Assembly (NCBI GenBank): GCA_018222765.1
Contig: JAAEZT010000013.1
Coordinates: forward strand, 70,483-105,921
Reading direction: 5' to 3'
Origin: a bacterium
GTDB lineage: Bacteria > Verrucomicrobiota > Verrucomicrobiia > Verrucomicrobiales > Akkermansiaceae
Length of the DNA stretch: 35,439 nucleotides
Translations under genes and position numbers: made by a program
In this document: positions 1 through 35,439 of the stretch, piece after piece
Position numbering within the stretch: the first letter of the stretch is position 1
Layout: each line of letters opens with the position of its first letter
Notes under the pieces: generated by a model
The model's database searches: none
Seen by the model: the letters and a program-made list of their open reading frames with translations, nothing else
What the model was told of the DNA's origin: nothing

Positions 1-107
1 CCAATCACAATCCCTCCTATTATAATGATAATGGCGACAACAACGAGAAGTTCGATCAAAGAGAAACCTCGACGGGACGGGCTTGGGTTCGGTGAAAATC
101 TTTTCAT
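1..107 (-). CDS. Type IV prepilin / pseudopilin, N-terminal fragment (cut by window edge)
   Basis: The last gene of the left secretion block runs off the window, so only about 35 residues are visible. They are a class III signal peptide: a short basic leader ending in Arg-Arg-Gly, a predicted prepilin-peptidase cut after Gly14, then FSLIELLVVVAI with Phe at +1 and Glu at +5, followed by an isoleucine-rich membrane helix. Such proteins are processed in the inner membrane and polymerise into a pilus or pseudopilus. The gene begins 45 bases after the gspF/pilC-like stop on the same strand, so it is probably cotranscribed. The body is missing, so the subtype (GspG/PilA or minor pseudopilin) cannot be told. 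Confidence 0.85.
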   Translation of the reverse strand, partial: MKRFSPNPSPSRRGFSLIELLVVVAIIIIIGGIVI

Positions 108-152
108 CGGATAATATCGATTCGATTTAATCAGTGTGCAATCGACAATTTT

Positions 153-1427
153 CTAGCCGCCCTGCATCTGCTGAATGACCTTGATAAGCGGCAGGAAGAG
201 CGCAAATACGATAGCACCAACCACGAGCGCGAGAATCACGATCATGATGGGTTCAAGAATCGAGGTCAACGCAGTCACCGCGCCATCTACTTCATCGTCG
301 TAGACGTCGGCGATCTTCAGGAGCATTTCCGGCAACTGACCGGTTTCCTCCCCCACATCGACCATGGAGGTCACGAGGTTGGGGAAAATTCCCGAAGAGG
401 TCATCGGAGCGACAATGGATTCACCCTCTTTCACGGCGTTGTGGACTTTGTCGATGGCATTGGAAACGATCACGTTCCCTGCGGTATCGCGGGTGATATT
501 GAGCGCCTGAAGAATGGGCACACCGGAAGTCACGAGAGTTCCGAGTGTCCGGGTGAAGCGGGCAATCGCGCTCTTTCTCTGGATATCACCAAAGATGGGC
601 ACCTTGAGTTTGACGGAATCAACAATGACACGCCCTTTCTTGGTACGGGTCCAAGCTGCGAAGCCGAGCCAGGCCAGAACACAAGCAACTAGAATCCAAA
701 CCGAGTTTGGCAACACGAACGTTCGGGCCAGCATCCAATCGGAAAAGCCAAACACCACGCGCGAAATTAGGGGAAGCTGGCCTCCTTCCATGTCTTGGAA
801 CATCGCACGGAACTTTGGCACAATGAAGAGCATGAGGAAACTCATGATGGCCACCGCGATGAACATCACAATTAAGGGGTAAACCATCGCGGAGACGATC
901 TTCCCTTTTAGCTTATGGGCCTTCTCCTGGTATTCCGCGAGGCGGGTTAGAACAACTTCGAGAACACCACCAAGCTCACCGGCTTTCACCATGTTGACAA
1001 AGAGCTTATTGAAAATCCTCGGATGTTGACCAAGGCTCTCTGAGAAAGTTGACCCCCCCTGCACTGAATCGGCGAGGTTATTGATGGTCGCTTTCAAGTT
1101 GGGATTGGGCTCCTGTTTAGATAACACATTGAGTCCGCGGAGAAGTGGAAGTCCGGAGTCGATGAGGGTCGCCAATTGACGAGTGAAAATCATCAAAATC
1201 TTGGGCTTCACCTTACCACCAAGCTTACTTTTGCCGCCTTTACCTTTCTTAGCCTTCTTCTTGCCGGTGGACCCAGCGAGTTTGCCTTTGCCTTCCTCGA
1301 CAACTTGAGTTGGGTAAAGGCCCTGGCCACGGAGTAGCTGGGCCGCTTCAGCGTCAGAATTAGCCTCCACGACGCCAGTGGTCTGTTCGCCTTTGGCGTT
1401 GAGTGCGATATATTGGAAATTTGCCAT
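153..1427 (-). CDS. GspF/PilC-family inner-membrane platform protein
   Basis: This is the polytopic platform protein of type II secretion and type IV pili, which couples the cytoplasmic ATPase to pilin assembly. The 424 residues match the family length. Two T2SSF repeats are visible at about 80-205 and 283-405, each starting with an (I/A)xFTRxLxTLxxSGxPxLxxLN pattern. Hydrophobic segments lie near 180-205, 243-259 and 389-413. The N-terminal piece (MANFQYIALNAKGE) is typical. An unusual Lys/Gly-rich linker occupies about 46-75. It follows the second ATPase by 98 bases and precedes a prepilin, in the order ATPase-ATPase-platform-prepilin. GspF and PilC cannot be told apart from sequence alone. 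Confidence 0.95.
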   Translation of the reverse strand: MANFQYIALNAKGEQTTGVVEANSDAEAAQLLRGQGLYPTQVVEEGKGKLAGSTGKKKAKKGKGGKSKLGGKVKPKILMIFTRQLATLIDSGLPLLRGLNVLSKQEPNPNLKATINNLADSVQGGSTFSESLGQHPRIFNKLFVNMVKAGELGGVLEVVLTRLAEYQEKAHKLKGKIVSAMVYPLIVMFIAVAIMSFLMLFIVPKFRAMFQDMEGGQLPLISRVVFGFSDWMLARTFVLPNSVWILVACVLAWLGFAAWTRTKKGRVIVDSVKLKVPIFGDIQRKSAIARFTRTLGTLVTSGVPILQALNITRDTAGNVIVSNAIDKVHNAVKEGESIVAPMTSSGIFPNLVTSMVDVGEETGQLPEMLLKIADVYDDEVDGAVTALTSILEPIMIVILALVVGAIVFALFLPLIKVIQQMQGG

Positions 1428-1525
1428 TAGAATGATCGTGTGTTGTGTAGTTCTAGAGAAGATGTGAAAGGGTGTGGAAGCTTGAAATTCCGAAATCGTA
1501 TCGGAATTCCAATTTTTCGCCCTGA

Positions 1526-3199
1526 TTAGGTGTATTTGAGGACCTCCTCAATGGTGGTCCGACCCTCGTAGATACTGCGAAGTCCGTCCTCACGAAGTGT
1601 AACCATGCCAAGTTCGATCGCCTTCTGCTTGATGACGACGCTCGGAGCACGCTCAATGATTAATTCACGAATAGGATCGGTGATATTGAGCAACTCGTAG
1701 AGACCTGCGCGGCCCTTGTATCCAGTTTCACCACAGGTTTTACAGCCTCTCCCGGTAAAGAAGCTCTTGTCACCTAGTTCGTGGGGAGAAACTCCCAATT
1801 GGCTGAGAATGGCCTCGCTGGGCTCGTAGGGAGAATTACAATCAGCGCAAATTGTTCGAAGAAGTCGCTGGGCAAGAATTCCCTCAAGCGACGCGGCCAC
1901 GAGGAAAGGCTCGGTTCCCATATCGACTAATCGTGTGATGGCTCCGGCGGCGTCGTTGGTATGCAGAGTGGAAAGCACCAAGTGACCGGTCAAGGAAGCC
2001 TGAATGGCGATCTGAGCGGTCTCAAGGTCCCGCATCTCGCCCACGAGAATTTTGTCGGGATCCTGACGAAGGAAAGCCCGGAGGATTTTCCCGAAATCCA
2101 TCCCGATGGCTTCGTTCACCGGCACCTGAATAATCCCGTCGACATCATATTCCACTGGGTCTTCCGCGGTAAGCAGCTTGGAATCAATGGTGTTAATTTC
2201 ACGAAGAGCCGCATACAGGGTCGTGGTCTTTCCCGCTCCAGTCGGCCCGGTCACAATGAAAATTCCATTAGGCATGCGAATGGTATCATGAATGTATTCA
2301 TGAATCGATTTCGGCAATCCAAGGTTATCAAGATTGAGGTTCACCGAGTTTCGGTCGAGCACACGAAGCACCACACTCTCACCATACTGGGTTGGCAGTG
2401 AGGAGACGCGCATATCGACCGACTGGTCGCCGACCTGCTTCACAATACGACCATCCTGAGGAATCCGTCGCTCCGCGATGTTCATATTCGACATCACCTT
2501 AACGCGGGAAATAATCGGCAAGGCCAGATGCACCGGTGGTGGAGCCATCTCATAGAGTGATCCGTCGACGCGGTAACGGATTTTAAAATCCTCCTCAAAT
2601 GGCTCGAAGTGAATATCGGAGGCCTTCTCTTTAATCGCCTGATATAGAACCAGATCAACATAGCGCATGATGGGAGCAGAGTTCGCTTCATCTTCCAACT
2701 CGCTCTCGCCTCCTTTAAAATTCAAGCCACCGTCCAGCTGGCTCAAAATGTCATCCATGGCCTTTTCCTGGCCACCGTAAAATTCGTTGATTTTTTCCTC
2801 AACCAGATGATCGGCAGCTACCAGGAGGCGCACTTCCTGACCGATTGAGAAGCGAATGTCTTCCACGATCTGTGGGTTCAATGGGTCGGTCAGGACGACT
2901 GCCAGACCGGCATCGTCATATCCTACCGGGAAGGCTCCATGCAGGCGGGCGGTTGCAGCCGGAACGAGATTGAGCAAGGCTTCAGGAGCTTCGAATCCAT
3001 CGAGATCAATGAAGTCGGTTCCCAATTCCTGAGCAATAATCGGCCAAATGTCGTTTTTATTCGAGATGACCTGATAATCAGCGAGGATCTCTGTGACCTC
3101 CTTACCGCTGTTTTCGACTTCCGAGAGAATGTCCTGTGCCAGAGCGCCGTCGACCATGCCGCGGCTGATGAAAAGATCTAGGACTTGTTGGTTATCCAT
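1526..3199 (-). CDS. GspE/PilB-type assembly ATPase (second of the tandem pair)
   Basis: A cytoplasmic hexameric ATPase that powers pilin assembly or secretion. Of 557 residues, the first ~150 form the N-terminal extension typical of GspE/PilB and absent from PilT. The core has Walker A GPTGAGKTT at 318-326, a Walker B-like ILVGEMRD at 384-391 and a His-box segment ending TLHTND. The metal-binding CxxC pairs of this family are at Cys451/454 and Cys486/489. The conserved RQDPD segment before Walker B is intact, unlike in its upstream paralogue. The ATG at 3199 is 34 bases after the paralogue's stop. It is an assembly ATPase rather than a retraction ATPase because of the N-terminal domain and the tetracysteine motif. 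Confidence 0.95.
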   Translation of the reverse strand: MDNQQVLDLFISRGMVDGALAQDILSEVENSGKEVTEILADYQVISNKNDIWPIIAQELGTDFIDLDGFEAPEALLNLVPAATARLHGAFPVGYDDAGLAVVLTDPLNPQIVEDIRFSIGQEVRLLVAADHLVEEKINEFYGGQEKAMDDILSQLDGGLNFKGGESELEDEANSAPIMRYVDLVLYQAIKEKASDIHFEPFEEDFKIRYRVDGSLYEMAPPPVHLALPIISRVKVMSNMNIAERRIPQDGRIVKQVGDQSVDMRVSSLPTQYGESVVLRVLDRNSVNLNLDNLGLPKSIHEYIHDTIRMPNGIFIVTGPTGAGKTTTLYAALREINTIDSKLLTAEDPVEYDVDGIIQVPVNEAIGMDFGKILRAFLRQDPDKILVGEMRDLETAQIAIQASLTGHLVLSTLHTNDAAGAITRLVDMGTEPFLVAASLEGILAQRLLRTICADCNSPYEPSEAILSQLGVSPHELGDKSFFTGRGCKTCGETGYKGRAGLYELLNITDPIRELIIERAPSVVIKQKAIELGMVTLREDGLRSIYEGRTTIEEVLKYT

Positions 3200-3233
3200 T
3201 TAATGAGAAAAGTAAAAGTTGTGTGATAAAGAA

Positions 3234-4898
3234 TTATTCCGAGTCGGACATGGTGACTCCAATGACTTCCTCTGCCGAGGTCATCCCAGCAAGGACTTTA
3301 CGAATGCCGTCCTCTCGCAAGGTCCGCATTCCCAATTCCCGAGCCCGGCTGCGAAGCTGGGGCGTGCTAAGGTTCTGGTTAATCAGATGACGCACTTCGT
3401 CGTCTACAAGGAAGATTTCGAAAATACCAATTCGACCCCGGTATCCGCCACCGCGACAGTTCTCACAACCGACAGGTCCCATGATGTTCCCTTCGGCAAT
3501 AGCCGACTGGTCGATGTTGAGTGAGCGCATTTCCTTCTCGGTAAGCACTGCCGGGGCCTTGCACTTGTCACAAAGCTTCCGAACCAATCGCTGGGCCACC
3601 ACGGCGCGGACTGCCGAGGCGATCAGGAAGTTTTTAATCCCAATATCCGACAATCGGGCAACGGTACTGGGCGCATCATTAGTGTGGAGCGTCGAGAACA
3701 CCAAGTGACCGGTGAGCGAGGCGTTAATCGCGATATTCGCTGTTTCCTTGTCTCTAATCTCCCCCACCATGATAATGTTAGGCGCTTGACGTAGCATCGA
3801 ACGCAACGCAGCCGCAAAGGTCATGCCAATATCGGTCTTCACCATTACCTGGTTAATTCCCGCCATTTCGTATTCCACCGGATCCTCAACCGTGATGATT
3901 TTCTTATCCGGTTTATTGATTTCGTTCAGACAGGCATAGAGCGTGGTCGTTTTTCCGGACCCGGTCGGCCCGGTCACCAGAATGATCCCGTCGGGCAACC
4001 CAAGCAGCTCGCGGAAAGTCTCCTGATCATCCGAAAGGAACCCAAGCTGGGGAAGCCCCAGACTGAGGGCTGACTTGTCGAGAATACGCATCACGATACT
4101 CTCACCATGATTACTGGGAACCGAGGAAACACGAAGGTCCACTTCCTTCCCGCCCATCTTGACCTGAATACGGCCATCCTGAGGAATACGCTTCTCGGCA
4201 ATACTCATCGTCGAGCTCATCACCTTGAGACGGGCGATCACTGCGGGAAGGAGCTTTTTCGGGTGATTGGCAACCTCCACGAGCTTTCCATCAATTCGGT
4301 TTCGAATACGCAAGGAGGTCTCAAGAGGCTCGATATGAATATCACTCGCACGCATCTTAAAGGCATCCACAAGGATTCCGGAGACTAGCTTAATCACCGG
4401 GGCGTCATCACCGTCGTCCTCACCTCCCGCACCGACGACAGTGAGACCTGCCGCTTCGGACTGCCCCACCTCCTCGCCAAAGACCTGCTGCCAGGCGCTA
4501 TGAATTGCGGTTGGAGTCGCGGCATAGAAATTCACCTCACGGCCCACCACCAAGGGCAGAGCATCCGTCACTTCGAAATTCAAGGGGTCAGCAATCGCAA
4601 CACTCAAATACGAACCATCGTCAGCAAAAGGAACGGCATTGAATCGACGACAATCTTCGAGAGACATCACATTGGAAAAAACCGGATCAACGAAGGCATT
4701 GAGGAGATCCACCACCTGCGTCCCAGCCCCAGCTGCAGTCACCTCGGCGATGTTGCTTTCCGAAACGTCGCCTTGATCCAGAAAATGCTGGACTAAATGT
4801 TCATCCCCCAACTTGCTGCGGACATCTGCGGCATGTTCGGCCGTCATGTGTCCCGCTTCAACCAATAGCTCTATCAAATAATCTTCGTTCGAATACAC
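3234..4898 (-). CDS. GspE/PilB-type assembly ATPase (first of the tandem pair)
   Basis: A paralogue of the downstream ATPase with the same architecture in 554 residues: N-terminal domain (about 1-140), Asp/Glu-rich linker (about 150-167), Walker A GPTGSGKTT at 310-318, Walker B-like IIMVGEIRD, a TLHTND His-box, and Cys443/446 plus a later CxxC (GCENC). The motif normally read as RQDPD just before Walker B is RQAPN here, so two acidic residues are lost. The frame opens with GTG at 4898 and there is no clear Shine-Dalgarno sequence. It is the first gene of the left secretion block, about 130 bases downstream of the ybeY stop. Whether it acts together with the second ATPase or separately cannot be read from the sequence. 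Confidence 0.93.
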   Translation of the reverse strand: MYSNEDYLIELLVEAGHMTAEHAADVRSKLGDEHLVQHFLDQGDVSESNIAEVTAAGAGTQVVDLLNAFVDPVFSNVMSLEDCRRFNAVPFADDGSYLSVAIADPLNFEVTDALPLVVGREVNFYAATPTAIHSAWQQVFGEEVGQSEAAGLTVVGAGGEDDGDDAPVIKLVSGILVDAFKMRASDIHIEPLETSLRIRNRIDGKLVEVANHPKKLLPAVIARLKVMSSTMSIAEKRIPQDGRIQVKMGGKEVDLRVSSVPSNHGESIVMRILDKSALSLGLPQLGFLSDDQETFRELLGLPDGIILVTGPTGSGKTTTLYACLNEINKPDKKIITVEDPVEYEMAGINQVMVKTDIGMTFAAALRSMLRQAPNIIMVGEIRDKETANIAINASLTGHLVFSTLHTNDAPSTVARLSDIGIKNFLIASAVRAVVAQRLVRKLCDKCKAPAVLTEKEMRSLNIDQSAIAEGNIMGPVGCENCRGGGYRGRIGIFEIFLVDDEVRHLINQNLSTPQLRSRARELGMRTLREDGIRKVLAGMTSAEEVIGVTMSDSE

Positions 4899-5007
4899 GG
4901 TGTCGTTTTCGGTGTGCGTTAAGCCGGAGCAGCGTAGCCGCTTTCCAGCACCCGCGAGAGCTTGCGGAATCCACTCTCAGGTGTCAATGCACCGAATCCG
5001 ATAAGGC

Positions 5008-5029
5008 AAAAAAACACGGAAATCACCGT
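5008..5029 (-). terminator. Weak terminator-like hairpin after ybeY
   Basis: On the minus strand, a short ACGG...CCGT stem is followed by seven T residues just downstream of the ybeY stop. The stem is only 4-5 bp, so termination may be partial. The T tract and position between ybeY and the ATPase block support a boundary there. Confidence 0.35.
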
Positions 5030-5031
5030 CT

Positions 5032-5460
5032 CTACAGGCCCGGAAAGACCTTCAACAAGAGTTCCTCCTGCCGGAGTGACATGATTTTTGCGTCTACCGG
5101 ATCACGATCATCGAAACCCGCGAGATGTAACATTCCATGAATTCCATAAAGAGCAATTTCTCGATCTGCCGAAGTTCCAAATTCAACCGCTTGCTTTTGA
5201 GCTTCTTCCACCCCGATCAAGAGCTCTCCGTGTTCGAAGGTGATCACATCCGTTGGCGTGGGATCTTGCAAAAACTCACCATGAATCCGGGCCATTTCAC
5301 TACCATCCAAAAGTGAGATTTCCAGCTCCTTCAATTTTGCAATTTCCCCAACTCCGATCCCTTGAAGAATGGCTGCCACTTCATTCCAACCAGATTCAAG
5401 CACCCCTTGAAATTCAGATGAAATCTCACGAGACCGACAGCCTGGAAAAACCTCCACCAT
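5032..5460 (-). CDS. ybeY: Endoribonuclease YbeY (16S rRNA maturation factor)
   Basis: A metal-dependent RNase family involved in 16S rRNA 3'-end maturation and ribosome quality control. The 142 residues include the signature LQDPTPTDVITFE (about 65-76) and HGMLHLAGFDDRD (108-120). His108 and His112 match the first two zinc ligands. The usual third His (HxxxHxxxxxH) is replaced by Asp118. It lies immediately downstream of the 7TM-HD gene with one base between them, the conserved pgpH-ybeY pairing. The ATG at 5460 is followed by a divergent N-terminal ~15 residues. Family assignment is firm; metal binding with Asp as the third ligand is inferred. Confidence 0.93.
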   Translation of the reverse strand: MVEVFPGCRSREISSEFQGVLESGWNEVAAILQGIGVGEIAKLKELEISLLDGSEMARIHGEFLQDPTPTDVITFEHGELLIGVEEAQKQAVEFGTSADREIALYGIHGMLHLAGFDDRDPVDAKIMSLRQEELLLKVFPGL

Positions 5461-5461
5461 C

Positions 5462-7102
5462 TTACCGATCGGACTTCAACTTTTGACTGCGGGCTTTCTC
5501 AAGAGCATTAACTGACACCATCTTGCCCCCTTTTGTTCCCAATCCGGACGGCGGGTCCTCGACCTGGTCCTTGGGATACTCAATCCGGGCATGCAGCATG
5601 CTTCGCAAGGTCTTGGAAAAGACCGCTCGAACGGTTGTCAGCTCGGACATGGTCAAACCACAGGCATCAAGCTGCCCGTCCTTGACCCGTTTGAAAACGA
5701 TCTCATCTACCAAAGCCTTAATACGGCCCGGAGACGGTTTGGAAATGGCTCGTGACGCGCTCTCGATTGCGTCGGCGAGCGAGATAATCCCGCTTTCCCT
5801 CGATTGTGGAATCGGACCGGGATAACGAAAACTTTTTTCATCCACCTTGGGAAGATCGTCGACTTCCCCTCCCTCTTCTTTTCCGCGGTTCTCCTCCTCC
5901 AATAGACGCTCCCGGGCCTTGCGATAGAAATAGTAGACTAGGGAATCTCCATGGTGCTCCCGAATCACCTCAAGAATCCGCGGGTTCAGCTTATCCTTGA
6001 TCGCCATATCAACACCGTCCTTCACGTGAGCGACGATAATCAGAGCACTCATCGTCGGGGTTAATCCGTCGTGCGGATTTTCGCCACCTTGATTTTCGAT
6101 AAAATACTCAGGCTTTTTCAGCTTTCCAATGTCGTGAAAATAGGCGCACACCCGACTCATCAGGGCATTGGCCCCAATCGCCTCGGCGGCACTTTCAGCA
6201 AGGGAGGCTACGATCAAACTATGATGAAAAGTGCCCGGAGCTTCTATTTGCATCCTCCGCAACAAGGGGTGATTCAAGTCGCTCAATTCAAGCCAACTGA
6301 TTTCAGTAGTCAGTCCGAAGACGCCCTCTAGGAGAGGAAGAATGCCGCCCACAAACAATCCCGTAAGTAAGCCTGTGATCAAAGCAACGAGACATGGCTT
6401 CCCAAAATTTTGCCACAACGCGCTCCCATCGAGCCCAACCGAATCGAGCGAGATTTTAACGAACAAAAGGTCGACCAAAAGCGCTCCCACACCCACCCAA
6501 AACCCAGCTCGCAACAAACGCCCGCGCTTTCGAACCCTCTTTGTCGCAAACACCGCAATCAAACCACAGAAGAGACTGATCGCCAAAAATGACCACCGGT
6601 CATCGGCCGGCATTGCGAGCGCCCCAAACATACTCACAAAAACCGCCGAGTAGACTCCCGCCCTCTGGCCCAGCAGGACGGAATGAACCATCGGCGCAAA
6701 GGCCAGAGGTAGAATCAAAAACTCATACTCTTCCGGCAGGGCTGTGCCGTCGGCAAAGCCGCAAGCCACCCGAACCAACCACAAGTGGGTAAGTATTCCG
6801 CCAAAAACAAGAAAGACAGTGCCATTCCGGCGAGCCGAGCTTTGATGATTCAAATGGAAAATGGCCAGCGAACACACCAGAATCACCCCAGCAATCGCCA
6901 ACCACCCCATGCTCGCGCTCTCCGTTCCGATCAACAGGGATAGCAGGCTCACCGCGAACCCCAAATAGAGCGCTCCGCGAAGAGCCAAACTTCGATCAAG
7001 CTTTTCGAAGGGGCCATCACCAGAACTTGTGCGACGTTTTTTACCCGACGACAAACCCTGCTGAACCAGCCGCCAACGTTTTATGACATCAACTAATCCC
7101 AA
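5462..7102 (-). CDS. 7TM-HD phosphohydrolase (PgpH/YqfF family, likely c-di-AMP phosphodiesterase)
   Basis: A membrane-anchored HD-domain hydrolase. Hydrophobic segments span about 41-260 (seven or eight), followed by the conserved junction LSDLNHPLLRRM and APGTFHHS (about 274-295). The HD motif YFHDIGK is at about 321-327, with further His at 359 and a later EHHGDS. Characterised members hydrolyse c-di-AMP; that activity is inferred here. At 546 residues it lacks the large extracytoplasmic 7TMR-HDED domain, since the first membrane segment comes about 40 residues from the start. The frame opens with TTG at 7102 and there is no good ATG nearby, so the exact start is uncertain. It is paired with ybeY downstream. 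Confidence 0.9.
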   Translation of the reverse strand: MGLVDVIKRWRLVQQGLSSGKKRRTSSGDGPFEKLDRSLALRGALYLGFAVSLLSLLIGTESASMGWLAIAGVILVCSLAIFHLNHQSSARRNGTVFLVFGGILTHLWLVRVACGFADGTALPEEYEFLILPLAFAPMVHSVLLGQRAGVYSAVFVSMFGALAMPADDRWSFLAISLFCGLIAVFATKRVRKRGRLLRAGFWVGVGALLVDLLFVKISLDSVGLDGSALWQNFGKPCLVALITGLLTGLFVGGILPLLEGVFGLTTEISWLELSDLNHPLLRRMQIEAPGTFHHSLIVASLAESAAEAIGANALMSRVCAYFHDIGKLKKPEYFIENQGGENPHDGLTPTMSALIIVAHVKDGVDMAIKDKLNPRILEVIREHHGDSLVYYFYRKARERLLEEENRGKEEGGEVDDLPKVDEKSFRYPGPIPQSRESGIISLADAIESASRAISKPSPGRIKALVDEIVFKRVKDGQLDACGLTMSELTTVRAVFSKTLRSMLHARIEYPKDQVEDPPSGLGTKGGKMVSVNALEKARSQKLKSDR

Positions 7103-7236
7103 AATTTAGATTCTTGTTGCGATAAACCTCAAAAGGAAATCTCTCTGCAAATAGCTTTTGAAGCCGTCACTAGCAAGCAGGAAGCCCAAACGACACTCTC
7201 AGCCCAAACTCTCCGGGGGCCGGAATCGCTCTGAAA

Positions 7237-7545
7237 TCAACCCAAACGGAAGACAATACGGGCCTTACTTGTGTCATAGGGCGACATTTCCATTTTCACC
7301 CGGTCCCCGACGACCAGACGAATGAAACGCTTCCGCATTTTCCCGGAAATATGGGCCAACACTTCGTGACCACTGGGAAGGGCCACTTTAAACATCGTGC
7401 CCGCGAGAACAGCGGAAATCGTCCCCTCAATTTCGACGGACTTGTCTTCACCTTCCTCTTTAGGTTTCTTGTCCCGATCGAGATCATTACGACTTCTCCG
7501 GCGACGTCCACCGCCTCCTCGGCGAAAATTTCTTGGCTTGGCGAT
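7237..7545 (-). CDS. infA: Translation initiation factor IF-1 (probable ATC start)
   Basis: The reading frame from about 7440 down to 7237 encodes an unmistakable IF-1 OB fold: EIEGTISAVLAGTMFKVALP, GHEVLAHISGKMRKRFIRL and VGDRVKMEMSPYDTSKARIV, ending FRLG. IF-1 binds the 30S A site with IF2 and IF3 during initiation. Upstream the frame stays open to a stop at about 7674, but it contains no ATG, GTG, TTG or CTG before the internal ATG of 'GTMF', which is too late. The best start by homology is ATC at 7545, giving MAKPRNFRRGGGG..., 102 residues with a basic Arg/Gly/Lys-rich N-terminal extension of about 38 residues. No Shine-Dalgarno sequence precedes it. A frameshift or assembly error is the main alternative. 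Confidence 0.9.
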   Translation of the reverse strand: MAKPRNFRRGGGGRRRRSRNDLDRDKKPKEEGEDKSVEIEGTISAVLAGTMFKVALPSGHEVLAHISGKMRKRFIRLVVGDRVKMEMSPYDTSKARIVFRLG

Positions 7546-7595
7546 AACTAAAAAGGGGTATGTTTTGAGAACAACCGGAACCTCCGGCCGAGCAG

Positions 7596-7624
7596 AGTAT
7601 GTTTCCCCTGCATCGCAATGGCAA
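7596..7624 (-). promoter_or_regulatory. Candidate sigma-70 promoter of infA
   Basis: On the minus strand TTGCCA (7619-7624) and CATACT (7596-7601) are spaced by 17 bases. They match the -35 and -10 consensus at 5/6 and 4/6 positions. Transcription would start near 7589, leaving a leader of about 44 bases before the proposed ATC start. Prediction from consensus only. Confidence 0.35.
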
Positions 7625-7704
7625 CGGAAAAAATCGCTCTCTTGGGCCGGGAGAATGCAAATTGGCCTTTCTCATTGCTTCATTCCCACTTAGAATATCC
7701 CCCG

Positions 7705-8535
7705 ATGGGCATTTTCGACAAACCCCGCCTTAAGCATAGCAAGAATCGCGGGAGCGTTCCCGACGACCTATGGACCAAGTGTCCCGAGTGTAGCGAAATG
7801 CTGCACACTCTGGACCTGAGACAACACGATTTGGTCTGCCCGCATTGCAACCACCATTTTTTGATGGGAGCCAGCGACCGCTTCAACCTCATTGCTGACC
7901 CCGATAGCTTTGAGGAAACCGACGCTGACCTGGTCTCCACCAACCCGCTCGGCTTTAACAAATATCAGGAGAAAACAAAACTCCTCCGGGAAAAGACCAA
8001 ACTGAATGATGCCGTCGTCACCGGACGACTCTCCATTGGAGGTCACCCGGCCGTCGCAGCGGTCATGGACTTTAAATATTTTGCCGGTTCAATGGGCTCC
8101 GTAGTGGGCGAAAAAATTACCCGGGCCATTGAAACTGCAACCAAGGAAAAACGAGCTGTTCTTATCTTCTCTTCATCATCGGGAGCCCGCATGCAGGAGG
8201 GCATGCTCTCCTTGATGCAAATGGCGAAAACCTGCGGAGCACTCTCGCGACACTCCGAAGCGAAGCTCCCCTTCATTTCCATCCTCACCCACCCGACCAC
8301 CGGAGGAGTCACTGCATCCTACGCGACCATCGGAGACGTCAATCTCGCCGAGCCAAAATGCATGATTGGCTTTGCCGGCCCCCGTGTGGTGAAAGAAACT
8401 ACACATCAGGATCTTCCTCCCGGATTCCAAACCGCGGAATTCATGCTCGAACATGGCTTGGTAGATCGCATCGTTCACCGTCGCGATATGCGCCTCAAAC
8501 TCACCGACCTACTCGGTTACATGATGCCTCAATAG
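7705..8535 (+). CDS. accD: Acetyl-CoA carboxylase carboxyltransferase subunit beta
   Basis: The beta subunit of the carboxyltransferase that, with AccA, moves the carboxyl group from carboxybiotin to acetyl-CoA and makes malonyl-CoA for fatty acid synthesis. The 276 residues carry the N-terminal zinc ribbon (Cys26, Cys29, Cys45, Cys48 in KCPECSEML and VCPHCNHHF). The crotonase-like carboxyltransferase core follows, with SSSSGARMQEG, TTGGVTASYA and FAGPRVVKET. The start was set at ATG 7705, which gives the usual MGIFDKPRLK opening, and not at an in-frame ATG at 7618. It is divergent from infA and followed at 38 bases by recQ. accA is not in the window. Confidence 0.97.
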   Translation: MGIFDKPRLKHSKNRGSVPDDLWTKCPECSEMLHTLDLRQHDLVCPHCNHHFLMGASDRFNLIADPDSFEETDADLVSTNPLGFNKYQEKTKLLREKTKLNDAVVTGRLSIGGHPAVAAVMDFKYFAGSMGSVVGEKITRAIETATKEKRAVLIFSSSSGARMQEGMLSLMQMAKTCGALSRHSEAKLPFISILTHPTTGGVTASYATIGDVNLAEPKCMIGFAGPRVVKETTHQDLPPGFQTAEFMLEHGLVDRIVHRRDMRLKLTDLLGYMMPQ

Positions 8536-8573
8536 CAGGAGGATTTTCGCGGGAACATCAAACGTCTTCCGCC

Positions 8574-10526
8574 ATGGAGCTCCACGCGGCACTACACCAA
8601 TATTTTGGCCACGACACTTTTCGTGATGGCCAGCAAGAGGTCATCGAGTCCCTCTTGGACGGGCGTTGCTCGCTGGCCGTTTTTCCCACCGGAGGAGGCA
8701 AATCGATTTGCTACCAGCTCCCCGCCCTTTTACTCGACGGAATCACACTGGTCGTCTCTCCGCTCATCGCCCTGATGAAAGACCAGGTCGACAGCCTGCA
8801 ATCCCGCAATCTTCCGGCTGCCCGACTGGACTCAACCCTCAGCGCAGAGGAAACCCGCGCACTCTATCAGAATCTGGATTCAAATAAGATTAAACTTCTC
8901 TATGTCGCACCCGAACGTCTCGCCAATGAGAAATTTCGCCATCGTCTGGAAAAACTCACCATCTCGCTTCTTGCCATCGATGAAGCACACTGCATTTCGG
9001 AATGGGGACATAACTTCCGGCCCGACTACCTCAAACTCACCCGCTTCACCCAAGAGCTTCGGGTTGAGCGGGTTCTCTGCCTCACGGCAACAGCGACACC
9101 GCAGGTTTCTAAAGACATTTGCGACCACTTCCAAATCTCCCCGAACGATCACCATCAACTGACCTTTTACCGACCCAACCTCCAACTTTCGGTCACCCCT
9201 CTCGCAGATTCCGACCGCAGGAATCACCTTCTTGAAAGACTCAAAAACTCTCCTAACCAGGCCACCATCATCTACACCACCCTGCAATTTGGCGCGGAAT
9301 CCCTCGCGAGTTTCCTCAACAAAAACGGCCTTACCGCCCGCCCCTACCATGCTGGTTTGAGACCGGAAGTACGCTCCGAAATCCAAGAGCAATTCATGTC
9401 CGGGGAAACCCCTGTCATTTGCGCTACCATCGCCTTCGGCATGGGCATCGACAAAGCAAACATCCGGGCCATCTATCACTACAACCTCCCCAAATCCCTC
9501 GAAAATTACACCCAGGAAATCGGACGGGCCGGACGGGATGGCGCGACCGCCCATTGCGAACTCCTCGCATGTCGCGACGACCTAAGAGTCTTGGAAAATT
9601 TCACCTATGGAGATACTCCCCAACCCGATGCCCTCCGCTCCATTCTCAGGATCCTCCTAGAGCAGAAAGGTGAATTTGACATCTCAATTTTCGAACTCTC
9701 GCGGGCCCACGACATTCGTCCCCTGGTCATCAACACTCTCTTAACCTACCTCGAAATCGAAGGCCACCTCGCCGCTACCTCGCCATTCTACGCCAGCTAC
9801 AAAGTGCGCTTCAATCGATCACGGGAACATCTCCTCGCAGGTTGCGATTCGACACAAAAGACCCTTCTCGAAATTCTTTTCCCACCTGCAAAGAATGACA
9901 ACTGGTGGCGGGAAATCGATCCCGGCGAAGCTGCAGACGCCAGCGGAAAAACCAGAAAGGAAATCTCTCAAATCCTCACCGAACTTGAGGATCTTGGCGA
10001 TCTCATCGTCAAACCTTCCAAGGTCAGACAGGGCTATCGTCTTCTCAAAAAACCGGATTCCCTATCCAGACTCACCGATCGCTTGATTCAGCTCTTCCAA
10101 CAAAGGGAAACATCGGACCTCGCCCGCCTGCAAAACGTCGTCAAGCAGGCACTTTCTCCCGACTGTCTCTACCAATCCCTCCTCTCCCATTTTGGAGAAG
10201 AAATGGAACCCTGCGGGCAATGCTCCCGTTGTCGAGGAGATCGTCCGCCGGACAAGCTCCCCGCCACCGGAACACCCGATCCATCCAGCGAAGATCTCAC
10301 CATCATTCAAGAACTCATCCGTCAAAAACATCCCGGCCTGCGTACACCACGTCAACTTGCTCGCTTCCTCTGCGGCATGACTTCTCCGGCAACCAGCTAC
10401 TATTGGTATCTCCCCGAGGGAGCGAGAAAGAAAGAACGCATTACCAGCCACAATGCCTACGCCCTCCTGGAAACCCATAGGTTCCAGGACATCCTATCGC
10501 TTTGTGAAAGCCTCATCATCCCATAA
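8574..10526 (+). CDS. recQ: RecQ-family ATP-dependent DNA helicase
   Basis: A 3'-5' superfamily 2 helicase used in recombination and repair. In 650 residues: motif 0/Q region near 10-20, Walker A PTGGGKS at 38-44, DEAHCISEWGH at about 136-146, SPLIALMKDQ, LTATATP, and motif VI QEIGRAGRDG. A cysteine cluster CGQCSRC with an earlier Cys resembles the RecQ zinc site, but it lies near residue 550. It comes after a winged-helix-like stretch and not directly after the helicase core as in E. coli RecQ. An ~80-residue C-terminal region follows, with no clear HRDC domain. ATG 8574 was chosen because the family alignment begins there. An AGGAGG at 8537-8542 is too far upstream to serve it. Confidence 0.93.
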   Translation: MELHAALHQYFGHDTFRDGQQEVIESLLDGRCSLAVFPTGGGKSICYQLPALLLDGITLVVSPLIALMKDQVDSLQSRNLPAARLDSTLSAEETRALYQNLDSNKIKLLYVAPERLANEKFRHRLEKLTISLLAIDEAHCISEWGHNFRPDYLKLTRFTQELRVERVLCLTATATPQVSKDICDHFQISPNDHHQLTFYRPNLQLSVTPLADSDRRNHLLERLKNSPNQATIIYTTLQFGAESLASFLNKNGLTARPYHAGLRPEVRSEIQEQFMSGETPVICATIAFGMGIDKANIRAIYHYNLPKSLENYTQEIGRAGRDGATAHCELLACRDDLRVLENFTYGDTPQPDALRSILRILLEQKGEFDISIFELSRAHDIRPLVINTLLTYLEIEGHLAATSPFYASYKVRFNRSREHLLAGCDSTQKTLLEILFPPAKNDNWWREIDPGEAADASGKTRKEISQILTELEDLGDLIVKPSKVRQGYRLLKKPDSLSRLTDRLIQLFQQRETSDLARLQNVVKQALSPDCLYQSLLSHFGEEMEPCGQCSRCRGDRPPDKLPATGTPDPSSEDLTIIQELIRQKHPGLRTPRQLARFLCGMTSPATSYYWYLPEGARKKERITSHNAYALLETHRFQDILSLCESLIIP

Positions 10527-10531
10527 AAAAA

Positions 10532-10560
10532 CGCATCCTCCCCAGAGGATGCGCTTTAAA
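10532..10560. terminator. Intrinsic terminator between convergent recQ and gspD
   Basis: A perfect 9-bp stem CGCATCCTC/GAGGATGCG with a CCCA loop (10532-10553). On the minus strand it is followed by seven T residues, so it ends the gspG-to-gspD operon. On the plus strand it is followed by CTTTAAAA, a weaker tract that may also stop recQ transcripts. Confidence 0.85.
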
Positions 10561-10574
10561 ATGTATTCGCCGAA

Positions 10575-12953
10575 TTAGCGGGAGCCGGGACGGCCTGACC
10601 TCCGCTTAATCAATGGCTTCTTCTTAACCGGTGCCGGAGTCGTCTCCTCGGACGCCGGAGCATCTAAAGCTTGCTGACCGGGTGTTTCTTGAGGCATCGT
10701 GTCAGTTTCGGGAAGCATGGACGCCGGAAATGCCGCAGCAGCATTACTGGCATTCTCCGAAGTATTCTCATAACGTTCACGATAGGCGACCATCTCGTCT
10801 GTGCCGGGAATAATCTGAGGTCTAATCATAATGATCAACTCACTCCGGGATTTCGTTTCACTATCGAATCCAAATAACCTTCCAATCCCAGGAATCCGGC
10901 TCAGGACCGGAACCCCATCTTTGGTCTCTCCGGTATCTTCGGTAATGAGTCCACCCAGAACTACCGCCGAGCCATCTTGCACCGTGACCGAAGTCGTAAG
11001 CTCCTCGGTGCTAATATCTGGAACTTCCAATTCGCCAATCCGACGAATCTGTCCCACACCATCTTTCACGATGGAAATTTCAAGCGTCACCTCATCATCT
11101 GAGTTGATCAACGGTTGAATCTCAAGCTCCAGAACAACATCACGATACTCAACGTTGGTAGTCGACCCATTGACATTTCCGCCAGTGAAGGTGCTGGAGG
11201 GCACGGCAATTCGTTGACCTGAGGAAAGATTAGCAACCCGGTTATTTCGAGTCATTAGAATCGTGCGATTGAGGGTTCGGAAGTTGGTATTACTTTCAAG
11301 GGCATTGACGAAGACCCCTAGATCATCTCCGATCAAGCCATAGAGTGCGACTCCCTGACCTTCCGATCCACGTGCAGCCAACAAGTTACTCATGCTATTG
11401 AGGGTACCGGGATCAATCACCGAAGGAACCCCAAACGAGGTACTCCCGGCAGCTGAAAACCCTGCCCCACTGTCCTTGAGAATCTGAGCCAAATCGATTC
11501 CGAAGTTGTGTTGATCTGACAGACCATAACTTCCCACCACTGCGGAAAGCGCAACCTGTTGGGACGCAACATCAAGGTCCCGCACGAGATTCCCAATAAG
11601 TTCAATATGATGTGGCGGACCATTTACAATGATACTATTCGAAACGTTATCTCCAACCAGGTGGGTCTTTCCGATCAAGAGCGACTCCGGAGCTGTCGGA
11701 ATGTCCTGAGCTTGAATATTGGTCCGGCTGCCGCCTCCACCAGCTCCGCCCGTTGTGCTGTTCCGACTTGAAGAATTGGTCTGGGTGCTTCGGCTGTTAT
11801 TCGTCTGGGTTGTGCGACTGCTATTCGCCCTCCCCGTTGATGACCCGGAATTCTCGCTGAGAGTAGCCGTAATGGCATCCTGGGCAGCTTGTAAAAATTC
11901 CCCCACCCGAACATAACGAAGTTTGAAGACCGCGCTATTTTTATGGCTACTGGCAATATCAAAATTCTTCACCAAGGCCTCCACTGAAATCAACTCGGCC
12001 GGACGCCCGACGAGTAGAATTCGATTGGTGCGACTATCAGGAATAATCTTGATGGGAATATCCTCGCCGGCACCAACAACACCGGTGGTTCCGGGCGCCG
12101 GCGGCGTATTGGTCCGGGTAGTTCTCGTGGTCGAACGATTACTTCCCTGCTCGTTGTAGATTTCATTGAGTCGTTCTGCAATTTCATCAACATCAGCAAA
12201 AACAACTTCAACCCAGCGTTCCCCAATGGGGCTACTCACATCAATGTCCTTTTTAATCTTAATCAACTGCCTAATGAGAGCTGAGTTCTCGGTGATCAAA
12301 AGTGACGACGCATTGGTCACGGCGGAAATTTTTCCTGAAGCGCTTAATTGCCCCACGGCCGACTGAAAAATCTTCTCAGCTTCCTCCGGCTTGAGGTGAT
12401 CAAAGAACATCTTGTAGGTCACCAACTGATCTTCGGTGGGGAGGTCGAGAGGGTCAGTAATATATGCCATCGGAACATTCCCCGGGTTAGTGATCGGTCC
12501 CGAAGGCATCAGTCGGACCAACTCCGGGTCCAGAGGATCCGGAAGAATCGCCAGCCCTTCCATCAAGAGAGCCATTTTAAGCAATTTGGCAACATCCCCA
12601 TTGGTCAGAGGACCACGTTGGACGAAGAACACTTCGGCCTGGGAGGCCTGGGAACTCATGATAACCCGTTTTCCGGTGTGGTCTTCGTATAGCTGTGCCG
12701 CTTCCAGCCCGGTCAGGACAGGATGCTCAAGCGCAGCCCCTTCGGGTACGACAATGGCATCAGGATCGAGATTCTTGGCACGGGCCGCCACTGCACCGGG
12801 CAATGCCGGCTTAATCTCCGGAACGGGAGCCGGGACAGCAGGAGCAACCGGAGGCACAGGAGCACCCGGAGGCACAGGCGCATCAGGCACGGGAGGTTCC
12901 TGGGCCGAAGCGATGAGAGTCAGGCCAATTAAGGCAGTCAGGGAATATTTCAT
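10575..12953 (-). CDS. gspD: Type II secretion secretin GspD
   Basis: Outer-membrane multimeric channel of the type II secretion system. The 792 residues begin with a signal peptide (MKYSLTALIGLTLIASA, cut before QEPP), then a Pro/Ala-rich stretch to about 55. N0-N3 type repeats follow (for example WVEVVFADVDEIAERLNEIY), and then the C-terminal secretin domain with VPVLSRIPGIGRLFGFDSET and SELIIMIRPQI near the end. The N2 and N3 modules carry low-complexity Ser/Thr/Asn/Arg/Gly loops, common in GspD but long here. A Pro/Lys-rich tail after the secretin domain (PVKKKPLIKRRSGRPG) might bind the wall or a partner. It is the last gene of the operon, ending at a terminator. Confidence 0.95.
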   Translation of the reverse strand: MKYSLTALIGLTLIASAQEPPVPDAPVPPGAPVPPVAPAVPAPVPEIKPALPGAVAARAKNLDPDAIVVPEGAALEHPVLTGLEAAQLYEDHTGKRVIMSSQASQAEVFFVQRGPLTNGDVAKLLKMALLMEGLAILPDPLDPELVRLMPSGPITNPGNVPMAYITDPLDLPTEDQLVTYKMFFDHLKPEEAEKIFQSAVGQLSASGKISAVTNASSLLITENSALIRQLIKIKKDIDVSSPIGERWVEVVFADVDEIAERLNEIYNEQGSNRSTTRTTRTNTPPAPGTTGVVGAGEDIPIKIIPDSRTNRILLVGRPAELISVEALVKNFDIASSHKNSAVFKLRYVRVGEFLQAAQDAITATLSENSGSSTGRANSSRTTQTNNSRSTQTNSSSRNSTTGGAGGGGSRTNIQAQDIPTAPESLLIGKTHLVGDNVSNSIIVNGPPHHIELIGNLVRDLDVASQQVALSAVVGSYGLSDQHNFGIDLAQILKDSGAGFSAAGSTSFGVPSVIDPGTLNSMSNLLAARGSEGQGVALYGLIGDDLGVFVNALESNTNFRTLNRTILMTRNNRVANLSSGQRIAVPSSTFTGGNVNGSTTNVEYRDVVLELEIQPLINSDDEVTLEISIVKDGVGQIRRIGELEVPDISTEELTTSVTVQDGSAVVLGGLITEDTGETKDGVPVLSRIPGIGRLFGFDSETKSRSELIIMIRPQIIPGTDEMVAYRERYENTSENASNAAAAFPASMLPETDTMPQETPGQQALDAPASEETTPAPVKKKPLIKRRSGRPGSR

Positions 12954-12986
12954 ACGATAAAGTGATTAGGTAAATGATTGGGCTCC

Positions 12987-13625
12987 TTATTTAGGTCGGG
13001 GCACGTAGCGCACACGGCTTTTCTTGGGTGGTGTCGAGGTTCCCTTTGTCCCGGTTGAGCTCGTGGTTGGTTTTGAACCGGGAGCAGAGGGAGGACTTGG
13101 TTTCCCAGTGCTCTTACTTGGAGTGCGGGACCCACCGGGGATCGGCGGTTTACTTTGGCTCGTCGATCCCGGACGCGGTGGCTGCTTGCTGCTGGTCTTG
13201 GAGCTCTTGCTCGGGCCGGCAGCCCGCTTCACCACGAGGAATTTAGGGTCATATTGCACCCAGCCTCGATGCGGACCTTTTTGAAGATGCACCTCGGTAT
13301 TGAGGAAACTTCGGGCCATCTTAACCTCGAGAATCGCAAAACCCAATTCGTTGGCATCCGAGCCTGGAATCTCCACCCGCTGAGCACGGTCCTTGGAATT
13401 TACCACGGTAACAATCTGGCTGTCCTTATATTTCCGAACACCCATAAGCACCCAGTCTTCGAGGTCGTTCTTAACTTCTTCCTTCTCCTCCACCGGCGGA
13501 GGATCGGTGAAGGGAGAATTTCTCCAGAGGTCATAATAACGGCTGGGGATATAAGTCTCCGGCGGTTCATCGGCCTGGAGAGTGGCTGCAGTCACGGCGC
13601 AAAAGAGAAAGATGAGAAGTTTCAT
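12987..13625 (-). CDS. Exported GspC/PilP-like protein of the secretion operon (tentative)
   Basis: Not recognised by strong similarity. The 212 residues start with a signal or anchor peptide (MKLLIFLFCAVTAATLQA). A folded part of about 55-132 has the pattern of the GspC/PilP homology region: DWVLMGV, a VTVVNSKD strand, a short EIPG turn, and AILEVKMAR before a final strand. A 79-residue Pro/Ser/Thr/Lys-rich, probably disordered basic tail follows. It sits between the GspM-like gene (4 bases upstream) and gspD, where gspC or pilP often lies. The start was set at ATG 13625, not at the upstream in-frame start at 13688, because it places the signal peptide first. Role as the inner-membrane link to GspD is inference. 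Confidence 0.7.
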   Translation of the reverse strand: MKLLIFLFCAVTAATLQADEPPETYIPSRYYDLWRNSPFTDPPPVEEKEEVKNDLEDWVLMGVRKYKDSQIVTVVNSKDRAQRVEIPGSDANELGFAILEVKMARSFLNTEVHLQKGPHRGWVQYDPKFLVVKRAAGPSKSSKTSSKQPPRPGSTSQSKPPIPGGSRTPSKSTGKPSPPSAPGSKPTTSSTGTKGTSTPPKKSRVRYVPRPK

Positions 13626-13629
13626 GGGA

Positions 13630-14169
13630 TTATACAGGATTATTAGGAGCGGCGAGGATGATGAATTTCTCCACCTCCACTTCGACATCGATACGGGTCA
13701 GATCGTTGGTCTGAGGCTTCATGATCAATCGAGTGATGACTTGAAACTGGCGGGGTTGGTGCACACTCATAATCCACTGCTGAACCTGTTGCTCCATTCC
13801 GGTGAGCTTGTATTTCACCCGAACGCGGGTGTAGTAAGGGCCCTCGACATGAGGTAGAAATCCTTCATCACGGGTGGTCAAGCCCCGCGCATCCGCCTGC
13901 TTTCGCATGAAGGTCTGAAGCTTGGATTGGGCTTCGGCGTATGTTGTGGGTTTTCCTTCGCTGTTTTCCAGCCAATTCATCGATTTCTGCCACCGATCAC
14001 TCTGTTTTAGATTCCCTTCAGCCCTTTTATACTCGCGCTCCAAGGTCGACACCCTGGCGTTGGTGGCAGCAATTTTCGGAGCATACAACTTTTTATAGCC
14101 CAGCACATTCAACACCAAAAACAAGGTGCCACAGAGGAGAATGAGGAGGTTCTTTTCGCGAGGTGTCAT
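13630..14169 (-). CDS. GspM/PilO-like inner-membrane assembly protein
   Basis: 179 residues with one N-terminal membrane helix (about 8-26), a coiled-coil-prone stretch (about 34-62) and a periplasmic alpha/beta domain. This is the layout of GspM and PilO, which form the inner-membrane assembly platform with GspL/PilN. Sequence similarity to model GspM is low, and the assignment rests on size, topology and place between the GspL-like gene and the GspC-like gene. The gap to the GspL-like stop is 12 bases. Confidence 0.7.
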   Translation of the reverse strand: MTPREKNLLILLCGTLFLVLNVLGYKKLYAPKIAATNARVSTLEREYKRAEGNLKQSDRWQKSMNWLENSEGKPTTYAEAQSKLQTFMRKQADARGLTTRDEGFLPHVEGPYYTRVRVKYKLTGMEQQVQQWIMSVHQPRQFQVITRLIMKPQTNDLTRIDVEVEVEKFIILAAPNNPV

Positions 14170-14181
14170 TTGATAAATCCG

Positions 14182-15474
14182 TTAGTTTTGAACTTCTGCT
14201 GTATAGATAAAGCTCCAGTCACCATTTCTTGTCTTCGTTGGTGTCTGCATTATCCATTTAAAATCCTCAAGATCGGCAGCTTTGATCAAGCTGTCATTGT
14301 ATTCGCCAATCGGAGCGTTCTCGGGAGCCTGGCCTTTGACCGTAACTTCCCGGATCATTTGCCGCCCCCCATCGACATCCTTGAACTGATTGATCACCTC
14401 CACATGTGTCAAACGAACATTGCGCTCGGTCTTGGTATTAGGCAAAGCCTTGTAGATCCTGAAAAGAACCTCATATGGGTAAAATTCATTTTCGACCACC
14501 GGCGCGAGTTCATCCCACTTATCTTGGTGCACCTGTAGTTTAAGGGCCTCAGGTCCCAGGGATGTTACCTTTTTCTGCGCGACCATTACCTTTTCCTCAG
14601 CCGACTTGAGATTGAAGAACAAGAAACCGATCAAGCCCACATAGGCAATCACCGCAGCCGCGACCATGAGATTGCGGTTCCGCTGGTTCTTTTTCTCCAT
14701 CCGCTCGGCCCGGACATCAGCCGGGAGCAGACGGCTCGGCGGCGTGGGCCAACTCGGCGCGGGTTTCGGCGCACTGGAGGCGGAAAGTCCCAATCCACGC
14801 GAAAAACTCTCTAACTCCTCGGGTCGGGCATCGGTAGCCGATCCGTGCGACCAGACGATAACCTCATCAGGAAAAGGGTCCAACACGCCTTGAAGTTGCA
14901 ACTGGGTCAGCGCCAGACGCACGTCGCTCCCACCCCGCTCATCCAGGCGGTCGCCAGAAAAGCACTGAAAATAAAGAACCCCACTCGGCCGACCGATCGC
15001 AAAGACCCATCGTCCCAATTCACGCCAAACAACCACTTTTCCCTCGGGGAGCGGAAGACACCGCGGCGAAAGATCAAAAGCTTGCGGGCTCCGGCGAGGC
15101 AGCTGGCCTTCCTGCGGCGGATTCAGAACCACCGCAGTGAGGAGAGTCTCTTCGCCAGACTTTCCATAAACGAAATGATCACTGAGCTGGCCCCCATCGA
15201 GAGCGGGACGTGTCCCGTTTTTCTCTAAATGCATCATCGCGAGATCTTCCAGGATGGAAAGATCCTCGGTTTGAGCCTTGAAAGGCAAAGAAGACAACTG
15301 CCTTACTGGCAGCGCCATCTGCAGCGGTCCGGCAATCTTCTCAGTCACCTCCAAAGCCAACAAATGCTCGGTCGACACCTGCAGCTGAAAGCCCTCGGCG
15401 GCTGTCCCATTCCAAATCTCCCAACCTTCCGCTCCCGGGAGGAACAGACATAAGTCTCCTTTCTTCGCACTCAT
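14182..15474 (-). CDS. GspL-like inner-membrane assembly protein
   Basis: 430 residues arranged as a cytoplasmic domain (about 1-255), a Pro/Ser-rich linker with a basic patch, one transmembrane helix (about 269-289) and a periplasmic domain (about 290-430). This matches GspL, or a PilM-PilN fusion, which holds the GspE ATPase at the inner membrane. Its ATG overlaps the gspK stop (ATGA at 15471-15474), indicating translational coupling. Clear GspL motifs are not visible, so the family call depends on topology and operon position. Confidence 0.72.
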   Translation of the reverse strand: MSAKKGDLCLFLPGAEGWEIWNGTAAEGFQLQVSTEHLLALEVTEKIAGPLQMALPVRQLSSLPFKAQTEDLSILEDLAMMHLEKNGTRPALDGGQLSDHFVYGKSGEETLLTAVVLNPPQEGQLPRRSPQAFDLSPRCLPLPEGKVVVWRELGRWVFAIGRPSGVLYFQCFSGDRLDERGGSDVRLALTQLQLQGVLDPFPDEVIVWSHGSATDARPEELESFSRGLGLSASSAPKPAPSWPTPPSRLLPADVRAERMEKKNQRNRNLMVAAAVIAYVGLIGFLFFNLKSAEEKVMVAQKKVTSLGPEALKLQVHQDKWDELAPVVENEFYPYEVLFRIYKALPNTKTERNVRLTHVEVINQFKDVDGGRQMIREVTVKGQAPENAPIGEYNDSLIKAADLEDFKWIMQTPTKTRNGDWSFIYTAEVQN

Positions 15475-16397
15475 TGAATTAATTCTTCTCTACGGTCCAA
15501 AATTGTCGGTCGTCCGTTGCTTCGGTTCTGAATGATCAGAACGATCTTACGTCTGACGCTTCCTGAAAAGCCGATACTTTCAATTCTCGTCACTTGTTCG
15601 GCTTGGGGGTTGAACCGGCCTCCAAATTGAGCCTGTTCATCGGGACTCATTCCCATCTGATTCATAAAATCGGCAGACCCTAATTTCTGATCATCTTCGG
15701 TCCGCCGAATACCATCCGGACCGTCGATGATTTCAACCAAGGCAATGGCCTCTTCAATATTTCCATCAGCTGCGATTGCAAGATACTCAGCTGGAGCCTC
15801 ATTGACATCCAATCCCCCGCTGCTCCAGACCGTAAACCAATCCCGCCAGCGTGGATTGGCCGCCTCGACGATTTCCATCCCACGGACCAACCTCATTTCG
15901 TCGAGATCATAAAAAGGACGGTTGAAGGGACGATTCAGAAACCCCTGCCCCTCATACCAGTCCACTTCCGCACCATTGAGCTGAATAGTATCGTCGCTAT
16001 CGATCCAATCCATCAAGGCGTCGGTGATTTCCGAAGACACATCTAGATCGATTCCCCAATGATCGAAGATTTGGCGCAACAGCAGCTTATCCTGGCTCAT
16101 CAAAATGAAATTGATGTTGAAGCGGCCACCTTCGGAACGAATTTGCGCATTAAAGCCACTTCCGTTTTCAAATCTCTGCCCGAGCATCTGATCCCAAACC
16201 TCCACCCTGGGATTTGCCGCAATTGCAATTCCCATCTCGGCATACTGTCGCGCTTCAATCCCAGCCACCTGCGAACTCACCACCTCCATCTGGTAACGTG
16301 CCACACGGAGCGACGCCACAATCGCCAACCCCATGACTGCCATGATCCAGAAGACCGCCACCATGGTGGCTCCACGCTTAAGTGATTTTTTTCTCAT
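15471..16397 (-). CDS. gspK: Type II secretion minor pseudopilin GspK
   Basis: 308 residues with a basic leader MRKKSLKRG and a hydrophobic helix beginning ATMVAVFWIMAVMG. The +5 Glu of other pseudopilins is absent, as is characteristic of GspK. The soluble domain shows ALMDWIDSDD and FYDLDEMRLVRGM, and later DVNEAPAEYLAIA, all typical of the GspK alpha domain with its helix-hairpin repeats. GspK caps the pseudopilus tip with GspI and GspJ. It overlaps both neighbours by 4 bases (ATGA), with gspJ upstream and the gspL-like gene downstream. Confidence 0.92.
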   Translation of the reverse strand: MRKKSLKRGATMVAVFWIMAVMGLAIVASLRVARYQMEVVSSQVAGIEARQYAEMGIAIAANPRVEVWDQMLGQRFENGSGFNAQIRSEGGRFNINFILMSQDKLLLRQIFDHWGIDLDVSSEITDALMDWIDSDDTIQLNGAEVDWYEGQGFLNRPFNRPFYDLDEMRLVRGMEIVEAANPRWRDWFTVWSSGGLDVNEAPAEYLAIAADGNIEEAIALVEIIDGPDGIRRTEDDQKLGSADFMNQMGMSPDEQAQFGGRFNPQAEQVTRIESIGFSGSVRRKIVLIIQNRSNGRPTILDRREELIQ

Positions 16398-17227
16398 CGT
16401 CCACCCCCCTTTCCGGCTGGTGGACCTGTCGGGCGCTTAGCCCGGTCAGATGCACTTCCCCCACGAGAACCTTCAGGATTCGGACGAGGGTTGGGACTGA
16501 TCGTTGCGCCACCGGCATTCGCTCCACTTTGCTGGGCAGCCGATCGCGCGCCATTTTGCAATTGGCGCATCCGTGTCACCGGACTCACCTTTGTCGGACA
16601 CCAAAACATCCGACGAATCACCTCTCCATTCTCACCGAACTGAGCCGTTAATTCAATGAAAGTCGGCAGCCTGTTCCTCACTTCCCATTCGTAGGGCCAT
16701 TCGTCGCGCTCCACATTCAGGTTTCGACCATCGAGGACGTTCCACTCAAAACGTGAAAGACCTTCGAGCAAGACAACTGAAGCGATCGGCTCGATTCCCC
16801 TCTCAGCAAGAGTTTCGTCGGTATCCAGAATCGGCTCATCAAAGTATTCGATAACAATATCCAAGCCATCCAAATCCTTGACCGTGATGATCCGCATCGC
16901 CTCTGCTGACATGGGAATTCCGCCCCAGTTGAATGACACCGGAGCATTCTGAAAAGTAAGCTCCGAGAGAAAAGGCTCGGATTCCGAAGTTGGAAGAAGA
17001 TCCATCCGACAGTTTCCCGGAAGTTCCTCGAAGTGCCTTTTCATCAGAGTGAAAAAAGCATCACGGGTAATCTCTTCACTCTGATGATCAACCATGGCCC
17101 GAGTCGACTTCACTGTCGCATCAGCGAGTTTGAAAATTGATCCCATCAACAGGCCCATAATGACCATGGACAACACGAGCTCCACCAGAGTGAAACCATT
17201 CCGGGAATATCGGGCGCTTCGCATCAT
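16394..17227 (-). CDS. gspJ: Type II secretion minor pseudopilin GspJ
   Basis: A prepilin with leader MMRSARYSRNG and cleavage before FTLVELVLSMVIMG (Glu at +5), 277 residues. The length and place between gspI and gspK fit GspJ of the pseudopilus tip. The C-terminal ~45 residues are Gly/Asn/Pro/Arg-rich and end in KGGGR, an unusual low-complexity tail. The start was set at ATG 17227, which overlaps the gspI stop as ATGATG. An upstream in-frame start at 17254 would lengthen the leader and lie inside gspI. Confidence 0.85.
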   Translation of the reverse strand: MMRSARYSRNGFTLVELVLSMVIMGLLMGSIFKLADATVKSTRAMVDHQSEEITRDAFFTLMKRHFEELPGNCRMDLLPTSESEPFLSELTFQNAPVSFNWGGIPMSAEAMRIITVKDLDGLDIVIEYFDEPILDTDETLAERGIEPIASVVLLEGLSRFEWNVLDGRNLNVERDEWPYEWEVRNRLPTFIELTAQFGENGEVIRRMFWCPTKVSPVTRMRQLQNGARSAAQQSGANAGGATISPNPRPNPEGSRGGSASDRAKRPTGPPAGKGGGR

Positions 17228-17631
17228 GGCTTGTAAAGCGGGAGGTAGCGCCAACCAACTGCGCTTTGCTCTTTCTCAATACCATCCAAGGTATAGCGGG
17301 CCGTTACCACCACCTCAAACATCTGCGTCAACTCGATCCCATCCTCGTTATATAGTTCCTCTATCGGCTCAATTACCGTAACTACCTCAATTCCCCGCTC
17401 ATAGTCAGCGACGATTTCTCCCTCCTCCAGAGTCGGGTAATACAAGGTCTCACGCAGCGCACTGTCGACAACCTTAGTAATGGCGATTTGCTCCTCTACC
17501 GCCATGGAGTTTCGGCGAAGAGCTTTGAGCGCTCCGGTGTAACCAACCGCCAGAATGGAAAAAACCATCAGACCCAACACCACCTCCATCAACATGAAGC
17601 CGCGTCTCTTCGAACTCAAACGCGTTTTCAT
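17224..17631 (-). CDS. gspI: Type II secretion minor pseudopilin GspI-like
   Basis: A 135-residue prepilin with leader MKTRLSSKRRG, cleaved before FMLMEVVLGLMVFSILAVG (Glu at +5). The short C-terminal domain fits GspI in size and position between the H-like and J genes. The stop overlaps the gspJ start and the ATG overlaps the upstream stop by 4 bases, so the four pseudopilin genes appear translationally coupled. Confidence 0.82.
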   Translation of the reverse strand: MKTRLSSKRRGFMLMEVVLGLMVFSILAVGYTGALKALRRNSMAVEEQIAITKVVDSALRETLYYPTLEEGEIVADYERGIEVVTVIEPIEELYNEDGIELTQMFEVVVTARYTLDGIEKEQSAVGWRYLPLYKP

Positions 17632-18221
17632 TTGGTCCCGGTAATGGTTAATTCTTCATCCTCCGCCAATCCGGTCAGCGGATGATAAACCCGGGTCAGA
17701 CTATTGTCGCCCTCGTCTTTAACGATCTGAATCGAGATTGGTTCACAAAGGCCATTGGGCTCGTGAATCCATCGTTCGACCCTATCGCCCCGGAGCAGCA
17801 CAAAATCGTTCTGACCCCAGCGACGCACATAAATGTCGTACTCAGGATCAACGGTCGCCACCCGCGGCCACCCCAGACTCTCGAGAGGCGCCAAGGCGCC
17901 ATTACGGGTTTGCCCTTCACCAAGTAATTCAGCCTGAAGCTCCTCGTTAGGATTCACCAGAGGAGTCATCGATGCTCCTCCCTCTTTGAGTTCGATCAAA
18001 AACGATTGCTGGTAGCTCACCGACATTGTCCGTGCCGAGATAGCCATCTCCTCAATTTTTCCGTGCTCCTCCCGCAGGAGTTTTTCTTCATTCGGAGTAT
18101 TGGCAACAACCGCCACCGTGCCAAAAAGCACCACCGCCACTCCCAAAACCACCACAATCTCGATAATACTGAAACCTGGGCGGTTCAGTGATCGTCGAGA
18201 GTCATGGCAAAAGTGACGCAT
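17628..18221 (-). CDS. gspH: Type II secretion minor pseudopilin GspH-like
   Basis: A 197-residue prepilin with a longer leader (MRHFCHDSRRSLNRPG), cleaved before FSIIEIVVVLGVAVVLFG (Glu at +5). The beta-rich C-terminal domain has YDIYVRRWGQNDFVLLRGD, compatible with GspH. Identification as GspH rests on operon order (G-H-I-J-K) more than on specific motifs. It starts 15 bases after the gspG stop. Confidence 0.8.
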   Translation of the reverse strand: MRHFCHDSRRSLNRPGFSIIEIVVVLGVAVVLFGTVAVVANTPNEEKLLREEHGKIEEMAISARTMSVSYQQSFLIELKEGGASMTPLVNPNEELQAELLGEGQTRNGALAPLESLGWPRVATVDPEYDIYVRRWGQNDFVLLRGDRVERWIHEPNGLCEPISIQIVKDEGDNSLTRVYHPLTGLAEDEELTITGTK

Positions 18222-18235
18222 TGAATTATTAAGAA

Positions 18236-18685
18236 TTAGTCCTGGCTACTCAGATCGTCCTCGTTGCCAAAAATACCATCCGGTCCGTTGCTGATCAGCT
18301 CGGGCTCGTTTGGCTTTTTCGATCCGGGAAATTTATAGGTATAGGGATTCCCCCAGGGATCTTTAGGCATCTCAGGGAGAGATTGGACCCAGTCGCGGGG
18401 AATTGGACTAGAGCCCGGCTTCTGAATCAAAGCCTCCAGGCCCTGAGGCTCGGTGGGATAACCATTTCTCCCGATATTACGATATTGATCGAGATGAGTG
18501 ATCAAAGTGGTGAAATCCTGACGAGTGGTCTGCACTCTGGCGGAATCTCCAAAACTTTTGGACGCAAAGATCACCGAGCCCAAAATGACTCCGATGATTC
18601 CCATCACGATCACCATTTCGAAAAGACTAAAACCCCGAGCCAGTCGGGGACGACCTTGATTATTTTTGGTATCTTGAATTTTCAT
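18236..18685 (-). CDS. gspG: Type II secretion major pseudopilin GspG
   Basis: 149 residues: leader MKIQDTKNNQGRPRLARG, then FSLFEMVIVMGIIGVILG with Glu at +5. The canonical GspG globular domain follows: NGYPTEPQGLEALIQKP, the DPWGNPYTYKFPGS segment, and the C-terminal SNGPDGIFGNEDDL that forms the calcium site in known GspG proteins. It is the main subunit of the pseudopilus and the first gene of the secretion operon. The start was set at ATG 18685 because upstream in-frame starts would give an implausible leader. Confidence 0.94.
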   Translation of the reverse strand: MKIQDTKNNQGRPRLARGFSLFEMVIVMGIIGVILGSVIFASKSFGDSARVQTTRQDFTTLITHLDQYRNIGRNGYPTEPQGLEALIQKPGSSPIPRDWVQSLPEMPKDPWGNPYTYKFPGSKKPNEPELISNGPDGIFGNEDDLSSQD

Positions 18686-18803
18686 ATTCTCAACTGCGAG
18701 GAACCTACACCGATACAAACGCGGCACGACCCAAAAGTTGTCGGTAAATTGGCCTATTTTCGGGCCTTTTCCTGTATTCGCCACCGATTCGGGCCAATTT
18801 GGC
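18686..18803 (-). promoter_or_regulatory. Repeat-containing leader upstream of gspG
   Basis: The 118 bases between the yraN stop and gspG hold an inverted repeat AAATTGGCC (18746-18754) and GGCCAATTT (18792-18800), plus further GGCC copies including GGGCCTTTT (18762-18770). It is the likely site of promoter and control for the secretion operon. No convincing -35/-10 pair could be fixed. Confidence 0.4.
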
Positions 18804-19274
18804 CTAAAACGCCTCTTCAACGAGGTTCACATCGGGCTTTTTTCCTTCCTCTAAAACGATTTCCACCACGTCGTACCGCCAGGAAATCCTCCGCCGGCGG
18901 TCCTCCGGCTCGTCAAATCGCCGTTCCCGCCCCAGGAGGCGCAACCACTCCGTCGCACCCCTGATGATCAAGGCCTGCTTCTCGGCATTCACCGCCCTGA
19001 GCGGACGCCCGAAATCACGTCTCGTGCGGGTTTTCACCTCCACAAAAACGAGAATATCGAGATTCTCCCCCCCTCTCATCACCAAATCGACCTCCCCGCC
19101 TCTGGGAGCACGGAAATTCCGATGGAGAACCTTCCATCCGAGGCGCTGGAGATGCCTCGCCGCGATCCTCTCTCCGATTTCGCCAATCTCCAACGGGTTA
19201 AGATTCGTCAAGCGGGAGGGAGAGCTGAGCAACGGGCTGAAACGAGCGACGGTGGAGCGGACACGGGCCATACC
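18804..19274 (-). CDS. YraN/UPF0102 family putative endonuclease
   Basis: About 156 residues of the restriction-endonuclease-like YraN family: GEIGERIAARHLQRLGWKVL, then GGEVDLVMR and FVEVKTRTRRDFGRP, with Glu60, Asp62, Glu78 and Lys80 matching a PD-(D/E)xK site. The function of the family is unsettled; Holliday junction or DNA repair roles have been proposed. Its 5' end overlaps rnhB. The start at ATG 19274 has a GGAGG about 12 bases upstream; starts at 19331 or a TTG near the rnhB stop are possible. The rnhB-yraN neighbourhood is common in bacteria. Confidence 0.88.
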   Translation of the reverse strand, partial: GMARVRSTVARFSPLLSSPSRLTNLNPLEIGEIGERIAARHLQRLGWKVLHRNFRAPRGGEVDLVMRGGENLDILVFVEVKTRTRRDFGRPLRAVNAEKQALIIRGATEWLRLLGRERRFDEPEDRRRRISWRYDVVEIVLEEGKKPDVNLVEEAF

Positions 19275-19815
19275 GTGCGAGAGCCTCCAAATGCGCTTTT
19301 GTCCCATATCCTTTATGACGCTCAAAACCATACTCAGGATAGCTCTTTGCGGCCTCTCTCATAATACGATCTCTCGTCACTTTGGCAAAAATACTGGCTG
19401 TGGCAATCGAAAGTGACTTTGCATCTCCTTTTACAATTCCCTCATGCGGATAGGGAAAATTCGGAACGGACAACCCATCGATGAGACACATCCCTGGTTT
19501 CACCTTCAAAGCTTTCACCGCGCGAGCCATTCCAAGGTGGGTCGCCTTGAGGACATTCACCTCATCAACCTCGGACGCCTCGACAAGACTGACCCTCCAT
19601 AGAATATCATCCCGCTCGACGAGTTCATCAAAAAGCTTCTCCCTCGCTTTCTCGCTGAGCTTCTTGGAATCATTGATCACCGGATGGGAAAAACCCTCCG
19701 GCACGATGGCTGCTGCCACCGAAACAGGTCCCGCCAAGGGCCCCCGCCCCGCCTCATCCACCCCAACGACAATCCCCGTCGAGGCGTAGCGCTTTTCAAA
19801 TTCCAGATCAGGCAT
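19198..19815 (-). CDS. rnhB: Ribonuclease HII
   Basis: Removes ribonucleotides from DNA and RNA-DNA hybrids. 205 residues with the RNase HII signature VGVDEAGRGPLAGPV (catalytic Asp20 and Glu21), a second acidic LIDGL, and the ATASIFAKVTRDRIM segment followed by YPEYGFERHKGYGTKAH. The ATG at 19815 overlaps the end of the HAD gene by 8 bases, consistent with cotranscription. Confidence 0.96.
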   Translation of the reverse strand: MPDLEFEKRYASTGIVVGVDEAGRGPLAGPVSVAAAIVPEGFSHPVINDSKKLSEKAREKLFDELVERDDILWRVSLVEASEVDEVNVLKATHLGMARAVKALKVKPGMCLIDGLSVPNFPYPHEGIVKGDAKSLSIATASIFAKVTRDRIMREAAKSYPEYGFERHKGYGTKAHLEALARYGPCPLHRRSFQPVAQLSLPLDES

Positions 19816-20485
19816 GACTAAGGAGAGTCTCTTCCGCGCCTTCCAAAGTCTCAAGCACTTGATCCGCGCCGCATTCTCTTAACTGATCCACACTAAACGA
19901 TCCGGTCGCAACGGCCAAACAAGGTGCTCCGAGCGCATGGGCACAAGCGACGTCTTTCGGAGTATCTCCAACGACGAGAACATCATCCGCTGAAAATGAT
20001 TTTCCAGTGTGAAGATTCGCACGCTCCAATGCAATCGGCCCGAGCTTGTTCCGATCCCAGTGATCATCTCCAAAGGCCCCAAACTGAAAGTGCTCCGCTA
20101 ATCCGTAATGCGCCGCTTTCACGATCGCACCTTGCTCGATATTCCCAGTCAGCAAACCGAGTGCATGGCCATCCGACTCCAAGGCCTCAATCAAGCGACC
20201 CACTCCAGGAAGAACCTTCCCCTCAAACTCATCCGACTCAAGATTCCGCTTCATCAGGGGAAGATAAACTGCATAAAATTCTTCCTCAATCGACGCATTA
20301 TAGGGACGATCGAAATGCTCGAACAATCCGCGCACAATTCCGCTGTCGGTACTTCCAGCCAGATCGAGCGGAGGACCTTCATTTCCGAAGATTTTTTCCA
20401 CCGTCGCCCTGATCGCTTTCAATCCGGCGCCACCCGTATCGATCAATGTGCAGTCGATATCAAAAAGAACGAGTCTGGAGGGCAT
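19808..20485 (-). CDS. HAD-superfamily hydrolase (phosphoglycolate phosphatase-like)
   Basis: 225 residues of a Mg-dependent HAD phosphatase with an alpha-helical C1 cap. Motif I is FDIDCTLIDT (Asp9 nucleophile, Asp11), motif II is LLTGN, and motif III/IV is VLVVGDTPKDVACA. Substrate cannot be read; small phosphomonoesters such as phosphoglycolate are the usual range. It lies between infC (5 bases) and rnhB (overlap) on the same strand. Confidence 0.88.
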   Translation of the reverse strand: MPSRLVLFDIDCTLIDTGGAGLKAIRATVEKIFGNEGPPLDLAGSTDSGIVRGLFEHFDRPYNASIEEEFYAVYLPLMKRNLESDEFEGKVLPGVGRLIEALESDGHALGLLTGNIEQGAIVKAAHYGLAEHFQFGAFGDDHWDRNKLGPIALERANLHTGKSFSADDVLVVGDTPKDVACAHALGAPCLAVATGSFSVDQLRECGADQVLETLEGAEETLLSHA

Positions 20486-20490
20486 GAGGT

Positions 20491-21156
20491 CTATTCTCCA
20501 CCTTCGTCGCGCTCTTCTCCGTCCTCAATATCATCATCGTCGTCGAACTCAGCGTCCTTCGCTTCGTCCTCGTGAATCAACTCACCGTGGGAAAGCATAA
20601 AATGGCGCTCTCTCTTTTCTTCGGGAAGTGGTGACAAAACCATTCCAATGGCACGACCGGCCAGCTTCGGCTCCATGTCAACATGAGCCATCCCTTTGAG
20701 ATCATTCTTCACTCGGTCCATGACAACAAAGCCAATATCGCGGTGGGCGTTTTCACGACCACGGAACTGAAGTTGCACTCGCACCTTGTGACCTTCGTCG
20801 AGAAATTTTTCAGCTCGGGCGCACTTGATATTGTAGTCATGCTCTTCCGTCCGGACACGGAATTTCACTTCCTTCATTTTGGCCGGACCTTTGCTTTTGG
20901 AAGTCTTTTTGAGCTTGGACTGCTCATACTTATATTTGCCGTAATCCACGATGCGACACACCGGCGGATCCGCATTGGCTGCAATCTCGACAAGATCAAG
21001 TCCAACGGACTTGGCCTTATCAAGCGCTTCACGTGTTGACATAACGCCAAGCTGCTGGCCTTCGCCGTATACAACTCGGATTTTTGGAGCACGAATACGA
21101 TCGTTCACCCGGGTCATATCCCGACGTGCTCTTTTGAACTTCTTCTTCTTGGCTAT
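20491..21156 (-). CDS. infC: Translation initiation factor IF-3 (start codon uncertain)
   Basis: IF-3 prevents 30S-50S joining and checks start codons. The N-domain RVNDRIRAPKIRVV and DLVEIAANADPPVCRIVDYGKYKYE, the linker, and the C-domain VRVQLQFRGRENAHRDIG are clear. The C-terminus carries an unusually acidic tail with a run of five Asp. Three starts are possible: TTG 21216, ATA 21156 and ATG 21117. The ATA gives (M)AKKKKFKRARRDMTRVND, whose basic leader is similar in length to the E. coli one. infC is known to use rare starts (AUU) for autoregulation. None of the three has a good Shine-Dalgarno sequence. It follows thrS, as in many bacteria, but rpmI-rplT do not follow. Confidence 0.93.
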   Translation of the reverse strand: MAKKKKFKRARRDMTRVNDRIRAPKIRVVYGEGQQLGVMSTREALDKAKSVGLDLVEIAANADPPVCRIVDYGKYKYEQSKLKKTSKSKGPAKMKEVKFRVRTEEHDYNIKCARAEKFLDEGHKVRVQLQFRGRENAHRDIGFVVMDRVKNDLKGMAHVDMEPKLAGRAIGMVLSPLPEEKRERHFMLSHGELIHEDEAKDAEFDDDDDIEDGEERDEGGE

Positions 21157-21276
21157 GGTCTTAGCTGGTTGTGGTTTTGGGTGACAATTCCCCTGAGGAA
21201 ATGCCGCGAGGGACAACGCGCTTTATCTGCGCATTTAAACTCAAGACAGGAATCAGTGTGAACCTCTCTCCGATCA

Positions 21277-23157
21277 TCATAATGAGCGGGTGGTAATGTC
21301 TTGAGAAATCTTGGAAATGAAATCATTCATCGGAATACTGCCGAGATCGCCTTGATCTCGTTGGCGCACGCTGACCGAGTTTTCCTCGACCTCCTTGGCA
21401 CCAATGACTGCAAGATATGGAACTCGATCCATCCGCGCAAGTCGAATCTTAGCACCAATTTTGTCACCGGTATTATCGATCGCCACGCGGGCTCCCACAT
21501 CGGCCAGGGATTTGACGAGAGCCTCAGCTTCCGTGGTGAATTTCTCGGAAATTGGGAGAACGCGGACCTGCTCTGGAGCAAGCCAGGTTGGAAATTTCCC
21601 CTCGAAATGCTCGATGAGGAGCCCTACGAAACGCTCCAGAGAGCCAAATGGGGCCCGATGGATCATCACCGGACGGTGTGGCGCGTTGTCTGAGCCAATG
21701 TAGCTGAGATCAAAACGTTTCGGAAGATTGTAGTCCACCTGCACTGTCCCGAGCTGCCAATCACGCCCAATGACGTCCTTGACCACGAAATCGATCTTGG
21801 GACCATAAAAGGCCGCTTCGCCCGGTTCCTCGGTGTATTCCACACCAAGAGTCTGGATTGCCTCGCGCAGCGCAGCCTCGGCCTTATCCCAGTCTTCGGG
21901 ATCACCAACATATTTATCGGAATCCGGATCACGGAGAGAAAGTCGAACTCCGTATTTAGTGATACCGAGAGTTCCGAGAACCTTTTTCACCAATCCAAGG
22001 CAGCCCTGGATCTCATCGCCGACCTGGTCAGGCGTGCAGAACAGATGGGCATCATCCTGAGTAAAACTTCTTACCCGGGTCAACCCGCCAAGCTCCCCGC
22101 TTTGCTCCCAACGATAAACCGTTCCGAACTCCGCCAGACGAACCGGCAGGTCGCGGTAGGATCGATGCTCGCTATCAAAAATCTTAATGTGATGCGGGCA
22201 GTTCATCGGCTTGAGAAGGAAGCCTTCGACCTCACCGGTGGAAATCCTGTTCAGCAATTCGCTGCAGGAAGCCCCCTCATCGGAAAGTTTCTTTAGAGCA
22301 TCCCGTTCCACCACCGGCGGAAACTGACTGTCTTCGTAGTACGGAAAGTGACCCGAAGTACGATAAAGATCCAACTTACCAATGTGTGGCGTGAAGACCT
22401 GAAAGTAACCCTGCTTATCCAACTCTTCTGTAATGAAATCCTGGAGCTCACGACGAATGATTCCACCCTTCGGCTTCCAAAGTGGAAGGCCCTGCCCCAC
22501 CGACTCATCGAAGGCAAACAACCCCATCTCCTTTCCAAGACGGCGATGATCGCGTTTCTTGGCTTCTTCGAGGCGCTCAAGATGTTCATCAAGAAGCGTG
22601 CGGTTTTTGAAACAGGTACCGTAAATCCGCTGCAGCGACTGACGGTCTTTGTCGCCTTTGTAAAAGGCGCTCGCCACAGACATTAACTTGTAAGCTTTGC
22701 AATTCCCGGTGCGCCCGACATGGGGGCCCGCACAGAGATCCCAGAAGTCGCCGTTCTTAAAAATCGAAATCTCTTCGTCTTCCGGAATGTCATTTAAGAG
22801 ATCCACCTTGAAAATCGATTCCACCTCGCGCTCGGCGACCGAGGCCAAACGTCCCGATTTGGCCATCACCATCGCTTCATCACGACTCACCACCATTCGT
22901 TCGAAAGGAGCATTCTCCTTAACGACCTTTTTCATCTCAGCTTCGATTTGATCAAAGTCCGCCGGTGAAATCCGGTGCTCCAGATCCACGTCGTAGTAAA
23001 ACCCACCCTCCACCGGAGGACCGGCCGCAAACTGGGCATCAGGCCAAATCCGTGAGATCGCGGTCGCGAGCACATGGGCACAGGAGTGGCGCAGGCGCTC
23101 CAGATCAGACATCTGGTTGCGTTCTTCGAGAGTCTTACGGTCTTTTTCGTCAGCCAT
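21277..23157 (-). CDS. thrS: Threonyl-tRNA synthetase lacking the TGS domain
   Basis: Class II aminoacyl-tRNA synthetase charging tRNA-Thr. The 626 residues begin almost directly at the editing domain: after about 20 residues comes RLRHSCAHVLATAISRIWPD (HxxxH-type editing motif), later DLCAGPHV. The catalytic core has KPMNCPHH, FGTVYRWEQSGELGGLTRVR and APFGSLERF, with zinc ligands in NCPHH, DDAHLF and MIHRAPF. The anticodon-binding domain follows WLAPEQVRVLPI. The ~60-residue TGS domain is missing, while an insert of about 35 residues (VERDALKKLSDEGASCSELL region) sits before NCPHH. The start was set at ATG 23157; the upstream TTG frame overlaps the divergent gene. Confidence 0.95.
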   Translation of the reverse strand: MADEKDRKTLEERNQMSDLERLRHSCAHVLATAISRIWPDAQFAAGPPVEGGFYYDVDLEHRISPADFDQIEAEMKKVVKENAPFERMVVSRDEAMVMAKSGRLASVAEREVESIFKVDLLNDIPEDEEISIFKNGDFWDLCAGPHVGRTGNCKAYKLMSVASAFYKGDKDRQSLQRIYGTCFKNRTLLDEHLERLEEAKKRDHRRLGKEMGLFAFDESVGQGLPLWKPKGGIIRRELQDFITEELDKQGYFQVFTPHIGKLDLYRTSGHFPYYEDSQFPPVVERDALKKLSDEGASCSELLNRISTGEVEGFLLKPMNCPHHIKIFDSEHRSYRDLPVRLAEFGTVYRWEQSGELGGLTRVRSFTQDDAHLFCTPDQVGDEIQGCLGLVKKVLGTLGITKYGVRLSLRDPDSDKYVGDPEDWDKAEAALREAIQTLGVEYTEEPGEAAFYGPKIDFVVKDVIGRDWQLGTVQVDYNLPKRFDLSYIGSDNAPHRPVMIHRAPFGSLERFVGLLIEHFEGKFPTWLAPEQVRVLPISEKFTTEAEALVKSLADVGARVAIDNTGDKIGAKIRLARMDRVPYLAVIGAKEVEENSVSVRQRDQGDLGSIPMNDFISKISQDITTRSL

Positions 23158-23253
23158 GGGCGAGCGAGATAAAGCACCGGAGCGAGGGAATTGCAAGCGA
23201 TTGTCCGTCTGATCCTCGATTGCAAATTTCGCCGCCTGTCGCAAGGTAGCAGC

Positions 23254-24000
23254 ATGGGAAGACCCACAATGTCAGATCGCCTTTTGGTGCGGGAAAAACC
23301 AAGCTCTTCCCACGTCATGTCCCAAAGATGGTCCGAGCTCCTCTTTTTGCATTGGGAGATCGATCCGGACCTCGTCAAAGAACGACTGCCCGATCACCTC
23401 TCGGTGGACATTCACGAGGGAAAAACCTACCTCGGCCTGGTCCCCTTTTTCATGCAAAAAGTCCGCCCACGCTTTCTTCCCTGCATTCCCTGGCTATCCA
23501 ACTTTCTCGAGCTCAATGTCAGAGTCTACGTCCACGATCAACACGGCCGCCCGGGCGTTTGGTTCTTTTCACTCGATTGCAAGCAACCAATTGCCGTCGA
23601 ACTCGCCCGCCGGCTTTTTCATCTGCCCTACCAACACGCCTCGATGAGCGCCGAACCCGCGGACGGTTTCGTGAACTACTCCTGCCTACGAAAAGGCCAG
23701 GAACGATTAGCGAGCTACCTCTATCGAGGTAAGGGCGAGGTTCAACTCGCTGAACCCGGCTCTCTCGAATTCTTTCTTCTCGAGCGCTACCTTCTTTTCT
23801 CAACCAATCACCGGGACGAGCTCTTCAGCGGACAAGTCCACCATGTTCCCTATCCCTTTAAAAAAGCCGAAATAAACGAGTGGAGCAGAGAACCTCTCAT
23901 CTGGAACGGTTTCCACTTGGAGGGCCCACCCGTTTCCTCTCTCTATAGCGAAGGCGTCGACGTCGAAATCCATCCGCTTCGCCCCGTGACAACGGGATAG
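23254..24000 (+). CDS. DUF2071 / YqjF-family protein
   Basis: 248 residues matching the DUF2071 family: RWSELLFLHWEIDPDLVKERLPDHL at the start, then GKTYLGLVPFFM, ELNVRVYV, GVWFFSLD and the C-terminal VSSLYSEGVDVEIHPLRPV. The family is a beta-rich acetoacetate-decarboxylase-like fold with no settled function. No signal peptide or membrane helix is seen. It is divergent from thrS (96 bases) and convergent with the sigma factor. ATG 23254 was chosen; ATG 23269 is also possible, while the frame further upstream overlaps the thrS promoter region. Confidence 0.8.
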   Translation: MGRPTMSDRLLVREKPSSSHVMSQRWSELLFLHWEIDPDLVKERLPDHLSVDIHEGKTYLGLVPFFMQKVRPRFLPCIPWLSNFLELNVRVYVHDQHGRPGVWFFSLDCKQPIAVELARRLFHLPYQHASMSAEPADGFVNYSCLRKGQERLASYLYRGKGEVQLAEPGSLEFFLLERYLLFSTNHRDELFSGQVHHVPYPFKKAEINEWSREPLIWNGFHLEGPPVSSLYSEGVDVEIHPLRPVTTG

Positions 24001-24003
24001 AAA

Positions 24004-24033
24004 AAGAGTGGTAAGGTCACCCTTACCACTCTT
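24004..24033. terminator. Strong intrinsic terminator between DUF2071 gene and sigma factor gene
   Basis: A perfect 13-bp stem AAGAGTGGTAAGG/CCTTACCACTCTT with a TCAC loop. On the minus strand it runs directly into a T tract (stem end plus TTT), so it terminates the sigma-factor gene 43 bases after its stop. The plus-strand side has no T tract. Confidence 0.88.
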
Positions 24034-24075
24034 CACACCTACGATCCCAATCGCAATGGATTGTGTTATCTAACC

Positions 24076-24963
24076 TCAGCTGGCTTTTCTCGAAGGAGAA
24101 ACCGGCATCGGCTTCTCGCGTTTTCGCAAATTTCTCCGCATCTTGTCGAGCGCAATATTCTGTAATTGACGAATTCTTTCTCTGGTGACCCCAAATTGAC
24201 GACCAACTTCTTCGAGTGTCATGGGCGTTTTTCCGCCTAAACCGAAACGTGCATCGATGATTTTCGACTCTCTTTCGTCCAAAACTTCCAGCAAATCGTC
24301 CAGTTCACCGTGCATATTCTTGTCTGAAAGCGCGTCGAGAGGATTCACAGCCCTTTCATCACCAATGATTTCCGAGTAACTGGAACTTTCATCGTCCCCC
24401 ACCGGGGCATCCAGGGATGTCGGACGCTGGGCAGCCCGCTTGAGCATGGTGAGCTTTTTCCGGGAAATACCGGTCTCCTCACAGAGCTCTTCATCAGTCG
24501 GTTCGCGACCAGAGGCTTCGGTCAGCATTCTGGTGATCCGGCGAAGTTTCGCGATTTTATCAACCATATGGACCGGAAGACGGATCGTTTTGCTCTGGTT
24601 GGCTAAGGCCCGCTTGATGGACTGCTTGATCCACCATGACCCGTAGGTCGAAAGTTTTCCGCCTTTCGCCGGGTCAAATCGTTCCACGGCTTTCATTAGG
24701 CCGATATTGCCCTCCGAAATGAGATCCTGGAGCGGCAAGCCGTAATTTGAGTAATCCTGAGCGATCTTAACCACAAGGCGAAGATTCGCTTTAATCATTA
24801 GGGTACGAGCTTCTGTGTCGCCCCTCTTGATGCGGGCGGCCAAGTCGGCCTCTTCTTCAGTAGTCAGCAAGGGAGTCTTCGAAATCTCCCGCATATAGAT
24901 TCTCAGACTGCTGTCAGAATCGTACTGAGCGAGCAAGCGATCGGATTTAGGTGCTGTTTTCAT
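24076..24963 (-). CDS. RNA polymerase sigma-70 factor without region 1.1
   Basis: 295 residues with region 1.2 (SLRIYMREISKTPLLT), region 2 (LVVKIAQDYSNYGLPLQDLISEGNIGLMKA and YGSWWIKQSIKRALA), region 3 and region 4.2 (TLEEVGRQFGVTRERIRQLQ). Regions 2.4 and 4.2 are primary-sigma-like. The length and the absence of region 1.1 fit a primary-like group 2 sigma factor, which recognises -10/-35 promoters of the TATAAT/TTGACA type. It could be a stationary-phase or stress sigma, or the main sigma of this lineage. It stands alone with a long AT-rich upstream region, suggesting its own regulated promoter. The name rpoD is not given because its primary status is not shown. Confidence 0.93.
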   Translation of the reverse strand: MKTAPKSDRLLAQYDSDSSLRIYMREISKTPLLTTEEEADLAARIKRGDTEARTLMIKANLRLVVKIAQDYSNYGLPLQDLISEGNIGLMKAVERFDPAKGGKLSTYGSWWIKQSIKRALANQSKTIRLPVHMVDKIAKLRRITRMLTEASGREPTDEELCEETGISRKKLTMLKRAAQRPTSLDAPVGDDESSSYSEIIGDERAVNPLDALSDKNMHGELDDLLEVLDERESKIIDARFGLGGKTPMTLEEVGRQFGVTRERIRQLQNIALDKMRRNLRKREKPMPVSPSRKAS

Positions 24964-25381
24964 AATTTTTCTGCTTTCAGGTGAAGCGTGGTCATTTGGG
25001 CCTTTTGCCTAAAAAATGTCTTCACATTGTAATTTCATCTCCTGTTATTTTTTATGACGCACAACAGGTGCTGCTCATTACTTTTTTTTTGAAAATCTTG
25101 AAAATCTGAGTGACATCTTACAAGTGATCCTAATTAAACCTCTCTTTGTATTCTTATAATGAATAGGTTAGAGGGATCTCGCGCATCAGGACGATTCATA
25201 GATGGTTCGTGAAATAATCATATCTCCATGCTAATTCTTTTGAATTAGGGAACTGAATTCGGTCGTTTTACCACATTTGCCCCGAAATCGTGGCATATTT
25301 TGCCCCAATTAGCAGATTCTTGGACCAACTTTCCCCACTTCACTTGCCCTCGCCACCCAACCGAATTAAGACATCACCACT
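24964..25381. promoter_or_regulatory. 418-base AT-rich divergent intergenic region
   Basis: No gene is supported here. It holds a TATAAT (25155-25160, plus strand) without a good -35, a 7-bp hairpin CTAATTC-TTTT-GAATTAG (25231-25248), an inverted repeat CCTGTT/AACAGG (25041-25046, 25063-25068), a nine-T run (25082-25090) and two copies of TTTGCCCC near 25277 and 25299. It should contain the promoters of the minus-strand sigma factor and the plus-strand Cys-pair protein. Its base composition is clearly more AT-rich than the flanking genes. Confidence 0.5.
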
Positions 25382-25924
25382 GTGAGCGACATTCCTCCTC
25401 TGTTTCATTCCGTCGAGCACGACGGTCCCTTTGAATCATGTCTAACCTGCAAAGAGAGTTTCGACGAAATCTCCGACCCCTACACCGTAACGAAAGTTTA
25501 CAAAGGCCCCGAATGTGTTTTCGAATACGCGATGTGTCTCTCCTGTCGCCAGAAAATGATTGATGAGATGTCATCGGAATCCCGCGACACTCTGGAAAAT
25601 CATTTCCAATCAAACAAAAATCTCAGGGAACGCGAAAATCGCTTTGCCGACAGTGAATATCATACCGACTACCTCCGCGATTGCGCTCATTGCCTCAAAC
25701 CTCTGAATGAGATTAAAGACTACTCCATCGCTTGTATGGCTTTTGGCAGCGACATGGTCTTCGGCCCCTTTCCCATGATGGTGTGCTCCGAGTGCGAGGA
25801 AGCGATTCAGGAAAAACTCTCTAAAAAAACACGAGAGGAATTTGATCGCTTCGTGTCTGAAAACTTCGAGGGCCCTCCCGCAGAGTCAATCGATCCCCCG
25901 AGAAGGCTTCCTTTGTTAGTTTAA
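25382..25924 (+). CDS. Uncharacterised protein with a duplicated double-CxxC module
   Basis: Not recognised. 180 residues, GTG start, no signal peptide or membrane helix, so probably cytoplasmic. Four CxxC pairs occur at Cys20/23, 52/55, 101/104 and 135/138. Residues 19-76 and 100-159 align as two copies: CxxCxxx(F/L)(D/N)EI at the start, an aromatic strand, a second CxxC about 28-30 residues later, then an acidic helix (SESRDTLENHF versus KKTREEFDRFV). Each copy could hold one zinc ion as a zinc ribbon. The duplication is seen directly; metal binding and any nucleic-acid or protein contact are inference. It is convergent with the lipoprotein gene. Confidence 0.75.
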   Translation: MSDIPPLFHSVEHDGPFESCLTCKESFDEISDPYTVTKVYKGPECVFEYAMCLSCRQKMIDEMSSESRDTLENHFQSNKNLRERENRFADSEYHTDYLRDCAHCLKPLNEIKDYSIACMAFGSDMVFGPFPMMVCSECEEAIQEKLSKKTREEFDRFVSENFEGPPAESIDPPRRLPLLV

Positions 25925-25951
25925 CGGGGCGATCGACTGTTAACGACTGCC

Positions 25952-26287
25952 TCAGTGGCGACGATACCCTCCATGGCCATGGCCACTGGCATATCCTCCT
26001 GTTCCGCAACTCCCACCGTAGCTACTTCCGCGATAGTGACTCCCGTAGCCGCTACCATACCAGCTTCCGCCATAATTTCCATAACCGCAATTTTTGTAGC
26101 GCTCTTGATACTTGCCGCGGTCTTTACCAGCGGAATAAGCGATCGCGCCGAGAGCCGCCGCCCCCAGAAGAGCGCCTCCCGGAGTCACTGCAGATTGGGC
26201 GCGTCCGTATTGATCATAAAAAGTTGTGCAGCTCACACCCATGCTTGCGATTGCTCCAGCCAGTCCAAGTATCAGCAATTTTTTCAT
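25952..26287 (-). CDS. Small Gly/Tyr-rich lipoprotein
   Basis: 111 residues with a lipoprotein signal peptide (MKKLLILGLAGAIASMGVSC; lipidated Cys20), a short glycine-zipper-like hydrophobic stretch (GGALLGAAALGAIAYSAG, about 37-54) and a C-terminal half made of Gly, Tyr, Ser, Arg and His (about 66-111). The glycine zipper suggests membrane association; the Gly/Tyr tail is likely disordered. The start was set at ATG 26287 instead of an in-frame start at 26320 so that the signal peptide is N-terminal. Function unknown. It follows the SNF2 helicase gene on the same strand at 54 bases. Confidence 0.7.
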   Translation of the reverse strand: MKKLLILGLAGAIASMGVSCTTFYDQYGRAQSAVTPGGALLGAAALGAIAYSAGKDRGKYQERYKNCGYGNYGGSWYGSGYGSHYRGSSYGGSCGTGGYASGHGHGGYRRH

Positions 26288-26341
26288 ACAGTTTTGAGAC
26301 CAGTGACACCCGGTTTTCATTCAAAAAGATTCAGTTTTTTG

Positions 26342-29254
26342 TCACTGAAACAAGCTCAACAATTCGTCTTCCTCCAACCCCGGAACCAAAGCCCCCGCCC
26401 CATCGAGCGCCGCTTCCATCATCTGCTTTTTCTCCTCCTGCAAGGCGAGGATCTTTTCCTCTACAGTTCCCCGTGCGATGAATTTATAACTCGTCACCAC
26501 ATTCTTCTGTCCAATCCGGTGCGCCCGGTCCGTGGCCTGCGCTTCCACCGCCGGGTTCCACCATGGATCCAAATGAATCACGGTGTCGGCAGCAGTTAGA
26601 TTCAAACCCACCCCTCCTGCTTTAAGACTGATCAAAAAGACCGGCGCGCTTCCCTCTTGGAATCTCTCGACTACCTCTCCCCGCTTCTTGGTCGAACCAT
26701 CGAGGTAACAATAATCCCATCCCCTCTCTAGCAGCATCGGCACAACCCCCTGTAGCAACTGCACGAATTGACTAAAGACCAGGACCCGGTGTCCGCCAGC
26801 TACCGCTTCCTCCAACATTTGCTCCAACTCATCCATCTTGATTCCCGCATCTTTGTCTTCGACTTTCAAATTCGGCAGCAAGCGAAGGTCACAACACGCC
26901 TGACGAAGTCGCAGCAATGCCGTCAAAGCCACCATTCGTTTCTTATTATCCTCGGCCGCATCCACCTGCGAACGACTTTCCTGAAGCAGCTGACGATAGA
27001 TTCCCGACTGCTTCGAGGTGAGATCACAATAGCGAACCTGCTCGATGCGCTCGGGAAGATCCTTGGCCACTTCCGACTTCAGCCTTCGCATCACCACTGG
27101 CTTTAATCTTCGAGCAAGTCGTCTCGCCAAAGCAGGATCACCACCTTTGCGCATCGGCTTTTCGAATCGTTCCATAAACACCCTCCGCGGCCCTAAATAT
27201 CCGGGCAGGACAAAGTGCATGATCGACCAGAGATCCTGCAGGGAGTTCTCAACCGGCGTTCCGGTCACAGCGAAGCGATGCCGAGCTTTCAATTGATGCA
27301 CCGCCTTGGAAATTTGCGCCTCGGGATTTTTAATCTGCTGCGCCTCATCGAGAATCGCGATTTCAAATTCCTGCGCATGAAATTTCTCAGCATCGATTCG
27401 TAAAATAGCATAGCTCGTAATGAGAATCTCCACCTCGGGAATCTTACCGCGCTTTCCACCAACAAACTCGGCATAGCTCAATTCAGGGGTCCATTTGCGA
27501 ACTTCCGCGGCCCAGTTCGAGACCAGAGAGGAAGGACAAACCACAAGCGTCCGCCCACCCCGAGCCTGCACAAAGGTCAATGATTGTAGCGTTTTACCCA
27601 AGCCCATATCATCGGCTAGGATCCCTCCCATTTGCAGCTCACTCAGACGATACATCCAGAGCACGCCATCCGCCTGATACGGTCGCAACACCTCGGGCAG
27701 GTCCAATTCCATTTCTTCGTCGTCCTTAACCGACATTCCAAAATCCCGTGCACTGTTTTTCAGGAATGCCGCTTGCTGCGCGTTGACCTCAAAAACACCC
27801 GACGATGATTGGGTCGCATCGGAGTCAGTAAGTGTTTCATTCACCTCCTCAAGATACTCCGCATCGACCACCGCAATCTTACCCCGCCCAAAACTCTGCT
27901 CGGCACTTCCCATCCGCAACATCCGTTGCACCTGATCCCGATCCAACTCTTCCTCACCAGCATGAAAGCGTGTCTCTACCGCAAACCAATCCTGTCCCGT
28001 CTCCCGCCATTCCCAATCGGGCTTTACCGCCACAACTTGCTGCGCTGCCGCCTGAAACCTCTCCCCCTTCCTCACCGACCATTGAGGAGGCAATTCCGCA
28101 AAGGCATGAAACTTTAAAATCTCCTCCCTCTCCTGCAAGGCCATGCGCCCGCCTTTCGCCGGCCCCTCAAATCCCCACGACCGAAAAAAATCAATGACCG
28201 CGTTTTCTTTACTTAAACTCGTCAGCAAGCCCGTTACCCCAACCAACTGAGGCTCGCCATTCTCACACGATGCCTTCTGGCCATCGTAACAAAACTCCAA
28301 TCGCGCCTCCAAATGCCTCAGCGAGCCCTCCAAATGCACCACAACATCCGGCACACCCTCCTGCGGAAGCGACTCCCAAAGATCTTCCGGCACCTCAAAC
28401 CATCGCTCCAACTGGCTCAGCACAAACTGCGCTTCCGCGGCACTCACCCGAAATCCGGATTTTAGCACCGCAGCGTACTTTTCCGGCAAGCCCAAAGCCC
28501 GGGGATAAAAATCTCCTCCTTCCAAATTCCACGCACCCAAATTCCCGGAAGGCGCAATCACTCTCTCCCCAACCAGCCTAAGCGGCACCCGTTCACCCTG
28601 ACCGTGAACCCTCACTTCTTCCCTCTTTCCAAATTGCACTCGAGGATGCCCGATCAACCCTTCCAGCAATTGCAGAAACTGCGCCCTCTCAAAATTCACC
28701 ACGCCCGGTGCCTCGCCCGGAAAAAATTCCTTCAATATCCTCCACAATTCCTCGTCATACGAGTCCATCCGATACTTCTCATGGGGCAAAGCCGAAAGCA
28801 AAGTCTCCTCCCCCTCCAAAACCGCCCCAAACCCAATCATCACCTGCCCCCGCTCCCACGCCGACTCAACATTCAACGGCAACATCACCTGCATCTCCAA
28901 TTCTCTGCCCTCCTCGGAAACTTTCGGCCAGCAATCTTCCACCGGTACGGCTGGCTCAACTGGCACGTTCTGAGGATCGATCACTTCCAACCCCAACGCA
29001 ATGACATGCGCACAAACCCGCCCATCCTTACGAACCATCAGGCAAGTGCACTTGTTTTCCATGTGCGTCTTGGAAATAATCTCCATCGAAACCTTCTTCA
29101 TCTTTCCTCCCACCCGCAGTTCACCCGAAAGCACCCCGTTTTCATATTGAGCCGATTTCACGCCACCCTCCCGATGAATCCCGCGCGCCTTTTTCATCTC
29201 AACATGCCCGCCGGCATCCATCAGAAGATCTCGGCTCAGTTCCAGGTGGCTCAT
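26342..29254 (-). CDS. SWIM zinc-finger SNF2-family helicase/ATPase
   Basis: 970 residues. A SWIM zinc finger is near the N-terminus (CTC...CAH; Cys69, Cys71, Cys81, His83). A middle region of about 100-510 is poorly conserved. The SNF2 ATPase starts at about 520 with LRPYQADGVLWM and Walker A ADDMGLGKT. It continues with ILDEAQQIKNP (DEAQ box) and VTGTPVENSLQDLWS, and the helicase C-terminal half has SLKAGGVGLNLTAADTVIHLDPWWNP and QATDRAHRIGQ. Bacterial SNF2 proteins of this HepA/RapA-like group move along duplex DNA to remodel bound proteins or polymerase. The partner and cellular role are unknown. It is divergent from the GreA-like gene. Confidence 0.93.
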   Translation of the reverse strand: MSHLELSRDLLMDAGGHVEMKKARGIHREGGVKSAQYENGVLSGELRVGGKMKKVSMEIISKTHMENKCTCLMVRKDGRVCAHVIALGLEVIDPQNVPVEPAVPVEDCWPKVSEEGRELEMQVMLPLNVESAWERGQVMIGFGAVLEGEETLLSALPHEKYRMDSYDEELWRILKEFFPGEAPGVVNFERAQFLQLLEGLIGHPRVQFGKREEVRVHGQGERVPLRLVGERVIAPSGNLGAWNLEGGDFYPRALGLPEKYAAVLKSGFRVSAAEAQFVLSQLERWFEVPEDLWESLPQEGVPDVVVHLEGSLRHLEARLEFCYDGQKASCENGEPQLVGVTGLLTSLSKENAVIDFFRSWGFEGPAKGGRMALQEREEILKFHAFAELPPQWSVRKGERFQAAAQQVVAVKPDWEWRETGQDWFAVETRFHAGEEELDRDQVQRMLRMGSAEQSFGRGKIAVVDAEYLEEVNETLTDSDATQSSSGVFEVNAQQAAFLKNSARDFGMSVKDDEEMELDLPEVLRPYQADGVLWMYRLSELQMGGILADDMGLGKTLQSLTFVQARGGRTLVVCPSSLVSNWAAEVRKWTPELSYAEFVGGKRGKIPEVEILITSYAILRIDAEKFHAQEFEIAILDEAQQIKNPEAQISKAVHQLKARHRFAVTGTPVENSLQDLWSIMHFVLPGYLGPRRVFMERFEKPMRKGGDPALARRLARRLKPVVMRRLKSEVAKDLPERIEQVRYCDLTSKQSGIYRQLLQESRSQVDAAEDNKKRMVALTALLRLRQACCDLRLLPNLKVEDKDAGIKMDELEQMLEEAVAGGHRVLVFSQFVQLLQGVVPMLLERGWDYCYLDGSTKKRGEVVERFQEGSAPVFLISLKAGGVGLNLTAADTVIHLDPWWNPAVEAQATDRAHRIGQKNVVTSYKFIARGTVEEKILALQEEKKQMMEAALDGAGALVPGLEEDELLSLFQ

Positions 29255-29334
29255 GGCGCGGAGCCTATTTCTTTTGCGAGAAGGTGCACGGGAAATTTGA
29301 CGAATCGGTTGAAAGGAGACTATCTATTCCAGCC

Positions 29335-29796
29335 GTGACGAAAGCCGAGGTCATTTCCATCCTTCAAAAACAACTTGCCGATCAGGTCGGCGTGATGAAA
29401 TCCGCTCTTGCTGTCTCCAACGAGGGATCTTCCGGTGACGAAGCCAAGTCCGAAGGGAAATACGATACCCGTGCCATCGAAGCGTCTTACCTGGCCGAAG
29501 CCCAGGCCGAACAACTCGCCCAAGCTGAAGCCGCTCTTGATGTCTTCCAACGCTTCGAAGCCCCCGAATACAGCATCTCCGATTCCGTCGGACCCGGCGC
29601 ACTCGTCGAAGCAGAAGTCGATGGAGATCTAAGCTTCTTCTTCCTTGCCCCTACCGGAGGCGGACTCACCACCGACTTCCTCGGCTGCGAACTGACCGTA
29701 ATCACTCCTGACTCCCGACTCTACCAATCTTTGGCCGACAAGAAGATGGGCGATTCATTGGACAGCCCTGCACTCACCATCATGGGTCTTGAGTGA
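29335..29796 (+). CDS. GreA/GreB-like elongation factor family protein
   Basis: An N-terminal helical part (VTKAEVISILQKQL ... KYDTRAIEASYLAEAQAEQL) precedes a C-terminal FKBP-like GreA/GreB domain (VGPGALVEAEVDG, FFFLAPTGGGL, VITPDSRLYQSLADKKMGDS). Gre factors insert a coiled coil into the RNA polymerase secondary channel to rescue backtracked complexes. This short version is Rnk/GreA-like, and its coiled coil has a central Glu/Lys-rich segment, so the exact activity is unsure. An AAAGGAG at 29312-29318 precedes it. GTG 29335 is 16 bases from it; an in-frame ATT at 29326 has the ideal 7-base spacing. GTG 29284 opens the longest frame (170 residues). Its end overlaps the convergent SGNH-like gene by 17 bases. 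Confidence 0.78.
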   Translation: MTKAEVISILQKQLADQVGVMKSALAVSNEGSSGDEAKSEGKYDTRAIEASYLAEAQAEQLAQAEAALDVFQRFEAPEYSISDSVGPGALVEAEVDGDLSFFFLAPTGGGLTTDFLGCELTVITPDSRLYQSLADKKMGDSLDSPALTIMGLE

Positions 29797-30694
29797 TCTT
29801 TTCGGAAATCTCCTTCGCGAACCACCTCGTGAATTTCTCAGCTCCACTCTCTCCGAGATGGTAGCCATCTGAAAAGTCATCCGCCGTCATCCCCGGGATG
29901 GAACGAGCATCCATCAAGCCGACACCTTTCTTCTCAATCAATTCAAGTAGTCCCGGGTTCAACTCCCAGTATTCAGGCTGAGACAAGGGAATAATCCAGA
30001 GCCTCGTTCCACCGGCTTGTACCATATCGACAAAACGAGTCATTCTTTCGAAGCTTGATTGTCGCTCGACAGAGCTCTCGACCTCACCTGTCACCCAATC
30101 CTGATTCGTCCGTAATCCAAGCCGATACCAATCGATAAAGTAATCGAGGACCCTCTCTCGATGAGCTGGCTGATCACCAATCAACGCGGAGACGTGGGAA
30201 AGCCCCGACTGCACACGTTGATGGAAGTCAAAACGCTCACGCTCCCACAACTGCGACAGCGAACCAGTCGATGCAAAATGGCGCGACAATCGACGCAACT
30301 TAGCGGGTTCAGAATCATCCACATGGTGCGCCACGAAGCCGACAAACAAATGCTCCGGTAATTCCTCCCCTTTCAAAAAGTAACGTTCATAGAGATGCCC
30401 CCAATCCAATACCGCTGACGAAACCGGAGTCACCCGAATCGTGGAGAAATCAGGAGACTCTTGCGCAAATTGCTCCAAATCCAAACCGTGAAGTAGCAAT
30501 GAATTCCCCAAGACCGCTCCTTTCTTCTCTCCAAGCTCTCCAACAAGCTCGTCAAATTGCGCGATGTGTGCCCGATCATCATCCAGAGACTCTGAAACCA
30601 TCCGCGCGATCAATTCCAGCCCGACAAAAAAGCACACGAGAACCACAAGAACCTTAAGCTCCTGCCGAAAATTGGTCACACGGAATTCAGACAT
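29780..30694 (-). CDS. SGNH-hydrolase-like partner of the MBOAT acyltransferase
   Basis: 304 residues: an N-terminal membrane anchor (about 13-31), then an extracytoplasmic domain with block I VLGNSLLLHGLD (Ser65 the likely nucleophile) and block V near the end, DDFSDGYHLGESGAEKF (Asp and His). This is the layout of AlgJ/AlgX/DltD-type proteins that work with MBOAT proteins to add acyl groups to cell-surface polymers. Its ATG overlaps the stop of the MBOAT gene (TGATG), so the two are translationally coupled. The acylated polymer is not known. Confidence 0.8.
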   Translation of the reverse strand: MSEFRVTNFRQELKVLVVLVCFFVGLELIARMVSESLDDDRAHIAQFDELVGELGEKKGAVLGNSLLLHGLDLEQFAQESPDFSTIRVTPVSSAVLDWGHLYERYFLKGEELPEHLFVGFVAHHVDDSEPAKLRRLSRHFASTGSLSQLWERERFDFHQRVQSGLSHVSALIGDQPAHRERVLDYFIDWYRLGLRTNQDWVTGEVESSVERQSSFERMTRFVDMVQAGGTRLWIIPLSQPEYWELNPGLLELIEKKGVGLMDARSIPGMTADDFSDGYHLGESGAEKFTRWFAKEISEKITQDP

Positions 30695-32079
30695 CAGAAT
30701 TGAAAATAAATAAAGTCAGAGTACACCGTCGGAGCACAGGTAATGATCATCCACACAAAATAGCAATACACCGCCGCTCGACCCTGCCAGGGCAAATGAT
30801 GCAATCTCCGCCCCTCTTTGCGATCACTCCAAATCTCCGCCACCACGAGAGGCAGACAAAAGAAAGCCAACGATCCAAAAGCATACGAAGAAAATGGCGT
30901 CAGCCCTTGCTCGAAGAATATCAATTCAAGGAATACCATCGCCTGCCCAAAGGAATCCGCCCGGAAGAACAACCAAGTCAGGCAAGTCAAATGAAAGAAC
31001 ACCAACACGGCGACCACCGCCGGAACTTTCACCTTAATCAGCTTTATGCGATACAGACAAAGCAGCACTCCGTGAATCAAGCCCCAGATCACAAAAGTCC
31101 ACGCCGCGCCATGCCAGAGTCCTCCAATCACCATCGTCAGCATAAGGTTGCGGTAAGTAATCCCAACTCCCTTCCGGTTACCGCCGAGCGGAATATAGAG
31201 ATAATCCCGCAACCACGATGACAAGGAGATGTGCCAGCGATTCCAAAAATCCGACGGACCTTTCGCCAAATAAGGACGCTTGAAATTCGTCATCAACCGA
31301 ATCCCCAACCATCGTGAAACTCCGCAAGCAATGAAGGAATACCCCGCGAAGTCTCCATAGATTTGGAACGCAAAAGCATATACGCCCGCTAGCACATCTG
31401 TCCCCGTAATTCCTCCCTCCGGCGCTTCAAACACCCCATTTGCAACAAAGGCCAAATTGTCCGCCACCGCGACTTTTAAAAATAAACCAACCATCACCAA
31501 CGAAAGCCCAATCGTAAAATCCTCCGCTCGGTGCTTTCGCGGATTGGTGATCTGCGGCAACAACCTCGACGAGCGCTCAATCGGTCCAGCTACCAATTGA
31601 GGAAAGTATGCCACATAAAGCGCAAAGTCTCCGAAGTTTCGCGTTGGCTTGGTCTCCCCCCGCAATACGTCGATGGTGTAGGAGAGAGTCTGAAAGGTAT
31701 AAAACGAAATACCCACCGGCAGAATGATCGAGAGCGATTCGAAATGAGCCTCAAAACCAATCCGCCCCAGGAAAACACCCGTGCTTTCGATAAAGAAATT
31801 TAGGTATTTAAAGATGCCTAACAACAAAAGGGAGATCGCCACACTCCCGACCAACCATCGCCGCCTTTCCTTTTCATCTCCCTCTCCAATCTTTAGGGCC
31901 GCGACATAATGCACCGCCGTGATCCCAATAATGAGCCCCAGAAAACGCCAGTCCCAACAGGCATAAAAGAAATAACTCGCCGCGAGCAGCAAATGATTTT
32001 GCTGCCGGTGCCCGAGAAACCGGTACGCCAACGCAACAAGGGCAAAAAAAGCCCAGAATTGATAACTGTTAAAAATCAC
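30694..32079 (-). CDS. MBOAT-family O-acyltransferase (AlgI/DltB-like)
   Basis: 461 residues with about ten or more hydrophobic segments and the MBOAT signature: LVAGPIERSSRLLPQI, SDFWNRWHISLSSWLRDYLYIPLGG, and MVIGGLWHGAAWTFVIWGLIHG, in which the His of LWHG is the catalytic residue of the family. Such proteins carry acyl groups (often acetyl) across the membrane for alginate, teichoic acid or other surface polymers. The frame opens with GTG at 32079 (MIFNSYQFWAFF). It is the first gene of a two-gene coupled unit with the SGNH-like protein. Confidence 0.93.
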   Translation of the reverse strand: MIFNSYQFWAFFALVALAYRFLGHRQQNHLLLAASYFFYACWDWRFLGLIIGITAVHYVAALKIGEGDEKERRRWLVGSVAISLLLLGIFKYLNFFIESTGVFLGRIGFEAHFESLSIILPVGISFYTFQTLSYTIDVLRGETKPTRNFGDFALYVAYFPQLVAGPIERSSRLLPQITNPRKHRAEDFTIGLSLVMVGLFLKVAVADNLAFVANGVFEAPEGGITGTDVLAGVYAFAFQIYGDFAGYSFIACGVSRWLGIRLMTNFKRPYLAKGPSDFWNRWHISLSSWLRDYLYIPLGGNRKGVGITYRNLMLTMVIGGLWHGAAWTFVIWGLIHGVLLCLYRIKLIKVKVPAVVAVLVFFHLTCLTWLFFRADSFGQAMVFLELIFFEQGLTPFSSYAFGSLAFFCLPLVVAEIWSDRKEGRRLHHLPWQGRAAVYCYFVWMIITCAPTVYSDFIYFQF

Positions 32080-32423
32080 GCAACTCAGGGGTGATAGGAT
32101 TCAAGAACAACTACGAACAAACCTTGGTATTTCGAACGAGAATCTTCTCGTTTCCAGCCATCATGCATTTCTCGCCCTTTTCTCCGCTTTTGAGTCCCAT
32201 GAAAGAAGTCCCTAATCCGGTCCCGCCACTTTGCCAACCCCGGATCGCCTTCATTATAAATTTTCCTCGCTCTTCAATGGAGCTGCAGCCGGAGTGCGAT
32301 TCCGGTATTTTGGCATAATCTTTGTGGCGGTGTGAAACGATCAAAACCGATATTCATCCGATTTTATTCCTGACGCGCCAAATTGATTGCCAGTCGCCTA
32401 TCACCCCTCCAGACTTCCGCCCG
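32080..32423. other. 344-base intergenic region with an inverted repeat and a doubtful short ORF
   Basis: The region separates the MBOAT unit (minus) from the DUF1080 gene (plus). It contains an inverted repeat AACGAGA-ATCT-TCTCGTT (32135-32152) that could be an operator or hairpin. A minus-strand ORF of 47 codons runs from ATG 32254 to 32111, preceded by a GAGG nine bases upstream, but the peptide is unrecognised and its composition is not gene-like. No convincing promoter pair was found. Confidence 0.35.
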
Positions 32424-33059
32424 ATGAAATTGCACACAATTCTCTTCTCCTGGCTCGCTCTGGCCCTCCACTTGCCAGCACAGGACAAAGATGGTTTCAC
32501 ACCTCTCTCCGGCGGCAAAACGACCGCCGGCTGGACCAACCCTTATGAATGGGGCAAGATCGAAGTAGTCAACGGTGAATTCCATCTCACCGCCGACAAG
32601 AAATTTTTTCTCGTCACCGAGAAAAAATACTCCGACTTCATCTTCGAAGGCGACATCCTCCTCCCTACAGGAAAGGCTAACAGCGGCTTCATGTTCCGTG
32701 CCCAATCTGGACCCAACAAAGTCTTCGGATACCAGTCAGAGGTGGATGGCAGCACCCGTAATTGGTCGGGCGGTCTCTACGACGAGGGTAGGCGCAAGTG
32801 GTTCATCAGCCCGAAAAAAAGCGACAAGGAAAGTGTCGCGGCCTTCCTCAGGCGCGCTGGAAAAACCTTCAAACGTAACGACTGGAACACCTACCGCATC
32901 ACTTGCAAAGGCAATCACATCAAAATCGAAGTCAACGGCGTCGTGACCACCGACATCACGGACGACAAGGACTCCAGCGGCGTCATTGGCATTCAACACC
33001 ACGGTGAGAAAGGTCAGACCTACAAGTTCCGTAACCTTCGAATAAAAGAAATCAAATAA
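32424..33059 (+). CDS. Secreted DUF1080 (3-keto-disaccharide hydrolase-like) protein
   Basis: 211 residues with a signal peptide (MKLHTILFSWLALALHLPAQ) and a single jelly-roll DUF1080 domain: DGFTPLSGGKTTAGWTNP at its start, then GEFHLTADKKFFLVTEKKYSDF, NSGFMFRAQ, GYQSEVDG, NDWNTYRITCKGNHIKIEVNG and the final GVIGIQHHGEKGQTYKFRNLRI. The family is abundant in Planctomycetes and Verrucomicrobia. Members have been linked to hydrolysis of 3-keto-glycosides, but many are only carbohydrate-binding. ATG 32424 puts the signal peptide first. It is followed 12 bases later by the repeat protein, so they are probably cotranscribed. Confidence 0.92.
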   Translation: MKLHTILFSWLALALHLPAQDKDGFTPLSGGKTTAGWTNPYEWGKIEVVNGEFHLTADKKFFLVTEKKYSDFIFEGDILLPTGKANSGFMFRAQSGPNKVFGYQSEVDGSTRNWSGGLYDEGRRKWFISPKKSDKESVAAFLRRAGKTFKRNDWNTYRITCKGNHIKIEVNGVVTTDITDDKDSSGVIGIQHHGEKGQTYKFRNLRIKEIK

Positions 33060-33071
33060 CCCAAGAACACC

Positions 33072-33785
33072 ATGAGAAACCCAATCCTTACCCTGACAAC
33101 TATCATCCTTCTGGCATTACCCACAATCGCCCAGGAGCGCGGTCCAAAACGCAGTCAAACTGAGCGAAAAAAAGGCGACTTCGAGAATGTCGAAAAACGC
33201 ATTAAAAACGCCGTCGAACGCGGCGACATTACCAAGGAAGAAGCCAAGGCCAAATTCGCCGAAATGAAGAAAATGATGGAGAGAGGGCGCATCGCCGAAC
33301 AAAAAAGCGACAAACCTAATTTCGAATCCATCGAACAACGCCTCAAAGAGGGTGTCAGACGTGGCGACCTGACCGAAGAACAAGCTAAGGCCAAATTTGC
33401 CGAGATGAAAAAACAGTTTGAGAAAAGACGCGAGGCCGCCAACCACAAGCGTAATAATCAAGTTGATCATCAACAGCGACGCGAACACGAAGAGCGCGAA
33501 CAACAGGAACGCCGTATGCACGAAGAACGTGAACACGAACAGGATCGCGATCATGAAGAACGTGGGCACCACGAGCACGACCACACCGAGCGCCAATTGG
33601 ACGAAGCGCGTGAACATGCCGAACGCCAGCGCGAGCGCCATCACCACGCCCGTTTCGACGCCATCGAAAAAAGTCTTCACCAGGCCGTCGAAGCCGGACT
33701 CATCTCCGGACTGGAAGCCCAGAAGACCATGGCCAAACTTCACTTGGCTGCCATCAAGCACCAACAAAAGAAAGAGCGTCGCTAG
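33072..33785 (+). CDS. Secreted protein with three 34-residue repeats and a His/Glu/Arg-rich segment
   Basis: Not recognised. 237 residues: a signal peptide (MRNPILTLTTIILLALPTIA), then repeats at about 37-70, 84-117 and 195-228. The consensus is Phe-x-x-(I/V)-Glu-x-x-(I/L)-x-x-(A/G)-V, then E/R, then G-(D/L)-(I/L)-(T/S), continuing into an Ala/Lys-rich helix (EEAKAKFAEMKK). Residues about 124-194 are almost wholly His, Glu, Arg, Gln and Asp, a low-complexity stretch that could bind metal or act as a spacer. The helical repeat resembles short 'G-(D/K)-(I/L)-T-EEEA' helical hairpins of secreted planctomycete/verrucomicrobial proteins. An opposite-strand frame of 216 codons here is a shadow of the biased composition. 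Confidence 0.8.
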   Translation: MRNPILTLTTIILLALPTIAQERGPKRSQTERKKGDFENVEKRIKNAVERGDITKEEAKAKFAEMKKMMERGRIAEQKSDKPNFESIEQRLKEGVRRGDLTEEQAKAKFAEMKKQFEKRREAANHKRNNQVDHQQRREHEEREQQERRMHEEREHEQDRDHEERGHHEHDHTERQLDEAREHAERQRERHHHARFDAIEKSLHQAVEAGLISGLEAQKTMAKLHLAAIKHQQKKERR

Positions 33786-33834
33786 CCCCCGCGCGAAATG
33801 ATCGCCCGCATCATTCTTTTCGTGAGGCTAGAAA

Positions 33835-33866
33835 AAACCCGCCAGCATCAATGCTGAGCGGGTTTT
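33835..33866. terminator. Bidirectional terminator between repeat protein and M28 peptidase
   Basis: Stem AAACCCGC-(C)-AGCAT with loop CA and ATGCT-(GA)-GCGGGTTT, flanked by six A residues on the left and four T residues on the right. It can terminate the plus-strand DUF1080 unit and the minus-strand peptidase gene. A looser inverted arrangement (CTAGCC...GGCTAG, 33782-33830) precedes it. Confidence 0.8.
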
Positions 33867-33897
33867 GATTACGGTGAGATTGACTACAGAAGTGATT

Positions 33898-34965
33898 CTA
33901 TAAACCCAGGCTCACTAATTTTGCGACAGCGCGATCGATATTTGCCCTGCTATCAAAGTCAGAAACCCCCAGTATCTTGGCTAGTGGTTTCCTCATGAGC
34001 CCGAAAGCTTTCTTCCAGGTCTGCTTCTCAAATTCAACTGAATCACCGCTTGAAAGTCCTTCCGCGAATGCGGCTGCCGATACTGCTCGACAAACATCGA
34101 TGAAATATTCCGTGATCGCGGCCATTTTGTTGTAATTGAGTCGATCGGGAGTGTCAGTGGGTTGATGGTAATGCTCCCAACGTCCACAGGAAAGAAAGAC
34201 GTAAGGCACATTATTTTTACGGAAAATTCCATGATCTGACATGTCCCCAACATAGTCGTTAAGGGTAGCGATTAATTTAATCCCTTTTGGAGATTTAAGT
34301 TCATTGAGTAGAGCTGGGAGATCGGAATGACTTTCAGCTCCTGTCATAAACGTGAGTGGGGCGAATGGCGCTGTGATTAGATTAGCAGCTGGAATTCTTC
34401 TGGTGAGATGACTTGGAAAAGAGACATCATGCCCAACAAGGTCCGAAATCACAGCAAAGTGGATTCCTCGTTCATCTATTTGGTCCTCATAGAAGCGAAT
34501 ACTGCCCATTGCCTCACTTTGGAAAAAGGGAGGTTCTTCGGCATCGAAGATCGCGACAATGAGATCACGCTCCAGCCCTCCTTGTTCTGCGATTGCAAGT
34601 CCGACCGCAAGACTAATAGCAACTGATGCTCCATTGTCATCAGCACATGGCGCATCAATTACGCTATCGTAATGGGCACCAATTAAGACGGGCGGTAAGC
34701 TTCTATCTCGTCCCGCAATTACGCCGGCAAAGTTTTTGAACCTAGTCTCATCAACCTCGTAAGGGAGCGAAAAACTATTTTCACGATAGGGAATACAGCC
34801 AATTTCTTTGAGTCTTTTTTCAACCCATTGTTCTGCGACTTGATGGCCCTCTTCTCCAACGCGTCGCCCACTTGGTTGGCATAATTCACGGACATCGATT
34901 TCAAGTTGTTTAGCAATTTTTTGTTTTGGTTTCATTTCTGTGGATGGCGGTAAAATTTGCGCCAT
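33898..34965 (-). CDS. M28-family zinc metallopeptidase
   Basis: 355 residues of an aminopeptidase-like M28 enzyme. Metal and catalytic residues are visible: GAHYDS (His98, Asp100), CADDNGAS (Asp109/110), DAEEPPFF (catalytic Glu143 and ligand Glu144), SDLVGHD (Asp175) and RWEHYHQPTDTPD (His265/267). No signal peptide is seen, so it is probably cytoplasmic, unlike many M28 enzymes. The gene has visibly lower GC than its neighbours. ATG 34965 lies at the edge of a TATAATATTATA palindrome; ATG 34935 (MKPKQKIAKQ) is an alternative start. Substrate unknown. Confidence 0.88.
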   Translation of the reverse strand: MAQILPPSTEMKPKQKIAKQLEIDVRELCQPSGRRVGEEGHQVAEQWVEKRLKEIGCIPYRENSFSLPYEVDETRFKNFAGVIAGRDRSLPPVLIGAHYDSVIDAPCADDNGASVAISLAVGLAIAEQGGLERDLIVAIFDAEEPPFFQSEAMGSIRFYEDQIDERGIHFAVISDLVGHDVSFPSHLTRRIPAANLITAPFAPLTFMTGAESHSDLPALLNELKSPKGIKLIATLNDYVGDMSDHGIFRKNNVPYVFLSCGRWEHYHQPTDTPDRLNYNKMAAITEYFIDVCRAVSAAAFAEGLSSGDSVEFEKQTWKKAFGLMRKPLAKILGVSDFDSRANIDRAVAKLVSLGL

Positions 34966-34976
34966 ATAATATTATA
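34965..34976 (-). promoter_or_regulatory. TATAATATTATA palindrome at the peptidase start (possible -10 box)
   Basis: A perfect 12-bp palindrome whose minus-strand reading contains TATAAT (34971-34976) six to seven bases before ATG 34965. If used as a -10 box, transcription would start at the ATG and give a leaderless mRNA. No -35 match exists at 17 bases. Confidence 0.4.
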
Positions 34977-35273
34977 CGCGCGTTACGCGCGCGCGTGAGA
35001 GCGAGGAAACCCTCAGAACCGTCACTTCTGCGGAAGCAATCGATAAGTTGCTTATCGTCGCCAGTGGTCTCCGTGGATCCTTTGGCGAGGCGTTCCGTCT
35101 CGGCGGCAGAGGCGACCTTGTGGGCCCCCATAATGCCGCGTAGAGTTGGGAGAGGGAAACACCCGGTCTCGCCCACCCTCTCGCCCACGAAACTTCTCTA
35201 TCTGCCCGGGTAATGAGCCCTGACCGGAAAAGATAAAAGGTCTGGGAAGGCTTGGCCTGACGGGAAAGAAACC
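34977..35273. other. About 300-base gene-poor stretch with GC-alternating and tandem repeats
   Basis: No gene is supported. Frames on both strands are open for 90-100 codons (34910-35188 and 34972-35277 on minus, 34926-35213 on plus), but none resembles a known family, and the longest begins inside the HflC-side hairpin. Seen here: an alternating CGCG tract around GCGCGTTACGCGC (34978-34996), a perfect hairpin CGATAAG-TTG-CTTATCG (35041-35057), and a direct repeat TCTCGCCCAC at 35167-35176 and 35179-35188. It could be a dispersed repeat, a structured RNA or the remnant of a mobile element. Confidence 0.4.
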
Positions 35274-35299
35274 CCACCCATCCTTGGAATTATGGGTGG
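35274..35299 (-). terminator. Terminator of the HflC-like gene
   Basis: An 8-bp perfect stem CCACCCAT/ATGGGTGG with a 10-base loop. On the minus strand it is followed by GGTTTCTTT about 14 bases after the HflC-like stop codon. The T tract is imperfect. Confidence 0.6.
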
Positions 35300-35312
35300 A
35301 GTGGCATCCTCC

Positions 35313-35439
35313 TTATTCTGGTTTTGAGCCTTTGAGTAACTTAAATAGGTCTGAATCAGTCGAGAGGATGACGGTTGTGTTTTCGTCGAGTATTTTGTCG
35401 TAGGCTTCTAATGTTTTCACAAACTCGTAAAAGCTCTCC
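35313..35439 (-). CDS. SPFH-domain protein, HflC-like, C-terminal fragment
   Basis: Only the last 42 codons are in the window. They read ESFYEFVKTLEAYDKILDE then NTTVILSTDSDLFKLLKG and end SKPE. This matches the C-terminal end of HflC, the SPFH membrane protein that with HflK surrounds and modulates the FtsH protease; the pattern FYxFxxSLxAY...VLSxDSxFF is characteristic. The body is off the window, so another SPFH relative cannot be excluded. It ends before a hairpin. Confidence 0.7.
   Translation of the reverse strand, partial: ESFYEFVKTLEAYDKILDENTTVILSTDSDLFKLLKGSKPE

Follow-up and report, generated by a model that had tools for sequence, protein, structure and literature searches.

The infA gene for translation initiation factor IF-1 in a 35,439-nucleotide stretch of Akkermansiaceae DNA (the window; GenBank assembly GCA_018222765.1, contig JAAEZT010000013.1) very probably starts with ATC, initiated with fMet. 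Codons of the same class, AUC, AUU or AUA (AUH hereafter), stand at the infA start in many members of the family and also at the start of infC, the gene for IF-3. A start of this kind would probably place IF-1 under fidelity-controlled homeostasis alongside IF-3, a reading modelled on infC.

The infA frame and its product

The IF-1 frame lies on the minus strand and runs from an upstream TGA at 7672-7674 to a stop TGA at 7237-7239. The gene had been predicted to lack an ATG, GTG, TTG or CTG (NTG) start between the upstream stop and the IF-1 core, and this is confirmed: the 42 codons from the upstream TGA to the ATC at 7543-7545 include none of the four, and the earliest NTG of the frame is residue 51 of IF-1, within the OB fold. 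NTG codons have a frequency of 0.075 on the minus strand of the window, which gives probabilities of 0.04 and 8e-4 for NTG-free runs of 42 and 92 codons; the absence is therefore, by itself, merely moderately unusual, and it is the comparison with other genomes that establishes the infA start, at the level of sequence. The relevant features are as follows.

7237..7545, minus strand: infA, 102 codons plus TGA, IF-1 as read from ATC (TIGR00008, PF01176, alignment to solved chains)
7543..7545, minus strand: ATC, very probable initiation codon (20/20 callable congeners; AUH in 53/96 called family genomes)
7546..7546, minus strand: U at -1 of the start codon (20/20 in the genus; 54/56 AUH genomes)
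7435..7545, minus strand: Arg/Gly-rich N-terminal extension of IF-1, residues 1-37 (alignment of solved bacterial IF-1 chains)
7246..7434, minus strand: OB-fold core of IF-1, residues 38-100 (PF01176 match)
7672..7674, minus strand: in-frame upstream TGA, with the frame NTG-free from here to the ATC (codon reading of the frame)

The product exceeds the cut-offs of both the infA equivalog model TIGR00008 (89.2 bits against 61.15, whole protein) and PF01176 (77.1 bits against 30.2, residues 38-100), which identifies it by profile as a bacterial IF-1. Its residues 34-100 align to solved IF-1 chains; with the bacterial chains among these, the aligned part opens at residue 30-36. A typical IF-1 has about 72 residues and starts beside the OB fold, a length that neither model demands; the window protein, unlike that short form, has 102 residues and carries a 37-residue N-terminal extension rich in Arg and Gly. 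This is an addition, not a loss, and membership of the IF-1 family stands. In genomes resembling Akkermansia muciniphila the extension reaches about 100 residues and is rich in Gly, Pro and Arg. A gene finder restricted to ATG, GTG and TTG starts would overlook the infA gene of the window or annotate it too short.

The gene sits in the S10/spc ribosomal protein region in many bacteria; in the genome of the window it lies outside that region (L326, G000:C26:322000-341900). Of the 20 called congeners, 18 have a 7TM-HD gene downstream of infA (window 5462-7102). The same genome has a second, divergent IF-1-like gene (L002, G000:C87:72953-73135) that scores 30.7 bits with PF01176, has GTG codons near its start and encodes a protein sharing 46% identity with residues 38-98 of IF-1; it has a match in 25 of 27 genomes of the genus.

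Conservation of the ATC codon within the genus

The original prediction took the ATC at 7545 as the homology start of IF-1 and proposed a search for it in related genomes. We compared 20 congeneric species with a readable infA 5' end, a count that leaves out six congeners with no IF-1 match or only the paralogue, and likewise G031. All 20 have ATC at the start position and T at -1. Over the same congeners, four other Ile columns that are invariant in the protein are encoded by ATT 52 times and by ATC 28 times in 80 codons (Fisher P = 3e-8 against the start codon, with species that are not independent). Only 4 of 63 degenerate invariant residues have a single codon across all 20 species, these being the start and residues 4, 5 and 6.

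In the three closest genomes, the 120 bases upstream of the ATC show 7, 16 and 10 differences, spread over all frame positions; downstream of it, 10/11, 13/14 and 13/13 of the differences fall at third positions. To judge from these alignments, the substitution pattern switches from non-coding to coding at the ATC. A single codon separates the upstream stop from the ATC in 9 of the 20 congeners, so that near the N terminus only the ATC or the codon preceding it can start the frame. Sequence comparison thus establishes the position of the infA start, its conservation and the coding boundary. A conserved upstream neighbour was considered as a source of the start and rejected: a match to the accD of the window lies beside infA in the three closest genomes only, and none was found in flanks of up to 1.5 kb at the other infA loci compared.

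Start codons of infA across the family

We called the infA start in 96 of the 100 Akkermansiaceae genomes with an infA match, and in 3 genomes of family f6. Outside the genus the calls were curated by eye from reading frames and N-terminal homology. In long open frames (for example L168 and L199) a Shine-Dalgarno (SD) match aided the choice, which slightly biases those calls toward an SD association; at L174 and L194, which have several consecutive ATT codons, the last was taken as the start, and L043 was counted as ATG, with an upstream ATC preceded by GAGG also present. The four uncalled genomes are G187 (contig edge), G146, G200 and G020. In the last of these (L023, G020:C63) an unrelated, oddly GC-rich stretch near the contig start stands where the 5' end of infA should be, which is probably an assembly fault.

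The 96 family starts comprise 46 ATC, 5 ATT, 2 ATA and 43 ATG, with no GTG, TTG or CTG, and the three starts called in f6 are ATC twice and ATT once. AUH codons start infA in 12 of the 15 called Akkermansiaceae genera, one of which, g3 (Akkermansia), is mixed; by these sequence calls, the AUH start is conserved beyond close relatives. The ATC proposed for the window was upheld by these counts, in which AUH and ATG are the only family starts, by the 20 congeners and the coding boundary, and by the SD matches described below.

It might be argued that a sequencing or assembly error removed an ATG or GTG from infA, and the window does come from a draft genome of 87 contigs. Such an error is exceedingly improbable, given that the same ATC is present in 20 species of the genus, in the single-contig genomes G058, G059, G062 and G091, and in the named isolates A. 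muciniphila CSUN-56 and Roseibacillus persicicus KCTC 12988 (L068), with ATA in Persicirhabdus sediminis KCTC 22039 (L104). The CSUN-56 locus (L081) reads TAA CCTTACAAGGAGAATCCT ATC AGC CCG, that is, stop, SD and ATC with no NTG between them. Among the genomes with an ATG start are Akkermansia glycaniphila Pyt (L082), Haloferula luteola (L099), H. rosea (L101) and Luteolibacter marinus (L092). Two Akkermansiaceae lineages use an ATG infA, and the weak start is therefore not essential.

On a tree built from the joined core sequences of IF-3 and IF-1 in 54 genomes, of which two belong to f6, the AUH or ATG state of infA changes three times, and none of 500 shuffles was as low; counts over related genomes are not independent and the tree has only these three changes. 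One gain of AUH before the split of f1 and f6, followed by two reversions, would fit, with an unsure root, the outgroup not falling on one side of a branch. The ATA and ATT rows of the tree show repeated changes of the third base within the AUH class. In 46 genomes from other orders of the class, a mechanical rule that seeks only ATG, GTG and TTG near the core gave 39 ATG, 5 GTG and 2 unassigned. Within the order, 27 loci outside f1 and f6 were read by eye: 25 have ATG, and L308 and L312 are ambiguous between GTG and a neighbouring ATC.

Ribosome-binding sites and leaders

An SD match precedes 31 of the 56 AUH starts (f6 included) and none of the 43 ATG starts. It is AAGGAG in 28 cases and shorter in 3, with a spacing of 4-9 nt, mostly 6. 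All 31 are outside the window's genus, where they make up 31 of 36 AUH starts (Fisher P = 4e-17). A U at -1 accompanies 54 of 56 AUH starts as against 24 of 43 ATG starts (Fisher P = 8e-7); as the genomes are related, both P values overstate the evidence. The remaining 25 AUH starts, those of the 20 genomes of the window's genus and of five other genomes, have no SD match, and therefore it is not general for an AUH infA to stand on a strong site.

These matches bear on the possibility that translation starts elsewhere, at an NTG that lies upstream, in frame or reached with frameshifting, or downstream. An in-frame NTG does occur further upstream in 13 of the 56 AUH genomes. The other 43 have none, and in 37 of them the frame opens within 10 codons; the upstream differences in the three closest genomes are not coding-like; a downstream start in the window would begin inside the OB fold; and the 31 SD matches lie 4-9 nt before the AUH codon itself. 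We regard a start elsewhere as highly improbable, and retain the AUH codon as the start.

The leaders without SD in three genera (L041, L195, L006-L013) have TTTTAAGTT or a similar U-rich stretch, followed by ATC. Metagenome-assembled genomes of Roseibacillus or Verrucomicrobiales (L070, L072) have AACCCAGGAAC(A/G)AGTT in the place of TTTTAAGTT, an SD-bearing version. RNA structure around the ATC was of ordinary stability in the leaders folded (z = 0.48 in the window, 0.73 in L006 and 0.35 in L041), and was set aside as a candidate.

Start codons of infC, infB and ribosomal-region genes

The window holds a second gene with an AUH codon at its homology start, namely infC.

20491..21156, minus strand: infC, 221 codons from ATA, IF-3 (TIGR00168, 192.1 bits)
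21154..21156, minus strand: ATA at the infC homology start (the other congeners read have ATA or ATC)

At the homology start of infC an AUH codon is present in 60 of 66 genomes, a count that omits six loci of families f3 and f4: 39 have ATA, 20 ATC and one ATA or ATT. The six with GTG all belong to genus g3 (L368-L373), and in two that are counted there, G058 and G062, the GTG is followed two codons later by ATA or ATC. Most infC frames also contain a downstream ATG (MTRVN) that is an alternative start. G040, G124 and G155 lack any NTG in the 40 codons before the conserved core, which leaves AUH as the start. The -1 base of infC is mostly C; the U at -1 of infA is not common to the two genes. 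G028, G064 and G072 have AUH in neither gene (infA ATG, infC GTG).

The gene for IF-2, infB, has ATG at the head of the frame in 20 of the 21 loci read (taken from 29 loci; one frame was unidentified), and in the S10/spc region of the window's own genome 21 ATG and 1 GTG were seen among 22 genes read by eye, whose identities we take to be those usual for that region. Among the genes compared, the rare start therefore appears, on sequence, to be concentrated on the genes for IF-1 and IF-3. The start of infA had been suggested to have a link to IF-3, and that suggestion gains support from the AUA of infC in the window, its AUH class in 60 of 66 genomes and the ATG of infB.

These counts also speak to a reading in which initiation is relaxed throughout the clade, so that AUC would serve nearly as well as AUG and the codon would drift, with an A29:U41 initiator tRNA as a possible contributor. 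In the window's own genome A29:U41 does replace G29:C41 in the initiator tRNA, and across the order 212 of 239 genomes carry the motif. It is present too in genomes with an ATG infA (for example G032 and G110) and in other families, and so does not track the trait; infB and the ribosomal-region genes use ATG, and within the genus the codon has not drifted, with ATC in 20 of 20. General relaxation is very improbable.

The tRNAs were examined as causes in their own right. In the initiator-like tRNA of the genome (L230, G000:C77:15050-15123) A29:U41 replaces the outermost-listed, first pair of the three anticodon-stem G:C pairs (CAGG-CTCATAA-CCTG); the usual stem, CGGG...CCCG, was seen in 23 of the 239 order genomes. 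An initiator tRNA that reads AUC was rejected, as L230 has a CAT anticodon, one of three own-genome CAT-anticodon tRNAs that were read, and A29:U41 was rejected as the cause on account of its order-wide distribution. ARAGORN named no tRNA-Ile(GAT) among 35 own-genome tRNA matches, perhaps because the draft lacks its rRNA operons.

Possible control of IF-1 by initiation fidelity

AUC, AUU and AUA mismatch the CAU anticodon at the third base alone, and IF-3, helped by IF-1, discriminates against this class; GUG and UUG are tolerated by bacterial IF-3. According to a review, IF-1 contributes with IF-3 to the fidelity of initiation, mainly at 50S docking (PMC4611024); a 2026 preprint treats it as part of a fidelity checkpoint (PMC13345285), and a codon-anticodon survey describes the exclusion of weaker third-base pairs by IF-3 (PMC10158994).

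The infA gene very probably initiates at AUC with fMet, and the weak codon, on a site that could otherwise be strong (an SD in many genera, U at -1), would make translation of infA respond inversely to how actively IF-3 and IF-1 enforce fidelity. With too little of the two factors for the 30S subunits present, a larger share of initiations at AUC would survive and IF-1 would rise; when they are plentiful, AUC complexes would be rejected. With infC under the same class of start both fidelity factors would be held together, and infB, with its AUG, would stand outside this control. The autoregulation of infA is inferred by analogy with infC, and we consider a homeostasis of this type probable.

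The AUC start might instead merely cap IF-1 at a low constant level, as a dosage limit without feedback. A start of the same class, AUU, reportedly serves as a dosage limit for pcnB in E. coli, to go by the title of a paper on that gene. The contrast in SD use between AUH starts outside the genus and ATG starts, which looks like two routes to a similar output, would suit such a limit, and AUA and AUU starts yield less than AUG in S. aureus reporters (PMC13009471). A low output could equally be had from GTG, TTG or a weak SD, yet the 53 non-ATG starts among the 96 of the family are all of the class that IF-3 rejects, and infC shares that class. It is mainly this preference for AUH over GTG and TTG that leads us to favour feedback; a plain dosage limit is rather unlikely.

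Relation to known systems

Control through the start codon is known from infC. In Myxococcus infC (dsg) is reported to start at AUC. In E. coli a change of the infC start to AUG is said to abolish self-control (Butler and colleagues, 1987). Published work gives the infC start as ATT in E. coli and ATC in Streptomyces, with translational feedback by IF-3 (PMC5472188), and as AUA in S. aureus (PMC13009471). Like these genes, the infA of the window encodes an initiation factor and starts at a codon that is near-cognate through its third position, and its product helps to reject such codons. It differs in encoding IF-1, and feedback has been reported for E. coli infC whereas for infA it is proposed by analogy; the Akkermansiaceae differ further in that infA and infC often both have AUH starts.

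Two other systems share some of these features. In Streptomyces the GTC start of sigR is described as repressed by IF-3 (PMC5472188); this too is a rare start codon missed by gene finders, there used for IF-3-dependent control, but sigR does not encode an initiation factor, has a different codon and forms no self-feedback loop. In Chlorella and tobacco, chloroplast infA starts with UUG (Hirose et al. 1999, cited by PMC9845219), which makes it an IF-1 gene with a non-AUG start, though one of an organelle and with a codon that bacterial IF-3 tolerates, hence of another control class. Among the open-licence papers listed by our searches, none was seen to describe a bacterial infA that starts at AUC, AUU or AUA. 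Non-AUG infC, by contrast, is well known.

A parallel may also exist in eukaryotes, where the initiation context of eIF1 reportedly modulates its autoregulation (Ivanov and colleagues, 2010). As in the control proposed for infA, the start site on its own mRNA would be the point of control for a factor that selects starts; in eIF1 this lies in the context, not in the codon, and eIF1 is not regarded as the homologue of IF-1.

Implications for the Akkermansiaceae

The distribution of weak starts allows a more tentative suggestion, in which we place rather less confidence than in feedback on infA itself. IF-1 and IF-3 of the Akkermansiaceae may form one homeostat, both genes starting at codons that their own products reject, so that stringency would be sensed at two genes, IF-1 would be directly autoregulated and IF-2 would be exempt, and lineages may move the weak start between infA and infC. 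In the A. muciniphila group infA has AUC or AUU and infC has GUG where read; the g7/g10/g27 group, which appears to include Haloferula and Luteolibacter, combines AUG in infA with AUA or AUC in infC.

Self-control by way of a rejected start codon is already known for IF-3. If IF-1 is under control of the same kind in this family, it would offer a natural readout, in vivo, of the part it plays in fidelity, and the share of IF-1 in the choice of start codons would become testable in A. muciniphila or with leaders transplanted into E. coli.
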